NCBI RefSeq assembly: GCF_010092985.1
Contig: NZ_CP048106.1
Coordinates: 2,666,001 to 2,730,000 of the forward strand
From: Pontibacter pudoricolor
GTDB taxonomy: Bacteria > Bacteroidota > Bacteroidia > Cytophagales > Hymenobacteraceae
Length of the DNA stretch: 64,000 nucleotides
Reading direction: 5' to 3'
Position numbers and translations under genes: made by a program
The notes under the pieces: model-generated
The model's input: only the letters and a program-made list of their open reading frames with translations
The model's database searches: none
What the model was told of the DNA's origin: nothing
Shown here: one piece after another, positions 1-64,000 of the stretch
Layout: each line of letters starts with the position of its first letter
How positions within the stretch are numbered: position 1 is the stretch's first letter

Positions 1-1
1 T

Positions 2-775
2 TTAACGGCAGTAAATTCGGCTGCGCAACAGCCTGAATTAAAGTATATCCGAACTATAGGTGTAGGCTCGTCCACTGCCATTTCCACGGACCGCAGTGGT
101 GCGGTGTACCTGTTAAATCCAAGGCGTAACATCGTGCAGCTTGACTCGCTGGGCCGGCTGGTTACGCTTTACTCCCCGACCGGCAATGCCAGGGTTACAA
201 CAATAGATGCCTGGAACCCGATGAAAGTGCTGGCCTTTTATGCCGACCGACAGGAACTGCTATTACTGGACAGGTTTTTGACGCCGATTACAAGTGTAGC
301 CTTAGCTGATTTTGAAATAAACAATACGGTAAAAGCTGCCGCGCTTGCCGCTGATGATGGGTTCTGGCTTTTTGATGAAACTGACTTCAAGCTCAGCAAA
401 CTTGATTTACGCCTGCGCAAAGCAACTATAGAAACTCCGCTGAACCTGGTGCTGGACCGAAATAAGTTTGATATACGCATGCTGCGCGAATACCAGAACC
501 AGGTGTATCTGCTGGACTATAACAGCGGGATCTATGTGTTCGATAACCTGGGCAACTATAAGCAGAAGCTACCGATAACAGGTGTATCTTATATTGGATT
601 CCTTAACAACGAACTATACTTTGTAAAAGAAGGCGACCTGCACTTTTATGACCTGTACAAGCACCAGCAACGAACTATAGCTTTCCCGGAAGACAAGAAC
701 TATACAACTGCACTTGCTACTAAAAACCGCTTATATCTGTTCTCAGGCAAAGCGGCTGATGTTTATAGTTGGTAA
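2..775 (+). CDS. Propeller-like exported protein, 5' end outside window
   Basis: The reading frame is open back to the window edge, so the true start is missing. A GTG at 104 is unlikely to be the start because coding-type sequence continues upstream. The first visible residues (LTAVNSAAQQ) look like the end of a signal peptide. The body is a series of short beta-strand pairs of the kind LYLFSG, YLLDYNSGIYVFDNLG and LHFYDLY, typical of six- to eight-bladed propellers, and no catalytic motif is seen. It is probably periplasmic. I do not recognise a named family, and no function is assigned. A copy of the AACTATAGTT decamer lies just after its stop, between it and the convergent acetyltransferase. 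Confidence 0.7.
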   Translation, partial: LTAVNSAAQQPELKYIRTIGVGSSTAISTDRSGAVYLLNPRRNIVQLDSLGRLVTLYSPTGNARVTTIDAWNPMKVLAFYADRQELLLLDRFLTPITSVALADFEINNTVKAAALAADDGFWLFDETDFKLSKLDLRLRKATIETPLNLVLDRNKFDIRMLREYQNQVYLLDYNSGIYVFDNLGNYKQKLPITGVSYIGFLNNELYFVKEGDLHFYDLYKHQQRTIAFPEDKNYTTALATKNRLYLFSGKAADVYSW

Positions 776-812
776 ATTACTGCTTCTGCTAAGAAGAGAA
801 CACAAACTATAG

Positions 813-1685
813 TTAGACTAACGGCATCAGCATCTCATACTGCCCCAGAAACCTGTTAAAATGCCGCCGCTTCAGAAAAGTCTTAAAATCAACCGCAGCA
901 GCATCAACATTTATCAGCAGCAGGGCTGGCGCGGCAGTTTGTTGCATTGCCTGTTTTAAAAGTGCTTTGCCAACTCCGTGCCCACGTTTACCGGGCATTA
1001 CGGCGAGCTGCAGGATGGTACCATTTTTTGGCAGAAACACAATATATCCTACCAGTTCCCGGCTTGTATCTCTAGCTTCCAGAATAACTTTTTCGTCGGG
1101 TGTATTTTTGATGGCAGCAGGAGTATTTTGCCAGGTTGGCTCTACATCCCAGAAATGTTGGTAAGTTTTCCAGTCGGGTTTGGTTACCGGCAAAATAGCT
1201 ACATCGTCTGGCTCATCGCCAGGTAGCAGTAATTCGTCTTTGGTCGCTCTGAAACAGTCAAGGGCGCGGGTAACGGTAAATCCTGTAGCTTGATAAGATC
1301 TTATAGCAGGTTCATTTTCCTGTATCACTTCTAGCAGGCACTGCTCTACTCCGCTTTCGCGCAGTTTGGGTAACAGATGCACATACATTTTTCGGGTTAG
1401 CTGGTGGCGCCTATGATCTGGCAACACGCCTGTGCCCGCATTATAAGCGGTTGGTTTGCCATTAAATTCGCCGAGGCCGGTAAGTATAAAGCCCACTATT
1501 TTGCTTCCTTCATAAGCTGCCACACAAAAAGCCGGATCTATACTTTCGCGTTTCAGTTTTGTTTTAAACTGTTCTTCTGTAAGCTGTATTGGCACAAAAT
1601 AATCTTTAAATGCCTCCAGAAACACCTGGTGAACTTCGGGCATATCATGCGCCGTCAGAAAAGAAAAAGTATAAGTAGATTCCAT
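813..1685 (-). CDS. Tandem GNAT-family N-acetyltransferase
   Basis: The 290-residue protein contains two GNAT folds. The C-terminal half (about residues 165-290) carries a clear acetyl-CoA pyrophosphate loop, MPGKRGHGVGKALL. The N-terminal half has the matching position (VLPDHRRHQLTRKMYVHLL) but lacks the Gly-x-Gly/Ala of a working loop, so it may be structural or bind a substrate. Members acetylate small molecules or protein amino groups in the cytoplasm; the substrate here cannot be predicted. The flippase gene on the same strand ends 38 bases upstream of the start, so the two may be co-transcribed, with this gene second. Confidence 0.85.
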   Translation of the reverse strand: MESTYTFSFLTAHDMPEVHQVFLEAFKDYFVPIQLTEEQFKTKLKRESIDPAFCVAAYEGSKIVGFILTGLGEFNGKPTAYNAGTGVLPDHRRHQLTRKMYVHLLPKLRESGVEQCLLEVIQENEPAIRSYQATGFTVTRALDCFRATKDELLLPGDEPDDVAILPVTKPDWKTYQHFWDVEPTWQNTPAAIKNTPDEKVILEARDTSRELVGYIVFLPKNGTILQLAVMPGKRGHGVGKALLKQAMQQTAAPALLLINVDAAAVDFKTFLKRRHFNRFLGQYEMLMPLV

Positions 1686-1723
1686 AGTTTTATAGATGTA
1701 AGAGCTGTCAGAACGCCAAAGGT

Positions 1724-3148
1724 TTATAATTGCAATTTCAGGTTTCTCCGGTAAAGGATAGCTGCAACTATAGCCCCAACGCCTGCTATAGCTGTAACTA
1801 TAACTTTAACCATAATGGCCATGGCAGCCAGTTCGTAAACTACGAACAGCAACAAAACGGTTAATGCCATCCACGCCATAGGGTAATACGGAACTAACGA
1901 AGAATCTTTATAAGCTCTTATGTAAAAGCCGGAATAGCCCATGTACATGAGTGCCGCAAAAGTGGTGTAAGCAGCTGCCTGGTATCCAAAGATCGGTACA
2001 AGTATAAAGTTGAGCAACACATTACCTACACCTGCTACTACCGAAAGCCGCCATAGTTTGTTGGTGTGCTCCCGGTAGGTGAGCGTATTCATAACGGCCA
2101 GGTACATCGGTCTGTAATTATACCCCATCAGAATAATGATCGCTAAGGGGTAAGCCTGCTGCAATGCTTCGTTTTTTATCAGAACTATAAATATCTCCCG
2201 CATCCAAAGGCTGCCTAAGGTGGTGGCAAATAAAAACAAGGCCAGTAACGCAAACGTAAGGTGCCGGACCTGCAATGCTGCTGCTCTATCTTTTTGCTGC
2301 GCCAGGTAGGTAAGGTAAAAAGGCGATGCCGCCTGCGTAACAGCCATGGAGGCCAGCAAAAAATAAGTACCAAAACTGGAGGCCACGTTGTATAAACCAA
2401 TCCGCTGCACAGGCACATGCAATATATTAAGCACCAGCTTATCCGACGTATCCAGCATAAAATTGGCCAGGTTATGGGGTATTACCGGCAGGGATATTCT
2501 CAATGAACTTTTAATCCGGCTCCATTTAAAATTAAAGATAGGCCAGAGCTTTTGCCGGATATATACATGGTAGCTGTTCAGCAGAAACCCCACACCCACC
2601 GATATGAAACCGGCATAAAACCACCCTCTGAACCCAAGCCCGAGGTAAGCTATGGTATAAATATTTAGGGCAACTCCAAGGGCTCCAACTATAAACGAGC
2701 GAAAGGCCAGCGGCAAAGGTTTCTGCGATAGCTGGAAGTATATGTTACTTTGCAGTTCGGTCATGGTAAACAACATGATCGGCAGCCCCGCCAGCAATGC
2801 AATCTCCAGCCGATGCGCAGCGCCCTCTTCCGGGACTAGAAAGTACAAGGCAACTATAACCAGCGACCCATAAACCAGCGACCATATCGTTACAAAGCCA
2901 TTTAGCTGACGCCATACCCAGGGGTAGCGTTGCGGCTGCCTGGCAAAGCTGTTCATCATTACCACCGACAGGCCCAGGGTAAGCAGCATTGTAAACACCG
3001 AAACGTATGCTGTAACTATACCGGCCACACCATAATCGGCGGGTGTAAGGTAGCGGGTAATGATCGGGAGGGCCAGCACGCCTGCCAACCGTGGAGCCTG
3101 GGCCGCTAAACCATAAATTACCGCATGTGACAGTAGTTTCCGAAGCAT
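1724..3148 (-). CDS. Polysaccharide flippase-like membrane protein (Wzx/MATE superfamily)
   Basis: This is a 474-residue, almost wholly hydrophobic protein with roughly 12-14 membrane segments. The N-terminus (YGLAAQAPRLAGVLALPIITRYLTPADYGV) is the characteristic opening of polysaccharide biosynthesis / Wzx-type exporters, which move lipid-linked sugar units across the inner membrane. The length matches the family. No glycosyltransferase or other capsule gene lies beside it, so it is an isolated copy whose substrate is unknown. It is followed on the same strand by the GNAT gene. Confidence 0.88.
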   Translation of the reverse strand: MLRKLLSHAVIYGLAAQAPRLAGVLALPIITRYLTPADYGVAGIVTAYVSVFTMLLTLGLSVVMMNSFARQPQRYPWVWRQLNGFVTIWSLVYGSLVIVALYFLVPEEGAAHRLEIALLAGLPIMLFTMTELQSNIYFQLSQKPLPLAFRSFIVGALGVALNIYTIAYLGLGFRGWFYAGFISVGVGFLLNSYHVYIRQKLWPIFNFKWSRIKSSLRISLPVIPHNLANFMLDTSDKLVLNILHVPVQRIGLYNVASSFGTYFLLASMAVTQAASPFYLTYLAQQKDRAAALQVRHLTFALLALFLFATTLGSLWMREIFIVLIKNEALQQAYPLAIIILMGYNYRPMYLAVMNTLTYREHTNKLWRLSVVAGVGNVLLNFILVPIFGYQAAAYTTFAALMYMGYSGFYIRAYKDSSLVPYYPMAWMALTVLLLFVVYELAAMAIMVKVIVTAIAGVGAIVAAILYRRNLKLQL

Positions 3149-3278
3149 TGCTTAAAATTATAGTTTAAATTCCAGCAACAAGCATGTAGCCTGTATTTTT
3201 GTAATCCGTATCAGGTTTATCGTCAGGCAGGTCCCGGCACTTTTCATGGACCGCTACAGCATTAGCACAAAAAATTAG

Positions 3279-3286
3279 TATATTTG
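3279..3286 (+). promoter_or_regulatory. Putative promoter -7 element for ricT-gldH
   Basis: TATATTTG matches the Bacteroidota -7 consensus TAnnTTTG. It lies about 55 bases before the ricT start in an AT-rich stretch. No convincing -33 TTTG is present at the usual spacing, so this is a weak call. Confidence 0.4.
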
Positions 3287-3340
3287 TTAATTACCAGAAT
3301 AGAAAACAAGGATTAACATAGCTATATAAGGAGATTAAAA

Positions 3341-4954
3341 GTGGGTTGTAATTCATGTTCCAGTGGCGGATGCGGCACCAAAAAAACCAGTGCAGATGGC
3401 ACAGAGGTTGTTGGCGGCTGCAAAAGCAACGGCGGCTGCAGCACAGGAGGCTGTAACCGTTTAAATGTGTTCGACTGGCTCAGCGATATGGAAATTCCCG
3501 TGTCGTTTGAGGAGTTTGACATTGTAGAAATAAGATTTAAAGGAGGCCGCAAGGACTTCTATCGTAATACCAACAGACTAGATTTAACAACCGGCGACGC
3601 CGTGGTTGTGGATGTGCCAAACGGCCATCACATTGGTTTTGTATCGCTTAAGGGCGAGCTCGTACGTCTGCAGATGCTGAAGAAAAAAGTTGACAACAAC
3701 GAAGAGATCCGCAGCATTTACCGCATTGCCACCGAGCAGGACATGGAGAAATTCAACGAAGTCCGTGACCTGGAAGGTGGTGCCATGTACCGCTCCCGCG
3801 AGATTATTCAGCAGCTGAGCCTGCGCATGAAACTGTCGGATGTGGAGTACCAGGCGGACAAAAGCAAGGCGACGTTCTACTACTCTGCCGATGACCGCGT
3901 TGACTTCAGGGACCTGATCAAAAAGCTGGCGGAAGAATTTAAAGTACGGATCGAGATGCGCCAGATCAGTCTTCGCCACGAAGCTGGCCGCTTAGGTGGT
4001 ATTGGCTCATGTGGTCGTGAACTATGCTGCTCTACCTGGCTCACCGATTTTAAAAGCGTATCTACTACAGCGGCGCGTTACCAGAACCTCTCGCTTAACC
4101 CAAGTAAACTTTCGGGGCAGTGTGGCCGCCTGAAATGCTGCCTGAACTACGAGCTGGAAACCTACATGGAAGCGCTGAAGGATATCCCTACTGTAAACCG
4201 CCCGCTGCAGACACAGAACGGCGACGCTTTTCTGCAGAAGACAGACATCTTTAAAAAGATGATGTGGTTCGGTTTTAAAGGCGATAATAACTGGTACCCG
4301 GTACCGGTACAACGTGTGCAGGAAATACTGGAACTGAACGCAAAAGGTATTGCCGTAGAATCACTGGCTGTAGTGGTTGAAGAAGAACCGAAGCAGAACG
4401 AGTTTGTGGCGCAGGTAGAAGGTAACCTGGAACGCCTTGACGATAAGTATAAGGCCAAAAAGAAAAAGAAGAAGAAAAAGAAAGGTGCTCTCGGAAGTGA
4501 TGCTGCACAGGCAGAAGCCGCTCCGATGCAGGGACCTGAGAGAAAGCCAAGATCGGAAATGGAGCCGCGCGAAGGTGAACAACGCCGCAACCGTGGGCCA
4601 CGCCCCGACAACAGGAACCGCAACCGCGAAGGTGCGCCTGAAAACCGTGAGCCGCGTGCCGAACGCGATAATCGTGAACCAAGAGCACCGCGCGAAGGCA
4701 ACCGCCCTGAACAGGCAAACCGCGATCGTGGAAACCGTGAGCGTGGTGAACGCAAAGAACGTGAAGGTATTCGTGGTGAACGTGAGAACAGGCCAAGACC
4801 AACCCGTGAGCCAAGAGCACCACGCGAAGGCGGTGACAGGCCTTCTCAGGCACAGCAGCCGGGGCAGGAAGGCCAGCATCCCAAAAAGCATCGTTCCAGA
4901 AAACCGTTCCGGGGAAAAAGACCGGATCAGAATAAACCAGACACCAATGTATAA
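3341..4954 (+). CDS. ricT: PSP1-domain protein RicT (YaaT-like)
   Basis: Start is a GTG with a strong AAGGAG-type ribosome site 7-12 bases upstream. The N-terminus is rich in Cys and Gly (GCNSCSSGGCG and further Cys-Gly clusters up to about residue 40). The PSP1 region follows, with the conserved cysteines in GGIGSCGRELCCSTW and GQCGRLKCCLNYE. In Bacillus the orthologue joins RicA and RicF in an Fe-S complex affecting RNA processing; the Bacteroidota role is less clear. After about residue 375 the protein turns into a poly-Lys run and then a long disordered tail dominated by Arg, Glu, Asn and Pro with repeated REPRAPRE-like units, absent from the Bacillus protein. The tail could bind RNA. It overlaps gldH by 8 bases, so the two are translationally coupled. 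Confidence 0.93.
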   Translation: MGCNSCSSGGCGTKKTSADGTEVVGGCKSNGGCSTGGCNRLNVFDWLSDMEIPVSFEEFDIVEIRFKGGRKDFYRNTNRLDLTTGDAVVVDVPNGHHIGFVSLKGELVRLQMLKKKVDNNEEIRSIYRIATEQDMEKFNEVRDLEGGAMYRSREIIQQLSLRMKLSDVEYQADKSKATFYYSADDRVDFRDLIKKLAEEFKVRIEMRQISLRHEAGRLGGIGSCGRELCCSTWLTDFKSVSTTAARYQNLSLNPSKLSGQCGRLKCCLNYELETYMEALKDIPTVNRPLQTQNGDAFLQKTDIFKKMMWFGFKGDNNWYPVPVQRVQEILELNAKGIAVESLAVVVEEEPKQNEFVAQVEGNLERLDDKYKAKKKKKKKKKGALGSDAAQAEAAPMQGPERKPRSEMEPREGEQRRNRGPRPDNRNRNREGAPENREPRAERDNREPRAPREGNRPEQANRDRGNRERGERKEREGIRGERENRPRPTREPRAPREGGDRPSQAQQPGQEGQHPKKHRSRKPFRGKRPDQNKPDTNV

Positions 4955-5417
4955 GACCCTTGTTTGCTGGGCAGCAGCTTTCTTATTACTGCTCTCCTCC
5001 TGCGACCAGGCACGTGTTTATGAACAAAACATAGACCTGCCGGAAAATAACTGGGCTATAGATAACGCGCCTGTTTTTGAATTTGAAGTAAAAGATACCA
5101 CCCAGAAGCATGATGTTTTCGTGAATCTGCGGTATGGCCTGGAATACGATTTTTATAACCTGTACCTGCAGCATGAGCTAACCGGGCCGGATGGAAAACA
5201 GCTATCCAAAAAACTGCACGAAATACTGCTGATGGATTCTAAAACAGGCAAGCCGCTTGGCAAGGGATCGTCAGACACGTTTGATCTGCAGCAGGTTATT
5301 CTGAGTAATGTTACCTTTCCGAAGGCCGGCATTTACAAGCTTAAATTAACGCAGTATATGCGCCGCGACCCGCTGCCGCACATACAGGCCGTAGGCATAA
5401 GAGTGGCAAAAAAATAA
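4947..5417 (+). CDS. gldH: Gliding motility lipoprotein GldH
   Basis: The 156-residue protein starts at the ATG inside the last codons of ricT. A long open frame upstream is only a shadow of the low-complexity ricT tail. The N-terminus MYKTLVCWAAAFLLLLSSC is a lipoprotein signal with lipobox LLSSC. The body (NNWAIDNAPVFEFEVKD, NLRYGLEYDFYNLYLQ) matches GldH, a lipoprotein needed for gliding and type IX secretion in Flavobacterium. The ricT-gldH pairing is a recurrent Bacteroidota arrangement. The two T9SS cargo proteins near 57-64 kb show that the secretion system is relevant in this organism. Confidence 0.93.
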   Translation: MYKTLVCWAAAFLLLLSSCDQARVYEQNIDLPENNWAIDNAPVFEFEVKDTTQKHDVFVNLRYGLEYDFYNLYLQHELTGPDGKQLSKKLHEILLMDSKTGKPLGKGSSDTFDLQQVILSNVTFPKAGIYKLKLTQYMRRDPLPHIQAVGIRVAKK

Positions 5418-5434
5418 AATAATTTTATCATATC

Positions 5435-5477
5435 AGAAAGTCCCCGGTGCAGCATTGGCCTGTAACGGGGACTTTCT
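5435..5477 (+). terminator. Rho-independent terminator after gldH
   Basis: A 12-base stem (AGAAAGTCCCCG with its complement) encloses a 19-base loop and is followed by a T-rich run. It lies 18 bases after the gldH stop and ends the ricT-gldH transcript. Confidence 0.88.
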
Positions 5478-5569
5478 TTTTATCACTTAATCAAAAAAAA
5501 ACCTGCTGCGTAGTATACCACACTAAACTATAGTTTACCATTAAAAGCATAAATAACCTACGCAGCACC

Positions 5570-6658
5570 ATGGAGCTTACCCTTATCATACTTGGATTTA
5601 CGTTTACTTTATTTTCTTTTCTGCCTTTCCTGAAGGTGCCGTGGTGGTGGGTAAGAATACTGGACTTTCCGAGGCTGCATATAGCCGTAATATTAGCGGT
5701 TATAGTTGCAGCCTATAGTTTACAATACGCCACCTGGACTACCTCCGAGATCGTGATGATTGCGCTTTGGGTGATAGCCATCCTGAACCAGGTTAGGTAC
5801 ATTTACTATTTTACACCGCTGGCCCGAGTAGAAGCGCTCCGCTCAGAAAAACCAAAACCTGCCAATGCCTTTACCATGATGATCGCCAACGTGCGCATGG
5901 TAAACAAAAAGCACCAGGACTTTCTGAAACTGGTACTCCATGAGCACCCGGACATTCTAGTAATGAACGAACCCGATGAAGCCTGGCATGAAAGCGTTCG
6001 CAAAGAGCTTGATAAGCGCTACCCGTATAGTATAAAAAAGCCGCTTGATAACACGTATGGCATGATGCTGTTTAGCAGGCTGAAACTTTCGAACAGCGAA
6101 GTACGCTTTTTAGTGGAAGACGAGATTCCCTCTTTTTACACAGTAGTTGAATTAGAGAGCGGTGAAAAATTTGATCTGTATACGGTGCACCCACAGCCGC
6201 CGCGCCTGATGAAGGATACCGAAACCCGCGAAGCAGAACTGTTGCTGGTTGCTAAAATGGTAAAGAAAACCAAAGTGCCATCGGTAGTTGCCGGCGACCT
6301 GAATGATGTGGCCTGGTCGAGTACCACGAAGTTGTTTAAGCAGATAAGCGGCCTGCTGGACCCACGTGTTGGCCGTGGGTTTTTTAATACCTACAACGCA
6401 CACATTCCAATGTTTCGCTATCCCCTCGATCATGTTTTTTACGACCCTGCTTTCAGGTTGCTGCGCCTGCGCCGTATGGATAAATTTGGCTCCGATCACT
6501 TCCCGATAAGCATAACCCTGAACTATGAGCCTGAGCGCGAAGAAGAGCAGGATGTGCCGGTAGCTAAACCAGAGGACCACCAGGAAGCAAACGAGCTGAT
6601 TCAGGAAGGGCTGGAGAAGGGCGAAGAAAAGAACCGCGAAAAAATGAAAGGCAAATAA
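5570..6658 (+). CDS. Membrane-anchored endonuclease/exonuclease/phosphatase family protein
   Basis: The 362-residue protein has hydrophobic segments over residues 1-25, about 33-50 and about 55-75, then an EEP domain. Motifs include the early NVRM, VMNEPDEAWHE (metal-binding Glu region), VVAGDLNDVAWS (the conserved GDxN) and FGSDHFPISITL (the catalytic Asp-His pair near the C-terminus of the fold). The last 40 residues are acidic and charged. Proteins of this layout hydrolyse phosphodiesters, and the substrate is unknown; the active domain probably faces the periplasm or the membrane surface. A full AACTATAGTT motif sits 35 bases upstream of the start. Confidence 0.85.
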   Translation: MELTLIILGFTFTLFSFLPFLKVPWWWVRILDFPRLHIAVILAVIVAAYSLQYATWTTSEIVMIALWVIAILNQVRYIYYFTPLARVEALRSEKPKPANAFTMMIANVRMVNKKHQDFLKLVLHEHPDILVMNEPDEAWHESVRKELDKRYPYSIKKPLDNTYGMMLFSRLKLSNSEVRFLVEDEIPSFYTVVELESGEKFDLYTVHPQPPRLMKDTETREAELLLVAKMVKKTKVPSVVAGDLNDVAWSSTTKLFKQISGLLDPRVGRGFFNTYNAHIPMFRYPLDHVFYDPAFRLLRLRRMDKFGSDHFPISITLNYEPEREEEQDVPVAKPEDHQEANELIQEGLEKGEEKNREKMKGK

Positions 6659-6684
6659 AAAACCCGCTCAGTTACCTGAGCGGG
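6655..6684 (-). terminator. Terminator for the cold-shock gene (possibly bidirectional)
   Basis: A perfect 9-base stem (CCCGCTCAG with CTGAGCGGG) encloses the loop TTAC at 6663-6684. Read on the minus strand it is followed by a T run, which fits a terminator for the csp gene. It directly follows the stop of the convergent EEP gene and could serve both. Confidence 0.8.
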
Positions 6685-6728
6685 CTAAAATAGATGAATG
6701 AGCCCGAAGGCTAATTATATTTTATAAC

Positions 6729-6920
6729 TTAGATTCTCTCTACGTTAATAGCATTCAATCCTTTTTTTCCGTCTTTAACTTCATAAGACACACGGTCGTT
6801 CTCACGGATCTCGTGAGTAAGGCCTGTCTGATGAACGAAGATTTCCTGATTTGTATCGTCAGCGATGATGAATCCGAAACCTTTTGATACGTTAAAGAAT
6901 TTTACTTTACCTGTTTGCAT
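6729..6920 (-). CDS. cspA: Cold-shock domain protein (CspA family)
   Basis: The 63-residue protein begins at the ATG giving MQTGKVKFFNVSKGFGFI. The frame extends 12 codons further upstream, but those residues are not part of the family. Both RNA-binding motifs are present: KGFGFI (RNP1) and IFVHQTGL (RNP2-like, usually VFVH). Members bind single-stranded RNA and DNA and melt structures at low temperature or under stress. It is transcribed away from the Gly/Ser/Tyr-rich protein gene, sharing a 363-base upstream region with it. Confidence 0.95.
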   Translation of the reverse strand: MQTGKVKFFNVSKGFGFIIADDTNQEIFVHQTGLTHEIRENDRVSYEVKDGKKGLNAINVERI

Positions 6921-7283
6921 GATAATGAATTTAATTAATTGGCGTAAAGGTAACAAACACCAACAAATACACGCGATATTCCATTAATTTATTTTTAAAA
7001 TATTTTCGAAAAAATTTTTGTACCTACCCTTCCCTATCTCCGGCCAACACCTGGCAGCATCTGTTTAAAAGCCTATTTCAAACGCTTCTATTGCCATATA
7101 GCAATAACCATGTTACACTAAGCTCGTATAGCTAAAACGTTCTGTTACACTAAAATGAGCACTCCAAAACACTGCTTACAAAGTGAATCAGAAATCAAAG
7201 CCGATGCCGGAAAAGCAACACTGTTCCAGCATCTGCTTAAAACGTTCCTATTTTTAACTATATAAATCCAGGAGATTTTAACT
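6921..7283. promoter_or_regulatory. Shared upstream region of cspA and the Gly/Ser/Tyr-rich gene, with duplicated motifs
   Basis: This 363-base gap holds two kinds of duplication. A 16-base block reading CAGCATCTGYTTAAAA occurs at 7055-7070 and again at 7227-7242. GTTACACTAA occurs at 7112-7121 and again at 7144-7153. The part next to cspA is very AT-rich and would form the long leader typical of cold-shock mRNAs. A GGAG ribosome site lies about 12 bases before the 7284 start. The duplicated blocks could be operators or leader elements. Confidence 0.5.
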
Positions 7284-9275
7284 ATGAAAGACAACGAGAA
7301 AAATCAATCATCCGGCAGCATGTCGGGTAGCACATCAGGTTCTTCTGACTCATCATCGATGGGTAACAATACAGGAATGGGCAGTAGCTCAGGTAGCTCA
7401 GGATTAAGTTCAGGTTCAGGATTAGGATCCAGTTCAAGATCTGGTTCTGGCTCCGGATCAAGTTCAGGATCAAGTTCAAAATCCGGTTCAGGCTCTTCAG
7501 GATCAAGCTTATCAGGCTCAAACCTTCCATCTCAATCAACTACTTCAGGCAAAAGCAGCAAATCAACTTCAACCGGCTCCGGTTCTACATCTGCTAAAGC
7601 CAAATCAGGCACAAGTACCAAAGCCAAGTCTACTTCTTCTAAATCAGGCAAAAGCTCTACGTCAGGTTCAACTTCATCCGGCTCAGGCCAGTCAGGCGAA
7701 TCTGGTATGGGCGGCTACGGCTCTATGAGCACAGGCAGCTCGCAGCAGCAGGGTGGCGAAAGCAACTATGGTTATGAAGGCGACTTCGGATCATCATCTC
7801 AAGGCAACTATGGCAATCAGGGTAACTATGGTTCGCAGAGTGGCCAGCAAAGTGGATATGGCTCGCAGGGCGGTTATGGCTATGGCTCGCAGCACGGCAA
7901 CTATGGTGGCCAGAGCGGCTACGGTTACCAGGGCGATTATGGTTCGCAGCAGCGCGGCGGAAGTTCGCAGCAGGGCGGTTATGGTAGCCAGGGTAGTTAT
8001 GGCTCACAGCGTGGCTCAGGTTCTGAGAACTGGGGCAGCCAGGGTGGCTACAACTATGGCAACCAGGGCGGTATGGAAGGCAACCGCGTAAGAAGCCAGG
8101 ATACTTATTCGCAGGGTTCTTATGGCAGCTATAGCGGCGCACAAGGCGGCTACTCTGACAGAGAAGGCGACGAGCAGGGCGGCTATGGTGTAATGAACGA
8201 CCAGGGCGGCATGGGCAGCTACAATGCTACAAGAGGCGAAAGCCGTTCTAACTATGGTTCCTCTTCGCAAAGCGGATATGGCGGACAGAGTTCTTCGGGT
8301 ATGGGCAGCCAGGGTGGATATGGCTCATCTCAGGGACAGAGAAGCGGCCAGGGCGGTTACGGATCCTCACAGGGTGGCTATAGTTCGGACCGTGATTCAG
8401 ACTATCGCTCTTCTTCACAGGGTAGCTATGGTTCATCTTCAGGTCGTGGCGGCTCACAACATGGCTCGCAAGGCGGCTACGGTTCATCGCAGGGTGGATA
8501 TGGCAGCGGCCAGGGAGGCTATGGTTCCGGCATGTCAGGCTCAGGATCAACCAGATCAGGCATGCAGGGTGGCTACGGCAGTTCCTCTTCTCAGGGTGGT
8601 CATGGTTCACACGAGCGCGATTCAGATCGTTATGGTTCCATGGGCTACGGTTCGTCAAGAGGAATGAGCGAGTACGACAGAGATGACCGCGGCTCACAGA
8701 GAGGCTGGGATTCACAGCGCTCTATGCAGGGTGGCTATGGCTCACAGGGTGGTTATGGCTCAAGAGGCGGCTCGTATAACGATGAGTACCGTTCATCCCG
8801 CCAAGGTTCGCAGGGCAGCGATTATGGCCAGGGCGGCTATGGTTCATCTTCGGGTCGTAGTGGCTCGCAAGGCGATTACGGACAAGGTGGATATGGCTCT
8901 TCGCGTGGAAGCTCGCAAGGCAGCCAGGGCGGCTACGGCGACAGCAACTATAGCCGCGGCATGAGCGGTGGTTATGGTTACGGTTCTGGTAGCTCAAGCC
9001 AGGGTGGCTATGGTTCATCATCGCAGGGCAGAGGCAGCCAGGGCGGTTACAGAGAAGGCGGCTATGAGCAAGGAGGCCGTGGCGGTGACCAGAGCCGTTA
9101 TGGTTCTATGGATAGCAGCACTTCTTACTACAGCGACAACCGCGGTTCTTCCTCACGCGAGAACTTTAGCGATTATGGCAACAGCGGACAGCAGGGCCGT
9201 AGCCAGGACCGCAACAGCGATCATTATGAAACACGCCGCAGCGACCGTTATCGTAATCCTGAAATCGACTATTAA
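7284..9275 (+). CDS. Gly/Ser/Tyr/Gln-rich low-complexity protein, FUS-like
   Basis: The 663-residue protein is almost entirely made of G, S, Y, Q, R, D and N. Residues 1-144 are Ser/Gly-rich with Lys/Thr patches (about 85-130) and no tyrosine. From residue 145 to the end it is a long array of GGYGSSQ / QGGYGSQ units, i.e. [G/S]Y[G/S] motifs, with interspersed Arg and Asp (DRDSDYRSS, SDRYRNPEIDY at the C-terminus). It has no signal peptide, membrane segment or enzymatic domain. The composition is that of prion-like domains of FUS, EWS and TAF15, which form condensates through Tyr-Arg contacts. A stress or desiccation role is only a guess. A GGAG ribosome site and the ATG at 7284 fix the start; a strong terminator follows. 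Confidence 0.8.
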   Translation: MKDNEKNQSSGSMSGSTSGSSDSSSMGNNTGMGSSSGSSGLSSGSGLGSSSRSGSGSGSSSGSSSKSGSGSSGSSLSGSNLPSQSTTSGKSSKSTSTGSGSTSAKAKSGTSTKAKSTSSKSGKSSTSGSTSSGSGQSGESGMGGYGSMSTGSSQQQGGESNYGYEGDFGSSSQGNYGNQGNYGSQSGQQSGYGSQGGYGYGSQHGNYGGQSGYGYQGDYGSQQRGGSSQQGGYGSQGSYGSQRGSGSENWGSQGGYNYGNQGGMEGNRVRSQDTYSQGSYGSYSGAQGGYSDREGDEQGGYGVMNDQGGMGSYNATRGESRSNYGSSSQSGYGGQSSSGMGSQGGYGSSQGQRSGQGGYGSSQGGYSSDRDSDYRSSSQGSYGSSSGRGGSQHGSQGGYGSSQGGYGSGQGGYGSGMSGSGSTRSGMQGGYGSSSSQGGHGSHERDSDRYGSMGYGSSRGMSEYDRDDRGSQRGWDSQRSMQGGYGSQGGYGSRGGSYNDEYRSSRQGSQGSDYGQGGYGSSSGRSGSQGDYGQGGYGSSRGSSQGSQGGYGDSNYSRGMSGGYGYGSGSSSQGGYGSSSQGRGSQGGYREGGYEQGGRGGDQSRYGSMDSSTSYYSDNRGSSSRENFSDYGNSGQQGRSQDRNSDHYETRRSDRYRNPEIDY

Positions 9276-9303
9276 TCGTATTGATTAGTAAACTATAGAA
9301 AAA

Positions 9304-9330
9304 GCCACTCCTGATCAGGAGTGGCTTTTT
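9304..9330 (+). terminator. Bidirectional terminator after the low-complexity gene
   Basis: A perfect inverted repeat GCCACTCCTGATCAGGAGTGGC at 9304-9325 is followed by TTTTT and preceded by an A run, so it can work for this gene and for the convergent reductase gene at 9357. Confidence 0.88.
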
Positions 9331-9356
9331 GTTTGCCTGATTATAGTTGTAAAGTC

Positions 9357-10229
9357 TTACACAAAACACTCTTTATACTCTTTTACAAACTGCCTGAAGT
9401 TGTGTGGCTTGCGGCCTGTAAGTTCTTCAACACAATTGGTTACCAAATCAGAATTGCCGGCACGTTGCTGCCCGTATAGTTCCAGTAAGGCATGTATCAT
9501 CCAGTCCGGCATTTCCTGTTGTTGCATGCTTTGCATAGCTGCTTCTTCAGGCACATCAACAAAATCTACCTGCTTGCCTGTTACTAAGCTTATGGTAGCG
9601 GCTACTTCGCCAACTGATATAGCTTCGGGGCCGGTCAGGTCATAAATTTTACTTTCGTGTCCATCGCCTGTCAGTACAGCTATGGCTACGGCGGCTATGT
9701 CGCGGGCATCTATGTAAGACACTTTTCCTTCGCCGGCCGGCATGTAAATCTTTCCTTCCGATTTTATAGTTGGTGCGCTATAGTTCTCGAAATTCTGCAT
9801 AAAAGACGCTGCCCGCAGGAAGGTATACGGTATGCCGCTCTGTTCTATGTAGCGTTCTATTTCGCGGTGCCAACGGCAGAGCTGTATCGCATCTTTTGCT
9901 CCGGCTCCCAGCGCTGATAATTTTACGATGTGCTTTACACCGGTCTTTTTTGCTTCATCAACCAGCTTTCTGGCCATCTCAACCTGCCCTTCAGAGAACG
10001 GCGTTACCAGGAAAACTTTATCGGCATGGGTAAAGGCAGCGTGTAGCGAGCCGGGGTCTGTAAACTCCATTTCAACAACTTCCACATCGGGTAGTCGGCG
10101 CAGGTTTTCGCCTTTTATTACGGAGTGCACTCCTGCTCTTACCCGTATCCCGTCAAGCATCGAAAGCTGTTTTACCACTTCTCTGCCCACTGTGCCTGTA
10201 GCACCTGTAACTAATATCGTTTGCTGCAT
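9357..10229 (-). CDS. NmrA-like NAD(P)-binding oxidoreductase
   Basis: The 290-residue protein begins MQQTILVTGATGTVGREVV, a Rossmann GxxGxxG motif of the atypical short-chain dehydrogenase/NmrA group. Further matches are VVEMEFTDPGSL, KVFLVTPF, VKHIVKLSALGA, the active-site-region segment RWHREIERYIEQSGIPYTFLRAASFMQN, and IDARDIAAVAIAVLTG. The canonical YxxxK is not in its usual form. Members act as quinone reductases or as redox-sensing regulators in the cytoplasm; the substrate is not predictable here. Confidence 0.87.
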   Translation of the reverse strand: MQQTILVTGATGTVGREVVKQLSMLDGIRVRAGVHSVIKGENLRRLPDVEVVEMEFTDPGSLHAAFTHADKVFLVTPFSEGQVEMARKLVDEAKKTGVKHIVKLSALGAGAKDAIQLCRWHREIERYIEQSGIPYTFLRAASFMQNFENYSAPTIKSEGKIYMPAGEGKVSYIDARDIAAVAIAVLTGDGHESKIYDLTGPEAISVGEVAATISLVTGKQVDFVDVPEEAAMQSMQQQEMPDWMIHALLELYGQQRAGNSDLVTNCVEELTGRKPHNFRQFVKEYKECFV

Positions 10230-10312
10230 AAGTATCTGCTTTTGGTCTGTAGCTATAGTTACGATACAGCAGCTTTTCAGGATGAAAGATCAACAGGCTA
10301 TAGTTGCTATGG

Positions 10313-11182
10313 TTACCGGTTTGCCGTTTGTTTAGGCCGAAGTGTTACCAGGTATAGCTTGCCTTTTTCGTTCGTGATCAGCAGCTGTTCCGGTGATAAA
10401 AAAAGGACCGCCTCGGCCTGACCGGTTCTGCCAACCGGCAAACAGTAACGTTTCCCATCAAAGCTTATAGTTTCTGAACCGGGCTTAAACAGGTATAAAC
10501 GGCCATAGCCCAGCAAAGCAAACTGGTTAGTATCCGACATCACATCTGCGGCCGTTATCGGAGATTTTACTCTCAACTTTTCGGCAGGAACTATAGTTTG
10601 CCTATCCCCTGAAACCGGGAGTTTATATAGCTGTGTGATGCTTTTAAGTGCGCGGCTTTTCGTAAACAGGTAAAGCGAATCAGAGTGATAAAAGAACGCT
10701 TCGAGGTCGTAATGCTGGCGGCTGCGTGGTGGCGGAAACTCGGTCTGGTCTGCAAAACTGAAGGCTAACGTATCGGTTACCTGCCAGCTGGTTTTGTCTA
10801 AACTATAGATCGTAAGGTCGCGGCGCTGGTTGGCATTATTCCCGAAATCACCGACATACAAATTACCTTTTTCATCCTGGGCAATATCTTCCCAATCTTT
10901 ATTAACTATAGGCACCGGTATAGTTTGCAGCAGTTCGCCTTTCAGGTTAAACAGGTACAGTTCAGGTGCCGAACCACCATCGGGGTGCGTTATAAAAGTG
11001 GAGTCGGTGACACGGGCAAGGCCGGAGCTTTCTTTGATCTGGATGTCCAGTTTCCCAATCTTATCTATCGTTACGGTGTAGTCTTTCCGGAGACGTTCAA
11101 AATCGCTGTTTCGCCTGTCCGGGCCGCAGCCGCAAAGGGCAGTTTGCAGGTAAACATAAAAGGTAAAAAGCTTGATGAGCAT
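10313..11182 (-). CDS. Exported propeller-like protein
   Basis: The 289-residue protein has a short hydrophobic N-terminus ending in LCGCG, possibly a lipoprotein signal. The body contains propeller-type repeats: GLARVTDSTFITHPDGGSAPELYLFNLKGE, WEDIAQDEKGNLYVGDFGNNANQRRDLTIYSL and FFYHSDSLYLFTKSR. The phrase DIAQDEKGNLYVGDFGNN is typical of NHL or SdiA-regulated-type propellers that bind ligands outside the membrane. I see no catalytic residues, and the function is unknown. It is followed downstream on the same strand by the reductase gene after an 83-base gap. Confidence 0.7.
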   Translation of the reverse strand: MLIKLFTFYVYLQTALCGCGPDRRNSDFERLRKDYTVTIDKIGKLDIQIKESSGLARVTDSTFITHPDGGSAPELYLFNLKGELLQTIPVPIVNKDWEDIAQDEKGNLYVGDFGNNANQRRDLTIYSLDKTSWQVTDTLAFSFADQTEFPPPRSRQHYDLEAFFYHSDSLYLFTKSRALKSITQLYKLPVSGDRQTIVPAEKLRVKSPITAADVMSDTNQFALLGYGRLYLFKPGSETISFDGKRYCLPVGRTGQAEAVLFLSPEQLLITNEKGKLYLVTLRPKQTANR

Positions 11183-11231
11183 CCCGGCTAATACTTTTAA
11201 GATTGATTAATGACTACGGATTAGAGTCAGA

Positions 11232-14200
11232 TTACAACTCTTCCAGTGCAAGGAAGACTTTATCCTTATCGGCCCAGAACTGGCGGCTGTATACTTTTTT
11301 GTAAGGCCAGTGGCGTTGCTGCAATAACTGCGGCACATCGGCATGCGAATGCCTCACCGATACGTGACTATAGTACAGGTCATCGTCGGTAAGGATGGCG
11401 GCTTTATAGTTGCGGTTGGTAAATAACGTAAGATCTGCGAACGGCACCCCTGGCTGCAGTGCCGGAATTGCTCCTGCCAGTTTCTCTTTCAGCAACGGAA
11501 TCTGTGTGGGCATAGGCTGTAAGTGCGGCTGATACGTAAAATTGCCCTGGCTCACCTGCCGCGCATAGTGCAGGTATTGTTTCAGCAGTTTCGGGCCATG
11601 GTGCTGGGTATACTCTACGTGCAGTTGCTCCGGGATTATGCTGGCTACAACTATAATTTTGCGCTTGGCCCTGGTAACCGCTACGTTTAACCTGTTCTCG
11701 CCGCCGGCCTGGTTCAGGCTACCGAACTGCATGGCAAAGCGGCCTTTCTCATCAGGCGCATATCCCACCGAAAGTATGATCACATCCTTTTCATCGCCCT
11801 GCATGTTCTCAATATTTTTAACCAGCACAGTTGGCGGCAGAACTATCGTTTGCTCTTGCGCGCGCTCTTCCAGCAAGTCCTGCACCAGCATTTGCTGGTT
11901 ATAGTTGAACGTGATCACCCCCACATCCTGCTGCCCCTGCTGAAGTAAATCCAACACCAGTTCCACCACTTTTTCAGCTTCGGGCAAGTTGCTGTTGTTT
12001 TGCCAAAGCCCGTTTACTTTTAGGTAAGCTATAGCAGGTTTCGATGCGTTCAGTTCCTGCAGGTCAGGTATCAGTTCGAGTTTGCTGCGATAGAAGTGTT
12101 GGTTTGAGAATTCGATAAGTTCCGGGAAATGGCTGCGGTAATGCTGTGTAAGCATGGTTTGCGGCAGGTACAAACTACACAACTGCAGCAACGATTCGGC
12201 AGATAATTCTTCCACTTCTTCGTCGGCGGTATCGCTCCAGCGGGCACGGTAAAGGTCCGATGGTTTGAGCTGCTGTTCATCGCCGGCTACTACCACCTGA
12301 GCGCCGCGCAACATGGCCGGTATTCCGGTTTCGGCAAAACACTGCGAGGCCTCATCAAAGATCACTACATCAAAACAGCGCTCCAGTGGCAGCACCGCCG
12401 ATACCGTTTCAGGAGAAGCCAGCCAGCACGGCACCAGGTTCAGTATCTCATCCGGGAACAGCGAAAATAATTTGCGGATTGGGTAAAGGCTTCGTTTTTT
12501 ACTGACCTGCGCCTGCAACCTGCGATACGTTACCGCATTGCCCAGGCGGTTAAACTCCATATCGGCATAGGTCTGTTCCCGCAACTTCGACAGCACAATT
12601 TCCTGGCTAAGCCGCTGTTTTTCGTTCAATAAGTGCTGCAGTTCAGTTTCCAGGTTTTCCAGTTCGCCACTCGACGCCATGCGCAGTTCCGGGTGCTGGT
12701 TCTCGATTTCGTGGAGCCAGGCCAGGTATAAACTGTTCAGGAAAAGTTGCTCGCCCTGGGTAGCAGAAACTATAGGTTGCGATAAAAGCAGTTGCGCTAC
12801 TTCACGCTCGGCATCGGTAAAAGAAGCAGCCAACGCATCGTGCGCCACCAACTGCTCAAAATGTTCTGACAAATCCTTCAGTAAAGCCGGTTTATAGTTA
12901 CTAACCGCAAGCAGTAGTTTCACCTGGGTTTCGGTCAGCCATTTAAGCCAGTGACTATAGTTTGCCTGTAGCTCCGTTATAGTTTGCGTTACCGTTTGCA
13001 GGTGCTGCGGCAGCTCTATAGTTGGTAACAGCTTTTCATGAAGTACTTTCTCGCGGTGCAGTTTTTTCAGTAGTTTCTGAGCCTGCAGGGCTTTTTCTAT
13101 AGTTGCTACCTGTTCTAAAATCTGGTTCGGTTGCGCTTCTATTTTCAGGTTGGTAGCTATAGTTTTATTGATGGCCTGCATCAGAATTACAGCCTGCTCA
13201 CGCAATGTAATCCTGCGCTGCAGCTCCCCTACGCCCCCTACATTTAGCTCGAGTTTATAGTTTGCCAGCGCCTGTTTCAGCACTTTTTTATCTGATGAGA
13301 ACGCCCAGCTTATGGTTTTAAATATGTTGTTTTGTTGTTCCTCAAACCTAGCTATAGCCTGCTTTATAGTTTGAATGTCAGTGGCATTGAGGGCAGCATC
13401 CGGAGCCGGGCAAACCAGGTAGAGTTCTTTTAGTTGCTGTACCTGCAGCGCGAGTTCTTTGGAGTTGCTTTTAATGATTTGCGTTAACGTTCCCAGTACA
13501 TCCCCGTGCTCCAAAAGCCCTTGAATTTCAGTTATAGTTGGCAGCGACAGTTTATACTTTTCCAGATCATCCAGCTCAAATTTAAAGCCGCTTAGCTCAC
13601 TTACTTTTTGCTGTAGGGCTGCGTATTGTTCCGGCAGTTGGGTTATAGTTTGCTCCAGTTCCTGGCGTTGCGGCCAGCCATAGTTCTTAAAGCTATGCCT
13701 GTTTTTCCACGTGAAATCAGGCTGATCATAAACGATAGCCTGCTGCAGAAACTGGCGAAGGCGTGGCAGAAACCCGGCTGCTATAGTTGCAGTAAAAAAT
13801 TTATAGTTGGATAACAGGGAAAGATGCGGCTCCTGCAGATTGCTGCGCAGGTAAAGCTCTTTGGCCGACCAGCCACAAAGACTTGTATCAAACAGAGCAG
13901 CCTTAAATTGTTCCAGCTTGTCTACGCAGCGGTTTATGCCACGGCTCACTTCCAGAAACGTGCGGTCGGTGTAGATGCTGTTGAGCGCCAGGTTCTGCTT
14001 TTTATACTCCGGCAATTGGTCTATCTGTAGTTGCAGTTGCTGGAAAATGTTTTTGCGGTCGGCGTTAATGTCGTGCACCAGCGCAGCAAATTCGCCAAGA
14101 CCTTCTTCAGACAAACGCTTGTGCACTACATCCAGGGCAGCTCTTTTCTGGCTTACCACCAATACCTTTTTGCCACGGGCCGTAAAATCCGAAACAAGGT

Positions 14201-15161
14201 TACAGATGAGCTGCGATTTACCGGTACCCGGCGGCCCCTGCACTACAATAGACTTTCCTTGTTTTACCTGCTGCAGGGCGGCCTCCTGCGACGCATCCAT
14301 TTTAAAAACGGTGAAGGTATGCTGCGCCTGCGCAGCCTGCACTGGAATCTCAGGAGTCGCAAACAGGTCTTCCATCGTCTGCAGATCTTCGCGCTCCAGC
14401 AGGGCGTCGTAATCGGCTAACAGGTACGAGGCGGCTTGCGGGTAAATTCCCAGTACGGCTTCCTGCTCCAGGTAAAGCTGGCCCGGTTTCAGACCGTCTT
14501 CGTAGTCTGCTTTTTTATAGTCCCGGAAAGGCTTCAGTTTATCGGTAAAAAAATCGCGGCCGGCGTGTATGGCCAGTTGCTCTGACTTCAACAATTCGTA
14601 AACCTGCGTCCGGAATTCCAGGGCATGCGTGGGCAAGGTGCTTACATCCAGCTCCAGCAGATTCTCGGGTAAAGGAGCCCCGTTATAGTGTGCGTAGGCC
14701 AGTAAAAAGCTCTGGTTAAAACGGGGCGGCTGGGCAGTGCTTTGCACTAGTTCCCACTCCTGGGCAGCATTTACCTGCAGCGCAACGGGGTATAAAAAAA
14801 GCGGACAACGCACTGCCGTACCATCGGCAAACATGCCGTGCACAAACGGCCATCCAATGTATAGTTCTTCGCTGCCCCGCTCCTCCAGTATCATGTCGGT
14901 GCGGCGTTTTATGTAGCGCAGGCGTTTGCTGATAGCTGCAACGGGCTCATAACGGCTATCAGTAACCGGACTAAGAACTATTTTCTTTGCTCCTGAAGCC
15001 AGTTTCTCAACTATAGAAAAAGCCGGCTGGCCAACTATAAAATCCAGCGATTCCACATCCAGGTGCAACTCCTTTTGCAGGCGCAGCAGCAGCAAAGCTT
15101 TGTTGCCGGAGCTCAGGTTCAGGAGCCTGCGTCGGTAGTTCTTCAGGATGTTTCTCATCAA
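11232..15161 (-). CDS. Large superfamily 1 (UPF1-like) helicase with possible nuclease C-terminus
   Basis: The 1309-residue protein starts with RRRLLNLSSGNKALL, similar to the opening of DUF4011-type helicases. Helicase motifs: I VVQGPPGTGKSQLICNLV (about residue 315), II VVIFDEASQC, III VVVAGDEQQLKPS, IV TQHYRSHFPELIEFSN, V NMQGDEKDVIILSVGYA, VI NVAVTRAKRKIIVVAS. A coiled-coil-rich insertion of about 500 residues separates motifs Ia and II. The last 70 residues (AILTDDDLYYSHVSVRHSHADVP then YKKVYSRQFWADKDKV) resemble the restriction-endonuclease-like domain that ends many DUF4011 helicases, though with altered catalytic positions. It probably works on DNA or RNA; a defence role is possible but the neighbours do not show one. 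The coding sequence is unusually rich in TATAGTT motifs. Confidence 0.9.
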   Translation of the reverse strand: MMRNILKNYRRRLLNLSSGNKALLLLRLQKELHLDVESLDFIVGQPAFSIVEKLASGAKKIVLSPVTDSRYEPVAAISKRLRYIKRRTDMILEERGSEELYIGWPFVHGMFADGTAVRCPLFLYPVALQVNAAQEWELVQSTAQPPRFNQSFLLAYAHYNGAPLPENLLELDVSTLPTHALEFRTQVYELLKSEQLAIHAGRDFFTDKLKPFRDYKKADYEDGLKPGQLYLEQEAVLGIYPQAASYLLADYDALLEREDLQTMEDLFATPEIPVQAAQAQHTFTVFKMDASQEAALQQVKQGKSIVVQGPPGTGKSQLICNLVSDFTARGKKVLVVSQKRAALDVVHKRLSEEGLGEFAALVHDINADRKNIFQQLQLQIDQLPEYKKQNLALNSIYTDRTFLEVSRGINRCVDKLEQFKAALFDTSLCGWSAKELYLRSNLQEPHLSLLSNYKFFTATIAAGFLPRLRQFLQQAIVYDQPDFTWKNRHSFKNYGWPQRQELEQTITQLPEQYAALQQKVSELSGFKFELDDLEKYKLSLPTITEIQGLLEHGDVLGTLTQIIKSNSKELALQVQQLKELYLVCPAPDAALNATDIQTIKQAIARFEEQQNNIFKTISWAFSSDKKVLKQALANYKLELNVGGVGELQRRITLREQAVILMQAINKTIATNLKIEAQPNQILEQVATIEKALQAQKLLKKLHREKVLHEKLLPTIELPQHLQTVTQTITELQANYSHWLKWLTETQVKLLLAVSNYKPALLKDLSEHFEQLVAHDALAASFTDAEREVAQLLLSQPIVSATQGEQLFLNSLYLAWLHEIENQHPELRMASSGELENLETELQHLLNEKQRLSQEIVLSKLREQTYADMEFNRLGNAVTYRRLQAQVSKKRSLYPIRKLFSLFPDEILNLVPCWLASPETVSAVLPLERCFDVVIFDEASQCFAETGIPAMLRGAQVVVAGDEQQLKPSDLYRARWSDTADEEVEELSAESLLQLCSLYLPQTMLTQHYRSHFPELIEFSNQHFYRSKLELIPDLQELNASKPAIAYLKVNGLWQNNSNLPEAEKVVELVLDLLQQGQQDVGVITFNYNQQMLVQDLLEERAQEQTIVLPPTVLVKNIENMQGDEKDVIILSVGYAPDEKGRFAMQFGSLNQAGGENRLNVAVTRAKRKIIVVASIIPEQLHVEYTQHHGPKLLKQYLHYARQVSQGNFTYQPHLQPMPTQIPLLKEKLAGAIPALQPGVPFADLTLFTNRNYKAAILTDDDLYYSHVSVRHSHADVPQLLQQRHWPYKKVYSRQFWADKDKVFLALEEL

Positions 15162-15259
15162 CTATAGATGCTGTAAGGTTAAAGGCAAGTTAGCAGCTTT
15201 TGGCTATAGATGGTAACGCAGGTTTATGCATCATCGCGCTGTAATCTTAAAAAGAAGTT

Positions 15260-15267
15260 TACATTTG
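15260..15267 (+). promoter_or_regulatory. Putative promoter -7 element for the hydrolase/Nudix pair
   Basis: TACATTTG fits the Bacteroidota TAnnTTTG element and lies 93 bases upstream of the hydrolase start. No clear -33 element was found. Confidence 0.35.
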
Positions 15268-15359
15268 CAGATATTTTTAAGGGACCTGCCCTGTAATACG
15301 CAACAAATCATACTAAATTCAGTTTTAACTAGTCTCCTTTTATAGTTACAACCTGCTAC

Positions 15360-16454
15360 ATGCACACCCTGACGTTGCAAAAGTATAAGTTTACCTATTG
15401 CCTGATTGTAATTTTACTGCTGGCATTTGCTACTGCCTGCAACAGGAATAAAAACAAAAAAATATACCAAAAAGGCGATCGCCTGGACCAATACACTACC
15501 ACCAAACAATACCCCGGTAAAGTAGCGGATGAAAGCCTGGCAGACTGGGAAAAAAAGATCCCCGAAATACAAAAAGTAGCTATTACCTCCACTATAGACG
15601 GCAAAAAACAACCTGCCTTATTCTACGATTCCGGATCATCTGAAAAAAAACCTTTACTGGTAGTGCTCCACAGCTGGAGCAGCGAATATTTGCAGGTGGT
15701 AAGCATACCATATGCCCTTTGGGCCAAACTGAACGACTGGGTTTTTATACAACCAAATTACCGTGGCGCTTTTAAACAGCCTGAAGCTATGGCATCTGAC
15801 GTGGCCATACAGGACATTGTTGATGCCGTAAACTTCTCAAAAGGAAGCGCCAACATCGACACATCCAGGATTTATATTGTTGGCTCATCGGGCGGAGCTA
15901 TGACGGCGCTGGTTACAGCCGGAAAACACCCGGATATCTGGGCTGGCGTGGTAGCCTGGGTCCCGGTTTTTAACCTGGTTGACTGGTATAAATTCAGCCA
16001 GAATTACCCGCACCGCGATTATAACCGCCACATAGTTACAGCCTGTGGCGGCGTTCCTCTCCCCGGCACCGCTGCCGCTGCAGAGTGCCTTCGCCGAAGC
16101 CCAAGCTCTTACCTTCAAAATGCCAAAGGCATACCGGTGTTTTTAGCCCACGGAACGATAGATGTGCTGGTACCACCAGACCATTCGGTTAGGGCGTTTA
16201 ACATGCTCGTTGATTCTGCAGACCGGATACCGCAGTGGCAGATGGACTCGCTGGTGATAAACAAGGAAGTGCCGAAAGAAATGGTAAGTGATGGCCCGAG
16301 CAAGTATTTCGGCCCCAAAGACCCGAAGGTATTGTATACTAAACACTCCGGATTAGTAGATTTAGTGTTGTACTATGGCGTGCACGACATGGCCTATAAC
16401 CCCAGCCTGCAGTGGCTGAGCGAACAGCAGAAAAAGCCTGCGCCTGTAAAATAA
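15360..16454 (+). CDS. Lipoprotein alpha/beta hydrolase (prolyl-oligopeptidase-like)
   Basis: The 364-residue protein has a lipoprotein signal with the lipobox cysteine at residue 27 (LLAFATAC). The hydrolase fold shows VVLHSWSS (oxyanion region), the nucleophile elbow GSSGGAM with Ser177, an acid in LAHGTIDVLVPPDHS, and a candidate His in YYGVHDMAY. This is the S9/dienelactone-hydrolase-like pattern; likely substrates are peptides or esters in the periplasm. A Nudix gene starts 12 bases after the stop, so the two form an operon. The stop codon TAA is the beginning of an ACTATAGTT motif. Confidence 0.87.
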   Translation: MHTLTLQKYKFTYCLIVILLLAFATACNRNKNKKIYQKGDRLDQYTTTKQYPGKVADESLADWEKKIPEIQKVAITSTIDGKKQPALFYDSGSSEKKPLLVVLHSWSSEYLQVVSIPYALWAKLNDWVFIQPNYRGAFKQPEAMASDVAIQDIVDAVNFSKGSANIDTSRIYIVGSSGGAMTALVTAGKHPDIWAGVVAWVPVFNLVDWYKFSQNYPHRDYNRHIVTACGGVPLPGTAAAAECLRRSPSSYLQNAKGIPVFLAHGTIDVLVPPDHSVRAFNMLVDSADRIPQWQMDSLVINKEVPKEMVSDGPSKYFGPKDPKVLYTKHSGLVDLVLYYGVHDMAYNPSLQWLSEQQKKPAPVK

Positions 16455-16466
16455 ACTATAGTTGCG

Positions 16467-16940
16467 TTGGAAGAAAGCCCTGAACCCACCGGAAGCAAAC
16501 CAAAACTACCTGTCGTAGACCAGGTATCGGCGGGTGGTGTGGCTTACCGTAAAACTGAGGCAACTATAGAAGTAGCCTTAATTGCTGTAGGGAAGGATAA
16601 CCGATGGCAATTACCCAAAGGCATTGTAGACCCCGGCGAAACACCTGAAGTAACCGCGGTACGCGAAGTACGGGAAGAGGCCGGCCTGCAAACCGAACTG
16701 CTGGAACAACTCGAGAAGATTGAATACTGGTACGTAGGCGACAAAGGCAGCCAGCGCGTGCGCTTCCATAAGTTTGTATATTTTTACCTGCTCCGCTATA
16801 GTTCCGGCAACATACAGGACCACGACTGGGAAGTAAACGAAGCCCGCTGGGTAGAAATTAACGAAGCACAGCAACTGCTTGCTTTTAAATCCGAAAAACT
16901 GGTAGTAGCCAAAGCCGCCGAAAAAATTGTACAACTATAG
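16467..16940 (+). CDS. Nudix hydrolase
   Basis: The 157-residue protein has a complete Nudix box: Gly52, Glu58, then REVREEAG at 66-73, fitting Gx5Ex7REUxEExGU. Nudix enzymes cleave nucleoside diphosphates linked to another group; RWQLPKGIVDPGE resembles diadenosine-polyphosphate or 8-oxo-dGTP type members, but substrate choice cannot be read from this. The start is a TTG 12 bases after the hydrolase stop; no better ATG lies before the domain. The last codons are CTA TAG inside an AACTATAGTT motif. Confidence 0.9.
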   Translation: MEESPEPTGSKPKLPVVDQVSAGGVAYRKTEATIEVALIAVGKDNRWQLPKGIVDPGETPEVTAVREVREEAGLQTELLEQLEKIEYWYVGDKGSQRVRFHKFVYFYLLRYSSGNIQDHDWEVNEARWVEINEAQQLLAFKSEKLVVAKAAEKIVQL

Positions 16941-17294
16941 TTTCCCATTTACCCATCCGAACGCTGCTTAATGCTCTTTCGGACTTCCAAGTCCGAAAGC
17001 ACTCTGCCAGGGACATCCTTGTCCCCGTAGATCAGCCTTTTACGCGGACAGGGAAGTCCGCAGCAGTTATAGTTCCGGACAGGGATGTCCGAAACAGCAA
17101 GTTATCACACCATTTTTGGAGTTTTCAACAACAATCCAAATAGCTTACAAAACTAACGTTGGCCTTTCTAAAATTCAGAAACTATAAACATGTTGTGCCC
17201 TATCTATAGCTACAAAACCAAAAGGCTTTTCCCGATCCGGAAACAATTAGCTAATTTGCCTGGAGTTTTGTCTGTGCTTTAACCTAACCTTCTT
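16941..17294. repeat. Intergenic region with composite hairpin repeat (family A, copy 1)
   Basis: The gap holds a repeat at about 16977-17104 built of four short imperfect inverted repeats: CGGACTTCCAAGTCCG, GGGACATCCTTGTCCC, CGGACAGGGAAGTCCG and CGGACAGGGATGTCCG. They are joined by constant spacers such as AAAGCACTCTGCCA and end in CAGCAAGTTA. A clearly homologous copy lies at 48616-48748. The rest of the gap, before the lipoprotein gene, holds no gene. Confidence 0.75.
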
Positions 17295-17846
17295 ATGATC
17301 CGATTCATCACATTTCTATTAGCTATAGTTCTACTTGCCGGTTGCGGAACTTTAAAAACTCCTGCCTCATCATCTGCAAAAACTTTTCAGGGTTTACTGG
17401 CTGCACACTGCGGCAAATCTTTCGCCGGCACAACTATATTCCCTTCGGATGGCACCGACCCGTTTGCTGGTAAGGCGCTTGTAATGCACATACAAACCTG
17501 TAGCGATACCGAAACCCGCATTCCGTTTACTGTGGGCGAAGACCGATCCCGTACCTGGGTGCTTACCAACGTGCCCGAAGGCCTGCAATTAAAACACGAT
17601 CATCGCCACGAAGATGGAACCCCGGACGAAGTAACAATGTATGGTGGAATTTCTGCTCAGGCGCCTGATGCGTTACAGCAACGCTTTCCTGCTGATACTT
17701 ACACGGCCGAATTATTACCTGCCGCCGCTACCAACGAATGGACCATGGCCATCAGCCCCGACGGAAAAACATTCAGCTACATTTTAAAGCGCGACGGCAA
17801 AATGCGTTACCAGGCAGACTTCGACCTGACAAAACCATTGGAGTAA
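17295..17846 (+). CDS. Lipoprotein of unknown function
   Basis: The 183-residue protein has a lipoprotein signal, MIRFITFLLAIVLLAGC, with lipobox LAGC. The mature part contains two conserved-looking cysteines (HCGKSF and IQTCSD) and a C-terminal beta-strand pair (EWTMAISPDGKTFSYILKRDG). I recognise no named domain. It stands alone, with repeats upstream and the Ala/Lys-rich exported protein 123 bases downstream. The TAA stop opens an AACTATAGTT motif. Confidence 0.75.
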   Translation: MIRFITFLLAIVLLAGCGTLKTPASSSAKTFQGLLAAHCGKSFAGTTIFPSDGTDPFAGKALVMHIQTCSDTETRIPFTVGEDRSRTWVLTNVPEGLQLKHDHRHEDGTPDEVTMYGGISAQAPDALQQRFPADTYTAELLPAAATNEWTMAISPDGKTFSYILKRDGKMRYQADFDLTKPLE

Positions 17847-17907
17847 CTATAGTTTGGGCGACCTGAAAAAAATATTTTAAAAATTTTTCAAAAAAAGCAT
17901 TTCTTCA

Positions 17908-17937
17908 TTTTGTCTTCATCTTGACATTATAGTTTTG
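17908..17937 (+). promoter_or_regulatory. Putative promoter for the Ala/Lys-rich exported protein
   Basis: TTTTG at 17908-17912 and TAGTTTTG at 17930-17937 match the Bacteroidota -33 TTTG and -7 TAnnTTTG elements with a 17-base spacer. The predicted transcription start is about 25 bases before the ATG at 17970. Confidence 0.55.
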
Positions 17938-17969
17938 ACACATAATCTTATTAAAACGACAAAACGAAA

Positions 17970-18887
17970 ATGAAAAAACTAACATTAGTAGCTATAGCTG
18001 TCCTGAGTGCAGCAACTACATTCGCCCAAACTTCTTCAACTGATGTTAAATCAACTACAAAAGCCAACGGCAAAGTAAAAGCCGATACGCATGGCGCTGC
18101 CGTAAGCGGAACAGCAACTTCTGTTACAACCGCCGAGTCATCTACAAAAGGTGCGCTGGTAAGCGAAGTGGCAACAAAAGCCGATGCAACTGCCAGGGCC
18201 GAAGCAAAAGCGGAAGCCAAAGCAAAAAAGGACCTGAAAAAAGCAGAGCGCGAAGCAAAAAAAGAAGCCAAGAAAAACAAAGCTAAGGTGAAAGCAACAG
18301 GTGAGTCAACTATAGAAACTACTGTAGAGACAGGCGCCGAAGCGAAAACAAAAGCTGACAACCACGGCCAGGAAGTATCTCAACTTGCTCAGACAGTAGT
18401 TGCAGGTGGTAGAGCAAAAGGCGAAGCCATCAGCGAAGTTGCTGCTGCCAATGCAAAAGCAACCACCGAAACATCGGTAGACGCTGCCGTTGAAACTGAA
18501 GCAAATGTTGCCACTACCATTGATGCCCAAACCGAGCAAGGCGACAAAAAAGCAAAGCAGACAAAAGAGAAAGCTGCCAAAGAAGTAAAAACTCAGAAGG
18601 ATACACACGGCAAAACTGTTTCTGAAACAGCTAAAGGTGTAGATGCCACTGTAACTACTACAGGCCAGGCTGTTAAAGAAGTTGCCACAGCCAAGCGCCA
18701 GGATAAGCCAACCAAAGTAGAAGCTGCAGCTGGTGCTGATGTAAAAAGTGCTGCACGTGTAACTGCTGGCCGTCCGGCAAGCGCTGGCCGCCCGATAAAA
18801 GTGCTTAGAAAAGGTGGTGTTGCCGCCCCTGTAAAGGTAAATACCGGTGCTAAAGTAGGCGTTGGTGTTAAAGTAGGTAAAAACTAA
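17970..18887 (+). CDS. Exported Ala/Lys/Thr-rich protein with three HG repeats
   Basis: The 305-residue protein has a signal peptide (MKKLTLVAIAVLSAATTFAQ, cleavage after residue 20). The mature protein is rich in Ala, Lys, Thr, Val and Glu. Three degenerate units of about 40 residues each start at K-x-D-[TN]-H-G (DTHG 39-42, DNHG 130-133, DTHG 211-214) and continue V-S-x-x-A, then a later G-x-[AL]-[VI]-[SK]-E-V-A. Lys/Ala-rich helical linkers (about 75-110 and 190-210) separate them. The C-terminus is basic, Gly/Val-rich (VLRKGGVAAPVKVNTG). No known domain is recognised. It precedes an outer-membrane-like protein and a two-component system. Confidence 0.75.
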   Translation: MKKLTLVAIAVLSAATTFAQTSSTDVKSTTKANGKVKADTHGAAVSGTATSVTTAESSTKGALVSEVATKADATARAEAKAEAKAKKDLKKAEREAKKEAKKNKAKVKATGESTIETTVETGAEAKTKADNHGQEVSQLAQTVVAGGRAKGEAISEVAAANAKATTETSVDAAVETEANVATTIDAQTEQGDKKAKQTKEKAAKEVKTQKDTHGKTVSETAKGVDATVTTTGQAVKEVATAKRQDKPTKVEAAAGADVKSAARVTAGRPASAGRPIKVLRKGGVAAPVKVNTGAKVGVGVKVGKN

Positions 18888-18905
18888 GAAAATCAGATAT
18901 CAGAG

Positions 18906-18938
18906 CAGGGCTTCCGGTAATGCCGGGAGTCCTGTTTT
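18906..18938 (+). terminator. Terminator after the HG-repeat protein
   Basis: CAGGGCTTCCGG pairs with CCGGGAGTCCTG, with two G-T wobbles, and is followed by TTTTAT. It separates this gene from the outer-membrane-like protein. Confidence 0.65.
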
Positions 18939-18951
18939 ATATAGTAAACTC

Positions 18952-19809
18952 ATGAAAAACCAACTATACTTGTGGATAATGCTGGCTTGGGCGCTTGTTG
19001 GTTCTGCTCATGCCCAAACAACAGAAGATTCTGTTACCCGCAAAGCATCCTGGAACTTCGCTATAGAAGCTGCCAACAATTCGTCTTTTTTCGGACGTAA
19101 CACGGCCACCCAATATCCTTATGCAGCTGCCACGTTAACCTATGCGCACGCCTCCGGCTTCTGGGCATCTGCTACAAGCTACCAGCTTTTCAACACCAAA
19201 GACTATATCGACGAGACGGACCTTTCGGTGGGCTATAGTTTTGCCATCAGCAAGCGCATGACCGGTAACCTGAGCTACTCCCGCTTTTTCTTCAGCGAGG
19301 ATGCGCCCATGGTAAAATCGGTAACTGAAAATGCCGCTTCCCTTAACACTACCCTCGACTGGAAATACCTGTATAGTTCGCTTACTACCAGTTACTTTTT
19401 CGGTGAGAGTAACGACCTGATCGTGCAGTTCGAGAACTCGCGCTACATTGGCCTGAACCCAATCTGGAAGGGCCGCAACCCGGTTGGCCTGGACCCTAAA
19501 ATTGGCATTACCGGCGGTACGCAGGAGTTTTCGGAAACCTACACCGTAGAGCGCAAAAAAGAACTGGGCGACTGGTTTGAAGATGTGCTTACACCCGGCA
19601 AAGGTAACAACCCGAAAACAACCACTACCACCACAACCAAGCATAAATTCCAGGTGCTGAGCTATGACTTGTATGTACCATTGGTTATAATGCTGGGTAA
19701 TTTTGAGCTGGAACCGACTTACCGTTATTCTATCCCGGTTAACAAACTGGAAGGCGACGAATCTGAGGCAAAATCCTTTGTATCTGTAAAAGCGAGCTAT
19801 ACATTCTAA
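18952..19809 (+). CDS. Outer-membrane beta-barrel-like protein
   Basis: The 285-residue protein has a signal peptide ending AHAQ. Amphipathic strands alternate through the body (WNFAIEAANNSSFFGRN, LTYAHASGFWASATSYQLF, MTGNLSYSRFFFS) and the protein ends in the barrel-type aromatic terminus SVKASYTF. It is probably a small outer-membrane barrel; no ligand is known. The response regulator starts 16 bases after the stop and the gap itself is made of ACTATA motifs, so it may head an operon with the two-component system. Confidence 0.72.
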   Translation: MKNQLYLWIMLAWALVGSAHAQTTEDSVTRKASWNFAIEAANNSSFFGRNTATQYPYAAATLTYAHASGFWASATSYQLFNTKDYIDETDLSVGYSFAISKRMTGNLSYSRFFFSEDAPMVKSVTENAASLNTTLDWKYLYSSLTTSYFFGESNDLIVQFENSRYIGLNPIWKGRNPVGLDPKIGITGGTQEFSETYTVERKKELGDWFEDVLTPGKGNNPKTTTTTTTKHKFQVLSYDLYVPLVIMLGNFELEPTYRYSIPVNKLEGDESEAKSFVSVKASYTF

Positions 19810-19825
19810 ACTATAACTATAAACT

Positions 19826-20500
19826 ATGCACGTACTGGTTGTAGAAGATGAAGCCGGCCTGGCTGCCGAGCTGATGCATTTCCTGAAGCAGGAACACTAT
19901 AAATGCGACTGGGCCTGTAACGGCGAAGATGCCTCTGAGCGCATAGCCGTAAACCGATACGATTTTATATTACTGGACCTGGGTTTGCCTGATTATGACG
20001 GGCTAGACCTGTTGCAGGAAGCCCGCGAAACCGATTATGAACCTGCTGTAATAATACTTACTGCCCGTGGCGAACTGGAAGACCGTGTAAAAGGACTTGG
20101 TTTAGGTGCCGATGATTACCTGGCAAAACCTTTCTCTTTGCTGGAACTGCAGGCCCGCATGCAGGCCGTGTCGCGCCGTAAATTCAACGTAAAGTCGTCG
20201 GTACATGCGTTTCATGGGTTTGAGCTGGATAGTACGGCCCGCACCGTGAGTTATAATGACCAAAACATTTCGCTTACCAAAAAGGAGTTTGACCTGCTGC
20301 ACTACATGCTGCTGCACAAAAACCGCATCATGACGCGCCTGCAGCTAACAGAGCATATCTGGGGCAACATCCTGGAAGATGATTACGACTCCAACTACAT
20401 CGACGTACATATTAAAAACCTGCGCAAAAAGCTCTCAGCCCACGCCCCTACCGACTGGATCGAAACCGTTCGTGGTGTTGGCTACAGGCTAACGTTATAG
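19826..20500 (+). CDS. OmpR-family response regulator
   Basis: The 224-residue protein has a receiver domain (residues 1-115) with the acidic pair at residues 7-9, phospho-acceptor Asp51 (ILLDLGLPDYDG), the conserved Thr in ILTARGE and Lys101 in DDYLAKPF. A winged-helix DNA-binding domain follows (residues 125-224, ending DWIETVRGVGYRLTL). It controls transcription after phosphorylation by the kinase encoded one base downstream. The likely targets, by proximity, include the outer-membrane-like protein gene upstream. Confidence 0.95.
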   Translation: MHVLVVEDEAGLAAELMHFLKQEHYKCDWACNGEDASERIAVNRYDFILLDLGLPDYDGLDLLQEARETDYEPAVIILTARGELEDRVKGLGLGADDYLAKPFSLLELQARMQAVSRRKFNVKSSVHAFHGFELDSTARTVSYNDQNISLTKKEFDLLHYMLLHKNRIMTRLQLTEHIWGNILEDDYDSNYIDVHIKNLRKKLSAHAPTDWIETVRGVGYRLTL

Positions 20501-20501
20501 T

Positions 20502-21818
20502 ATGCGGCTGCAATCCAAACTCACCCTTTTCAGCGCTGTTTCCAAAATAGTGGTGGTACTGCTTTTGATAGCGGTGCTCCCGCCACTTATACACCGCGTG
20601 GCGCTCGTAAATACCGACAAGCGCCTGAACGAGAAAAAGGACAGTGTACTGGAAATCATCAGCAACCAGGGCATCGGTAACTTTGTAGCCGAAGGCAGCG
20701 AAGGAGCCTATGGTAGCTACAACCTGCTGAAAGAAGAGTTTATTTCGATTGAGCAGATACCCGAACCTATAGTTGTTGATACGGTTGAAAACTCGTTGCG
20801 CAAAGTAGAGAACGAGATTGTAGAGTACCGCGTACTCAGCCTGACCTTTGAAGTAGAGGGCAATTATTACCTGCTCGAGATCGGAAGAAGTATAGATACG
20901 ATACAGGAAAGCATAGAAACCATGCAGCAATATGCGCTTTACTTCCTGGCCGCTGTAATACTGATCACCGTTTTCATTGACCTGGCTTTTAACAAGATTC
21001 TGCTGCAGCCGCTTATCGTTATAGTCCGGCGCCTGAAAAAGATAGGCCACCCCAGCACTTTTACACCTAAAACTATAAATACCACCACTTCCGATTTCCT
21101 GTACCTCAACAATGCCATTAACGACATGATGGGACAGGTGCAGGACGCGTTTCAGAAAGAAAAAGAGTTTATCGGCAACGTATCGCATGAGCTGCTTACG
21201 CCTATCTCTATCCTCCAGAACCGAATGGAGAACCTGCTTACCGACCCCGAAATGCCGGAACACCTGCTGGTAAAGTTAGTTGATAACCAGAAAACGCTTC
21301 ACCGGCTAAAAAACATCATCCAAGCTTTGTTGCTGATATCCCGCATTGAGAACGAGCAGTACCTGAAGAACGAGGAAGTAAGTGTAGCGGCCCTGGTAAA
21401 CGAAGTGAAAGACGAAATTGCCGACCGCGCCGAAGCAAAGGAAGTAACCCTGAAAGTAGACCTGGAAGACGACTGGACGCTGCAAAACGCTAATTACTCG
21501 CTGCTGTTTACAATGCTGTTCAATGTGGTGAGCAATGCCATAAAGTATAATAAACCAAACGGAAGCATAACGATAAGCGGCGCACCAAAAGGCAAAGGCT
21601 ACGAACTATGCGTTACCGACACCGGCGTTGGTATACCCCAGGAACATCTGCCACACATCTTTAACCGCTTTAAACGCCTGCAAGGCCCTGACAACGAAAG
21701 TCACGGGTTAGGTTTACCTATTGTACAGACCGTCGCCCACTTCCACAGGATCAAATTAACGGTGGATTCTACTGTTGATGTTGGTACTACTTTCTGTTTT
21801 AAGTTTGGTAAACTATAG
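20502..21818 (+). CDS. Sensor histidine kinase
   Basis: The 438-residue protein has membrane segments at about 14-36 and 143-163 enclosing a short periplasmic sensor domain of about 105 residues. A linker follows, then the H box with His229 (VSHELLTPISIL), N box NVVSNAIKYN (about 341-350), G1 DTGVGIP and G2 GLGLPIV. The H box has Leu-Leu in place of the usual Leu-Arg (HELRTP) pattern. It pairs with the upstream regulator; the signal is unknown. It ends AAA CTA TAG, the stop lying inside an AACTATAGTT motif. Confidence 0.94.
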   Translation: MRLQSKLTLFSAVSKIVVVLLLIAVLPPLIHRVALVNTDKRLNEKKDSVLEIISNQGIGNFVAEGSEGAYGSYNLLKEEFISIEQIPEPIVVDTVENSLRKVENEIVEYRVLSLTFEVEGNYYLLEIGRSIDTIQESIETMQQYALYFLAAVILITVFIDLAFNKILLQPLIVIVRRLKKIGHPSTFTPKTINTTTSDFLYLNNAINDMMGQVQDAFQKEKEFIGNVSHELLTPISILQNRMENLLTDPEMPEHLLVKLVDNQKTLHRLKNIIQALLLISRIENEQYLKNEEVSVAALVNEVKDEIADRAEAKEVTLKVDLEDDWTLQNANYSLLFTMLFNVVSNAIKYNKPNGSITISGAPKGKGYELCVTDTGVGIPQEHLPHIFNRFKRLQGPDNESHGLGLPIVQTVAHFHRIKLTVDSTVDVGTTFCFKFGKL

Positions 21819-22894
21819 TTTATAGTCAGAATCAGGATTAATGGATTTTCAGGATTGAGACCTGGCAGTTTGCGCAGTTCCTGCTATCGTCTTACTTTAT
21901 AGCTTCATAGTTCCCGTTTATCACACCCTTCAAAGGGAGACTTTTCTGCTACTGCTTCTCTTTCCTATTTGTCATCCTGCAAGAATCTTGGTGGCTGGAG
22001 GATTGGCTGTAACTATAGTTGCGATATAGTTTATCGCTGCTGTTTTAACCTACCCTCCCGGGAGGGGAATTTCGGCTACCGCTATAGTTTATGCCATCGT
22101 TCTATAGTTTGGGTTTCAACAACCCTGTGAGATTGGCTCGCAAGTTCCGAACTCCCGTTCTCACCTGTCTTCAAGGGGAAGATTCTGCAAAGCTATAGTT
22201 TACGCTATAGTTCTGTAGTTGCGGTCTTAACCCACCCCTGCCCCTCCCAGGAGGGGAATTTCGGCTATAGTTAAAGCTTAGCTATAGTTCTATAGTTCAG
22301 ACCAGGATCGGACAGGTCGCGACCTGTCCCTACGGAACTATAACCACGATAAAGCCAAGCAACTATAGCAGCTCTGTCAATTATAGTTTAGCTATCGAAC
22401 TGATCTCAGTCTTTGGGTTGAGCGCCTTGTGAATGTCTGGTGCCGTCAGGCATTGCGAGGTACGAGCAAAAGAGATTCGCGCAGCGCGATGCCCGAAGAC
22501 GGGGCCTCCCGGCCGTGAGGGCACCAAAGCTAATTTGAAACGATAGGCAAGTAGAGCTCCCAGGATTGAAGAAGGCTATGAAATGAAGACTTGGTTTGAA
22601 TAGTAAAGCAGTCAACTATAGCACTCAGATTTCTCACGTTGTTCGAAATGACAAAGAAGCAACTATAGAACATATAAAATCCCTCACAGCTACGCCGGCT
22701 CACTTCGACTCGCGTCTCAGGAATGTTCGAAATGACAAAATAGAAACTATAGAACACATAAGAACCCTTGGCTTTGCCCGGGATGACGAAGAAACGCTAA
22801 AACCTATACATCACTTTTTAAGCAACTATAGTTTTGCGCCAAAGTATACTTTTAAACGTAATTTAGCAGCTACATATCTCAAGCCTATAAAACT
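21819..22894. repeat. 1.1-kb gene-free region dense in dispersed repeats
   Basis: No credible gene is present. The stretch contains many CTATAGTT motifs, an ATTAATGGATTTTCAGGATT unit (21838-21857), and two palindromes of the CCCCTCC-GGAGGGG family: 22047-22080 and 22229-22267. A pair of direct repeats with the core TTCGAAATGACAAA lies at about 22637-22681 and 22727-22771. A block at about 22404-22525 with several short inverted repeats looks like another dispersed element. A 100-codon frame at 22596-22898 is made of the repeat DNA and is not taken as a gene. Confidence 0.7.
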
Positions 22895-23734
22895 ATGACA
22901 GATAAACCACACGAGCTATCCGAAGAAAAATACCTGCACGGCTACTCCACTGAAGAACAGCAGCGCCTGTACAAACAAGCCCGTTTCATGGAGAACAAGA
23001 TATACTCTGATATCGATCTCTCGACGGTAACCAACCTGCTGGAAGTTGGCTGTGGCGTAGGCGCACAATCGGAGATACTGCTTCGTCGCTTCCCAAATAT
23101 ATTCCTGACCGGCATCGATTACTCGGACAAACAGATAGAACAGGCACAGAATTTTCTGTCGTCGGTGCCCTATGCCAAAGACCGCTTTAAGCTGATGCAG
23201 GAAAATGCGATGGACATGAGCTTTACATCGCAGGCTGAATTTGATGGCGCTTTTCTGTGCTGGGTGCTGGAACATATCCCTGACCCGGCCAGAGTGCTGT
23301 CAGAAGTACGCCGTGTGCTGAAACCAGGCAGTCCCATCGTGATTACCGAAGTACTGAACTCCAGCTTTTTTGTGGAGCCTTACTCACCAAGCGTGCTGCA
23401 GTACTGGCTGCGTTTTAACGATCTGCAATACGACATGGGCGGCGACCCGTTTGTAGGAGGCAAATTAGGAAACCTGCTGCAATCAGTAGGCTACCAGCGT
23501 ATCACTACCGAACCTAAAACTTTCCACTTAGATAGCCGCAACCCGGCCAAGCGCGCCGAAATGATCGCTTACTGGACAGAGTTATTATTAAGTGGATTGC
23601 CACAATTACTGGAAGCCGGCTACGTAGATGCTGAACTGGCAGACAAAGTGAAAGAGGAAATGCACGTAGTAGCCAAAAGCCCGAATGCGGTTTTCTTTTA
23701 CACATTTATTCAGGCCAAGGCTTTTACGGCATAA
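22895..23734 (+). CDS. Class I SAM-dependent methyltransferase
   Basis: The 279-residue protein has motif I LLEVGCGVGAQSEILLRR, the post-I acidic residue in LTGIDYSDKQIEQA, motif II-like FDGAFLCWVLEHIPDP and motif III-like VLKPGSPIVITEV. This is the ubiquinone/menaquinone or small-molecule methyltransferase type (Methyltransf_11/25). The substrate is unknown. It stands alone between a repeat-rich gap and a strong terminator. Confidence 0.9.
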   Translation: MTDKPHELSEEKYLHGYSTEEQQRLYKQARFMENKIYSDIDLSTVTNLLEVGCGVGAQSEILLRRFPNIFLTGIDYSDKQIEQAQNFLSSVPYAKDRFKLMQENAMDMSFTSQAEFDGAFLCWVLEHIPDPARVLSEVRRVLKPGSPIVITEVLNSSFFVEPYSPSVLQYWLRFNDLQYDMGGDPFVGGKLGNLLQSVGYQRITTEPKTFHLDSRNPAKRAEMIAYWTELLLSGLPQLLEAGYVDAELADKVKEEMHVVAKSPNAVFFYTFIQAKAFTA

Positions 23735-23738
23735 ATTA

Positions 23739-23770
23739 AAAACCCTGCAGCGAACAGTTGCAGGGTTTTT
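23739..23770 (+). terminator. Bidirectional terminator after the methyltransferase
   Basis: The stem AACCCTGCA / TGCAGGGTT encloses a 9-base loop, flanked by an A run and a T run. It lies between convergent genes and can serve both. Confidence 0.85.
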
Positions 23771-23792
23771 AATTTATGAACACACGTGTTGC

Positions 23793-24629
23793 TTATAGCT
23801 TTATCTTAATATTATAAGCTGTTCCTTTGTCTTCGTAGAAAATATAGAAAAAATCTTCATCAAAGGAAGCAACTCTGAACGTTTTGTATTTGCTGGCTCC
23901 TTCCAGGTTACCTTCTATAGTTAGTAAGCCGTTTTCCTCTTTTATACTTTTGAGTTTCAGGGTCCTTTTTGAGGGGTAAACGCGTATGGAAGTGGTCGTT
24001 CCTGTGAAGCTGGCGCTTTCTACGGCATTGAATTCTGTTTTATTTCCTATTCTGGCTTTAAACTTATCTATGTCCGGCACATGCGTGGTATACACCATAC
24101 CCGTCAAGAACGATTCTGTAGGTTTAGAATAATAAGCATTAGTACTACCCCAAGCACTTGCTTTTGTAGCATTTTGCTGTGTGATATAGACTAAATTCCC
24201 ACCCATCATAGCAGCAAAGATCTTAAGACGTTTTTGCGCCCGGTCCTCTACCTGATTTAATCCTGAGAACATCGTATTGCCCTGGGCTATAGAGCTGGCT
24301 TCTCCCAATTTCAGAAATCCGTTTACTTCGTTTTCCCCAAGTGTTAAAGTTACATTCTCAAACGCATGCAGGTTATTTACCTTTTTATATTGAGCTGATG
24401 GAGTAAACGCTTCAACTCTCCCTGACGTGAATACAATCTTCCGGATAGTGTTTTTATAAACTGTATTTATCAATTCCTCGCCTGGTAAAGAATATTTAAC
24501 AAACTCTGGTGTAATCTCTTTAACAATACAAGGGATTTTAGACGTGTGCGTATACACGGTATCTACCTGCGCCATACAAACCGAAGCGCTCAGCACAAAG
24601 CTGGTCAATAAAAAAGTAAGAGTTTTCAT
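23793..24629 (-). CDS. Exported protein of unknown function
   Basis: The 278-residue protein has a signal peptide (MKTLTFLLTSFVLSASVCMAQ). The first mature part (IPCIVKEITPEFVKYSLPGEELINTVYKNTIRKIVFTSGRVEAF) resembles a segment found in many Bacteroidota exported proteins that describes surface or envelope components. The rest contains one hydrophobic patch and a C-terminal beta-rich section. No enzyme motif is visible. Its codon use looks somewhat more AT-rich than its neighbours. Confidence 0.7.
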   Translation of the reverse strand: MKTLTFLLTSFVLSASVCMAQVDTVYTHTSKIPCIVKEITPEFVKYSLPGEELINTVYKNTIRKIVFTSGRVEAFTPSAQYKKVNNLHAFENVTLTLGENEVNGFLKLGEASSIAQGNTMFSGLNQVEDRAQKRLKIFAAMMGGNLVYITQQNATKASAWGSTNAYYSKPTESFLTGMVYTTHVPDIDKFKARIGNKTEFNAVESASFTGTTTSIRVYPSKRTLKLKSIKEENGLLTIEGNLEGASKYKTFRVASFDEDFFYIFYEDKGTAYNIKIKL

Positions 24630-24685
24630 AGGAATTGGTTTTGAACTCTAAAGTTAATACATATAACAATAGGTATATATATTTT

Positions 24686-25627
24686 TCACAACCCCAGGTA
24701 AGGCTTCAGCTTTTCGTACTGTTCGGGCTTTATTATTTTAATCTGTTTCAGCTCTTCCACACTTTCAAAGCGGCCGTGCTGCTCGCGGTAGGCAACTATA
24801 GCGCGGGCCAGATTCGAGGTCATGTAGGGGTGCGCGCGCAGTTCATCTATAGTTGCAGTGTTCAGGTTAATTCTTGCCGGGGTGTGTGCTTTTGCTACAA
24901 AGGTGTACTTGTTCAGGCTGTCAATCACTTCGGGCTGCAGGCCATACACTTCGCGAAGCTGCTCCAAACTATAAAAACCGCCCAGCCTGTCGCGGTACTT
25001 TACAATTCGGGCAGATAGCTTGCTGCCAATGCCCCGTATCTGTTTAAGTTGCGTGGTATCAGATGTGTTGATGTTGAAGGGTGCCAGCACAAAGCGTTCG
25101 CGAGGGCGGCTCTCCCAGTCGGGTGCAGGACGTGGCCGGCCGCTGCCTATCCCTTTGCGGCTATAGTTGTCAGGTTTGGTTTCAGGCAGATCTATAAAAG
25201 GATAAAGTCGCTGGAAAACAGAATCCGGCATGCCATAAATTTTGCCCAGTTCTGCCCTGTAAGCAAAGTCTCCTACTTTATTTCTATAGTTTAAAATGCG
25301 CTGACCCAGGTATTTTGGTAACCCGAAAGCCTGCCATTGCTCCAGCGTAAGTGTGTTGGGGTTAAATTTATAAAGCGGAACTGTGACTATAGTTTTCCGG
25401 CTTCGGTTATAGGTATCGGGCGCTTTCTCGAGCTGCGCTACCAGACTGTCGAGCAATTGCTGGTCTGCAGGGTTGGCGCTTATAGTCTGGTTCGAACTAT
25501 AGAGCCTGGAAAAAAGAAATGGTGCTGCCGTAAGCAGCACCATTATGGTTATCAGCCACAGAAAACCGTTTACTTCACGCTGCGAAAAGCCAAAGTAGTT
25601 ACGGATCCAGAGCTTTAGTTTTCTCAT
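24686..25627 (-). CDS. Helix-hairpin-helix (ComEA-like) protein
   Basis: The 313-residue protein has a membrane anchor at about 20-40 (GFLWLITIMVLLTAAPFLF), then several helix-hairpin-helix units: LEQWQAFGLPKYLGQRILNYR, TTQLKQIRGIGSKLSARIVKYRDRLGGF and NLNTATIDELRAHPYMTSNLARAIVAYREQHGRF. The last matches ComEA. Such proteins bind double-stranded DNA at the outer face of the membrane; ComEA does so in natural transformation. It is the third gene of a tight operon after the NSS transporter and its small subunit, with a gap of three bases. Confidence 0.88.
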   Translation of the reverse strand: MRKLKLWIRNYFGFSQREVNGFLWLITIMVLLTAAPFLFSRLYSSNQTISANPADQQLLDSLVAQLEKAPDTYNRSRKTIVTVPLYKFNPNTLTLEQWQAFGLPKYLGQRILNYRNKVGDFAYRAELGKIYGMPDSVFQRLYPFIDLPETKPDNYSRKGIGSGRPRPAPDWESRPRERFVLAPFNINTSDTTQLKQIRGIGSKLSARIVKYRDRLGGFYSLEQLREVYGLQPEVIDSLNKYTFVAKAHTPARINLNTATIDELRAHPYMTSNLARAIVAYREQHGRFESVEELKQIKIIKPEQYEKLKPYLGL

Positions 25628-25630
25628 ATG

Positions 25631-25789
25631 CTATGCCATCGGTTGCCGTCCCGGCTCATCATCGTTATCCAGATACGAATCCGGCTCCGGTTTTGGTGGC
25701 GCATTTAAAACTCTGTAGAAAAAATATACTGTTAATGCAGTTACCATAAACATGGTAAGAAGCATAATAACAAGTGCGGATGTATTCAT
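25631..25789 (-). CDS. Small subunit of the NSS transporter (MetS-like)
   Basis: A 52-codon gene encoding MNTSALVIMLLTMFMVTALT, then VYFFYRVLNAPPKPEP and an acidic tail ending GRQPMA. One membrane helix (about residues 5-27) is followed by a Pro/Asp-rich tail. It starts 6 bases after the stop of the NSS transporter and ends 3 bases before the HhH gene, so it is translated within that operon. The size, the topology and the position next to an NSS transporter match the MetS-type small subunits described for methionine/alanine importers. Confidence 0.82.
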   Translation of the reverse strand: MNTSALVIMLLTMFMVTALTVYFFYRVLNAPPKPEPDSYLDNDDEPGRQPMA

Positions 25790-25795
25790 AAGTTC

Positions 25796-27448
25796 TTAAA
25801 TTTTACCTTCTCTAACTCTCTTTTTATACGCAATGTATACCAGGCCGGCAATGCTCAGGAATACTAGTACCAGCAGTATACGCGATGCGTTCACGAAGAA
25901 CAGTGTATCCTGAAGGTGCTCCAGTATTGCTGGGTCTGTAGCTTCCGCTATCTGACGATGAAGGCTGGTGTTCATCAGTTTTTTAATGATAGAGCTGTCG
26001 TCCAGTTCCCAGTTACCGCTTAATGCCGCTCCCCAGTCATTTCCTTTCGGAGTAATAAGCGCACCAATAAACACAAACAGTAAAAGCAGCGGCGTTACAA
26101 ATTTGATGATGAACTTATAAATACCTGGCACTTTAATATCAGAACCTGACATGATCTCGCGCCAACCTTTATCGATACCGAATATCCAGGCAAACAGGAT
26201 AGACTCGAACAAGGCAAACACTACCAGCGATACCGTACCAGCCCAGTAGTCATATTCATCAAACACGCCATAGTGGAAGAACAGTACCGTAGGCATACCC
26301 AGAACCAGTACGATCAGACCAAAAGACCAGGCAGCAGATTTACGTTTCCAGTTGAACTCATCCTGCATAAAGCCCATCCATGGCGTACCCATCGCCAGCG
26401 ATGACGTGATACCGGCAAAGAACAACAGACCAAACCACATAACGCCGGCAACAGCGCCCAGCACTTCGCCCCATTGCGTAAACAGGAACGGTAAGGTTTT
26501 AAAGGCAAGACCAAGGCCACCAGACTGTACCAGTTCCGTCACACGGTCGATACCCAGGTAACCGATGGAGATCGGGATCAGAATAGAGGCACCCAGTACT
26601 ACTTCCACAAACTCGTTCATCCAGCCAGCCGACATGGCATTAAGCGCGATATCGTCTTTAGATCTAACATAAGAGGCGTAGCAATGGATGGTACCCATAC
26701 CCACTGACAGGGTAAAGAAGATCTGACCGGCAGCTGCCAGCCAAACAGTTGGCGACCATAGTTGTGTATAGTCCGGGGTCCAGAGGTAGTTAAGACCAAC
26801 AGAGCTGTCGTTAATGGCACCGTCCACACCGGCAGTAATAGTAAAGCCTTTGTAGGCCAGGAACATACCAAACAGGATCAGAAGCGGCATACCTACTTTG
26901 GCTACACGCTCCACGCCACCCGCCAGGCCCTGAGACAGGATCCAGGTATTCAGCAGCAAGCAGATCACATAAAACACAACGGCCTCCAGCGGAATACCCA
27001 GTGTAGATTCGCCGATGCTTACATAGGTGTTAAAGAAAGCGGCAACTCCTTCCTGGTCCATGCCATTAAAGGTACCGAGTACCGAGTGCACCACATAAGA
27101 CAGCGTCCAGGACTCGATGTAGCAGTAATAGGCTGCTACAGCAATATTTGTCCAGATACCGAATACGCCAATGTATTTCCAGAGGCGATGTTTGCCCATG
27201 GTATCCACAATGTAAGGCGTAGAGTGGTTTCCAAACCGACCACCGAAACGGCCCATCGACCACTCGATCCACAACAGTGGAATACCCATTACTAAAAAGC
27301 ATACTAAGTAAGGGATGATAAACGCGCCACCACCGTTCTGTACAGCCTGTACCGGAAACCTTAGAAAGTTACCGAGACCAACAGCATTACCGGCCATGGC
27401 CAGAATGAGACCCACGCGTGAGCCCCAGGATTCTTTGTTAGCACTCAT
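25796..27448 (-). CDS. Sodium-dependent transporter, NSS/SNF family
   Basis: The 550-residue protein has about 12 membrane segments. The N-terminal signature WGSRVGLILAMAGNAVGLGNFLRFP is that of the neurotransmitter:sodium symporter family (LeuT-like unwound TM1). TM6-TM8 regions (LSVGMGTIHCYASYVRSKDD, LLFFAGITSSLAMGTPWMGF) are also conserved. It imports an amino acid or similar solute with Na+. It is the first gene of an operon with the 52-residue MetS-like subunit and the HhH protein. Confidence 0.94.
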   Translation of the reverse strand: MSANKESWGSRVGLILAMAGNAVGLGNFLRFPVQAVQNGGGAFIIPYLVCFLVMGIPLLWIEWSMGRFGGRFGNHSTPYIVDTMGKHRLWKYIGVFGIWTNIAVAAYYCYIESWTLSYVVHSVLGTFNGMDQEGVAAFFNTYVSIGESTLGIPLEAVVFYVICLLLNTWILSQGLAGGVERVAKVGMPLLILFGMFLAYKGFTITAGVDGAINDSSVGLNYLWTPDYTQLWSPTVWLAAAGQIFFTLSVGMGTIHCYASYVRSKDDIALNAMSAGWMNEFVEVVLGASILIPISIGYLGIDRVTELVQSGGLGLAFKTLPFLFTQWGEVLGAVAGVMWFGLLFFAGITSSLAMGTPWMGFMQDEFNWKRKSAAWSFGLIVLVLGMPTVLFFHYGVFDEYDYWAGTVSLVVFALFESILFAWIFGIDKGWREIMSGSDIKVPGIYKFIIKFVTPLLLLFVFIGALITPKGNDWGAALSGNWELDDSSIIKKLMNTSLHRQIAEATDPAILEHLQDTLFFVNASRILLVLVFLSIAGLVYIAYKKRVREGKI

Positions 27449-27611
27449 AAAAAAGGTAGAAGTTGATTAGTTTAGTTAGGTTGTTAAGTGTATAGTATTC
27501 TGGATTTAAGCTTACAATTTAGGGATTGCTTCTGAGAGCGCCATATTAAATTCCATATTTTTAATATTTCACCGACCAAACACAGCTTTCTCCTGACGAA
27601 CCTGGAAACTG

Positions 27612-28517
27612 CTATTGAGCAGCCTGGCCGGCTACAACCTGTATGCCTTCTGCAAAAGTATGCGGTAAGTAACCCAGGTCTTTTTTAGCTTTTGTGATAA
27701 TGAATCCGGTTTTTGGCGGTCGTTTTGCCGGTTGTGTAAAAGTGCTGCCGTCTGCCTTGTCTATCAGCGATTTGTCCAGGTTAAAGTAATCGGCTACCTG
27801 CAGGGCCATGTCATAGGGAGTCAGCATTTCGGAACCTGAAATGTGGTAAATTCCTTCCGCGTCGTGTTTGGCAGCAAGCCAGCAGCCTTGGGCCAGGTCC
27901 TCGGCCAGTGTAGGCGTCCTGAACTGGTCATCTACTACTTTAATTACTTTGCCGGCCTGTAAACTATCGCGCACCCACAGCACAATATTGGTACGGCCAT
28001 AGTCGTGGGCTACGCCGTACACCAGCACCGTGCGCAAAATGGCCCACCTGCATCTGGCCTTTTTCACAATTTCTTCGGCCAGGCGTTTGGTTTCGCCATA
28101 AAAATTTACCGGGTTTGCTTTGGCGTCTTCGCTGTAAGGTCCGTCTTCGCCATCAAATATAAAGTCGGTGCTTACGTGTATCAGGTGTACGTTATATTTC
28201 TCACAGGCATCCACTAAAAACTGCACGGCATCCCGGTTCAGCAGCAAAGCGCCCTCATGGTCGGTTTCGCACTGGTCTACATTGGTCATGGCGGCAGTGT
28301 GTATGATGTGCGTCGGGCGGAACTTGCTAACGATAGCCTCAACCTGTGCTTTATCAGTCACATCCATCGATGCAAAGGGCAGTGCCGGAACTATAGTTGC
28401 CAGTTTGTTTTCGCCACGACTGGTAGCCAGTACTTCCACCTCAGGTTGATCGAGTAATAGTTCTGCCAGTTTCTGACCCAGGAGTCCGTTAGAGCCTGTT
28501 ATCAATATTCGTTTCAT
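27612..28517 (-). CDS. SDR sugar-nucleotide reductase (RmlD-like)
   Basis: The 301-residue protein begins MKRILITGSNGLLGQKLAELLL (NAD-binding GxxGxxG). It has the RmlD-type HTAAMTNVDQCE and HVSTDFIFDGEDGPYSE segments and the YGETKRLAEE motif with catalytic Tyr-x-x-x-Lys. dTDP-4-dehydrorhamnose reductases make dTDP-rhamnose, but the other rml genes are not nearby and many Bacteroidota paralogues of this type are unassigned. It lies just upstream of the cyclophilin-downstream gap (8 bases), so these two are probably co-transcribed. Confidence 0.88.
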   Translation of the reverse strand: MKRILITGSNGLLGQKLAELLLDQPEVEVLATSRGENKLATIVPALPFASMDVTDKAQVEAIVSKFRPTHIIHTAAMTNVDQCETDHEGALLLNRDAVQFLVDACEKYNVHLIHVSTDFIFDGEDGPYSEDAKANPVNFYGETKRLAEEIVKKARCRWAILRTVLVYGVAHDYGRTNIVLWVRDSLQAGKVIKVVDDQFRTPTLAEDLAQGCWLAAKHDAEGIYHISGSEMLTPYDMALQVADYFNLDKSLIDKADGSTFTQPAKRPPKTGFIITKAKKDLGYLPHTFAEGIQVVAGQAAQ

Positions 28518-28525
28518 AGTCAGGG

Positions 28526-29167
28526 TTAAGCAGACGGCTGGGTATAGTTGTATTTATATTTTTTGGCAATCTTCTTTTTCTTCACAGTCTCTACAGTCAC
28601 CTTCATCTTTACATCCGTAAGGGGTCGGTCGCGCTGGTTCTTGGGCTGTTCGGCAATTTTATCTATCACATCCAGTCCGTCTACTACCTGCCCGAAAACG
28701 GTGTAAGCTTCATCCAGCATCGGGGTGCCGTCGTGATTCTCTACAATATAAAACTGCGAGCCGCTCGACTCTTTCATCGGATTTACCTGGTCGCCCATTC
28801 TGGCAGCGGCTACAGCACCACGCACATGCTTGTGGGTTGAGTTTATCTCAGCAGGAATTGTATAGCCCGGATTACCGGAACCATCGTTGTTCGGATTATC
28901 GTCTTTGCTGTTCGGGTCGCCGCCCTGTATCATAAAGCCATCAATTACTCTATGGAAAGTAGTGCCATCATAAAAGCCTTCTTTTGCCAGTTTCAGGAAG
29001 TTCTCTTTATGCTTCGGCGTGTCCTCAAAAAGCACCAGTTTTATATCGCCCTGGGGCGTGCTTATAGTTATAAGCTGGTCTTTACCTTTTAGTTTCTGGG
29101 CGGATGCAAGTGTGGGAGTTAAAAATAGCAGCGCAACTATAGCGCAAAGCATATTGTGTAGTTTCAT
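28526..29167 (-). CDS. Exported peptidyl-prolyl cis-trans isomerase (cyclophilin)
   Basis: The ATG giving MKLHNMLCAIVALLFLTPTLASAQ was chosen because it starts a clean signal peptide; an 18-codon upstream extension lacks one. The mature 190-residue protein is a cyclophilin: FHRVIDGFMIQGGD, GSQFYIVENHDGTPMLDEAYTVFGQVVDGLDVID. It helps fold periplasmic proteins. The RmlD-like gene starts 8 bases after its stop, which suggests one transcript. Confidence 0.93.
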   Translation of the reverse strand: MKLHNMLCAIVALLFLTPTLASAQKLKGKDQLITISTPQGDIKLVLFEDTPKHKENFLKLAKEGFYDGTTFHRVIDGFMIQGGDPNSKDDNPNNDGSGNPGYTIPAEINSTHKHVRGAVAAARMGDQVNPMKESSGSQFYIVENHDGTPMLDEAYTVFGQVVDGLDVIDKIAEQPKNQRDRPLTDVKMKVTVETVKKKKIAKKYKYNYTQPSA

Positions 29168-29694
29168 AGTCCGTATGGTTTTCCGAAGCTTGAAGATTCC
29201 CATTTTTTCGCTGTAATCCAAATCAGGAGCAGTGATTAAGGAGATTAGGCTGATTTTATATGATTGCTGCCGGGCCGCAGATCAGCGGGATTTTGTCTGA
29301 ACCGGGATGAATGGGAGATTTAATGGATTGACCCGATGTAGAGACGTAATACTTTGCGTCTCTTTTTTGTCTGAATCAGGATTTCCAGGATTTTAGGATC
29401 TTCAGGATTTCAGTTAAAATACCTTTTACCAGGCCTATAGTATAACTGGCACCGGCATCCAGCCGGTGACTTAGAGTGTACGCGAGTCTCTAGACTCGCT
29501 GTGCTATAGTTGAAGAGGCAAAGGGAGCCCTGAATTAGGCCTATCGTTTCATAGCAAAGACGCAAAGTATTGCGTCTCTACAAATCCTGTACATCCTTTA
29601 ATTCTGTAAATCCCGGGGTAGAGATTCAGACAAAAAAAGAGGCACAACAGGTGCGCCTCTTTTCCAATTCAGTTGATTCCGATAAAACTATAGT
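29168..29694. repeat. Intergenic region with composite element (family B, copy 1)
   Basis: No gene is seen. The gap contains GTAGAGACGTAATACTTTGCGTCTC near 29338-29362 and its inverted relative near 29560-29582. Between them lies a segment with GCACCGGCATCCAGCCGGTGAC, GCGAGTCTCTAGACTCGC and CTATAGTTG. It also has repeated ATCCTGA/TCAGGAT units at 29370-29416. The same layout recurs at about 40305-40715 and 52635-52900. Confidence 0.7.
29638..29662 (-). terminator. Terminator after hemC
   Basis: On the minus strand AAGAGGCGCAC and GTGCCTCTT form a stem followed by a T run. It lies 33 bases after the hemC stop. Confidence 0.75.
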
Positions 29695-30645
29695 TTAGCT
29701 GCGGTGCTCTTTGATTTCTTTCAGGATGTCGTCTCCACCACGAGACAGTATAGTCTCAGCCAGCTTTTTACCTGTTGTTTCCGCTTCCGCAATAGTTGCT
29801 TCAAACACCTCGTACAGGTGGCGCTGACCGTCCAGGCTAACTATACCGCCTTGTATCTGTAGTGTATTTTCGTCCTTCAGCGTTGCCAGCGTAAACGACG
29901 GGATGCTGCAGCCACCTTCCATGGTTCTCAGGAAAGCACGTTCGGCCAGCAGGCAATGATGGGTTTCCGCGTGATCTACAGCCGCTTTGATACGGGCTTT
30001 TAATTCAGGTTCGAGGTTCATGGCGCATTCTACGGCTACGCTTCCCTGTCCGGCAGCGGGCACAAACTGGTTTTCCGGAAAAATGTGTACGATCAGATTA
30101 TCATATTCCATGCGGTGCACACCTGCATAAGCCAGCATCAGAGCCTCAAACTCTCCGTTTTCCAGCTTTTTAAGGCGCGTTTGCAGGTTACCGCGCGATT
30201 CGCCGGTTACCACATTCGGGTAAAACTTATTGAGCAGCGCACGACGACGCGTAGAAGATGTACCAATTTTAGCGTTGCTGCCTGGCTCCAGTTTAAAATC
30301 CGGATTCAGCGATAGCAACACATCGTTCACTTTTTCGCGCTCCATGAATGCCAGCAGTTCCAGGTCGTCTGATACTTTAGACTGCACATCTTTGGCACTG
30401 TGTACGGCAATGTCGATGCTGCCATCGCGCAGGCCGTCTTCCAATTCCTCGGTAAACACCCCTTTAGAGCCCAGTTTGTCCAGCGATCTGTCCAGCATGC
30501 GGTCGCCTTTGGTAGTAATGATCACCAGTTCGGTAGCAAAACCTGCGGCCTGTAGTTTATCGGCTACTGTATTTGCCTGCCATAGCGCCAGTTTGCTGCC
30601 ACGTGTACCAATGTTTATGATCTTATCTTTTATAGTTGTCTGCAT
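29695..30645 (-). CDS. hemC: Hydroxymethylbilane synthase (porphobilinogen deaminase)
   Basis: The 316-residue protein matches HemC over its full length. Catalytic Asp86 sits in VHSAKD, the Arg-rich binding segments are GTSSTRRRALL and GESRGNLQTRLKKL, and Cys246 in MEGGCSIPSF carries the dipyrromethane cofactor. It joins four porphobilinogens into hydroxymethylbilane on the way to haem, in the cytoplasm. holB ends 8 bases upstream, so they are co-transcribed. The stop codon overlaps the end of an AACTATAGTT motif. Confidence 0.97.
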   Translation of the reverse strand: MQTTIKDKIINIGTRGSKLALWQANTVADKLQAAGFATELVIITTKGDRMLDRSLDKLGSKGVFTEELEDGLRDGSIDIAVHSAKDVQSKVSDDLELLAFMEREKVNDVLLSLNPDFKLEPGSNAKIGTSSTRRRALLNKFYPNVVTGESRGNLQTRLKKLENGEFEALMLAYAGVHRMEYDNLIVHIFPENQFVPAAGQGSVAVECAMNLEPELKARIKAAVDHAETHHCLLAERAFLRTMEGGCSIPSFTLATLKDENTLQIQGGIVSLDGQRHLYEVFEATIAEAETTGKKLAETILSRGGDDILKEIKEHRS

Positions 30646-30653
30646 GATTCTGT

Positions 30654-31784
30654 TTAATAGTTTCCGCGCAGGAAATGTGCAATCTGTATAGAACTATCCA
30701 CAAAAACAATTTTGGGATTGGCATTTCGCTCGATGTGGTAATGGGCCTGGTTCAGTTCTTCGGCCATACGGGTGCCGTTTTCCGCATTCATCAGCTTCGA
30801 GAAATCCTGTACAAACTTCATCTCATCTGCTGGCAAATAGGTAATCAGGCTGGCATCTACGCCATACAACATCACCTTCCGGAAAAGGTTAAGTGCATAC
30901 AGCAAAAAGTTCTTCTGGTTTTCGCGGCCCAGCTTTTGAAAATCCTCACTCATGTCAATCAGCTCGCCAAACTTATAACCGAAGCAGCTGCGCATCCAGC
31001 TCAAAAAGAAGCTGAAATAGTCGGAGCTTACTTCTGAAAGCAGGTTAGCAGCCATGTTCAGGTTGCCTTCCGCCAGTTGTGCTACCTGATAAGCAGCTGT
31101 AGGTTCGGTACTATAGTTTTGCTGCAGCCAGGTTATTACTTCCTGTTCGGTAAAATTGCGCACCTGCACTATCTGCGTACGCGAGGTTATAGTTGCAAGT
31201 AGCTTATCTGATTGCTGCGACACCAGCAGGAACAACGTTTTAGCCGGTGGCTCTTCCAGCAATTTCAGAAGCGCGTTGGCAGCAAACGGGTGCATCAGCT
31301 CAGGCAGCCAGATCAGCACAATTTTATAGTCGCCTTCAAAGGCCTTCAGCGAAACAAGTTTTACCAGTTGCCGGCTTTCTTCTTTCGAAATGGCTCCCTG
31401 CTTGTTTTCGGCCCCTATGTGTTGCATCCACTCATTCAGGCCCTGGTACGGATTTGCGAGCACAAACTCGCGCCAAAGCGGCAGGAAATTCTGGCTAAGC
31501 GCATCTTTTGCTGCTATAGTTTTAGTAGCTGTAACCGGCATCACGAAATTAAAATCCGGGTGCACCAGTTTGTTCATTTTGGTACAGCTGCCACATGTTC
31601 CACATGAATCGTCAGGCTGCTTATCTTCGCAGTTGATGTAGGTGGCATAAGCCAGCGCCAGCGCCAGATTGGCACTTCCCTCCTTGCCCAGAAACAGCTG
31701 CGCATGCGCCACATGGTTTTGCTGCACAGAGTTTAAAAGCATTTGCTTCGTTTCCTGGTGTCCGAGTATCTGAGAGAACTGCAC
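30654..31784 (-). CDS. holB: DNA polymerase III delta' subunit-like protein
   Basis: The 376-residue protein begins MQFSQILGHQETKQMLLNSVQQNHVAHAQLFLGKEGSANLA, where the P-loop is degenerate, as expected for the non-ATP-binding delta' subunit. The zinc module is C-x8-C-x2-C-x2-C (CEDKQPDDSCGTCGSC). The clamp-loader segments KLVSLKAFEGDYKIVLIWLPELMHPFAANALLKLLEEPP and LVSQQSDKLLATITSRTQIV follow. It is part of the replicative clamp loader. In many Bacteroidota this gene lies next to ricT-gldH; here it is 26 kb away and leads hemC. Confidence 0.92.
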   Translation of the reverse strand: MQFSQILGHQETKQMLLNSVQQNHVAHAQLFLGKEGSANLALALAYATYINCEDKQPDDSCGTCGSCTKMNKLVHPDFNFVMPVTATKTIAAKDALSQNFLPLWREFVLANPYQGLNEWMQHIGAENKQGAISKEESRQLVKLVSLKAFEGDYKIVLIWLPELMHPFAANALLKLLEEPPAKTLFLLVSQQSDKLLATITSRTQIVQVRNFTEQEVITWLQQNYSTEPTAAYQVAQLAEGNLNMAANLLSEVSSDYFSFFLSWMRSCFGYKFGELIDMSEDFQKLGRENQKNFLLYALNLFRKVMLYGVDASLITYLPADEMKFVQDFSKLMNAENGTRMAEELNQAHYHIERNANPKIVFVDSSIQIAHFLRGNY

Positions 31785-31939
31785 GGTGGTAGTTAGAAAG
31801 TTAAAAAGTTTGGAAGTTAGAAAGGTAATTGAGTTAAAGAATTCAGGAGTTAAAGGAGTGAGTTTGAAATCCTGCTAATCCTTTAATCCTGTAAATCCTG
31901 ATTCTGACAATTAACAATCAACAATTTAGCAATTAACAA

Positions 31940-33151
31940 TTAAATTTTATCCCACACCCTGTACTGTTGGGTTTGGTTAAAGATTTCGGTTAAAATGGCT
32001 TTTTCGGTATCGTCTAATACTTTGTGACGGCGTTCCATTACCTTTTCGGCTACCTCGTATACTTTGCGCAGCTGGTACGTTTCGAAACCTGAAGCACCGC
32101 CCCAGCTAAACGAAGGTACAAAGTTGCGCGGGAAGCCCGTACCAAAAATGTTGGCACTTACCCCTACTACCGTACCGGTGTTAAACATGGTATTTATGCC
32201 GCACTTACTATGGTCGCCCATAATTAAGCCGCAGAACTGCTCGCCTGTATTCTTGAAACCGCCGCGGGCATAGTTCCATAGTTTAACCTGTGCATAGTTA
32301 TTCTTCAGGTTTGATGTGTTGGTATCTGCGCCCAGGTTGCACCACTCGCCAATAACGGAGTTGCCTAAAAAGCCATCGTGCCCTTTGTTGGAGTAGCCCA
32401 GTATAACCGATGCACTGATCTCACCACCTACTTTAGACTGCGGCCCAACCGTTACGTCGCCACGCATTTTAGCGCCCATGTTCACGTGGCTGCCTTCGCA
32501 GAGCGCAAACGGGCCTTTTATCAGCGCACCTTCCTGCACCTGCGCATTTTTACCAATATAAATCGGGCCATCTTCGGCATTTAAAACTGCCGCTCTGATT
32601 TTAGCGCCTTCTTCAATAAAAATGTTCTCTTCGTTGTAAACAGCTGTAAATTTATCATTTACGGGCTGGCTTTTGCGGTCTTTGGTTAAAATCTTAAAAT
32701 CGCTGCGGATCTCGCGGCCATTGTGCACAAAGATCTCCCACACCTCCCTGATCATTTGCACTTCGCCTTCGAAGGACATTTTTTTGGTTTGTCCTGCCCG
32801 TTCTATCAGTTCATCCAGGTTCTCCAGTTGTTCGCTGCCACCGTTAAAAGCAACAAGCGTATCACCTTTCCAGAACGATTCTCCATAAGCCAGCTTCTTC
32901 ATCTCCTCTATCAGCTCCACGGACGGGATAACAGCACCGTTAATGTAACAGTTGTGAAAGCTATCATAATAAGGTACGTACTTTGCTCTCAGGTAATCCT
33001 GGGTAAGCGAAGAAACCACCTGCCTTGTAAACTCCTGCCATTTTTCAGCTATAGTTAAAATACCTGTGCGGATTTCTGCCACCGGGCGCGTGAACGTAAG
33101 CGGTAACAGGTTCTGCCGGATCACCGGATCGTCGAAGAGAATGATGTTCAT
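31940..33151 (-). CDS. GlmU-like putative sugar nucleotidyltransferase with left-handed beta-helix
   Basis: The 403-residue protein begins MNIILFDDPVIRQNLLPLTFTRPVAEIRTGI, the start typical of the Bacteroidota GlmU-family proteins annotated as putative sugar nucleotidyltransferase. A hexapeptide-repeat helix follows (IYIGKNAQVQEGALIKGPFALCEGSHVNMGAKMRGDVTVGPQSKVGGEI and onwards). The classical nucleotidyltransferase GxGxRM loop is absent, so it may not be catalytic in the GlmU sense. The substrate is unknown. The rpmE2 terminator lies just upstream. Confidence 0.87.
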   Translation of the reverse strand: MNIILFDDPVIRQNLLPLTFTRPVAEIRTGILTIAEKWQEFTRQVVSSLTQDYLRAKYVPYYDSFHNCYINGAVIPSVELIEEMKKLAYGESFWKGDTLVAFNGGSEQLENLDELIERAGQTKKMSFEGEVQMIREVWEIFVHNGREIRSDFKILTKDRKSQPVNDKFTAVYNEENIFIEEGAKIRAAVLNAEDGPIYIGKNAQVQEGALIKGPFALCEGSHVNMGAKMRGDVTVGPQSKVGGEISASVILGYSNKGHDGFLGNSVIGEWCNLGADTNTSNLKNNYAQVKLWNYARGGFKNTGEQFCGLIMGDHSKCGINTMFNTGTVVGVSANIFGTGFPRNFVPSFSWGGASGFETYQLRKVYEVAEKVMERRHKVLDDTEKAILTEIFNQTQQYRVWDKI

Positions 33152-33167
33152 AGAGCAAAAATAAAAA

Positions 33168-33194
33168 AGTCTTCCCGAAAAATACGGAAAGACT
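33168..33194 (-). terminator. Terminator after rpmE2
   Basis: On the minus strand AGTCTTTCCG pairs with CGGGAAGACT across a 7-base loop and is followed by TTTTTT. It lies between rpmE2 and the GlmU-like gene. Confidence 0.85.
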
Positions 33195-33226
33195 CTTTAA
33201 GAAACGTTTTAACCGGGCGGAACCGC

Positions 33227-33472
33227 TTATTTTTTCTTGTAACGTGTGTTGAATTTCTCTACACGACCAGCAGTATCCACGAAAATGTTTTTACCAGTAT
33301 AGAAAGGGTGTGACGCAGAAGAAACCTCCACTTTTACTACCGGATATGTTTTACCGTCTTCCATGGTGATTGTCTCATCAGAGTTCATGGTAGAACGTGT
33401 GATAAATTTGAAATCACTCGTCATATCCTGGAAAACCACCTCTCTGTACTCTGGGTGAATGCCTTTTTTCAT
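33227..33472 (-). CDS. rpmE2: 50S ribosomal protein L31 type B
   Basis: The 81-residue protein [28 protein letters not shown] is the type B form of L31, without the zinc-binding cysteines of type A. The conserved [26 protein letters not shown] follows. It is part of the large ribosomal subunit. In some bacteria the zinc-free form replaces the zinc form under zinc limitation, but in Bacteroidota type B is often the only copy. Confidence 0.97.
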
Positions 33473-33604
33473 TATTATAAACGTTAATTAACCTTAATTT
33501 CTGAATCGGACTGCAAATTTAACAACAATTTCTAAATTTAAAACGCTACTAACCAAATTATTTTGCACTTAGGCTAAATTAGTGTGGTGCTGCGAATTAT
33601 CTTT

Positions 33605-33612
33605 TAACTTTG
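33605..33612 (+). promoter_or_regulatory. Putative promoter -7 element for the phosphoribosyltransferase gene
   Basis: TAACTTTG matches TAnnTTTG. If used, transcription starts near 33619, which leaves a normal leader for the ATG at 33647 and makes the upstream ATG at 33623 unlikely as the start. Confidence 0.45.
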
Positions 33613-33646
33613 CTTTAGCTATATGGGCAGCAACCAACTATACACC

Positions 33647-34153
33647 ATGAAACATCCGCACCAACACCTGATACTGGACCAGACGCAGATAAAGCAGAAA
33701 GTTAAGCGCATGGCCTACGAGATCTACGAGCACAATTTCGAGGAGAAGGACCTGGTGCTGGCTGGCATCCACGAAAACGGATCGTTACTTGCCGACATGC
33801 TGGCTACCCAACTGCGCAGTATTTCGCCGATAAATGTACAGTTGCTAACTATAAAACTAAATAAGGTGAGCCCTCTGGAAACACCTGTCGTTTTAGAGCC
33901 CGAAACTATAGCTATAGCCGGCAAGGTAGTAATTATAGTGGATGATGTGTTAAATACAGGAAAAACGCTGGCTTATACGTTAACTTCCTTCCTGCCCCAG
34001 AGCCCTAAAAAAGTAGAGATCGCTACGTTGGTGAACCGCCACCATACCTTATACCCGGTAGCGGCCACGTACACCGGTTTATCGCTGGCAACCACCCTGC
34101 GCGAGCATGTGGAAGTTGTGTTGCAGGATGAAGTAGCGGCGTATCTGCATTAA
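33647..34153 (+). CDS. Phosphoribosyltransferase-family protein (PyrR/Hpt-like)
   Basis: The 168-residue protein starts MKHPHQHLILDQTQIKQKVKRMAYEIYE. The PRPP-binding loop VVIIVDDVLNTGKTLAYTL (about residues 99-117) is diagnostic. The N-terminal LVLAGIHENGSLLADML is the pyrophosphate-loop equivalent of hypoxanthine phosphoribosyltransferase and PyrR. The exact reaction cannot be assigned; a PyrR-like regulator or a purine-base salvage enzyme are both possible. An in-frame ATG eight codons upstream was set aside because of the promoter position. Confidence 0.85.
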   Translation: MKHPHQHLILDQTQIKQKVKRMAYEIYEHNFEEKDLVLAGIHENGSLLADMLATQLRSISPINVQLLTIKLNKVSPLETPVVLEPETIAIAGKVVIIVDDVLNTGKTLAYTLTSFLPQSPKKVEIATLVNRHHTLYPVAATYTGLSLATTLREHVEVVLQDEVAAYLH

Positions 34154-34328
34154 TTTAATTGCTGAATTGTTGATTGTTAAATTGTTATTACACAAAAGCA
34201 TGTTGGATCACAATCAACGTTTCAACTTAAAACCTTGCCAGTCAACTGTATAGTAGACATAGACAATCCGCATCATTCTCATTGAAACAATTAACAATTT
34301 AGACATCAGCAATTAAACAACTTAGCCC

Positions 34329-34628
34329 ATGACCCCAAAAGAAGAATACCTGCTACACACCTGGCCGAAACAGCAGGCAAAAGGCAAAACAACGTACATG
34401 GCGTCTCATGCGCTTATTTATGGTCTGCTTGTCGGCTTTTTCTCGCTGATGTTCCGGTATGGCGATGCCCCTGTAATGGAAATGGTCCTATCCTTAGAAT
34501 TCCTGGCAAAATTGGTGCTGTTTGTAGTTATAGGCCTGATAATGGCAAACTACAAATGGAAAGCCAACAACAGGAAATACGACAAACTAAAGCACCAGAG
34601 CGAGCAACAGCCTGCATCGCAACTATAA
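34329..34628 (+). CDS. Small membrane protein of unknown function
   Basis: The 99-residue protein has two predicted membrane helices (about 25-42, ALIYGLLVGFFSLMF, and 54-72, FLAKLVLFVVIGLIMANY) with a charged C-terminus (KANNRKYDKLKHQSEQQ). No family is recognised. It ends TCG CAA CTA TAA, with the stop inside an ACTATA motif. It may be co-transcribed with rdgB 61 bases downstream. Confidence 0.72.
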   Translation: MTPKEEYLLHTWPKQQAKGKTTYMASHALIYGLLVGFFSLMFRYGDAPVMEMVLSLEFLAKLVLFVVIGLIMANYKWKANNRKYDKLKHQSEQQPASQL

Positions 34629-34689
34629 ACTATAAAATCCGGTAAAAACCCACCAACTATAAAACTTGCCCCCTTACGAACTGTACCTT

Positions 34690-35268
34690 ATGAAAGAGCT
34701 TTGCTTTGCCACCAACAACCGGAACAAAATTGCTGAAGTCAGCCAGATGCTGGAAGGGAAGTACAAGCTGTTGAGCCTGGAAGATATTGGCTGCCACGAA
34801 GAACTGGCTGAAGACCAGGACACTCTGGAAGGCAACTCGCGCCAGAAAGCCAGCTACGTATGGGAGAACTATAATGTAAACTGCTTTGCCGACGACACCG
34901 GCCTGGAAGTAGATGCCCTTTGCGGCGAACCAGGTGTTTACTCTGCCCGCTATGCCGGCCCGCAACGCTCCGACACCGATAATATAAACAAATTGCTCCG
35001 AAGCCTGCAGGGGCAGGATAACCGCCGTGCCCGTTTCCGCACCTCCATCACCTTGTATTTAGATAACAGGGAATACCAGTTTGAAGGCATCGTAAACGGA
35101 ACTATAGCACACGAATACAAAGGCGACAAAGGCTTCGGCTACGACCCGGTTTTTATACCGGAAGGTTACGAAAAGACTTTTGCCGAGATGAGTTCCGAAG
35201 AGAAAAACGCGATCAGCCATCGTGGCAGAGCGATGCAAAAACTAATTGGTTTTCTGCAGGCGCAGTAG
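34690..35268 (+). CDS. rdgB: Non-canonical purine NTP pyrophosphatase (RdgB/HAM1)
   Basis: The 192-residue protein begins at the ATG giving MKELCFATNNRNKIAEV, the standard start of the family; a TTG eight codons upstream is not needed. Conserved segments are FADDTGLEVDAL, GEPGVYSARYAG, GDKGFGYDPVFIPEGYEKTFAEM and AISHRGRAMQKL. It hydrolyses dITP, ITP and XTP to monophosphates and keeps deaminated bases out of DNA. Confidence 0.96.
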   Translation: MKELCFATNNRNKIAEVSQMLEGKYKLLSLEDIGCHEELAEDQDTLEGNSRQKASYVWENYNVNCFADDTGLEVDALCGEPGVYSARYAGPQRSDTDNINKLLRSLQGQDNRRARFRTSITLYLDNREYQFEGIVNGTIAHEYKGDKGFGYDPVFIPEGYEKTFAEMSSEEKNAISHRGRAMQKLIGFLQAQ

Positions 35269-35317
35269 AAACTATAAATTTATTGGCTTAGTTATGGTCT
35301 TGTGCCTTTTATTCTCT

Positions 35318-35325
35318 TAATTTTG
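35318..35325 (+). promoter_or_regulatory. Putative promoter -7 element for udk-trkA
   Basis: TAATTTTG matches TAnnTTTG, with a TTGTG at about 35300 as a possible -33 element. It lies 23 bases before the udk ATG, giving a short leader. Confidence 0.45.
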
Positions 35326-35347
35326 TATTCTGAAACCATAGCTTCCA

Positions 35348-35965
35348 ATGCAAAAGCCATATATCGTCGGGATTACAGGAGGTAGTGCTTCAGGAAAAAC
35401 AACTTTTTTGAACAAGCTACTGACATCTTTTTCACCAGAAAATGTCTGCCTGATCTCTCAGGACAATTATTACAAATCTCGCGAACACCAGACCTGCGAC
35501 ACCAACGGGGTTACTAATTTCGACCTTCCTTCCTGTATAGACGAAGTGGCGTATGCCCACGACGTACTGAGAGTGAGCCAGGGTGAAACTGTTTACCGGA
35601 CTGAATATACTTTTAACAACCCCAACGTAGTGCCAAAGCAGCTGGAATTTAAACCGGCGCCTATAGTTGTAGTGGAAGGTATTTTTGTGTTTTACTTTGA
35701 GGAAATAGCCAAACTGCTCGATCTGAAAGTATACATCGATGCCAAAGAGTATATAAAACTGCAGCGCCGTATAGTTCGCGACAAAGTAGAGCGCGGCTAC
35801 GACCTGGACGACGTACTATACCGTTACACGCACCATGTAGCGCCTACCTACGAAAAATATATTAAGCCCTATAAAAACGACGCTGATATTATTATCCCGA
35901 ATAATAATAACTTTGAAAAAGGACTGGAGGTACTAACCACTTTCCTTAACTCAAAAATAAAGTAA
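35348..35965 (+). CDS. udk: Uridine kinase
   Basis: The 205-residue protein has the P-loop GGSASGKTT (residues 11-19), the substrate region SQDNYYKSREHQ, NFDLPSCID (lid/base binding) and the RRIVRDKVERGYD segment typical of uridine kinases. It phosphorylates uridine and cytidine in pyrimidine salvage. The RCK gene starts 3 bases after the stop, so the two are one operon. Confidence 0.94.
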   Translation: MQKPYIVGITGGSASGKTTFLNKLLTSFSPENVCLISQDNYYKSREHQTCDTNGVTNFDLPSCIDEVAYAHDVLRVSQGETVYRTEYTFNNPNVVPKQLEFKPAPIVVVEGIFVFYFEEIAKLLDLKVYIDAKEYIKLQRRIVRDKVERGYDLDDVLYRYTHHVAPTYEKYIKPYKNDADIIIPNNNNFEKGLEVLTTFLNSKIK

Positions 35966-35968
35966 ACT

Positions 35969-36661
35969 ATGAGACACAGGTTCGCAGTAATTGGTTTGGG
36001 TATTTTTGGCAACTCCATTGCCCGCACGCTGGCCGAGCGCGGCGCCGAGGTACTTGCTATAGATGCTGAGGAAGAACATGTAGAAGACATTAAAGACGAT
36101 GTTGCCTACGCTGTTGCCTTAGATGCGACCGATATCCGTGCCCTGGAAGCGCAGAACATCCAGGACATGGAAGCTGTGATTGTAGCCATTGGTGAGGACT
36201 TTGAAGCCCTGCTTATAACAACGGCCAACCTGCAGGAGCTTAACGTAAAACGCGTAATTACCCGTGCCTCCAACAAACAGCAGCGCCGCATCCTGGAAAA
36301 AATGGGCGTGCAGGAAATCCTGTCGCCGGAAGGGGAAGTTGGTAAGACCGTAGCCGAAAGATTGCTGCAACCGAGCATCCGTACGTTTCTTCCGCTGCCT
36401 GATAACTATGAGATCGTGGAGATCAATACGCCTCGTGGCATTGCGAACAAAAGCCTGGCTAAAATATCGCTCCGCGAGAAGTATAACCTTAACATGATAA
36501 CTATAAAGCGCTTTTTTGAGGAAATACAGGACGGTAAACCAACCCAGGTAGAGCACATCATCGGCGTACCTAAGGCCGATACCATTATTTACGCTTCCGA
36601 TATTCTGATCCTGATCGGGAAAAAGCACGATGTAAAGCGTTTTATTGAAGTAAACCGTTAA
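35969..36661 (+). CDS. Potassium-uptake regulatory subunit (TrkA/KtrA, RCK)
   Basis: The 230-residue protein begins FAVIGLGIFGNSIARTLAERGAEVLAIDAEEE, a Rossmann NAD/ATP-binding RCK_N domain with GxGxxG. RCK_C follows at about 140-225 (NYEIVEINTPRGIANKSLAKI). Such subunits gate KtrB/TrkH potassium channels from the cytoplasmic side. The membrane partner is not in the window, which suggests it acts in trans. It is transcribed with udk. Confidence 0.92.
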   Translation: MRHRFAVIGLGIFGNSIARTLAERGAEVLAIDAEEEHVEDIKDDVAYAVALDATDIRALEAQNIQDMEAVIVAIGEDFEALLITTANLQELNVKRVITRASNKQQRRILEKMGVQEILSPEGEVGKTVAERLLQPSIRTFLPLPDNYEIVEINTPRGIANKSLAKISLREKYNLNMITIKRFFEEIQDGKPTQVEHIIGVPKADTIIYASDILILIGKKHDVKRFIEVNR

Positions 36662-36687
36662 CGATTTTATTTTTAAAGGAAAGAAGT

Positions 36688-36695
36688 TACATTTG
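36688..36695 (+). promoter_or_regulatory. Putative promoter -7 element
   Basis: TACATTTG matches TAnnTTTG but lies only 9 bases before the ATG at 36705. Either the mRNA is nearly leaderless or translation begins at the ATG at 36750, which still gives a signal peptide. Confidence 0.35.
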
Positions 36696-36704
36696 TAACT
36701 ACAC

Positions 36705-37079
36705 ATGCCACAAAACAAAACTATAGCACAGCAGCTCAGGTATCTTTTGATGTCGGTAACCTTGCTTTGGGCGCTTATGCTCAATGGTCAGGAGGTGCGT
36801 GCCTATGTATTGCCGGCAGATAACACTGAAAAGCAGGAGAAGCCACGGGTTACCGATGTTCCTTCTCCGGAAGCTAAAACAGTTGTAAAACAGAAAGTAT
36901 CGTTAGAGGCTACCACCTCTTTTATAACCTTAAACCTGCAGCAGGCTACGTTGCCGGCCTCGTTTCCTGCTTTTGCAGCCCTGACCGACGAAGTGCTGCC
37001 AGCCCAGACTGCCTTACCTTCAGGCAATGGCTTTGTAGCACAGCTTTTCCCTACAACCATACAGCCCAACGCCCCTTAG
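36705..37079 (+). CDS. Small exported protein of unknown function
   Basis: The 124-residue protein has an N-terminal hydrophobic segment (YLLMSVTLLWALMLNGQEVRA) that looks like a signal peptide. The mature part is short, rich in Thr, Ala and Pro, with no recognised domain (TSFITLNLQQATLPASFPAFAALTDEVLPAQT). It resembles the short exported proteins that accompany envelope genes in Bacteroidota. An alternative start at 36750 (MSVTLLWALML) would fit the promoter position better. Confidence 0.6.
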   Translation: MPQNKTIAQQLRYLLMSVTLLWALMLNGQEVRAYVLPADNTEKQEKPRVTDVPSPEAKTVVKQKVSLEATTSFITLNLQQATLPASFPAFAALTDEVLPAQTALPSGNGFVAQLFPTTIQPNAP

Positions 37080-37245
37080 GCTGCACAATTACCCTTCTTT
37101 ATTCTAAAAAAACAGCTTTCCCTGCAAGGTAAACACCTCAGACGGAACGCGTTGCACTGGCATTCAGTTATTCATAAGCACACTGATTTGCAGACACTTA
37201 CACAGTATTAATCTAACAATCTATTCCATAATTTTTATTTAACCA

Positions 37246-40227
37246 ATGCGTAACAAATCGTTAATAATCACGCTGACAGTTATCGTATCGGCCTTGTGCC
37301 TTTACTTCCTGTCATTCTCGTTTGTTGCCCACAACGTGCAGAAGGATGCAGAAGCATTTGCTACAGATGCACAGGGTAACATAGATCTTGTTAAAAAGCA
37401 GGACTACCTCGATTCAATCTGGAAAGAGCCTGTGTTTCTTGGATACACTTACCAGGAAATCAAAGAAAATGAGCTTGGTCTTGGCCTTGACTTAAAAGGT
37501 GGGATGCACGTGGTGCTGGAAGTATCTCCTGTTGAGATCATCAAGTCTATGTCTGGTAACAGCAAAGACCCTAACTTCCTGAAGGCGCTTGCACGTGCAC
37601 AGGAACTGCAGAAGAACAGCCAGGAGCGCTTTACAACCCTGTTTGCACAAGCTTACCGCGAAGTGGAGCCAGATGGCCGACTAAGCCGTATTTTCTCTAA
37701 CTCTGCAAACCGTGGCAAGATCAGCTACGAATCATCAAACAAAGAGGTAATTGACATCATTGACAAGGAAGTCGAAGATGCCATCGGTCGTTCTTTCAAC
37801 ATCCTTCGTACCCGTATCGATAAGTTTGGTGTAAACCAGCCAAATATCCAGCGCCTGAAAGGCAGTGGACGTATCCAGATCGAATTACCTGGTATTGACA
37901 ACCCTGAGCGTGTTCGTAAACTGTTACAAGGTATGGCTAACCTGGAGTTCTGGGAAGTATGGTCTCCGCAGGAGTTCAGCCCTTACTTTATGCAGCTGAA
38001 CGAGTACCTTACACAACAGGAAAAAGCAGGTAACCTGAACCTGAGAGAAACTGAAACAAAAAATCCTTTAAAAGCCGCTGCTGCTAAAGGCGACGTACTG
38101 GCACAGGCTGCTGCCTCTGACTCTAACGCCGTAGCTGCTTCTGATACCACTGCTAAAGATACTGCTGCCGCTGCTTTAGCTGCTGCCGATTCACTTGCGA
38201 ACCAGGCTGGCCCGCTTGCCCGTCTGTTTACACAGTTACCAAACGGTATTGGCGCTAACGTGCGCGATACTGCCAAGATCAATGATATTTTTGCAAGACC
38301 TGACGTTCGTGCCATCTTCCCTCCTAACATGAAGTTTTTATGGGATGTGAAGCCAATTGCAGGCGATAACCGCCAGGAGTTTGTAGAGCTGTACGCTGTT
38401 AAAAAAGGTCGTGACGGTAAAGCGCCACTTTCCGGTGATGCTATCAACGATGCCCGTCAGGATTTCGACCAGCAGGGTCGCCCTGAGATCAACATGACCA
38501 TGAACCCGACAGGTGCCAAGAAATGGGCTCGCCTGACAGGTAACAACGTTGGTCGCCAGATCGCCATCGTACTTGACAACTATGTATATTCTGCTCCGGT
38601 GGTGCAGGGCGAAATTACAGGTGGTAGCTCGTCTATCTCCGGTAACTTCACTATCGAAGAAGCGCAGGACTTAGCAAACATCCTGAAAGCCGGTAAAATG
38701 CCAGCTCCTACCCGTATCGTGGAAGAAGCGATCGTAGGTCCGTCATTAGGCCAGGAAGCTATCAACCAGGGTTTACTTTCTACTTTGGCAGGTCTTGTGA
38801 TCGTGGTTGTATTCATGATCGCTTACTATAGCCGTGGTGGTTTTATTGCTGACTTGGCTTTAGTATTCAACATCTTCTTTATCCTGGGTATTCTTGCTCA
38901 GTTTAATGCAGCCCTTACGCTGCCTGGTATTGCCGGTATTGTGCTTACGCTGGGTATGGCCGTGGATGCGAACGTACTGATATTTGAGCGTATGCGCGAA
39001 GAAGCCCGGAAAGGCCTGAGCATGCGCGAAGTGATAAACAAAGGTTACGACAAGGCTTTCATAACTATTCTGGATGCCAACGTAACTACGTTCCTGGCTG
39101 GTTTTATCCTTTACTTCTTTGGTTCAGGTCCGGTTAAAGGCTTTGCTATCACGTTGATGTTAGGTATCGTAACTTCATTCTTTACTTCTGTTTACATTTC
39201 CCGTTTGTTGATCGAAAGATCTTTCCTGAAAACGGGCAAGCTGTCGTTCTCTAATGCATTTGCTGAGAGAATGTTCCAGAATGTGAAGTTTGATGTAATG
39301 AAATGGAAAAAACCAGCCTATGCATTCTCTCTGTCTCTGATCATTTTCGGCTTTGTGGCTATGGCCATTAAAGGACCAAACCTGGGTGTTGACTTCCAAG
39401 GTGGACGTTCTTATGTTGTGGAATTCGACAAGGCAATTCCAGCATCTGATGTGCGCGCCGCCTTGACAGATGATTTCCATGAGGAAGGTACAGAAGTTAA
39501 GACCTTTGGTGCCTCTAACCGTGTAAAAGTTATTACAAGCTGGCTGGCTGATGACGAGAGTCTTCAGGCAGACGAGCAGGTAAAAGCTGCCCTGGATGCT
39601 GGTCTTGCTGAGTTCAGTGACCTGAACCCTGAAGTACTAAGCTCTTCAAAAGTAGGTGCTACCGTAGCGGATGATATTCAGAATACAGCCGTTATCGCGC
39701 TTCTTCTTTCACTGGTTGGTATCTTTATTTATGTAATGTTCCGCTTCAACAAGTGGCAGTTTAGCTTGGGTGGTGTGGTAGCGTTGCTTCACGATGCCCT
39801 GATGATCATTGCCATATTTGCTATTTTGGATCTGTTCGGAATTTCTTATGAGATGGACCAGATATTTATTGCGGCAATTCTTACCATCATCGGTTTCTCA
39901 ATTAACGATACCGTGGTAATCTTTGACCGTGTGCGTGAGTACATGAATGATAATCCGAAAGCGCACGTTAGAGAAATCATTAACCCAGCCCTGATTGATA
40001 CTTTCAGCCGTACCATTATTACATCGGTTACTGTATTTATGGTGGTGCTTGTGCTGTTCATTTTTGGTGGTGAAATACTTCGCGGTTTCTCACTTGCCAT
40101 GTTGATCGGTGTGGTATTTGGTGTTTACTCGACGTTATTTATTGCATCGCCAATTGTGGTTGATACGATGAAAGATGAGAAGAAGCCTGCTCCGGCACCA
40201 CAGCCAACAGCAAAAAAGGTTAGCTAA
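37246..40227 (+). CDS. secDF: Protein translocase SecDF fusion
   Basis: The 993-residue protein fuses SecD and SecF. SecD: membrane segment 7-27, ELGLGLDLKGGMHVVLEV, the long periplasmic domain, GRPEINMTMNPTGAKKWARLTGNNVGRQIAIVLDNYVYSAPVV, and the membrane segments starting GLLSTLAGLVIVVVFMIAY with GMAVDANVLIFERMREE. SecF begins near residue 690, with GPNLGVDFQGGRSYVVEFD and GFSINDTVVIFDRVREYM. It uses the proton gradient to help preprotein export. An Ala/Asp/Ser-rich, probably disordered insertion lies at about residues 272-320 of the SecD periplasmic part. The TAA stop opens an AACTATAGTT motif. Confidence 0.97.
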   Translation: MRNKSLIITLTVIVSALCLYFLSFSFVAHNVQKDAEAFATDAQGNIDLVKKQDYLDSIWKEPVFLGYTYQEIKENELGLGLDLKGGMHVVLEVSPVEIIKSMSGNSKDPNFLKALARAQELQKNSQERFTTLFAQAYREVEPDGRLSRIFSNSANRGKISYESSNKEVIDIIDKEVEDAIGRSFNILRTRIDKFGVNQPNIQRLKGSGRIQIELPGIDNPERVRKLLQGMANLEFWEVWSPQEFSPYFMQLNEYLTQQEKAGNLNLRETETKNPLKAAAAKGDVLAQAAASDSNAVAASDTTAKDTAAAALAAADSLANQAGPLARLFTQLPNGIGANVRDTAKINDIFARPDVRAIFPPNMKFLWDVKPIAGDNRQEFVELYAVKKGRDGKAPLSGDAINDARQDFDQQGRPEINMTMNPTGAKKWARLTGNNVGRQIAIVLDNYVYSAPVVQGEITGGSSSISGNFTIEEAQDLANILKAGKMPAPTRIVEEAIVGPSLGQEAINQGLLSTLAGLVIVVVFMIAYYSRGGFIADLALVFNIFFILGILAQFNAALTLPGIAGIVLTLGMAVDANVLIFERMREEARKGLSMREVINKGYDKAFITILDANVTTFLAGFILYFFGSGPVKGFAITLMLGIVTSFFTSVYISRLLIERSFLKTGKLSFSNAFAERMFQNVKFDVMKWKKPAYAFSLSLIIFGFVAMAIKGPNLGVDFQGGRSYVVEFDKAIPASDVRAALTDDFHEEGTEVKTFGASNRVKVITSWLADDESLQADEQVKAALDAGLAEFSDLNPEVLSSSKVGATVADDIQNTAVIALLLSLVGIFIYVMFRFNKWQFSLGGVVALLHDALMIIAIFAILDLFGISYEMDQIFIAAILTIIGFSINDTVVIFDRVREYMNDNPKAHVREIINPALIDTFSRTIITSVTVFMVVLVLFIFGGEILRGFSLAMLIGVVFGVYSTLFIASPIVVDTMKDEKKPAPAPQPTAKKVS

Positions 40228-40250
40228 CTATAGTTTAGTAAATAAATGGA

Positions 40251-40283
40251 AAGCCCGGGGCATACGCTCCGGGCTTTTTTTGT
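40251..40283 (+). terminator. Terminator after secDF
   Basis: AAGCCCGG pairs with CCGGGCTT across a 10-base loop and is followed by a T7 run. It lies 23 bases after the secDF stop. Confidence 0.9.
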
Positions 40284-41100
40284 ATGCAGTTGCGTTCCAG
40301 GATTTGCTGTAGAGACGCAATACGTTGCGTCTCCGCTATGGAACTATAGGTTTGGTTGTGGATTGACTTGTTATTTAAGCTAAATCGATTTTCCTGATTA
40401 GATATGATTTTGTTTGAACCGGGATTAATCTGATCCATACCGCAAGTTTAGCATTAGCGTAATTTGTGGTTTTGCCTGGTGCCAGTTTGTAACTGGCTTT
40501 CTGCGGGAGCAGAAAAGGTTGGTTTTGCTGGTTTTATAGTTTTAAGAAGTTGATAACTATAGTTTCGGCCGGAAATACTGGCGCCGGTATCTGACCGGTG
40601 ACCTGCAGTGGGTGCGAGTCTCCAAACTTGCTTAGGCTATAGTTGCATAGCAGAATTAAAACCAAGTTTAAACCTGTAGTTGCATAGGGGAGACGCAACA
40701 TATTGCGTCTCTACAATCCTGGACCATCAGACCATTGTTGGTGTTTTCACCAACAATCCATTAGTTGGCTGCCTGTGCTTGCTGGTGAAAACACGCAGCA
40801 AGGGCTTGGCTGATTGCAGAAAAACTAACAAACTATAGTTACAGCCATCATTGGTCTTGCTTTTCCAAAGCAAAGCAAGTTGAAAACTTACTGCCAAGCA
40901 AAGCCACAAGTTACGCTTCGTTAAACTTGCGGCTGATTCGTTATTCTGCTAATCCCATAAATCTCCCTTAATCCCGGTTAAGGCAAAAAGACGCAAGGTA
41001 TTGTTCTCTACATTTCGTAAACCCCAGTCCAGACCATTAATCCTGAAACCCCTCCAATCCTATATTCCATCCTATCTTAAATCTTAGCCCCAGGTTCATA
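40284..41100. repeat. Intergenic region with composite element (family B, copy 2)
   Basis: No credible gene. Element B runs from about 40310 (GTAGAGACGCAATACGTTGCGTCTC) to about 40715 (GGAGACGCAACATATTGCGTCTCTAC), enclosing a GGCGCCGGTATCTGACCGGTGACC segment and CTATAGTTGCATAG. Further on, 40736-40800 holds an inverted pair built on GTGTTTTCACCA and TGGTGAAAACAC, and 40985-41080 has degenerate relatives and ATCC repeats. A 60-codon frame at 40727-40909 on the minus strand is not considered real. Confidence 0.7.
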
Positions 41101-41110
41101 TAAACAAAAA

Positions 41111-41135
41111 AGCCAGCTCTTATAAAGGAGCCGGC
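41111..41135 (-). terminator. Terminator after nfu
   Basis: On the minus strand AGCCGGCTC pairs with GAGCTGGCT (one G-T wobble) and is followed by a T run. It lies 27 bases after the nfu stop. Confidence 0.85.
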
Positions 41136-41161
41136 TTTTTATAGTTTATAGTTGCTTTTGC

Positions 41162-41773
41162 TTAGATGGTAACGCCATCAGCAACAACTTCTTTTACTTC
41201 TGGTACCATACGCTTCAGCAGGTTCTCGATACCGGCTTTAAGCGTTACAGTAGCAGATGGGCAGCCGCTGCACGAGCCTTGCAGGTGCACTGTAACCACA
41301 CCGTCGTTATAAGATTTGAAAGAAATGTTACCGCCATCCTGCTCTACAGCCGGACGTACGTAGTTCTCCAACAGATCGATCACTTTCTTAACTATAGCTG
41401 CGTCGCCTTCTGATGTTTCGCCGGATATAGAAGTCTCCGTTTTCGGAGCAGCCGAGAAGCCTTCGTTAAAGATAGGGCCACCAGCCTCAACATAAGATTT
41501 CAGGAAGGTGCGCAACTCAGGTATAAGCTTTACCCACTCTATAGTTGAGTTCTTGGTTATAGTTACAAAGTTGCTGGCAATGAACACACGCGAAACGTAA
41601 TCGAAATTGAAAAGCTCCTGTGCCAACGGCGACTCTACTGCACTTTCCAGATCCGGGTAATCCACGCTCTGGCCATCTGGCAGCAACTGCACGTTCATCA
41701 CTAATTTCATTGACTCTGGGTTCGGGTTAGCCTCAGCATATACCGACACCATTTTCTCTTTATTATCTATCAT
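41162..41773 (-). CDS. NifU-like Fe-S scaffold/carrier (Nfu type)
   Basis: The 203-residue protein has an N-terminal Nfu_N domain (EANPNPESMKLVMNVQLL, PLAQELFNFDYVSRVFIASNFVTITK) and a C-terminal NifU domain with the cluster-binding CxxC in LQGSCSGCPSATVTLKAGIENLL. It assembles or carries 4Fe-4S clusters to target enzymes, such as QueG and other Fe-S proteins. It is transcribed alone. Confidence 0.94.
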   Translation of the reverse strand: MIDNKEKMVSVYAEANPNPESMKLVMNVQLLPDGQSVDYPDLESAVESPLAQELFNFDYVSRVFIASNFVTITKNSTIEWVKLIPELRTFLKSYVEAGGPIFNEGFSAAPKTETSISGETSEGDAAIVKKVIDLLENYVRPAVEQDGGNISFKSYNDGVVTVHLQGSCSGCPSATVTLKAGIENLLKRMVPEVKEVVADGVTI

Positions 41774-41990
41774 GGGAATCTACGTTTTAAGTAAAACTTT
41801 GGACCACGCCTTAAAGTTTCCAAAATTAGGCATTATTTCTAAGAAGTAAAGAAATACAGGCACAGTCTTAAATAAGATTAGGCCAATAAAAAATTACATA
41901 TTTCTACCTCTGAATAGCATTTGAGCCTATATATTTTATCTTTGTTCCGTAACCAACCAGCTCAGCACTACAGACAATTCACAAACACCT

Positions 41991-43379
41991 ATGCTAACTA
42001 ATTTCATTCTACTGGCCCAGAACCAAATTTCTCCGCCGGGCTTCCTTATCATTCCTTTTCTTTTATTGATCGGCATGATCGCTGCCGGGCCAATTTTCTT
42101 TAGCCACTTCTGGGAAAACAACTATAAAAAAGTGGCCGTGGTACTTGCCCTTATAGTTTTAGGGTATTACCTCTTTGCCCTGCAGGACGTGCACATGCCG
42201 ATACATACTTTTTTTGAGTATGCCTCTTTTGCAGTGCTGCTTAGCTCCTTATACATCTCTGCAGGCGGTATTTATATAAATGTTAATGCGCGGGCCACAC
42301 CAGCCATGAACGTAGCCCTGGTAGCCATAGGGGCCGTATTAGCAAACATTGTAGGTACAACAGGTGCGTCGCTTTTGCTTATCCGCCCGTTCATCCGCCT
42401 GAACATACACCGTATTAAAGCATACCAGATCGTATTCTTTATTTTTATAGTTAGCAATGCGGGCGGTCTGCTTACCCCCCTTGGCGACCCGCCGTTATTT
42501 ATCGGTTTCCTGAAAGGCGTTCCTTTCTTCTGGACATTACAGCACTTGTTTACACCCTGGCTTATTGCAATTGCCTTGCTTTGCCTTGTTTTTTACTTTG
42601 TAGACAGAAGAAATAAAATAACAGACTTTACCCCTAGTCCGGAAGTAGTATCGAAACTGGATGAACGTACTGAATTCTATGTAAGTGGTAAGCGCAACCT
42701 GTTCTGGCTGGCAATTATTATCGGGGCTATTTTCCTGGACCCTAACGTGATTGAAAGCTTACCGCATATTTATTATGATGGCAACAAGTTCTCTTTCCTC
42801 CGTGAAATTATTCAGCTTTCTGCTGCTTTCTTTTGCTACCGTAATGCAAGCAAAACAGCCATGGCAGGTAATCAGTTCTCCTTCCATCCTATTCTGGAAG
42901 TCGTGTTCCTGTTCTTCGGTATTTTCTTTACGATGATGCCTGCCTTACAGCTTTCGGCTGAAATTGCCTCTGCACCGCAGTATGCAAAATATATTACACC
43001 TAACTTCCTGTATTGGGCAACCGGCTCACTTTCCAGCTTCCTGGATAACGCGCCTACGTATGCCAACTTCCTGTCACTTGGAATGGCCAAGTATGATATG
43101 GCACAAAACAGCGTGGTGGAAGTTCGCCAGTTTGCCACCGGTACCGGAGCAGACCCTATTACGCTAACCTTACTGGAAGCCATTTCGCTGGCATCGGTGC
43201 TGTTTGGTGCTTTTACCTATATTGGTAACGGGCCTAACTTTATGGTAAAAGCCATTGCTGAAAGTGCTGGTATTAAAATGCCATCTTTCTTCGGTTATGT
43301 GTTCCGTTATTCTATCCCGTTCCTGTTGCCAATCCTGATCATTATCTGGTACCTGGTTGTAGAACTGAAATTGTTCTAA
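41991..43379 (+). CDS. Sodium:proton antiporter, NhaD-like (CitMHS/ArsB superfamily)
   Basis: The 462-residue protein has 11-13 membrane segments. Conserved features include GAVLANIVGTTGASLLLIRPFIRLN and FIVSNAGGLLTPLGDPPLFIGFLKGVPF, and the C-terminal SSFLDNAPTYANFLSL and YIGNGPNFMVKAIAES. These match the ion transporter superfamily members annotated as NhaD in Bacteroidota. It should export Na+ in exchange for protons. A strong bidirectional terminator follows. Confidence 0.9.
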   Translation: MLTNFILLAQNQISPPGFLIIPFLLLIGMIAAGPIFFSHFWENNYKKVAVVLALIVLGYYLFALQDVHMPIHTFFEYASFAVLLSSLYISAGGIYINVNARATPAMNVALVAIGAVLANIVGTTGASLLLIRPFIRLNIHRIKAYQIVFFIFIVSNAGGLLTPLGDPPLFIGFLKGVPFFWTLQHLFTPWLIAIALLCLVFYFVDRRNKITDFTPSPEVVSKLDERTEFYVSGKRNLFWLAIIIGAIFLDPNVIESLPHIYYDGNKFSFLREIIQLSAAFFCYRNASKTAMAGNQFSFHPILEVVFLFFGIFFTMMPALQLSAEIASAPQYAKYITPNFLYWATGSLSSFLDNAPTYANFLSLGMAKYDMAQNSVVEVRQFATGTGADPITLTLLEAISLASVLFGAFTYIGNGPNFMVKAIAESAGIKMPSFFGYVFRYSIPFLLPILIIIWYLVVELKLF

Positions 43380-43394
43380 ACTATATTGAACTAT

Positions 43395-43432
43395 AAAAAG
43401 CGCCGTTCCTTTAAACAGGGAACGGCGCTTTT
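43395..43432 (+). terminator. Terminator after the NhaD-like antiporter
   Basis: A perfect 11-base stem AGCGCCGTTCC / GGAACGGCGCT at 43399-43409 and 43419-43429 encloses a 9-base loop with A and T runs on either side. Confidence 0.92.
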
Positions 43433-43479
43433 GTTTATAACCAAATCTGACTATATTCATAGAAATAATCAATTACCAG

Positions 43480-43797
43480 GTGCACCGCTTCAAACCTTTT
43501 CTTATCTACTATAAAGCCCTGATGAGCTTTAGTCTGCCATTTTCGCTGCTGGCAGGTATAGTTAGCATGGGTTTCAGCGCTGATAAACTTATCGGGTTTA
43601 TCAACTCCTTTAGTTTGAGCATTCTTACCGGTAGCTTTTTGCTGGCCCTGTTCTTTTACGAGCAGCGCTATCAGAACCAGTACTACTTTTACCACAATTT
43701 AGGCATCAGCAAAACTGGGCTTATAGCTGGCTCTTATTTATGTAATGTGGCAATTGCAGTTCTACTGTTCATCCTGAAGCTATACCTGTATGCCTGA
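43480..43797 (+). CDS. Small membrane partner of an ABC transporter
   Basis: The 105-residue protein has three hydrophobic segments (about 16-32, 45-60 and 80-103). It starts at a GTG (internal ATG at residue 15 is an alternative). The family is seen in Bacteroidota next to a lone ABC ATPase; the function is unknown to me. Its last 8 bases overlap the start of the ATPase gene, so the pair is translationally coupled. The pair is unusual because a normal ABC exporter needs six helices per half; three per chain implies that it works as an oligomer or with other proteins. Confidence 0.72.
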   Translation: MHRFKPFLIYYKALMSFSLPFSLLAGIVSMGFSADKLIGFINSFSLSILTGSFLLALFFYEQRYQNQYYFYHNLGISKTGLIAGSYLCNVAIAVLLFILKLYLYA

Positions 43798-44467
43798 GAA
43801 CAAACTGGAAGTTGACAGCATTCTTTTCAATTATGGGCACAGGCAACTTCTTACCAATATTTATCTAAGCTGCAAAACCGGCGAAATTGCAGGATTGCTG
43901 GGCAGGAATGGATGTGGCAAAACAACTCTTCTCAAGATCATTTTTGGTACGCTACCCACGCTTAACAAACACATCCGCATTAATGGCAACGTTTATAATG
44001 AGCCTTACAAAAGCGATAACCTACTTGCTTACCTTCCGCAAAACGACTTTTTGCCTCACAACATAAAGCTGCACAGGCTCATAGATCTCTATCATAAAGA
44101 GCCGGATAAGAGAGAAACTATAAAACAGGACGAGCGAATACAGAAACATCTTACAAAATATGCCGGAGAACTCTCGAAAGGTGAACTGCGCTACTTTGAA
44201 CTGATGCTCCTATTGCAGAAAGATGTAAAGTTTATGCTGCTGGATGAGCCATTCTCCGGAATAGCGCCACTATATGTTGAGTATATAGAAGAGTTACTTA
44301 GGGCGCACCTTGGAACAAAAGGCTTCCTCATTACGGACCACGATTACCAGTCGGTGTTGCGGGTCAGTGATAGAATCATACTTCTTGCTGATGGGTATGC
44401 GAGGCCAATAAATTGCATGGAGGAACTATACCAATACGGTTATATTCCGGCTAATGCGCTGAAGTAA
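43790..44467 (+). CDS. ABC transporter ATP-binding protein
   Basis: The 225-residue protein has Walker A GLLGRNGCGKTTLLK, Q-loop LPQNDFLP, a signature LSKGELRY in place of LSGGQ, Walker B KFMLLDEPF and H-loop LITDHDY. The signature departs from consensus, with Lys for the second Gly and Glu-Leu for the Gln. It is an exporter-type ATPase of unknown substrate. Its partner is the 105-residue membrane protein encoded just upstream. Confidence 0.9.
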   Translation: MPENKLEVDSILFNYGHRQLLTNIYLSCKTGEIAGLLGRNGCGKTTLLKIIFGTLPTLNKHIRINGNVYNEPYKSDNLLAYLPQNDFLPHNIKLHRLIDLYHKEPDKRETIKQDERIQKHLTKYAGELSKGELRYFELMLLLQKDVKFMLLDEPFSGIAPLYVEYIEELLRAHLGTKGFLITDHDYQSVLRVSDRIILLADGYARPINCMEELYQYGYIPANALK

Positions 44468-44478
44468 ACTATAAGAAC

Positions 44479-45558
44479 CTATAGTTTGCTCATACGGCTG
44501 CGAAGCAGAAAATCAGCGAGTACCAGCGCAGCCATGGCATCAACTATAGGTACAGCACGTGGCAGTACGCAAGGGTCGTGACGGCCTTTGCCTTGCAGGG
44601 TTATCGCTTCGCCGGCATCATTTATAGTTTGCTGGGGCTGCAGTATAGTTGCGACAGGCTTAAAGGCTACATTAAAGTAAATATCCTGCCCGTTGCTGAT
44701 GCCGCCCTGTATGCCTCCGGAGTGATTGGTTCTGGTTTTTACGGCGCCTTGTTCATCAGTATAGAACTGGTCGTTGTGCTCGGAGCCGTGCAGCTTTACG
44801 CCTTCAAAACCACTGCCGTACTCAAAACCTTTTACTGCATTTATACTTAGCATGGCTTTGCCCAACTCGGCATGCAATTTGTCGAAAACAGGCTCTCCTA
44901 AACCGGCAGGCACACCTTGTATAACGCAGCTTACTACACCGCCAATCGTATCTAAACTGTCGCGGGCTTCTTCAATTACGCCGATCATACGTGCTGCAAT
45001 GGCACCATCCGGGCAACGCACTTTATTCGAATCTGTCTTACTGAAATCGAGTTTAGAATAATGCTTGCGCAATTTTACACTCCCCACCTGCGATACATAA
45101 CCGTTTATAGTTATGCCATGCTGCTTCAGTAACTTGGCTGCTACGGCACCAGCAGCCACGCGCGCCACAGTTTCGCGGGCCGAGCTACGGCCACCTCCCC
45201 GGTAATCGCGGGCGCCGTATTTGGCTGTGTAGGTATAATCGGCGTGCGACGGGCGGAATGCGTGTTCTATGTGGCTGTAATCGTGGCTGTGCTGGTCTTT
45301 GTTGTTTACGACAAGCGCTATAGGTGTTCCGGTAGTTTTCCCCTCAAATATCCCTGAAAGTATCGTTACCTTATCTTCTTCGCTGCGTGGGGTAGTTATA
45401 TCCGACTGGCCGGGGCGACGGCGGTCTAAGGCTAGTTGTATCTCATCAGTACTTATTTCAAGGCCTGCGGGGCAACCATCTATCACAACGCCAATTGCCG
45501 GCCCATGCGACTCGCCAAAGGTTGTTATCCTGAAAAGGGTACCGTATGTATTGCTCAT
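44479..45558 (-). CDS. aroC: Chorismate synthase
   Basis: The 359-residue protein has the N-terminal signature [41 protein letters not shown] and the flavin/substrate-binding [22 protein letters not shown]. The C-terminal [25 protein letters not shown] is also conserved. It converts EPSP to chorismate, the branch point to aromatic amino acids and menaquinone, using reduced FMN. It overlaps the upstream batD-like gene by 4 bases. Confidence 0.97.
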
Positions 45559-47006
45559 AGCTTTCTGCGTTTAATAAAGATGAAGCCCGAAACCACTAAC
45601 AGCACCACCAGAATTATGTTTGTATAGCGCCTGATCTCATCGAACTGGTGGAGGCTGACGAAGGTGTTGTCTTCGTTTTCGATAATTTTGTAAAAAGAGC
45701 CCAGATCACGGGATAATACCAGGGCATCGGTATCGCGGGTGCCGGTTACCTGTAAAGTTAAGGTTGGCCGGAGCGTATCGTAACGGGCTGTTACCGGATC
45801 GAAGTAGATCCAGTGCATCACCTCTCCTAACCTATAGTTACCCGGCTCGCGCGGCAATACGGTATAGGTGAAGCTTTTAGAACCTATTACACGACCGGCA
45901 CGACGGGTTACATCCTGGCGTACATCGGGCGGGTAAAAATCCAGGCCGGGCTGCGTTTCGGGCACCGGAGGCATAATAGCTGCCAGGTTGCCCTCCCCTT
46001 CTACCCTAAACAGATACGAGATACTTTTATTGACCTGTGCATCTTCCCGGGACAGCTTTTCGGTTAAGCTATAGTTACCAACCGGCACAGCGTCGCGCAA
46101 CGGGTGAGGCGGCAGTTGTTTTACTTTGATTTCGCGTGGGCGTGCAAAGTAGGTTTTGTAGCCCTCCTGGCGTTGGTCATTCAGCAGGTTCGGGTTCTTT
46201 GCAACTTTGTACTTCAGCATTTTAAGCGAGAGTTGCGGAAACCGGATCGGTTGCAGGTTTATCGGGTAAAGCACTGATTCGTATAGTTTAAACCGCAGGT
46301 AGGGCTTGCCTTCCACCAGCACATTCTCCGGTGTTATCTCAGTAAACTCAAACGACTCTTCCCACACATTGGGCTGTTGCAGCTGCTTCAGTATAGCGCT
46401 TATCTGGTTTGTGAAATCATGAAAATCCAGCAGCTGCTGGTCTTCGGCTGCCAGGTAAAAGTATAGGGCCACTGTAAATCCTTCGCCTACATATACCTCA
46501 TCTTTGTTGGTATACAGCGTCAGGAAGGCGTTATCGTCTTTTTCGATGTACTCGGGCTGCACATCTATAGTTGATTCCGGCTCTTTGTCGGCAGCGATCA
46601 GGTCAGGAATGTTGGTACCCGGCGTTGTAGTTGCCGTCATTGGCCTTACAACTATAGTGGTGCCCTGCGATTGCACGGTTTGCCCGTTCACTTTCATACT
46701 GAAAGGCTTTAGCACAAATTCGCCTTCGGCCAGCGGGGCATAGTTCTGGTAAACGGTCAGTATTTTGGTAGTGGTGCCACCGGTAATGATAGTTTCGGTG
46801 GATGAATACTTGGTGCTCTTCTTAAAACCCTCTATTTCCGGAAACGGGCTGTACTCTTTCAGGGCCTGGTCGTGGAGCTGAATGCCAATGGTATAGTACT
46901 GGTTTATGGGCAGCGGGCTTTTACCTAAGGCAATACTGATCTGCTGCGCCAGCAGCGTGCCGTGCAATAATAGCAGAATGAATAAAGTTAGGTAGATAAA
47001 GCGCAT
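45555..47006 (-). CDS. BatD-family membrane protein
   Basis: The 483-residue protein has a signal peptide ([13 protein letters not shown]-type, first 20 residues), a long beta-rich exterior region and a C-terminal membrane helix ([21 protein letters not shown]). The N-terminal [22 protein letters not shown] and the [18 protein letters not shown] region match BatD/oxygen-tolerance proteins of Bacteroidota, which often lie with MoxR and von Willebrand proteins. Those partners are not here, so this is a lone member. It overlaps aroC by 4 bases and is upstream of it in the same transcript. Confidence 0.85.
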
Positions 47007-47172
47007 CGGAACAAATTTAGCAATTTCTTAACGCAGAACTCTGCAACAAACCGCCAAATTACCTGTTCCCTTTTAAAAGCTGCATTTTAACCAACTTTAC
47101 CTGCTTTTGGCAGCACCTTTACAGCAGGAATGCGTAACTGAAAAAAGAACCTGATTCTATTACTTTACTGAC

Positions 47173-47364
47173 ATGTTGGAATATGTAAAAACCATTTTGC
47201 TGAAGGTTAGCTTTGACAAAATGCTGTTTGAGAAGGAGCTCAGAAAAGCCTTTAAATTTCTGGTTGCAGACGAGTTGCTGCAATTAAAACAATGGTGCTA
47301 CGACCAGTTTTCAAATAAATACCTGTTTATTATTAACCGCGTATTTGCGAAGCTCCAGCCATAG
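47173..47364 (+). CDS. Small conserved-looking protein
   Basis: The 63-residue protein [20 protein letters not shown] continues with an amphipathic helical region and the segment [13 protein letters not shown]. The composition is protein-like, and the gene lies in its own intergenic space. Its 3' end overlaps the convergent queG gene by 32 bases. The function is unknown. Confidence 0.6.
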
Positions 47365-48313
47365 GATCGGGGCAGTTTTCTTCACTTTGCTGCACAAACG
47401 TTATGTTGCGCAACAGACCGTTGTAGCCTGTCCGTTTTACTGCCGATTTTTTAAATAACTGCGAGAAGACTTCGTGTGTCAGCTCCTGCCAATCACTGGT
47501 TTTCAGGCTTTGCAGATCGGGGTGGGGCGCAAAAGCAGGCTCGTTGTGCGGTTTACTGAAACGATTCCAGGGACATACATCCTGGCATATATCGCAACCA
47601 AATATCCAGTTACCAAACTTTCCGTTCATTTCCTGGGGCAGCTGGTCTTTAAGCTCTATCGTATAATATGAAATACATTTGCTGCCATCCACCACATAAG
47701 GCGCAACTATAGCATCGGTCGGGCAGGCATCCAGGCATTTGGTACAACTTCCACAATAATCTTTTATCGGGCCATCATAGTCCAGTTCCAGGTCTATGAT
47801 AAGCTCTGCCACAAAATGAAAACTGCCGGCTTGCGGTGTTATCAGCAGTGTATGCTTCCCTACCCAACCCAATCCGCTTTTCGAGGCCCAGGCTTTATCC
47901 AGTACCGGCGCAGAATCCACGAAGCAACGACCGCCCACTTCACCAATCGTTTCATTTATGTAATCCAGCAGCGTCTTCAGCTTGTCTTTGATCACAAAGT
48001 GATAATCGGTGCCGTAAGCGTATTTCGATATCTTATAAGTATCCTCGTCGGGTTGTTGGTTTTCTTTGGCAGGATAATAATTAAGCAGCAACGACACAAC
48101 AGATTTTGCGCCATCAACTAAAAGACGCGGGTCCAGACGCTTATCGAAATGGTTCTCCATGTAGTGCATCTGGCCATGCATATTCTGCTTCAGCCAGTTC
48201 TCCAGCCGCGGCGCTTCCTCCTCCAGGAAATCAGCTTTCGAGATGCCACAATACATAAAGCCCAGTTCCTGCGCCTTCTGTTTGATAAGATATGTGTGCT
48301 GTGCTTTGTTCAA
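47333..48313 (-). CDS. queG: Epoxyqueuosine reductase
   Basis: The 326-residue protein has two ferredoxin-like cluster motifs, [16 protein letters not shown] and [13 protein letters not shown]. The cobalamin-binding N-terminal region has [23 protein letters not shown], and the catalytic segment contains [28 protein letters not shown]. QueG reduces epoxyqueuosine to queuosine in tRNA anticodons. The C-terminal tail overlaps the small + strand gene at 47173. Confidence 0.96.
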
Positions 48314-48857
48314 GTTATAGATTAGCCGACTTATAGTTGAGCGGCTATAGTTCTAAAAGAACAAAGTTAGGGAGAAAAAAATCCTACCAGTGATTAAAAG
48401 GGATTAAAGTGATTTAATATGATTACGGAACAGACCTTTCCACATTTATCAGACCAGTGAGCTTTTTACTAACTATAGCCTAGTAAGTAACTATACTTAC
48501 TGCTAAGTCTGATGAACCTGTCATTTCGACGCAAGGAGAAATCTGAAATTAAGTTTAGCAAAACACACCCCCGCCCTTAAGAGGGAAATTTTCCTAAAGT
48601 TTAAAACAAACGCTGTTTCGGACATCCGTGTCCGAAAGCACTCTGCCAGGGACTTCCTAATCCCTGTAGATTAGCTCTACATTTATGCGGACATGGTGTC
48701 CGTAGCAGATAAAGTTTCGGACACGGATGTCCGAAACAGCACAAGTTAGGAAATCATTTAAATCAAATTAACGCCCCATTAATCCCGGTTCAGGCAAACA
48801 AAAAAGAGCAGACCCAAATGGCCTGCTCTTTTCTTTTATACTATAAACTATAGTTAG
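48314..48857. repeat. Intergenic region with composite hairpin repeat (family A, copy 2)
   Basis: The block at 48616-48748 is homologous to 16977-17104, with the same order of four hairpins and the shared spacer AAAGCACTCTGCCAGGGAC. A segment near 48518-48545 (GTCATTTCGACGCAAGGAGAAATC) is a common intergenic repeat type, and ACCCCCGCCCTTAAGAGGGAAATTTTCC near 48569-48597 resembles the CCCCTCC palindromes. No gene is seen. Confidence 0.7.
48804..48830 (-). terminator. Terminator after ruvB
   Basis: AAGAGCAG pairs with CTGCTCTT across an 11-base loop. On the minus strand it is followed by a T run. It lies 27 bases after the ruvB stop. Confidence 0.8.
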
Positions 48858-49904
48858 TTACTCTGCCTGATCAAACAAGCCGCCTGAAGCCTGAGCATGT
48901 TGCGGCGGAATTTTACCTAAGTGCTTGTAAGCAGCTTCGGTAGCTTCGCGACCGCGGGCGGTACGCTTAATGTAACCCTCCTGGATCAGGAACGGCTCGT
49001 ACACTTCTTCAATCGTTTCGGCCTCTTCGCCGCAGGCGGTAGCTATAGTTGAGATACCAACCGGACCACCTTTATACTTATCGATGATGCAGGAAAGGAT
49101 GCGTTTGTCCATATCATCCAGACCATTGTGGTCTACATCCAGCGCGTGAAGTGCAAACTTAGCGATTTCCACATCTATAGTACCGTCGCCTTTTACCTGG
49201 GCAAAGTCACGGGTACGGCGTAGGAGGTTGTTAGCAATACGTGGCGTACCACGGCTACGGCGGGCAATCTCGAAAGCAGCATCGGCATGTATTGGCGCAC
49301 CAAGTAATGCAGATGAACGCTTAACTATCGAAGTTAGCAACTCGGCATCGTAATACTCCAAACGGCTATTGATACTGAAACGGGCACGCAGTGGCGCAGT
49401 CAGCAAACCGGAACGTGTTGTAGCACCGATCAGCGTGAACGGGTTTAAGCTAATTTGTACGGAACGCGCGTTCGGACCGGAATCAAGCATGATATCGATC
49501 TTGTAGTCTTCCATGGCCGAGTACAGGTACTCTTCCACAATCGGGTTCAGACGGTGAATCTCATCGATAAAAAGTACATCGTTCGGGTCGAGGTTGGTAA
49601 GCAGACCCGCTAAATCGCTTGGCTTGTCCAGTACCGGCCCCGATGTCATTTTTATACCTGCATCCAGTTCCGAAGCAATAATGTGCGAAAGCGTGGTTTT
49701 ACCAAGTCCCGGAGGTCCGTGCAGCAACACGTGGTCCAGGGCTTCGCCACGACGGCGGGCTGCCTGAACAAATATTTTCAGGTTCTCGACCACCTTTGCC
49801 TGCCCTGTAAAATCGGCAAAACTAAGCGGACGAAGCGCCTTATCTATATCGCGTTCGGCTGGCGTTAAGTGTTCTTTTTCGCCAGTGAGATAATCTTCTC
49901 TCAT
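48858..49904 (-). CDS. ruvB: Holliday junction DNA helicase RuvB
   Basis: The 348-residue protein has [19 protein letters not shown] at the start, Walker [10 protein letters not shown] (residues 63-71), Walker [13 protein letters not shown], sensor 1 LIGATTRSG and the C-terminal winged helix ([19 protein letters not shown]). It drives branch migration of Holliday junctions with RuvA. It is transcribed alone; ruvA and ruvC are elsewhere. Confidence 0.98.
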
Positions 49905-50116
49905 TCTTCTATTCTCTACTAAAAAAATCAGCTTTTGCTATACCTGAAGATAACAGTTCGGGCGCAGCTTTCGCTCCATTTATAGTTACGAATTTACGTA
50001 ATTTTGCTAATTATTTTATAGTATTTACCCATAATTCTAATATAATTAGCAACAACACAGATTCTTATCAAAAATGAAGCTGTAAACGTACCTTTCAGCA
50101 GCCTAATTTATAGTTC

Positions 50117-50617
50117 ATGCAGCAAAAAATTACCAGTCATGCCTTCTTCAGCCCCGGCGAAGATTGCCTCGAAGCCATCATAACAGCTATTGAGGAGGCG
50201 GAAAAGACCATGAAGATATGTGTGTTTACGATAAGCGACGACCGTATTTCGGAAGCTATAGTTAGGGCACACCAGCGTGGTGTACACATCAGGATTATTA
50301 CAGATAATAACAAACTGCACGATGCCGGCTCAGATATAAGAGAACTGGCAGCCAAAGGCCTGGATGTGCGGATAGATAAAACGCGCAGCCACATGCACCA
50401 TAAATTTGCCATTTTCGATGAAACGCGTGTGCTTACCGGCAGCTATAACTGGACACGCAGCGCCGCCATGTACAACCACGAGAACATATTGGTAACCGAT
50501 AACCTGAGTATTGTGCAGGACTATAGCCGTGAGTTCGACAGGCTCTGGGAAGGTATGATGAAGTACAACCCAGGCGGTAAAAGCAGGCAGGATTTCCGGG
50601 AAGATGAGGAGTATTAG
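50117..50617 (+). CDS. Single-HKD phospholipase D-fold protein
   Basis: The 166-residue protein has one HKD motif: His94, Lys96 and Asp101 in HMHHKFAIFDETRVLTGSYNW. This length and single motif match the bacterial Nuc-like/mitochondrial cardiolipin hydrolase group, which dimerises to form one active site. Substrates may be nucleic acid or phospholipid. No signal peptide is apparent. It is upstream of the DUF559 element with no shared transcript. Confidence 0.88.
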   Translation: MQQKITSHAFFSPGEDCLEAIITAIEEAEKTMKICVFTISDDRISEAIVRAHQRGVHIRIITDNNKLHDAGSDIRELAAKGLDVRIDKTRSHMHHKFAIFDETRVLTGSYNWTRSAAMYNHENILVTDNLSIVQDYSREFDRLWEGMMKYNPGGKSRQDFREDEEY

Positions 50618-50716
50618 TTTGACTTCTATAGTTCGAATAATTTTGGCGCGAGCGTCTTCGCCAGCGACGATCTATAGTTGAATCTCTGCCTATACATTAT
50701 CCGTGGAGTAATATCG

Positions 50717-51177
50717 GGGAACAATTCCCCTCCTCGGAGGGGCTAGGGGTGGGTTTTACTTTTTCGATTTGCCAATACCCATGTTTCAATAGTTCGAAGC
50801 ACATTACTTAACTCTCGCTTTACTTCAGAGTCGTCAAATCTAAGAAACCTAACACCAAGTTTTTCTAAGGCAACCTGCCGCTTCATATCTTCATCAAAAC
50901 TATAGTCGTGGCTGTCGCCATCTATCTCTATTGCAAGCAGTAAATCTTTGCAGTAGAAATCAACTATAAAACTATCAATAGGTTTTTGTCGGTCAAAATC
51001 ATAGCCAAGCAGTTTCCGGTTTTTCAATTCATTCCAAAGCAAAACCTCGGATAATGTGCTGTTTTGCCGTAGTTGTTTTGCTAGTTCTTTCAGATAAGGT
51101 TTATATGGTATGATCTGTTGTTTCATCATTACACGATTTACCCACCCCTAACCCCTCCGAGGAGGGGAATGTTCCCT
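50717..51177. mobile_element. DUF559 nuclease gene flanked by inverted repeats
   Basis: A left repeat at 50717-50754 and a right repeat at 51140-51177 are inverted relative to each other. About 31 of their bases (ATTCCCCTCCTCGGAGGGG, then YTAGGGGTGGGT) align with one mismatch. Each repeat is itself a palindrome around CCCCTCC/GGAGGGG. They enclose only the DUF559 gene. The gene's last codons (ACC CAC CCC TAG) are read from the left repeat. Related palindromes without a gene lie at 22047-22080 and 22229-22267. The unit looks like a gene-bearing member of a dispersed repeat family; mobility is inferred. Confidence 0.6.
50743..51129 (-). CDS. DUF559 (Vsr-like) endonuclease domain protein
   Basis: The 128-residue protein has the DUF559 pattern: SEVLLWNELKNRKLLGYDFDRQ, then FIVDFYC with Asp57 and AIEIDGDSHD with Glu68 and Asp70, a PD-(D/E)xK-like site related to very-short-patch endonucleases and MTES_1575 domains. 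The sequence is complete, so the enzyme may be active. It begins with two ATGs at 51124-51129, just inside the right inverted repeat, and terminates inside the left repeat. The function of the family is not established; it commonly occurs in several copies amid intergenic repeats. Confidence 0.88.
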   Translation of the reverse strand: MMKQQIIPYKPYLKELAKQLRQNSTLSEVLLWNELKNRKLLGYDFDRQKPIDSFIVDFYCKDLLLAIEIDGDSHDYSFDEDMKRQVALEKLGVRFLRFDDSEVKRELSNVLRTIETWVLANRKSKTHP

Positions 51178-51292
51178 ACACGTCTGAAACGGAGACTCCA
51201 ATATAGTTCGACACGAGCGAAGACTCTCGCGCCATGAGTTGAAATCCTGTCAATCCTAAAATCCTGTGAATCCTGATTCAGACAAATAAAAA

Positions 51293-51316
51293 AGGCAGCT
51301 ACTTTCGCAGCTGCCT
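51293..51316 (-). terminator. Terminator after the acyl-CoA dehydrogenase
   Basis: AGGCAGCT pairs with AGCTGCCT across an 8-base loop, with a T run on the minus strand. It lies 48 bases after the dehydrogenase stop. Confidence 0.82.
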
Positions 51317-51363
51317 TCTATTTCAGAGCCTTACCCTGTTTTTAGGGAAGGGCTGGGAGGGGC

Positions 51364-52542
51364 TTATTTAAACGCCTGGATACCAGTTATGTCAGCACCG
51401 GTTATCAGTAAGTGAATGTCGTGTGTTCCTTCGTAAGTAATTACTGATTCGAGGTTCATCATGTGGCGCATGATCGGGTACTCACCCGTAATGCCCATGC
51501 CGCCGTGTATCTGGCGTGCTTCGCGGGCAATGTGCAGGGCCATGTCCACGCTGTTGCGCTTTGCCATCGAAATCTGCTGCGTTGTGGCTTTGCCTTCGTT
51601 CATCAGGGTTCCTAAACGCCACACCATTAGCTGGGCTTTCGTAATCTCGGTCAGCATCTCGGCCAGCTTCTTCTGTGTTAACTGGAAACCGCCAATTGGC
51701 TTATCGAACTGAACACGCTCTTTGCTATATTTCAGCGCAGACTCATAACAATCAATAGCAGCACCAAGGGCTCCCCACGAAATACCATAACGGGCAGAAT
51801 CAAGGCAACCAAGTGGGCCTTTCAAACCATCAATGTTAGGCAGCAGGTTCTCTTTCGGCACTTTCACGTTATCAAACACCAGTTCGCCGGTGCAGCTGGC
51901 GCGCAGGCTCCATTTGTTGTGGATTTCAGGTGTTGTAAAGCCTTCCATGCCACGCTCCACTATAAGCCCTTTAATACGGCCTTCTTCGTTCTTAGCCCAA
52001 ACTACAGCTACCTGGCACTCCGGTGAGTTGGATATCCACATTTTAGAACCGTTGAGCAGATAATGATCGCCCATGTCTTTGATGTTTGTTACCATGCCGC
52101 CCGGGTTGGAGCCAAAATCAGGCTCCGTTAAACCGAAACAGCCCAGCCACTCGCCACTCGCCAGCTTTGGCAGGTATTTTTTGCGCTGCTCCTCCGAGCC
52201 ATATTTATAGATCGGGTACATCACCAGCGAGCCCTGTACCGAAGCCGTAGAGCGCATGCCAGAATCGCCACGCTCGATCTCCTGCATAATAATGCCATAG
52301 CTGATATAATCGAGGCCGCCACCACCATACTCAGTTGGTATAGTTGGACCAAATGCTCCTACATCTCCAAACTTTTTCACGATCTCCGATGGGAAATGCG
52401 CATCCTGTGCCCACTTTTCGATGTTCGGTGAGATCTCGCGCTTCACAAAGTCGCGCATGGTCTGGCGGATGAGTAAATGCTCTTCTGTGAGTAAATCGTC
52501 GATGTTATAGTAGTCAGGCGCACCTGCTGGTTCGTAAGCCAT
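51364..52542 (-). CDS. Acyl-CoA dehydrogenase (glutaryl-CoA-dehydrogenase-like)
   Basis: The 392-residue protein has the FAD-binding segment GCFGLTEPDFGSNPGGM, the KMWISNSPECQVAVVWAK signature and the catalytic-Glu region YEGTHDIHLLITGADITG near the C-terminus, where Glu precedes Gly-Thr as in GCDH. RQIHGGMGITGEYPIMRHM is also conserved. It oxidises an acyl-CoA, probably glutaryl-CoA in lysine or tryptophan breakdown, passing electrons to ETF. It is transcribed alone. Confidence 0.95.
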   Translation of the reverse strand: MAYEPAGAPDYYNIDDLLTEEHLLIRQTMRDFVKREISPNIEKWAQDAHFPSEIVKKFGDVGAFGPTIPTEYGGGGLDYISYGIIMQEIERGDSGMRSTASVQGSLVMYPIYKYGSEEQRKKYLPKLASGEWLGCFGLTEPDFGSNPGGMVTNIKDMGDHYLLNGSKMWISNSPECQVAVVWAKNEEGRIKGLIVERGMEGFTTPEIHNKWSLRASCTGELVFDNVKVPKENLLPNIDGLKGPLGCLDSARYGISWGALGAAIDCYESALKYSKERVQFDKPIGGFQLTQKKLAEMLTEITKAQLMVWRLGTLMNEGKATTQQISMAKRNSVDMALHIAREARQIHGGMGITGEYPIMRHMMNLESVITYEGTHDIHLLITGADITGIQAFK

Positions 52543-52950
52543 AGTTCTGTTTTAAAGGTTTTTGAGAAGGGTAATACGCAAAGTTAAAATTTTAACTATA
52601 ATCCAAACTAGGATTTTCAGGATTAATGGATTTTGGGATTGTAGAGACGCAATACCTTGCGTCTCAGCTATGGAACTATAGGTCTGAACCGGGATTAATG
52701 GGGATTGAATGGATTAGCAGGATCAGGCTGAGTAGGGTAACCTGAACCTGCTTAACGCAAGCTTGCGCCAATATTTGAACACTGGTGTACTGTGAGAACG
52801 AATATCCAGACACGCCTGGCTATAGTTGCAAAAGAAAGTAAATACCAGTTTATGCCTGCAGTTTTATAGCGGAGACGCAAAATATTGCATCTCTACAACC
52901 AGCTAATCCTAGAAATCCCGGCTCAGACAAAATCCCTTTAATCACTAACA
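52543..52950. repeat. Intergenic region with composite element (family B, copy 3)
   Basis: GTAGAGACGCAATACCTTGCGTCTC at about 52640-52664 and the inverted relative GGAGACGCAAAATATTGCATCTCTAC at about 52870-52895 bound a segment with CACGCCTGGCTATAGTTGCAAAAG and CCAGTTTATGCCTGCAGTTTTATAGC. The left part shares the extension AGCTATGGAACTATAGG with the copy at 40310. No gene is seen. Confidence 0.7.
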
Positions 52951-52954
52951 AAAA

Positions 52955-52978
52955 AGCCCCACCAGTTACGGCAGGGCT
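52955..52978 (-). terminator. Terminator after the TonB receptor
   Basis: On the minus strand AGCCCTGCC pairs with GGTGGGGCT (two wobbles) and is followed by TTTTTT. It lies 26 bases after the stop. Confidence 0.75.
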
Positions 52979-53003
52979 CTTTAGATAACCTATAAACTAT
53001 AGT

Positions 53004-55469
53004 TTAAAACTTCATGCCAACAGAGAACAGGAAATTACGGGTTGCCTGCGGGTAGTAATAGTTATAGTCGTAGCGTGTCTGGTCGCCGGTGTATAGTTCG
53101 GTCCAGGTGTAGCCATTGGCTTCATACTTTTTGTTGAGGAGGTTATTTACCAGCAAGGCAAATTCCAGTTCCTTCATAAAGCCTGGTTTTAGAGTATAGC
53201 GCAGGCGCAGGTCGGTTACCTGGTAAGCATCCAGTTTACGGTCGTTGCTGCTGGTGTTATCCAGGTACTGTTTGCCAACTGTTTTGTAAAGTATCGCGGC
53301 TTTAAATCCTTTTACGGGCTGCACTTCCAGTTTATGCGCTGAAACTATAGCCGGCGAAAAAGCAATGTCCGTTGATTTATGCTTGATCAGCGTTATCGCT
53401 TCTACATTATAGTCGGCATCATAAGTGTACAGGTGTTCTGTAAAGTTTCGGATCCTGTTTTGGCTCAGGGCTACGGTGCTGCTTACTTCAACTATAGCGT
53501 TCAGGTTAAGCGCTCCGGCGAGTTCCACACCAGTGCGGTAGCTGTCTTTAATGTTGGTGCGTAGCGGGGAGCCTACATCGTTCAGCGCTCCGGTTGGCAC
53601 CAACTGGTTGTTATAGTCCATGTAGTAATAGCTGGCATCGAAACTATAGTTGGCATCAGTACCAAATAAACCGGTCGTGTTGCCCCGCAGTTTATAGCCG
53701 GTTTCCAGGTTGTATAGCGTTTCGTGGGTAGGACCTGCAATATCTGCGAGTGGATTTATAGGCGTGTCAGTAAAATCGGTGCGGGCCGGCTCGCGGTTGC
53801 CAATGGCGTAAGATGCATAAACGCTCTGGTTTTCCGTGATCGCATAGGTAACGCCCGCCTTCGGATTCAGGAAGCTAAAGTCAGCCTGCTGCGTTACATT
53901 GCGGTTATCATCATCCACACCATCTATTTTATAGTTTATAGTTCTGGACTGCAGATCGCCGAACAAGCCGAGCTTTTCGGTTAGCTGGTAAGTAACTTTA
54001 GCAAAGATGTTGAAATCGGTTTTAATGGCGTTGTTGAAGTAATACCGGTGCCCGATCTCGCTGCCGGAGGCATAGCGCGCCCAGATAACTTCGCCGTAAT
54101 GGTCGCCGTCGTATTTGTTCCAGGCACCGCCAAGTGTGGCATTCAGTCTACTGTCTTCGGTGCTATAGTTCAGGGCATAGGTAGCGCCATAAAAATAGTT
54201 ATCGAGCCACTTCTGGCGGATCAGGTCGGTGCGGGTTATCGTTTCATCGCCTATCGTTACCGGGCTTAAACTATAGTTTGCTAGCTTTTGGTTCTCTTTG
54301 TACTGCTCGTAATAGCCACGGCCGCGGGTTAAATGCAGCGCTCCGCTCAGGTTCAGGCGTGGTGTCAGGTCCTGGGCAACGTGCAGCTGGTAGTGATCCT
54401 GCTGGTAGTTGTCGGTTTCGTTTTCGTAAAAGCGCTCGTTGCCGTTTTCGTCGGTGTAGCTACCAATGCCATTGTAAGTGCGGTCTGTTTCCAGTTTATC
54501 TTCGGGCACACCATCCCAGGCCTGGTAGGTTTTCTCTTTGCCCGAGAAGGCCACAAACTTCAGCATGCTTTTATCGCCGTAATAGCCACCCGAAAAGTAG
54601 AACGACTTCAGATCTGAAAATGCACGGTCAATATAGCCATCCGACTTAATGCGCGACAAACGGCCGTCAAAAGCAAACTTGCCATTTATCAATCCTGTAC
54701 CAAAGCGCACGTTGTTTTTCCAGGTATCGAAAGAACCGTAACTATGGCTGGTTTCGGCGTATGGCTCGGGCTGGGTTTGCTGGGTTTGAATGTTTATGCT
54801 GGCACCAAAAGCACCGGCTCCGTTTGTGGATGTACCCACACCGCGCTGCACCTGTATATCTTCTACCGACGAGGCAAAATCGGGCATGTTCACAAAAAAG
54901 GTACCGTGGCTTTCAGAGTCGTTGATTGGGATGCCGTTTACAGTCACGTTTATGCGCGTAATATCAGAACCACGAATCCGGATTCCGGTATAACCCACTC
55001 CTGCGCCTGCATCAGAGTTAACTACTACAGCCGGGGTCTGCTCCAGCAGGTAAGGCATGTCCTGCCCGAAATTGCGCTCTTCTATGGCTTCGCGTGTAAC
55101 GTTGGTGTAAGTGGTTCCGGTCTTTTCGTCGGCTCGAGTAGCCTGCACTATAACTTCGCCGGCCTGAAACGACTTAGCCCGTAAAGCCAGTGTTACAAAT
55201 TCATTCTGTTGCAGGTTTATAGTTGCTTTTTTTTGCTCAAAACCAAGGAAAGTTACTTTTAAACTATAGTTGCCGGAAGGCAAATTATTGAAATTGAAAG
55301 CACCATCCGGGCCGGTGGTAGTGCCGGCAGCGGTATTTTCGAGAACCACGCTGGCACCCGGCAGGGCATTACCGGTGGCAACATCAGTTACACGCCCGCT
55401 CAGGTTAAACTGCGCAAGCAATTGCAGTGGCAATAAACACACCGCCAGTGCAAACAGGAAATTTTTCAT
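53004..55469 (-). CDS. TonB-dependent receptor, probably for thiamin or a precursor
   Basis: The 821-residue protein starts at the ATG for MKNFLFALAVCLLPLQLLAQ, a signal peptide; nine upstream codons are discarded. After it come a carboxypeptidase-regulatory-like domain (about 25-100, ALPGASVVLENTAAGTTTGPDGAFNFNNLPSG) and the plug (TYTNVTREAIEERNFGQDMPYLLEQTPAVVV, then GIRIRGSDITRINVTVNGIPINDSESHGTF). The 22-strand barrel ends in FLFSVGMKF. A TPP riboswitch lies about 77 bases upstream. Known Bacteroidota TPP-controlled TonB receptors take up thiamin compounds, so that is the best inference for the cargo. Confidence 0.94.
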   Translation of the reverse strand: MKNFLFALAVCLLPLQLLAQFNLSGRVTDVATGNALPGASVVLENTAAGTTTGPDGAFNFNNLPSGNYSLKVTFLGFEQKKATINLQQNEFVTLALRAKSFQAGEVIVQATRADEKTGTTYTNVTREAIEERNFGQDMPYLLEQTPAVVVNSDAGAGVGYTGIRIRGSDITRINVTVNGIPINDSESHGTFFVNMPDFASSVEDIQVQRGVGTSTNGAGAFGASINIQTQQTQPEPYAETSHSYGSFDTWKNNVRFGTGLINGKFAFDGRLSRIKSDGYIDRAFSDLKSFYFSGGYYGDKSMLKFVAFSGKEKTYQAWDGVPEDKLETDRTYNGIGSYTDENGNERFYENETDNYQQDHYQLHVAQDLTPRLNLSGALHLTRGRGYYEQYKENQKLANYSLSPVTIGDETITRTDLIRQKWLDNYFYGATYALNYSTEDSRLNATLGGAWNKYDGDHYGEVIWARYASGSEIGHRYYFNNAIKTDFNIFAKVTYQLTEKLGLFGDLQSRTINYKIDGVDDDNRNVTQQADFSFLNPKAGVTYAITENQSVYASYAIGNREPARTDFTDTPINPLADIAGPTHETLYNLETGYKLRGNTTGLFGTDANYSFDASYYYMDYNNQLVPTGALNDVGSPLRTNIKDSYRTGVELAGALNLNAIVEVSSTVALSQNRIRNFTEHLYTYDADYNVEAITLIKHKSTDIAFSPAIVSAHKLEVQPVKGFKAAILYKTVGKQYLDNTSSNDRKLDAYQVTDLRLRYTLKPGFMKELEFALLVNNLLNKKYEANGYTWTELYTGDQTRYDYNYYYPQATRNFLFSVGMKF

Positions 55470-55851
55470 GAAATGGTTAAAAATAACTAGTGACACATAC
55501 AGTTATGCCAGGGGTTAGCATGCTGCTTTTTGTGTTTCCCTTTTGTTTCCCTACGACGGCATTACCCGTACAGGTTCAATGGGTATGATCTCAGCCCGTT
55601 ATTATAAGGCACCCCTACTGCCAGCAAAAGTACGCCCTTTTTACTGATTTAAAAAACCGGTACTACTTTATAAGAATATACTTATATAATAAAATTCAGA
55701 TAAATAGGAATTTTTTTAGCTAATAGACAAACCCTAACACATAAAGTACGTTTTAAAAGAAACAGGCACATTTTCCTGCTTCTGACCCTAACTACAGCCA
55801 AATCAAGAAGATATGCCAGCTGAACAGAAAAAAATTTAAGTCGAAAACGTG
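55470..55851. other. Intergenic region between the TonB receptor and the small + strand gene
   Basis: It contains the TPP riboswitch at 55546-55616 (minus strand). Between the riboswitch and the TonB start there is a short AT-rich leader of about 77 bases. The rest (55617-55851) is AT-rich and holds no gene; on the minus strand it should contain the promoter for the riboswitch transcript. Confidence 0.6.
55546..55616 (-). promoter_or_regulatory. TPP (thi-box) riboswitch
   Basis: Read on the minus strand it starts AGGGGTGCC, contains CGGGCTGAGATCATACCC, then TTGAACCTGTACGGGTAAT, then GCCGTCGTAGGGAAA. These are the P1, P2-J3/2 (CTGAGA), P3-P4 (ACCTG) and closing (GGGAA) elements of the canonical TPP aptamer, in order. 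It controls the TonB receptor 77 bases downstream: when TPP is high the gene should be turned off. Confidence 0.95.
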
Positions 55852-56100
55852 ATGATGATCAGCTTACTGTATACTTTAGCTTTGCTTACTATACTGGCTT
55901 ACTACGCCTTTTCGCCTCGTACAAAGTTTAATCACCCGCCCTCATCAGACAGTGATGACGACGGAGGAGAACCGTTAGGCGACGGCCTGCCAGATCTGGA
56001 TCTTCCACCCGGAATATCGCTGCCGGTAAATGATTTTGAACCAAGATATGATTTCAGAACTATAAAATTACCTAAGCTTCCGGAACCGTCTTTGCATTAA
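55852..56100 (+). CDS. Small membrane-anchored acidic protein
   Basis: The 82-residue protein MMISLLYTLALLTILAYYAF has one N-terminal membrane helix (or signal anchor) and then a Pro/Asp/Ser-rich tail (PPSSDSDDDGGEPLGDGLPDLDLPPGI). A GTG one codon upstream is an alternative start. It has no recognised domain. The design (one helix plus an acidic, proline-rich tail) recalls small transporter-associated proteins, but no partner is adjacent. A strong terminator follows. Confidence 0.6.
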   Translation: MMISLLYTLALLTILAYYAFSPRTKFNHPPSSDSDDDGGEPLGDGLPDLDLPPGISLPVNDFEPRYDFRTIKLPKLPEPSLH

Positions 56101-56114
56101 GAAGAAAAACAAAA

Positions 56115-56148
56115 AGCCCTGCCAATTTATAGTTGGCAGGGCTTTTTT
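56115..56148 (+). terminator. Bidirectional terminator
   Basis: A perfect 11-base stem AGCCCTGCCAA / TTGGCAGGGCT encloses a 7-base loop and is bounded by A5 and T6 runs. It lies between the convergent small + strand gene and the aldose-epimerase-like gene. Confidence 0.92.
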
Positions 56149-56162
56149 GTTTATAGTTTACT

Positions 56163-57038
56163 TTACAAAATCGTGATGGTGAAGGTACGCTCAAACGCCT
56201 GCTTAGGCCCTACTTCCTGTATTCCTTCCTTATCCTGCAATTCGCCGCTCTCTCCTACCCGGCCGGCAATACCGCACCATGGCTCTATGCAAAGGTATTG
56301 CGATGGTCCCGGCTTCGCCCAAACACCCAGGTAAGGAAAACCCTGAAACTCTATTTCTACAGACCGAGGGTTGGTGCTGCTGGAAAGGGCTACTTTTTCA
56401 GAGTTCAGGTTTTTGAACACCAGCGCATCTTTCTCAAAGAACTCATGGTTTAAGTGAAGTACGCGCTCCTGCTCCAACACACGTTCAGTATCGCCGTTTT
56501 GCAGGCCCTGTTCGTTTAACAGGTAACGGCTCAGGGTCTCTTCCTGCTCAAACTCCAGGTAATAATCGGTATAGTTCTCGTTCGGGTAAAACGGCACATT
56601 AAAGGCCGGGTGCCCGCCTACCGAGAAATACATGGCATGATCATCATCGCAGCGCACCAGGTACGTTACCGATAGTTTGTTCCATTCCAGTATATAGGCA
56701 ACCAGCAACGTAAATTTAAACGGATACTGCGCCAGGGTTTCGTCGTCGTGGGTAAGCTCAAATACCAGCTTATCGTGGTGCTCATCAACCAGTTTAAACT
56801 CTTTGTGGCGTGCAAAGCCATGGCGTAGCATGGGGTAGGTGTTGCCCTGAAACGTATACATGGCATCCGGCAATTCGCCAACTATAGGAAACAGGTTCGG
56901 CGCATGGCTTGCCCACACATTCGGGTCGGCCTGCCAGATAAATTCGAGTTGCTCATCTAACTTTATAAAGTGCTGCAGTTCGGCGCCCAGGCTCTCTACA
57001 CCCACTTTATAGTTTTCGTTTTGTAAGAAATATAGCAT
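56163..57038 (-). CDS. Aldose 1-epimerase-like protein
   Basis: The 291-residue protein matches the galactose mutarotase-like fold: SLGAELQHFIKLDEQLEFIWQADPNVWASHAPNLFPIVG, FARHKEFKLVDE and the catalytic-type His in SVGGHPAFNVPF, with WAKPGPSQYLCIEPWCGIAG near the end. Members epimerise sugar anomers or sugar-6-phosphates. It is 10 bases downstream of the NadR-like kinase stop, so they share a transcript. Confidence 0.9.
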   Translation of the reverse strand: MLYFLQNENYKVGVESLGAELQHFIKLDEQLEFIWQADPNVWASHAPNLFPIVGELPDAMYTFQGNTYPMLRHGFARHKEFKLVDEHHDKLVFELTHDDETLAQYPFKFTLLVAYILEWNKLSVTYLVRCDDDHAMYFSVGGHPAFNVPFYPNENYTDYYLEFEQEETLSRYLLNEQGLQNGDTERVLEQERVLHLNHEFFEKDALVFKNLNSEKVALSSSTNPRSVEIEFQGFPYLGVWAKPGPSQYLCIEPWCGIAGRVGESGELQDKEGIQEVGPKQAFERTFTITIL

Positions 57039-57048
57039 GTAAGTCTTT

Positions 57049-57573
57049 TTATAGTTTGTGCTGCTTCAAAAGCGCATCTATGTGCTGGGTTGCATTCCGG
57101 AAACGCTCCTGCTGCAGCCCGCCAATCTCGGCAAAAGGTACCTGCAAAGTTGCCAGCTCACGTTTATACCAATCGTAGAAGTACTGCCGCAGGTGCGGAT
57201 GCTCGCGCTGCGGATCAGGCTCCCACGGCAAATCAACGCCCATCAGCAGGTAAAGGTTATAGTCCTGTTGCTGTAATTGATCAACTATAAAATCGGGGCA
57301 CCGGCCAAAGGCGTGTTCGCTCCAGATCTTCAGTACCAGCAGGTCGGTATCGGATATAAGTATGGTGGCGGCTATAGTCTGTAGTTGCTCTTCCAGCTGC
57401 AGCTGCCCACGGGCTATCGCTTCTATGTCATCTATAGTATACTCCCGGTTAAGGTTTGCGATATACGTACGCGCATATTCCGGCACCCAGACAGTCTGGT
57501 AGTGGCTGGCAAGCTGCTCCGATAAAGTAGATTTTCCCGTAGACTCCGGCCCTGTAATTGCGATCTTCAGCAT
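57049..57573 (-). CDS. NadR-like kinase (P-loop AAA_28)
   Basis: The 174-residue protein starts MLKIAITGPESTGKSTLSEQLA, a P-loop of the NadR ribosylnicotinamide-kinase type; nine upstream codons are discarded. Other matches are YQTVWVPEYARTYIANL and ILISDTDLLVLKIWSEHAFGRCP. NadR-like kinases phosphorylate nicotinamide riboside. In several Bacteroidota a kinase of this type sits beside TPP-regulated thiamin uptake genes, so thiamin is an alternative substrate. The PnuC/PnuT transporter usual in those loci is absent here. Confidence 0.85.
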   Translation of the reverse strand: MLKIAITGPESTGKSTLSEQLASHYQTVWVPEYARTYIANLNREYTIDDIEAIARGQLQLEEQLQTIAATILISDTDLLVLKIWSEHAFGRCPDFIVDQLQQQDYNLYLLMGVDLPWEPDPQREHPHLRQYFYDWYKRELATLQVPFAEIGGLQQERFRNATQHIDALLKQHKL

Positions 57574-57630
57574 ACGGCAAAGTACGCTAAAAAAACGCAC
57601 CCGCTATAGTTTGATATCCAACTATAAAAA

Positions 57631-57661
57631 ACTGCCCTGCAGCCAGAAGCGACAGGGCAGT
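57631..57661 (-). terminator. Terminator after the T9SS repeat protein
   Basis: ACTGCCCTG pairs with CAGGGCAGT across a 13-base loop, with a T run on the minus strand. It lies 23 bases after the stop of the gene at 57684. Confidence 0.82.
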
Positions 57662-57683
57662 TTAAGGTATTAATTAAGCTAAG

Positions 57684-60600
57684 CTATTTTCTGTTGATCA
57701 GTTTAACCGACTTTTTAATTCCGGTCTTACCTATGATGTTGGCAATGTACATACCATTTGGCAGGTCACTTGCATCAACCGCTACCCTCACCAGTTCACC
57801 TGCTTTTGCCTTACCAGCTGTCAGCTCACGTATCATTCTGCCTTTTGCATCGAACAGCTGAATAACGTAGTCCTGAGACTCGGTAGCTGTAAACTCAATG
57901 GTAGTCCGGTCAGAGAACGGCATCGGGAAAGCAGTGGCCTGGATCTCGTTGACTGGCTCAACAGTAGCACAAGGTGCATCTCCTTCTTTCTCAACACAGA
58001 ATTTGATGTCATCTATAGCGCCTGACCCGGCCAGCATATGGTGCTCGTTAAAACCATCCATTATCACGCGCATGTACATTACTCCCTTCGTGTTGCCCAG
58101 ATCTATCACCTGCTGACTCATGTTGCCCAGGCTCTTTATCTGCACCTTATACAGTTCGTTGCCCTTATCATCATAGAGGTAAACCCAGGAGTTATCTTCG
58201 TACACATCAAAGTCAAGTGCTCTCAAAGAGGTCATGGTTACCGGCCCGATCTCTGAGAAATCAAGCGTCATTTCACCACCCCAGGGGTTGTCGTTCGGCT
58301 CCGGATTCAGGTCCTGGTTTATGATCAGCACATGTCCCCAATCTGGTGTCCAGAGGTCAAGGTCATCTCCTGTCGGGTTCGCGGTATCAAATATGGAAGC
58401 ATGGTTCTCCTTAGCATAGGTGCCATCAACGTTGCGTCTATAGTTGAAAATATTAACAACGCCTGCACCTGTTTTTGTGGATGTCACAAACCCTGTCTCG
58501 TTCTCCTCGAAATCAATTGTGTAGCAGACAACTTCCGGCTGTGGCACCACTGGCTGTGGATTTACAGTTACAGTAACGCTGGCAGTGCAGCCATTCTCAA
58601 GATTCGTAACCGTTAAGGTATACTCGCCGGCCATACTTACCGTAGGATTCTGAGCAGTGGAAGTATAACCACCCGGACCAGTCCAACTATAGGTAGCTCC
58701 CGCTGTAGTGGATGCCCCCATTAGTTGCACTGTACCGGTTTCGCAGCTAAGCGTACCGCCTTTCGCACTGATGTTTGGAGCCTGGTTGTTACGGTGTACA
58801 ACCACCTCATCCATAGCTGCGCAACCGGAATAAATATTAACTACCCTTAGTGTGTAAGTACCTGGCTCTGTAACAGTCACTATTCTTTGACTTCCTACAA
58901 TATCACCTTCCTCATCAATCCACATGTAACCAAGAGGCCCGTCATTTTCATCTTTGTAAGCTTCTAACACGACAGAGTTTACAGTACAGGTAAGCCACTT
59001 ATCCGGTCCTGCATTAGCAATTGGCTCTCTTGTGGCATCGCTTATAGTTATACTTGCGCTACTGCTGCAGCCCGTTTCAGGATTAGTAGCTGTAATAGTA
59101 TATAAACCCGGTGTAGTTACGGTTATAGTTTGAGTTGTTGCAGTAAAGCCGTTTGGCCCCGTCCATAGTACATCCATACCTGCAGGAGTTACATAAGACT
59201 TCAGTAACACACTCTTTTGAGAACAAGAGATCATGGTTTTACCTTCCGGTGCTATTTGAACTTCAGGCACCTTATTATCTCCGGTCACTTCAACTGCATC
59301 ACTCGTTGAACAACCTCCTCTTCTATCCCTGACAGTTAAGGTATAAGTACCGGCTTTGTCAACTATAGGAGTTAAGGTATGGCCGCCTGAAACAATGTTG
59401 CCACCATTACTCGCTACCCATGTATATTCGCTGAGGGCTGCAACATGTGTTGATGCCCCTTCTAACATGACAGTTGTTTGAGCACATGTTAATACCTTAT
59501 CTGGTCCTGCGTTTGCATCCGGATACACAGGTCCGGTTACTCCTATTGACGCTGATGCCGAGCAGCCGTTTTGGGTATTGGTAGCTGTCAGAACATACGT
59601 CCCTGCCACACTCACCTGTATGCTCTGTGCCGATGATGTAAAACCATTCGGGCCTGTCCAGCTTAATGTAACATAGTCCGGATTTAGCTCCCCATCAACT
59701 CTTGCAGCAGCAGTTAAGGTCATGGTCGGAGCATTACAGGTGAGAAGGGTAGTCGTCTGACCGTTAGTGCCTATTGAAACTGTTGGTAACTCATCGTTAA
59801 CTGTTACCTCTACGGCATCGGAAGCAGTACAACCTGTAGCTGTATTTGTTACGGTAAGTGTATAAGTACCCTGTGCACTAACTATTGGGGTGGCTTCAGC
59901 AGAAGTAAAGCCATCAGGTCCTGACCATAGGTAAGTAACACCTTCAGTTGTAGAGGAACCGTCGAGCGTTACAGATTTGGTTGTGCAGGTGAGTTGTTTA
60001 TCGGTGCCAGCATTTGCATCAGGCAGCGGTTTAACTATAACATCTATAGTTCCGGTTGTGTTGGTACAGTTACCTGTGCCGGTAGCTACAATATAGTACC
60101 CGGTGCCGGCTGTTATACCTGTCCATACCAGTGCGTTAGCATCTCCTGTTTTTGCGGCCTGCACAGTGGCCCCGTCTGAACTATAAAGCTGATAGTTTAC
60201 ACCGGTTTCAGAATCTGCCAGCGTTACAGTACCCAGCGTTGTTGCCCCGGCACAATAACCGGTTGCTGTTAGCCCAAATACTGCTGGCGTAGGATTTACA
60301 GTTAATGTAATCTGGGTACCGCTGCTTTCGCAACCTGTTCCGCTGTTACGCACATACATGGTACCTGTATAAGTAGCTGCAGCCAGGTTGCCTGGTATAG
60401 CAATCGTAAACGGACTTGCAGGTAAAGCTGTGTAGGCAACATCTCCTAATCCGGCCGTATTAGCCGCTGCGTTCCAGTCGATGCTGTATTGGTCTGGTGC
60501 GCCTGCAACACTGGCATAGCTTACAGAGGCAGAAGTAGTTCCCTGGCAAACCGCACCAATGGCCGGTGTATTCATCTCAGGGTTGATACAAGCGAAGTTA

Positions 60601-61703
60601 CCAAAATCTTTGCCTGTATGAAACGGCGCAGCTGCAGTAACAACTATAGCATAGTAATCAGGGTTAACAGGCTCTGTTTGTGTATAAGTAGCTTGTTGCA
60701 CCTCGCGCACAATGTACGGGTCGTTATCGGTGTCGCTGTTGTCGGCATCCGGAATGACAGAGAAACTATAGGTTCCGTCGGCAGCAGTAAGCTCCCATGG
60801 CTCACCTTCTTCCCAGGTTCCGTTATTATTCAGGTCGAGGTAAATTTTCCAACCTGCTAACGTAGGTTCGCCGGTATCCTGATTGCCGTTTTTATTCAGG
60901 TCGCTGTATTTTAAACCACTTATAGTTCCTCGTATAATGGCAGAAGGCGCTAACTGTATAGATAAAGCACCGCCTCCAAAAACAGCATCATTAACGGTGG
61001 TCTGTAACGAGCCACCTGTCCAGGCAGAGGCACCATCTGTTTCGCCCATTCCCTGGTCCGGCACTTGCCCTGGCTCCGCAATATATAACCCAAAGTAGAT
61101 CTCAGCTATACCCGTTGTGGTAGTTGCACCGGTATAAGTCCATGTTATAGTTACAGTATGGTCTTTGGTGGCGGCACCAGCAGGCACTGCACCCGATACC
61201 GAAACTATATCCGCATCAACCGTATAGAAAACACCTTCCATACCGGTGCCTGTAAACGTTGCATCTGCTACCGGCGTCAGTCCGGAGGCGCCAGGCAACA
61301 GTCCCGGAGACCGGCTGGTATTATACGTGGTCATATGTGCAAAACCGCCGGCATTCGTGTTACTCTGAAAGTAATTCATGTTTACTTTCATTGTATAGGT
61401 CTGGCCATTAACCAAAGGTGTAGCATTAGATGCTTCTACTACATATACATGCGGTATCACTTCTCCTTCAAAATAGTCAGACTTCTGTGGACTCAGGATA
61501 TCCCCATTCCACTCGTTATCTACATCAGCCCAGTGCTGGTAGTTTTTGGCTACGTTACCGGTTGGTTCGGCAGCATTAGGTTTGCCTGCTTCAGCGTGTA
61601 TAACAAAAGGCACAGCCATCATACAGAGTATGAGCCACAACTTTTGCCAGTGATAGTTCAAAGCATGCCTCTCCGGACACGAATAATTGTCGAATTTCTT
61701 CAT
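57684..61703 (-). CDS. T9SS-exported surface protein with SdrD_B and Ig/PKD-like repeats
   Basis: The 1339-residue protein has a signal peptide (about residues 20-38, LWLILCMMAVPFVIHAEA). An N-terminal beta domain comes first, then a SdrD_B-like segment (GLKYSDLNKNGNQDTGEPTLAGWKIYLDLN). A Cys-containing Ig-like region is followed by six tandem repeats of about 80 residues with cores such as TYLWSGPDGFTS and ISCSQKSVLLKSYV. A lectin-like part precedes the C-terminal T9SS type A sorting domain (FPMPFSDRTTIEFTATES, then LPNGMYIANIIGKTGIKKSVKLINRK). It is exported by T9SS and tethered to the cell surface; adhesion is likely. It is transcribed alone. Confidence 0.93.
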   Translation of the reverse strand: MKKFDNYSCPERHALNYHWQKLWLILCMMAVPFVIHAEAGKPNAAEPTGNVAKNYQHWADVDNEWNGDILSPQKSDYFEGEVIPHVYVVEASNATPLVNGQTYTMKVNMNYFQSNTNAGGFAHMTTYNTSRSPGLLPGASGLTPVADATFTGTGMEGVFYTVDADIVSVSGAVPAGAATKDHTVTITWTYTGATTTTGIAEIYFGLYIAEPGQVPDQGMGETDGASAWTGGSLQTTVNDAVFGGGALSIQLAPSAIIRGTISGLKYSDLNKNGNQDTGEPTLAGWKIYLDLNNNGTWEEGEPWELTAADGTYSFSVIPDADNSDTDNDPYIVREVQQATYTQTEPVNPDYYAIVVTAAAPFHTGKDFGNFACINPEMNTPAIGAVCQGTTSASVSYASVAGAPDQYSIDWNAAANTAGLGDVAYTALPASPFTIAIPGNLAAATYTGTMYVRNSGTGCESSGTQITLTVNPTPAVFGLTATGYCAGATTLGTVTLADSETGVNYQLYSSDGATVQAAKTGDANALVWTGITAGTGYYIVATGTGNCTNTTGTIDVIVKPLPDANAGTDKQLTCTTKSVTLDGSSTTEGVTYLWSGPDGFTSAEATPIVSAQGTYTLTVTNTATGCTASDAVEVTVNDELPTVSIGTNGQTTTLLTCNAPTMTLTAAARVDGELNPDYVTLSWTGPNGFTSSAQSIQVSVAGTYVLTATNTQNGCSASASIGVTGPVYPDANAGPDKVLTCAQTTVMLEGASTHVAALSEYTWVASNGGNIVSGGHTLTPIVDKAGTYTLTVRDRRGGCSTSDAVEVTGDNKVPEVQIAPEGKTMISCSQKSVLLKSYVTPAGMDVLWTGPNGFTATTQTITVTTPGLYTITATNPETGCSSSASITISDATREPIANAGPDKWLTCTVNSVVLEAYKDENDGPLGYMWIDEEGDIVGSQRIVTVTEPGTYTLRVVNIYSGCAAMDEVVVHRNNQAPNISAKGGTLSCETGTVQLMGASTTAGATYSWTGPGGYTSTAQNPTVSMAGEYTLTVTNLENGCTASVTVTVNPQPVVPQPEVVCYTIDFEENETGFVTSTKTGAGVVNIFNYRRNVDGTYAKENHASIFDTANPTGDDLDLWTPDWGHVLIINQDLNPEPNDNPWGGEMTLDFSEIGPVTMTSLRALDFDVYEDNSWVYLYDDKGNELYKVQIKSLGNMSQQVIDLGNTKGVMYMRVIMDGFNEHHMLAGSGAIDDIKFCVEKEGDAPCATVEPVNEIQATAFPMPFSDRTTIEFTATESQDYVIQLFDAKGRMIRELTAGKAKAGELVRVAVDASDLPNGMYIANIIGKTGIKKSVKLINRK

Positions 61704-62461
61704 CTGTAAATGTTTTTCATAGTTTATTTAAACAGTTATTTTTTTGCTCCTGGGCTCAGGAACAAGGATAATCCAGCAAAACAGACCAGCCTTCGGTAGC
61801 CGTTATGATGCCTGTTTTAATCTTCAGAAGATGTGCTTTAACTATGGAGGCTGGTGCCCCTGCGTAACAAAAGAGTACATGTACCTCTGCCAGAAGTAAA
61901 GTTTTGTCATGTTTAGCTGATTTGATTAAGAATTTTATTTCTGGGAGCTACTATAGGAAAGAAATAGCCCGACAATACCCATGATGCATCAGGAAATGAT
62001 GTATGAATGGAAAGGAAGAATAGAACTTAAGAAGTTGACCCTTGAATAGATTATTACCATGCTGTTACAGTTTAACAAATGCGTAATTACCCGCAGCCAT
62101 GAAACTGCGGTGCCTATCAGGGTACAGGTATAGTGTGTAGAGGAACAGCTATAAATAGAACGGCCTTCGTGCTAAAGCCGAACTATAAAGTAGCGTACGC
62201 AAAACGTGGTGCTATATCTTTATTTTTTTGCACTATATTAAATAAAACTATGGCATTATATAGTATAAGTATATATATAATAAGTTAAACGACTTAAAAA
62301 CTTAGCGAGAAGATACAGCCTGATGGCTATGTGCATTTGCGTGGGTTGAGAACTATAGTTAATTGTATTTACAAGTTAAAATGGCTGCTATAAAACAAGG
62401 CAGGGTGCCCGGAATTGCTCCAGGCACCCTGTCTCTGTAGATTCAGCTTTTTTTTAAGGTC
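61704..62461. promoter_or_regulatory. Leader and intergenic region between the two T9SS proteins
   Basis: The 758-base region is the upstream region of the gene at 57684. An inverted pair ACCAGCC (61785-61791) and GGCTGGT (61849-61855) encloses a smaller hairpin ATCTTC-A-GAAGAT (61820-61832), and could form a nested structured leader. Around 62220-62290 the sequence is extremely AT-rich (TATATAGTATAAGTATATATATAATAA). CAGGGTGCC / GGCACCCTG at 62401-62430 is a stem that may terminate the upstream T9SS gene. No gene is seen. Confidence 0.5.
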
Positions 62462-64000
62462 TTACCTTCTCTTCAATAATTTAACCGTCTTTGTACCGGA
62501 TGCACTTTCTATGCGAGTCAGGTACATGCCTTCTGCTAACTCTCTTCCATCTACTTCAATAGACTTAGTTTCACCAGCTTTAGTAGTTCCTGATTTTAGC
62601 TCCCGAACCAACTTGCCCTTCATATCATACAAGTTAATTACATACTTCCCGCTTTTCTCTAATGTAAACTCTATAGTTGTTTTATCATAGAAAGGTATCG
62701 GGTAAGCCGTTACCTGATCGTCGGTTGGTTTCGCTTCTGTGCCTTTCAGTGACTGAACAGAGGATTGAGTTTGAATAGTAGCCGATGCTGTTTGAGTACA
62801 ACTGGCAGTTGTATAGTTATTACAGGTAGTAGCACTTGAAATACACCCGGTCACATTATCTTTAACAGTAATGCTAAACCCAGATCCGGCAGCTAAGTTA
62901 CCAAACACAGGGCTAGCCTGATAAGCGCCTCCGTTATTGCTATATGCATAGCGGTTTGGCTCTGCAGTCGTGTTCAACGGACAGGTTACTGTGACAGTAG
63001 CAGTAGTAGGTCCACACAAACTGGCATCTACTATAGTTACAGTAGGTGCAGACGGAGGGTTGGGAATGGCGTTTATGGTTTCAGTAGCAGCTGGCGATAC
63101 GCAAAGGCTGGCGTTTTGAGCAGTTATGGAGTGCGATCCGGCAGAAAGGCCTGTATAACCTCCTGCTGGATAGTCAGCATATGGTCCTCCATCCAAACTA
63201 AACTTTAAGCCCGAAGTGCTGGAAGTAATAGTAATTTTGGCCGCAACAGCACATGTAGGCTGCGTAACCGAAAGCTCTGGCGTAAGCGGTGTAGGAGGCT
63301 GGGAATTTACTACCTTAGTTACACCATCAGATATACAAACCCCACTCTTCGACCTAATGATGTAGCTACCAGGAGTAAGCATACCGAACACCCCGGTAGT
63401 GTTAGTGAAATCCGCAGGGTTAGTGCTGTTAATACTGAAAGTGAGCCCTTCGATAGAGGAAGTTACTCTGATAGTTCCAGTGGCTACTGTACAGGTTGGC
63501 TGGTCAACTTCAGCAGTTGGGGCAGCGGGAGTAGGAGGCTGGGAATCTAACGTACCGGTTGAAGGAGAAGAGATACAGCCAGTACTGTTTTTTACCCTTA
63601 CACTATAAGTACTTCCTGCCGCCAGATTAGAGAACGTTGTGCCGGTTTGCCATGTGCCGCCGTTCAGGCTATATTCCAAGCCTGTTCCTACCGGGGCCGT
63701 TACGGTCACACTTCCTGTAGGAGTGGTACAGGTAGGTTGCGTTGGTGATAGGGTTGGCGCTGCAGGATTGGCATTGATAACAACTGTAGCAGGAGTAGTT
63801 TTTTCGCAGCCATTTGTTATATAAGTGTAGGTAACTGTATAGGTACCGGGGGTACTGGTAGCTAAGTTTATTTCTCCTGTTGTAGCATTAATGCTTAATC
63901 CTGAGGTGCTGCTATATGTACCGCCAGTTACACCCGTTTGCGTAACAGAGGCAGTCCCTAAAGGGCAGTAAGGGCCTCCATAAGCAATTGTAGCAGAACC
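62462..64000 (-). CDS. T9SS-exported surface protein, 5' end outside window
   Basis: The frame is open to the window edge and reads coding-like sequence throughout (VTGGTYSSTSGLSINATTGEINLATSTPGTYTVTY, then repeats of the NPAAPTLSPTQPTC kind). A GTG at 63709 is internal and not the start. At least four units of about 80 residues contain PTxxVxQPTCxxxTGxI or similar, characteristic of SprB-type adhesin repeats. The C-terminus is a T9SS type A sorting domain (YPIPFYDKTTIEFTLEKSG, then LAEGMYLTRIESASGTKTVKLLKRR), close to that of the protein at 57684. It is probably a large gliding or adhesion protein of the SprB type. Confidence 0.92.
   Translation of the reverse strand, partial: GSATIAYGGPYCPLGTASVTQTGVTGGTYSSTSGLSINATTGEINLATSTPGTYTVTYTYITNGCEKTTPATVVINANPAAPTLSPTQPTCTTPTGSVTVTAPVGTGLEYSLNGGTWQTGTTFSNLAAGSTYSVRVKNSTGCISSPSTGTLDSQPPTPAAPTAEVDQPTCTVATGTIRVTSSIEGLTFSINSTNPADFTNTTGVFGMLTPGSYIIRSKSGVCISDGVTKVVNSQPPTPLTPELSVTQPTCAVAAKITITSSTSGLKFSLDGGPYADYPAGGYTGLSAGSHSITAQNASLCVSPAATETINAIPNPPSAPTVTIVDASLCGPTTATVTVTCPLNTTAEPNRYAYSNNGGAYQASPVFGNLAAGSGFSITVKDNVTGCISSATTCNNYTTASCTQTASATIQTQSSVQSLKGTEAKPTDDQVTAYPIPFYDKTTIEFTLEKSGKYVINLYDMKGKLVRELKSGTTKAGETKSIEVDGRELAEGMYLTRIESASGTKTVKLLKRR

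Follow-up and report, generated by a model that had tools for sequence, protein, structure and literature searches.

A single-copy disordered protein of the Hymenobacteraceae keeps a droplet-type make-up behind a stress-like promoter

What a bacterial protein composed like a human prion-like domain might do, and how far that likeness goes, is the question raised by this locus. In the window, the whole 64,000-nucleotide stretch of Pontibacter pudoricolor DNA that was analysed, an open reading frame with an ATG start (7284..9275, + strand) encodes a 663-aa intrinsically disordered protein, which an earlier note had described as a two-part, FUS/EWS-like chain with Tyr repeats from residue 145 and with no hydrophobic core, signal peptide or folded domain. 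The frame is a real gene rather than a chance frame, because it has orthologues, its protein letters are under purifying selection, its ribosome-binding site is conserved (AGGAG, 7270..7274, +; an AGGAG-like site is kept in the 29-locus upstream alignment) and it is followed by an intrinsic terminator with a 14-pair stem (9299..9330; predicted on the − strand, with T runs in either reading). The two-part layout was confirmed. The N-tail (residues 1-144; 7284..7715, +) contains 44.4% Ser, 21.5% Gly, 8.3% Thr and 7.6% Lys with zero Tyr, Phe or Trp, and its genus means are all net positive. The first Tyr is residue 145, where the body begins (residues 145-663; 7716..9272, +), with 29.3% Gly, 23.1% Ser, 11.2% Tyr, 11.2% Gln, 7.1% Arg, 5.2% Asp and no Lys, and with genus means that are all slightly net negative. 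The repeats were equally clear, as 28 of the 58 body Tyr lie in [G/S]Y[G/S] (15.8 ± 3.5 in 2,000 same-composition shuffles) and both GYG (22 vs 5.1) and QGGYG (15 vs 0.2) exceeded the shuffles. The absences claimed for the protein also held: the highest 15-residue Kyte-Doolittle mean was −0.05, leaving no hydrophobic stretch, the first 40 residues peaked at −0.53, as expected without a signal peptide, and Pfam and NCBIfam returned no family each at E ≤ 1. AlphaFold2, supplied with a 28-row alignment, predicted a mean pLDDT of 38.3 with no residue at or above 70 and no helix or strand long enough to report.

The FUS/EWS label stood as to composition and fell as to kinship. Low-complexity domains of the FET family (FUS/EWS/TAF15) are Tyr-dominated, rich in Gly, Ser and Gln, enriched in [G/S]Y[G/S] and furnished with Arg stickers, and the body shares all of these traits. 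Unlike FET proteins, however, the 663-aa protein has neither an RNA-recognition motif nor a RanBP2-type zinc finger (Pfam and NCBIfam, E ≤ 1; it is also free of Cys), charged residues make up 15% of its body, where Arg is offset by Asp/Glu (R 7.1 + D 5.2 + E 2.9 = 15.2%), and it combines an aromatic-free, Lys-bearing N-tail with near-invariant islands in a bacterial host. A sequence search of the PDB, in which the bias filter can hide low-complexity matches, returned no FUS-family chain, and no homology to FUS or to any solved structure was found, the one chain listed being a phospholipase at an E value of 1.8. The protein is not a FUS-family member. Its body is also more charged than the wild-type prion-like domains in the excerpt of PMC11820118 (charged fraction 0.02-0.1), and like that class it carries evenly spaced aromatic stickers (z −3.4, with 0 of 500 shuffles equally even).

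The search for homologues in the Hymenobacteraceae that the earlier note had proposed gave profile matches in 50 of 50 Pontibacter genomes and long disordered counterparts at the same locus in the six genera of the family compared (g1-g6). Pontibacter orthologues (28 loci) span 565-707 aa, and the gene is single-copy. The profile A1 combines the window protein with those of 27 of the 28 loci, L020, which is almost identical to L019, being omitted. By itself it did not reach g2, g3, g5 and g6, whose membership was judged by genomic position together with start peptide, motif, composition and promoter; the g2, the long g4 and five g6 members were found through the motif itself. Among eight g4 genomes examined that lack the exact motif, four had no such protein at the locus. 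The locus is anchored in all six genera by the GldH lipoprotein gene (4959..5417, +; Pfam GldH_lipo 3e-33 and synteny), which was present in 25 of 25 genomes used for locating the site, and in g1, g2, g4 and g6, the genera covered for this gene, by a PSP1/RicT homologue (3341..4954, +; Pfam PSP1 6e-31 and synteny); an NmrA-like oxidoreductase gene (9357..10229, −; Pfam NmrA 2e-36 and synteny) forms the 3′ flank at many but not all loci. The GldH-located genomes G104, G131, G207, G221 and G247 were left out, synteny rows L028 and L029 are partial, and where L082 and some of the short forms start is uncertain. L081, from the same genome as L106, is counted twice in the spacing, pN/pS, neutrality and promoter figures and was removed from those for composition, charge and motif. 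The protein was not described among the matches listed for literature on prion-like, disordered, phase-separating or low-complexity proteins of Pontibacter and Hymenobacter.

Across these genera the body keeps its stickers. Genus means of body Tyr range from 9.4 to 11.6% with a CV of 0.08, the smallest among 11 residues, whereas Ser, Asn and Gly vary roughly two- to three-fold. In the bodies of the 60 long members, Lys accounts for 9 and Arg for 2,164 of 27,432 residues, and 52 of the 60 bodies are Lys-free; in the N-tails of long members the counts are 791 Lys and 87 Arg. Arg follows Asp+Glu in the bodies with r=0.99, the net charge per residue of the 60 long members stays between −0.014 and +0.011, and the neutrality test on six genus representatives gave a chi-square of 1.53 (lower-tail P 0.043), which taken alone is modest evidence. 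Tyr spacing was more even than in shuffles in 40 of the 40 long rows listed, 8 of the 29 g1 rows among them (z −2.3 to −4.2), an evenness that could stem from repeat turnover. In prion-like domains, according to the excerpt of PMC11820118, Tyr acts as the stronger sticker, and stability is lowered by Lys and raised by neutral charge. To judge from the sequences, a droplet-type grammar of the Tyr body is kept across the six genera while its letters drift.

Besides its repeats, the body holds genus-wide near-invariant islands, which the earlier note had overlooked. Alignment of the genus members gave seven such islands within the disordered chain, all listed here on the + strand: the start peptide MKxxEKNQ (residues 1-8; 7284..7307), echoed by a similar start with Lys as the sixth residue in most long members from the other genera; residues 197-221 (GYGYGSQ..YGGQSGYGYQ.DYGS; 7872..7946; pN/pS 0.16); residues 254-273 (GGYNYGNQGGMEGNR.R.QD; 8043..8102; 0.17); residues 285-296 (G.QGG..DREGD; 8136..8171; 0.16); residues 450-504 (SSRGMSEYDRD ... 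QGGYGSQGGYGSRGGSYNDEYRS; 8631..8795; 0.16); residues 601-627 (GDQSRYGSMDS.TSYYSDN.GSSSREN; 9084..9164; 0.12); and the C-terminal residues 651-657 (RRSDRYR; 9234..9254; 0.20). These values are crude estimates, given that pS is around 0.5-0.6 (0.88 for residues 1-8) and that the islands were chosen by eye from the alignment; the overall contrast of 0.15 in the islands with 0.59 in the rest of the chain, at similar pS, is partly built in, since the islands were selected for conservation. The letters common to other genera, GGSYNDEY (8766..8789, +), were picked up by a DNA-pattern search, with exactly one match each in 103 of 204 family genomes, none for the reversed-pattern controls and none in 311 other genomes of the order. 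Of the 60 long members, 57 have GSxGGSYNDEY or a close variant of it, as do 15 of the 17 short ones, the variants including GGSY[GS]EEY in g5 and GGSYNDQY in g6; no motif could be recognised in the two members from g3 and in one from g6.

An ECF-sigma-type promoter, AACC-N15-CGTATA (7106..7130, +), lies 153 nt 5′ of the ATG, and AAC and CGT are hallmark ECF boxes (PMC8103513, as excerpted). The pattern AAC-N14..17-CGTAT[AG], loosened after other genera were seen, was present upstream of the gene in 73 of the 76 family regions compared (a count that includes one genome twice; L082 and L093 left out for too little upstream sequence), as against 1/76 for its reverse complement, 0/76 for the reversed pattern and 1.1-1.8% for shuffles, and some of the element distances in short forms, which run from 8 to 333 nt, could be fortuitous. 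A primary-sigma promoter was rejected, TAnnTTTG being absent from the 200 nt upstream in 29 of 29 loci. In three genomes, 38 of 46 element sites fell outside ORFs of 150+ aa compared with 5 of 30 reversed-pattern sites, and a gene start lay within 220 nt of 27 of 46 compared with 0 of 30; the difference is in positions only, the site totals being lower than those of the reversed-pattern controls (16 vs 43, 14 vs 22, 16 vs 49). A longer form, one mismatch allowed, had 10 sites and its control also 10, and AACC-N15-CGTATA had 7 against 8 in its control, so that neither was in excess. The families 3′ of the element in these genomes, DUF892 (four), DUF4142 (four), HSP20, YceI, DUF305 and SDR, look like a general-stress set, which is not purely cytoplasmic because at least 6 of the 27 products have lipoprotein-like starts. 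Three MlaD-type matches counted among the 27 (L193, L197, L222) are probably coincidence, because the L193 element sits inside an upstream same-strand frame of 137 aa and most letters are common to the three sites; the gene-start count is 24/46 without them and 21/46 when the protein's own three sites are also removed. In the excerpts of PMC8103513 and PMC6599016, the EcfG response of Alphaproteobacteria likewise places AAC (−35) and CGT (−10) boxes close 5′ of stress genes, with ferritin-like targets. EcfG promoters read CGTT, unlike the CGTATA −10 here, and EcfG is said to occur only in Alphaproteobacteria (PMC3892343, as excerpted); no ECF-driven general stress response in Bacteroidota was found among the literature titles listed. 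The gene looks like a member of a stress-type ECF-sigma regulon whose sigma factor is putative.

Because a droplet-type make-up is conserved and the gene stands behind a stress-like promoter, the protein may build stress droplets, and we propose with moderate confidence that it is a cytoplasmic, single-copy disordered scaffold of the stress regulon that forms condensates. An alternative sigma factor would raise its level under stress, Tyr-Tyr and Tyr-Arg contacts would condense the bodies, the N-tail could keep the droplets soluble or touch RNA, DNA or acidic surfaces, and the islands, GSxGGSYNDEY foremost, might dock client proteins or order chain-chain contacts. The condensate role under stress suggested in the earlier note thus gains from the Tyr content and spacing, Arg-for-Lys choice and neutrality kept by six genera and from the conserved promoter, with condensates and induction themselves inferred. 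The same promoter and downstream families would also suit a soluble protectant of the hydrophilin/LEA type that shields against drying or osmotic stress without droplets, its composition serving hydration and flexibility only. High Gly and hydrophilicity define hydrophilins and LEA proteins; the 663-aa protein contains 27.6% Gly, has every 15-residue window below zero hydropathy and is predicted to be disordered throughout. It resembles these and the CAHS desiccation proteins in being very hydrophilic, disordered and probably stress-induced. It differs from them in being Tyr-rich with conserved stickers and in having no predicted helix, and hydration alone leaves the constant Tyr, its even spacing, the choice of Arg for Lys in the body and the near-invariant islands unexplained, so we consider this reading unlikely.

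The neighbouring genes suggest another possibility, an RNA/RNP organiser working with partners encoded next to it, that is, a split-gene FUS analogue with separate prion-like and RNA-binding parts. A divergent gene for a CspA-family cold-shock protein (6729..6920, −; Pfam CSD 4e-19 and synteny) adjoins the disordered-protein gene in g1-g4, and a PSP1 with a disordered tail, 22% Arg in the window copy, is encoded a few genes away. However, CspA was found at the locus in 0 of 6 cases in g5 and 0 of 8 in g6, which weakens cold-shock pairing as a functional core; the tail of PSP1 is rich in Arg in some genera yet in Lys in g2 and in two of five g1 rows, and the PSP1-GldH adjacency is probably older than the disordered-protein gene. 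We regard such an organiser as distinctly improbable. RNA families in 6650-9500 gave only sub-threshold matches, among them a cspA thermoregulator at 20.5 bits (78 needed), which was ignored.

The short g4 forms bear on a further reading, in which the protein is only a docking hub for short motifs and the Tyr-rich spacer is neutral filler, its composition maintained by repeat turnover. These forms contain 3.2-5.6% Tyr, are acidic (−0.058 to −0.101) and show weaker or absent even spacing (z +0.2 to −2.1); 12 of the 17 have the exact motif and three a variant, some having been found via the motif itself. Since the motif is kept despite the weakened Tyr features, its job there would be independent of the Tyr body, and the repeat-like QGGYG units also fit a turnover origin. 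Filler would not, however, explain why Tyr, the exclusion of Lys and the balance of charges persist in six genera whose spacers differ, and we give this reading a slim chance. Least probable is an adhesive or amyloid matrix protein that leaves the cell by lysis or non-classical export and is cross-linked through Tyr: a tick glycine-rich adhesive protein is reported to phase-separate, a curli-type fibril is known in Pontibacter (PMC12822426, as excerpted), and several products behind the same element are lipoprotein-like, but export, which the earlier note had set against its own proposal, is unsupported here, there being no hydrophobic start (15-residue hydropathy ≤ −0.53 over the first 40 residues), no curlin repeat or other domain (Pfam and NCBIfam, E ≤ 1) and no predicted strand of reportable length.

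Most bacterial condensates studied to date are the work of folded enzymes or oligomers that carry a disordered tail, whereas the condensate scaffold proposed here would be a disordered chain throughout. A parallel from the same phylum, the IDR of Rho from Bacteroides thetaiotaomicron, keeps its content and a few short motifs while length and letters change, and condenses on starvation (PMC13269538, as excerpted); BtRho, however, is an enzyme to which a KE-rich/NQ-rich IDR has been added, whereas the present IDR is the whole protein, Tyr/Arg-based and with no folded domain found. The six genera form a natural set in which sticker content, even spacing, Arg-over-Lys and charge balance are kept and spacers changed. 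Through one small, single-copy gene of bacteria they offer an evolutionary test of the sticker-and-spacer grammar worked out on mutated domains of human proteins, and the promoter element provides an entry point to a Bacteroidota stress regulon. More tentatively, and as a possibility we would not put high, the Hymenobacteraceae may possess an ECF-sigma general stress response with a stand-alone condensate scaffold as its signature product, a counterpart of a stress-granule core that would have evolved independently of FUS, with a Tyr/Arg droplet body and a near-invariant GSxGGSYNDEY client-docking motif; in some Hymenobacter-like lineages the droplet part would have decayed, leaving mainly the docking peptide.

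The open reading frame at 7284-9275 (+) encodes 663 residues with the two-part layout described in the earlier note: residue 145 is the first tyrosine, and no aromatic residue precedes it. All 11 lysines of the protein lie at or before residue 123, and all arginines except one at or after residue 224. [G/S]Y[G/S] repeats exceeded the expectation from composition (28 vs 15.8 ± 3.5). On the claim that the protein lacks a folded domain, no family in Pfam or NCBIfam matched at E ≤ 1, and the AlphaFold2 model (28-row alignment) had a pLDDT of 38.3 with no residue at 70 or above; the protein is predicted to be disordered. The window's genome (4.34 Mb) contains one match to it.

The proposed homologue search in Hymenobacteraceae found relatives in all six genera examined (g1 to g6; g1 is Pontibacter, and g4 is inferred to be Hymenobacter from its size as a genus). 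Full-length orthologues were found at 28 loci in named Pontibacter records, which include uncultured isolates, the closest named locus being that of P. populi (91% protein identity). A profile built from the window sequence and 27 of these 28 loci matched 50/50 Pontibacter genomes and gave weak matches in 11 of 154 genomes in the rest of the family; in a 390-genome sample of the order, all 24 genomes with a match belonged to the family. Seven of the 11 weak matches were read, and these were proteins of 297-378 aa carrying the motif GS[RK]GGSYNDEY, with GGSYNDAY in one. A DNA pattern encoding GG[ST]YNDEY was then searched in 204 family genomes and occurred in 103, with exactly one site per genome (g1 46/50, g2 8/8, g6 5/8, g4 44/120, g3 0/2, g5 0/16); the reversed control pattern had no site in the family genomes, and the motif pattern had none in 311 genomes of the order outside the family. 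Inspection of the site after GldH revealed a long disordered protein in both g3 genomes, in all six g5 genomes examined (seven located) and in each of the three g6 genomes lacking the exact motif. Variants were GSRGGSY[GS]EEY in g5 (6/6) and GSRGGSYNDQY in two of these three g6 genomes, and no recognisable copy was present in the two g3 members. Among eight g4 genomes without the exact motif examined at the site, four had a shorter disordered protein and four had no such protein by the filter used; none was found at the equivalent place in one genome of another family (L170). Long Tyr-rich forms, short Pro/acidic ones and apparent absences make g4 a natural loss series (L159-L162, L164, L167-L169).

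The order GldH, divergent CspA and this gene is the conserved core of the locus, and therefore the gene is tied to one site in the family and is neither mobile nor a chance sequence. CspA was present in g1 (26/26 named loci listed in full and 29/29 in short form, with partly overlapping genomes), g2 (7/7), g3 (2/2) and g4 long forms (6/6), and was not found at the locus in g5 (0/6) and g6 (0/8). In g1, g2 and g3, GldH and CspA flank an endonuclease gene, which in g5 follows GldH; none was found at the locus in g4 or g6. PSP1/RicT lies upstream of GldH in g1, g2, g4 and g6 where the stretch examined extended that far. Besides a disordered C-tail of about 157 aa (R 22%, E 14%, P 13%), the window's homologue (3341-4954, +) carries nine consecutive lysines at residue 373; the C-tails in 22 sequences were rich in Arg and/or Lys and nearly devoid of Tyr. 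The downstream flank in most loci is NmrA and/or the 10313-11182 (-) gene, which encodes a 289-aa protein without a Pfam family and, in each of the six genera, is found near the locus in at least some genomes; neither was found at L099-L101, L103, L104, L105 and L109.

Seven near-invariant islands were found in Pontibacter (residues 1-8, 197-221, 254-273, 285-296, 450-504, 601-627 and 651-657), with a pN/pS of 0.15 (154 codons) vs 0.59 in the remainder (509 codons), a contrast built in to some degree by choosing islands for conservation; residues 9-144 gave 0.65. As pS was similar in islands (0.56) and elsewhere (0.63), the constraint acts on the protein rather than the DNA. Letters and lengths between islands vary (Pontibacter proteins of 565-707 aa), and between genera only the GGSYNDEY region and a similar start peptide are recognisable.

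Residue grammar was analyzed in 60 long members (duplicate genome removed), with body boundaries set by Tyr density, sequences related by descent and some members recovered via the motif. Their bodies contained 9 Lys vs 2,164 Arg in 27,432 residues (52/60 Lys-free), and their N-tails 791 Lys vs 87 Arg in 8,896 residues. Averaged by genus, body Tyr was 9.4-11.6% (CV 0.08), and Ser, Asn and Gly were 10.6-21.4, 4.6-13.7 and 19.4-37.4%. Body Arg tracked Asp+Glu (r 0.99), net charge per residue of the 60 proteins was -0.014 to +0.011, and in every genus mean the N-tail was net positive and the body net negative. Tyr spacing was more even than in 500 shuffles in all 40 sequences listed (z -2.3 to -4.2), which may arise from repeat turnover. 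PMC11820118 describes association of prion-like domains as driven by Tyr, weakened by Lys and favoured by neutrality. The FUS/EWS-like label of the earlier note survives at most in the sense that the protein may work like a FET-type low-complexity domain; membership of the FET family does not, as no RRM, zinc finger or sequence match was found. This protein differs from those domains in its higher charge, in the Lys tail set apart from the body and in its near-invariant islands. In 17 short g4 forms the grammar was mostly gone (Tyr 3.2-5.6%, net charge -0.058 to -0.101, evenness z +0.2 to -2.1), and the motif was exact in 12 and variant in three, suggesting from sequence that the docking peptide and the Tyr/Arg body may be two separable functions.

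Alignment of the 200-nt upstream regions from 29 Pontibacter loci revealed AACC-N15-CGTATA (7106-7130, + in the window), exact in 27, with AACA and AACT in one each; it ends 153-177 nt before the start codon, with a spacer of varying length. PMC8103513 names a -35 AAC and a -10 CGT as hallmarks of ECF promoters. The pattern AAC-N14..17-CGTAT[AG], relaxed once other genera had been inspected, occurred in 73/76 upstream regions, including g2 7/7, g3 2/2, g5 6/6, g6 8/8, g4 long forms 5/7 and g4 short forms 16/17 (the last at scattered distances of 8-333 nt from the start), vs 1/76 reverse complements, 0/76 reversed sequences and 1.1-1.8% of shuffles. About 20 nt 3' of the CGTATA box (7131-7150) are mostly conserved in Pontibacter and deviate in L017 and L025; this stretch is possibly a transcript start or operator.

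AAC-N16-CGTATA was scanned in the window's genome, G136 (g5) and G181 (Pontibacter), giving 16, 14 and 16 sites, fewer than the reversed control (43, 22 and 49). Position separated the two: 38/46 sites lay beyond ORFs of 150 aa or more vs 5/30 reversed sites, and a gene started within 220 nt downstream of 27/46 vs 0/30, the control being 30 of 65 reversed sites in the window's genome and G136. The element precedes this protein's gene in all three genomes. Pfam search of 20 of the 27 downstream products gave DUF892 and DUF4142 (each four genes in three genomes), HSP20, YceI, DUF305, short-chain dehydrogenase, Acetyltransf_CG and DUF6088, and no family for six. DUF892/YciF, DUF4142 and Hsp20 are stress-response families, and the element's place before their genes is established. 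The remaining four downstream genes were one without an NCBIfam family and three of MlaD type (two of these genes were scanned), the latter discounted as probable coincidence. Six products (L186, L187, L215, L216, L217 and L226) have lipoprotein-like starts, so the set is uninformative on location. L189 (1552-1923, +) of the window's genome encodes a hydrophilic protein of 124 aa that has no family and begins 26 nt after the same element. In G136, L209 (1589-2887, +) encodes a second Gly/Tyr-rich disordered protein of 433 aa, without a Pfam or NCBIfam family; it has a 465-aa relative in G132 (L258), the element starting 88 nt upstream in both, and a 285-aa relative in G009 (L259) where no element was found. 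In g5 this protein has GFFERIGHGIKDAWNSI close to its end. No such protein was found in three Pontibacter genomes searched.

The best-supported reading, which we rate at about an even chance, is a stress-induced cytoplasmic scaffold: stress would induce the disordered protein, its Tyr/Arg body would condense, and the islands would bring in client proteins. The gene, where it occurs, its predicted disorder, the islands, the residue grammar and the promoter element are shown by the analysis; induction, condensation, docking, location and benefit are what we infer. Within the same phylum, the disordered region of Bacteroides Rho offers a precedent in which conserved content together with short motifs controls condensation (PMC13269538). 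No prior description appeared among the matches listed from the Pontibacter and Hymenobacter literature on disordered, prion-like or phase-separating proteins.
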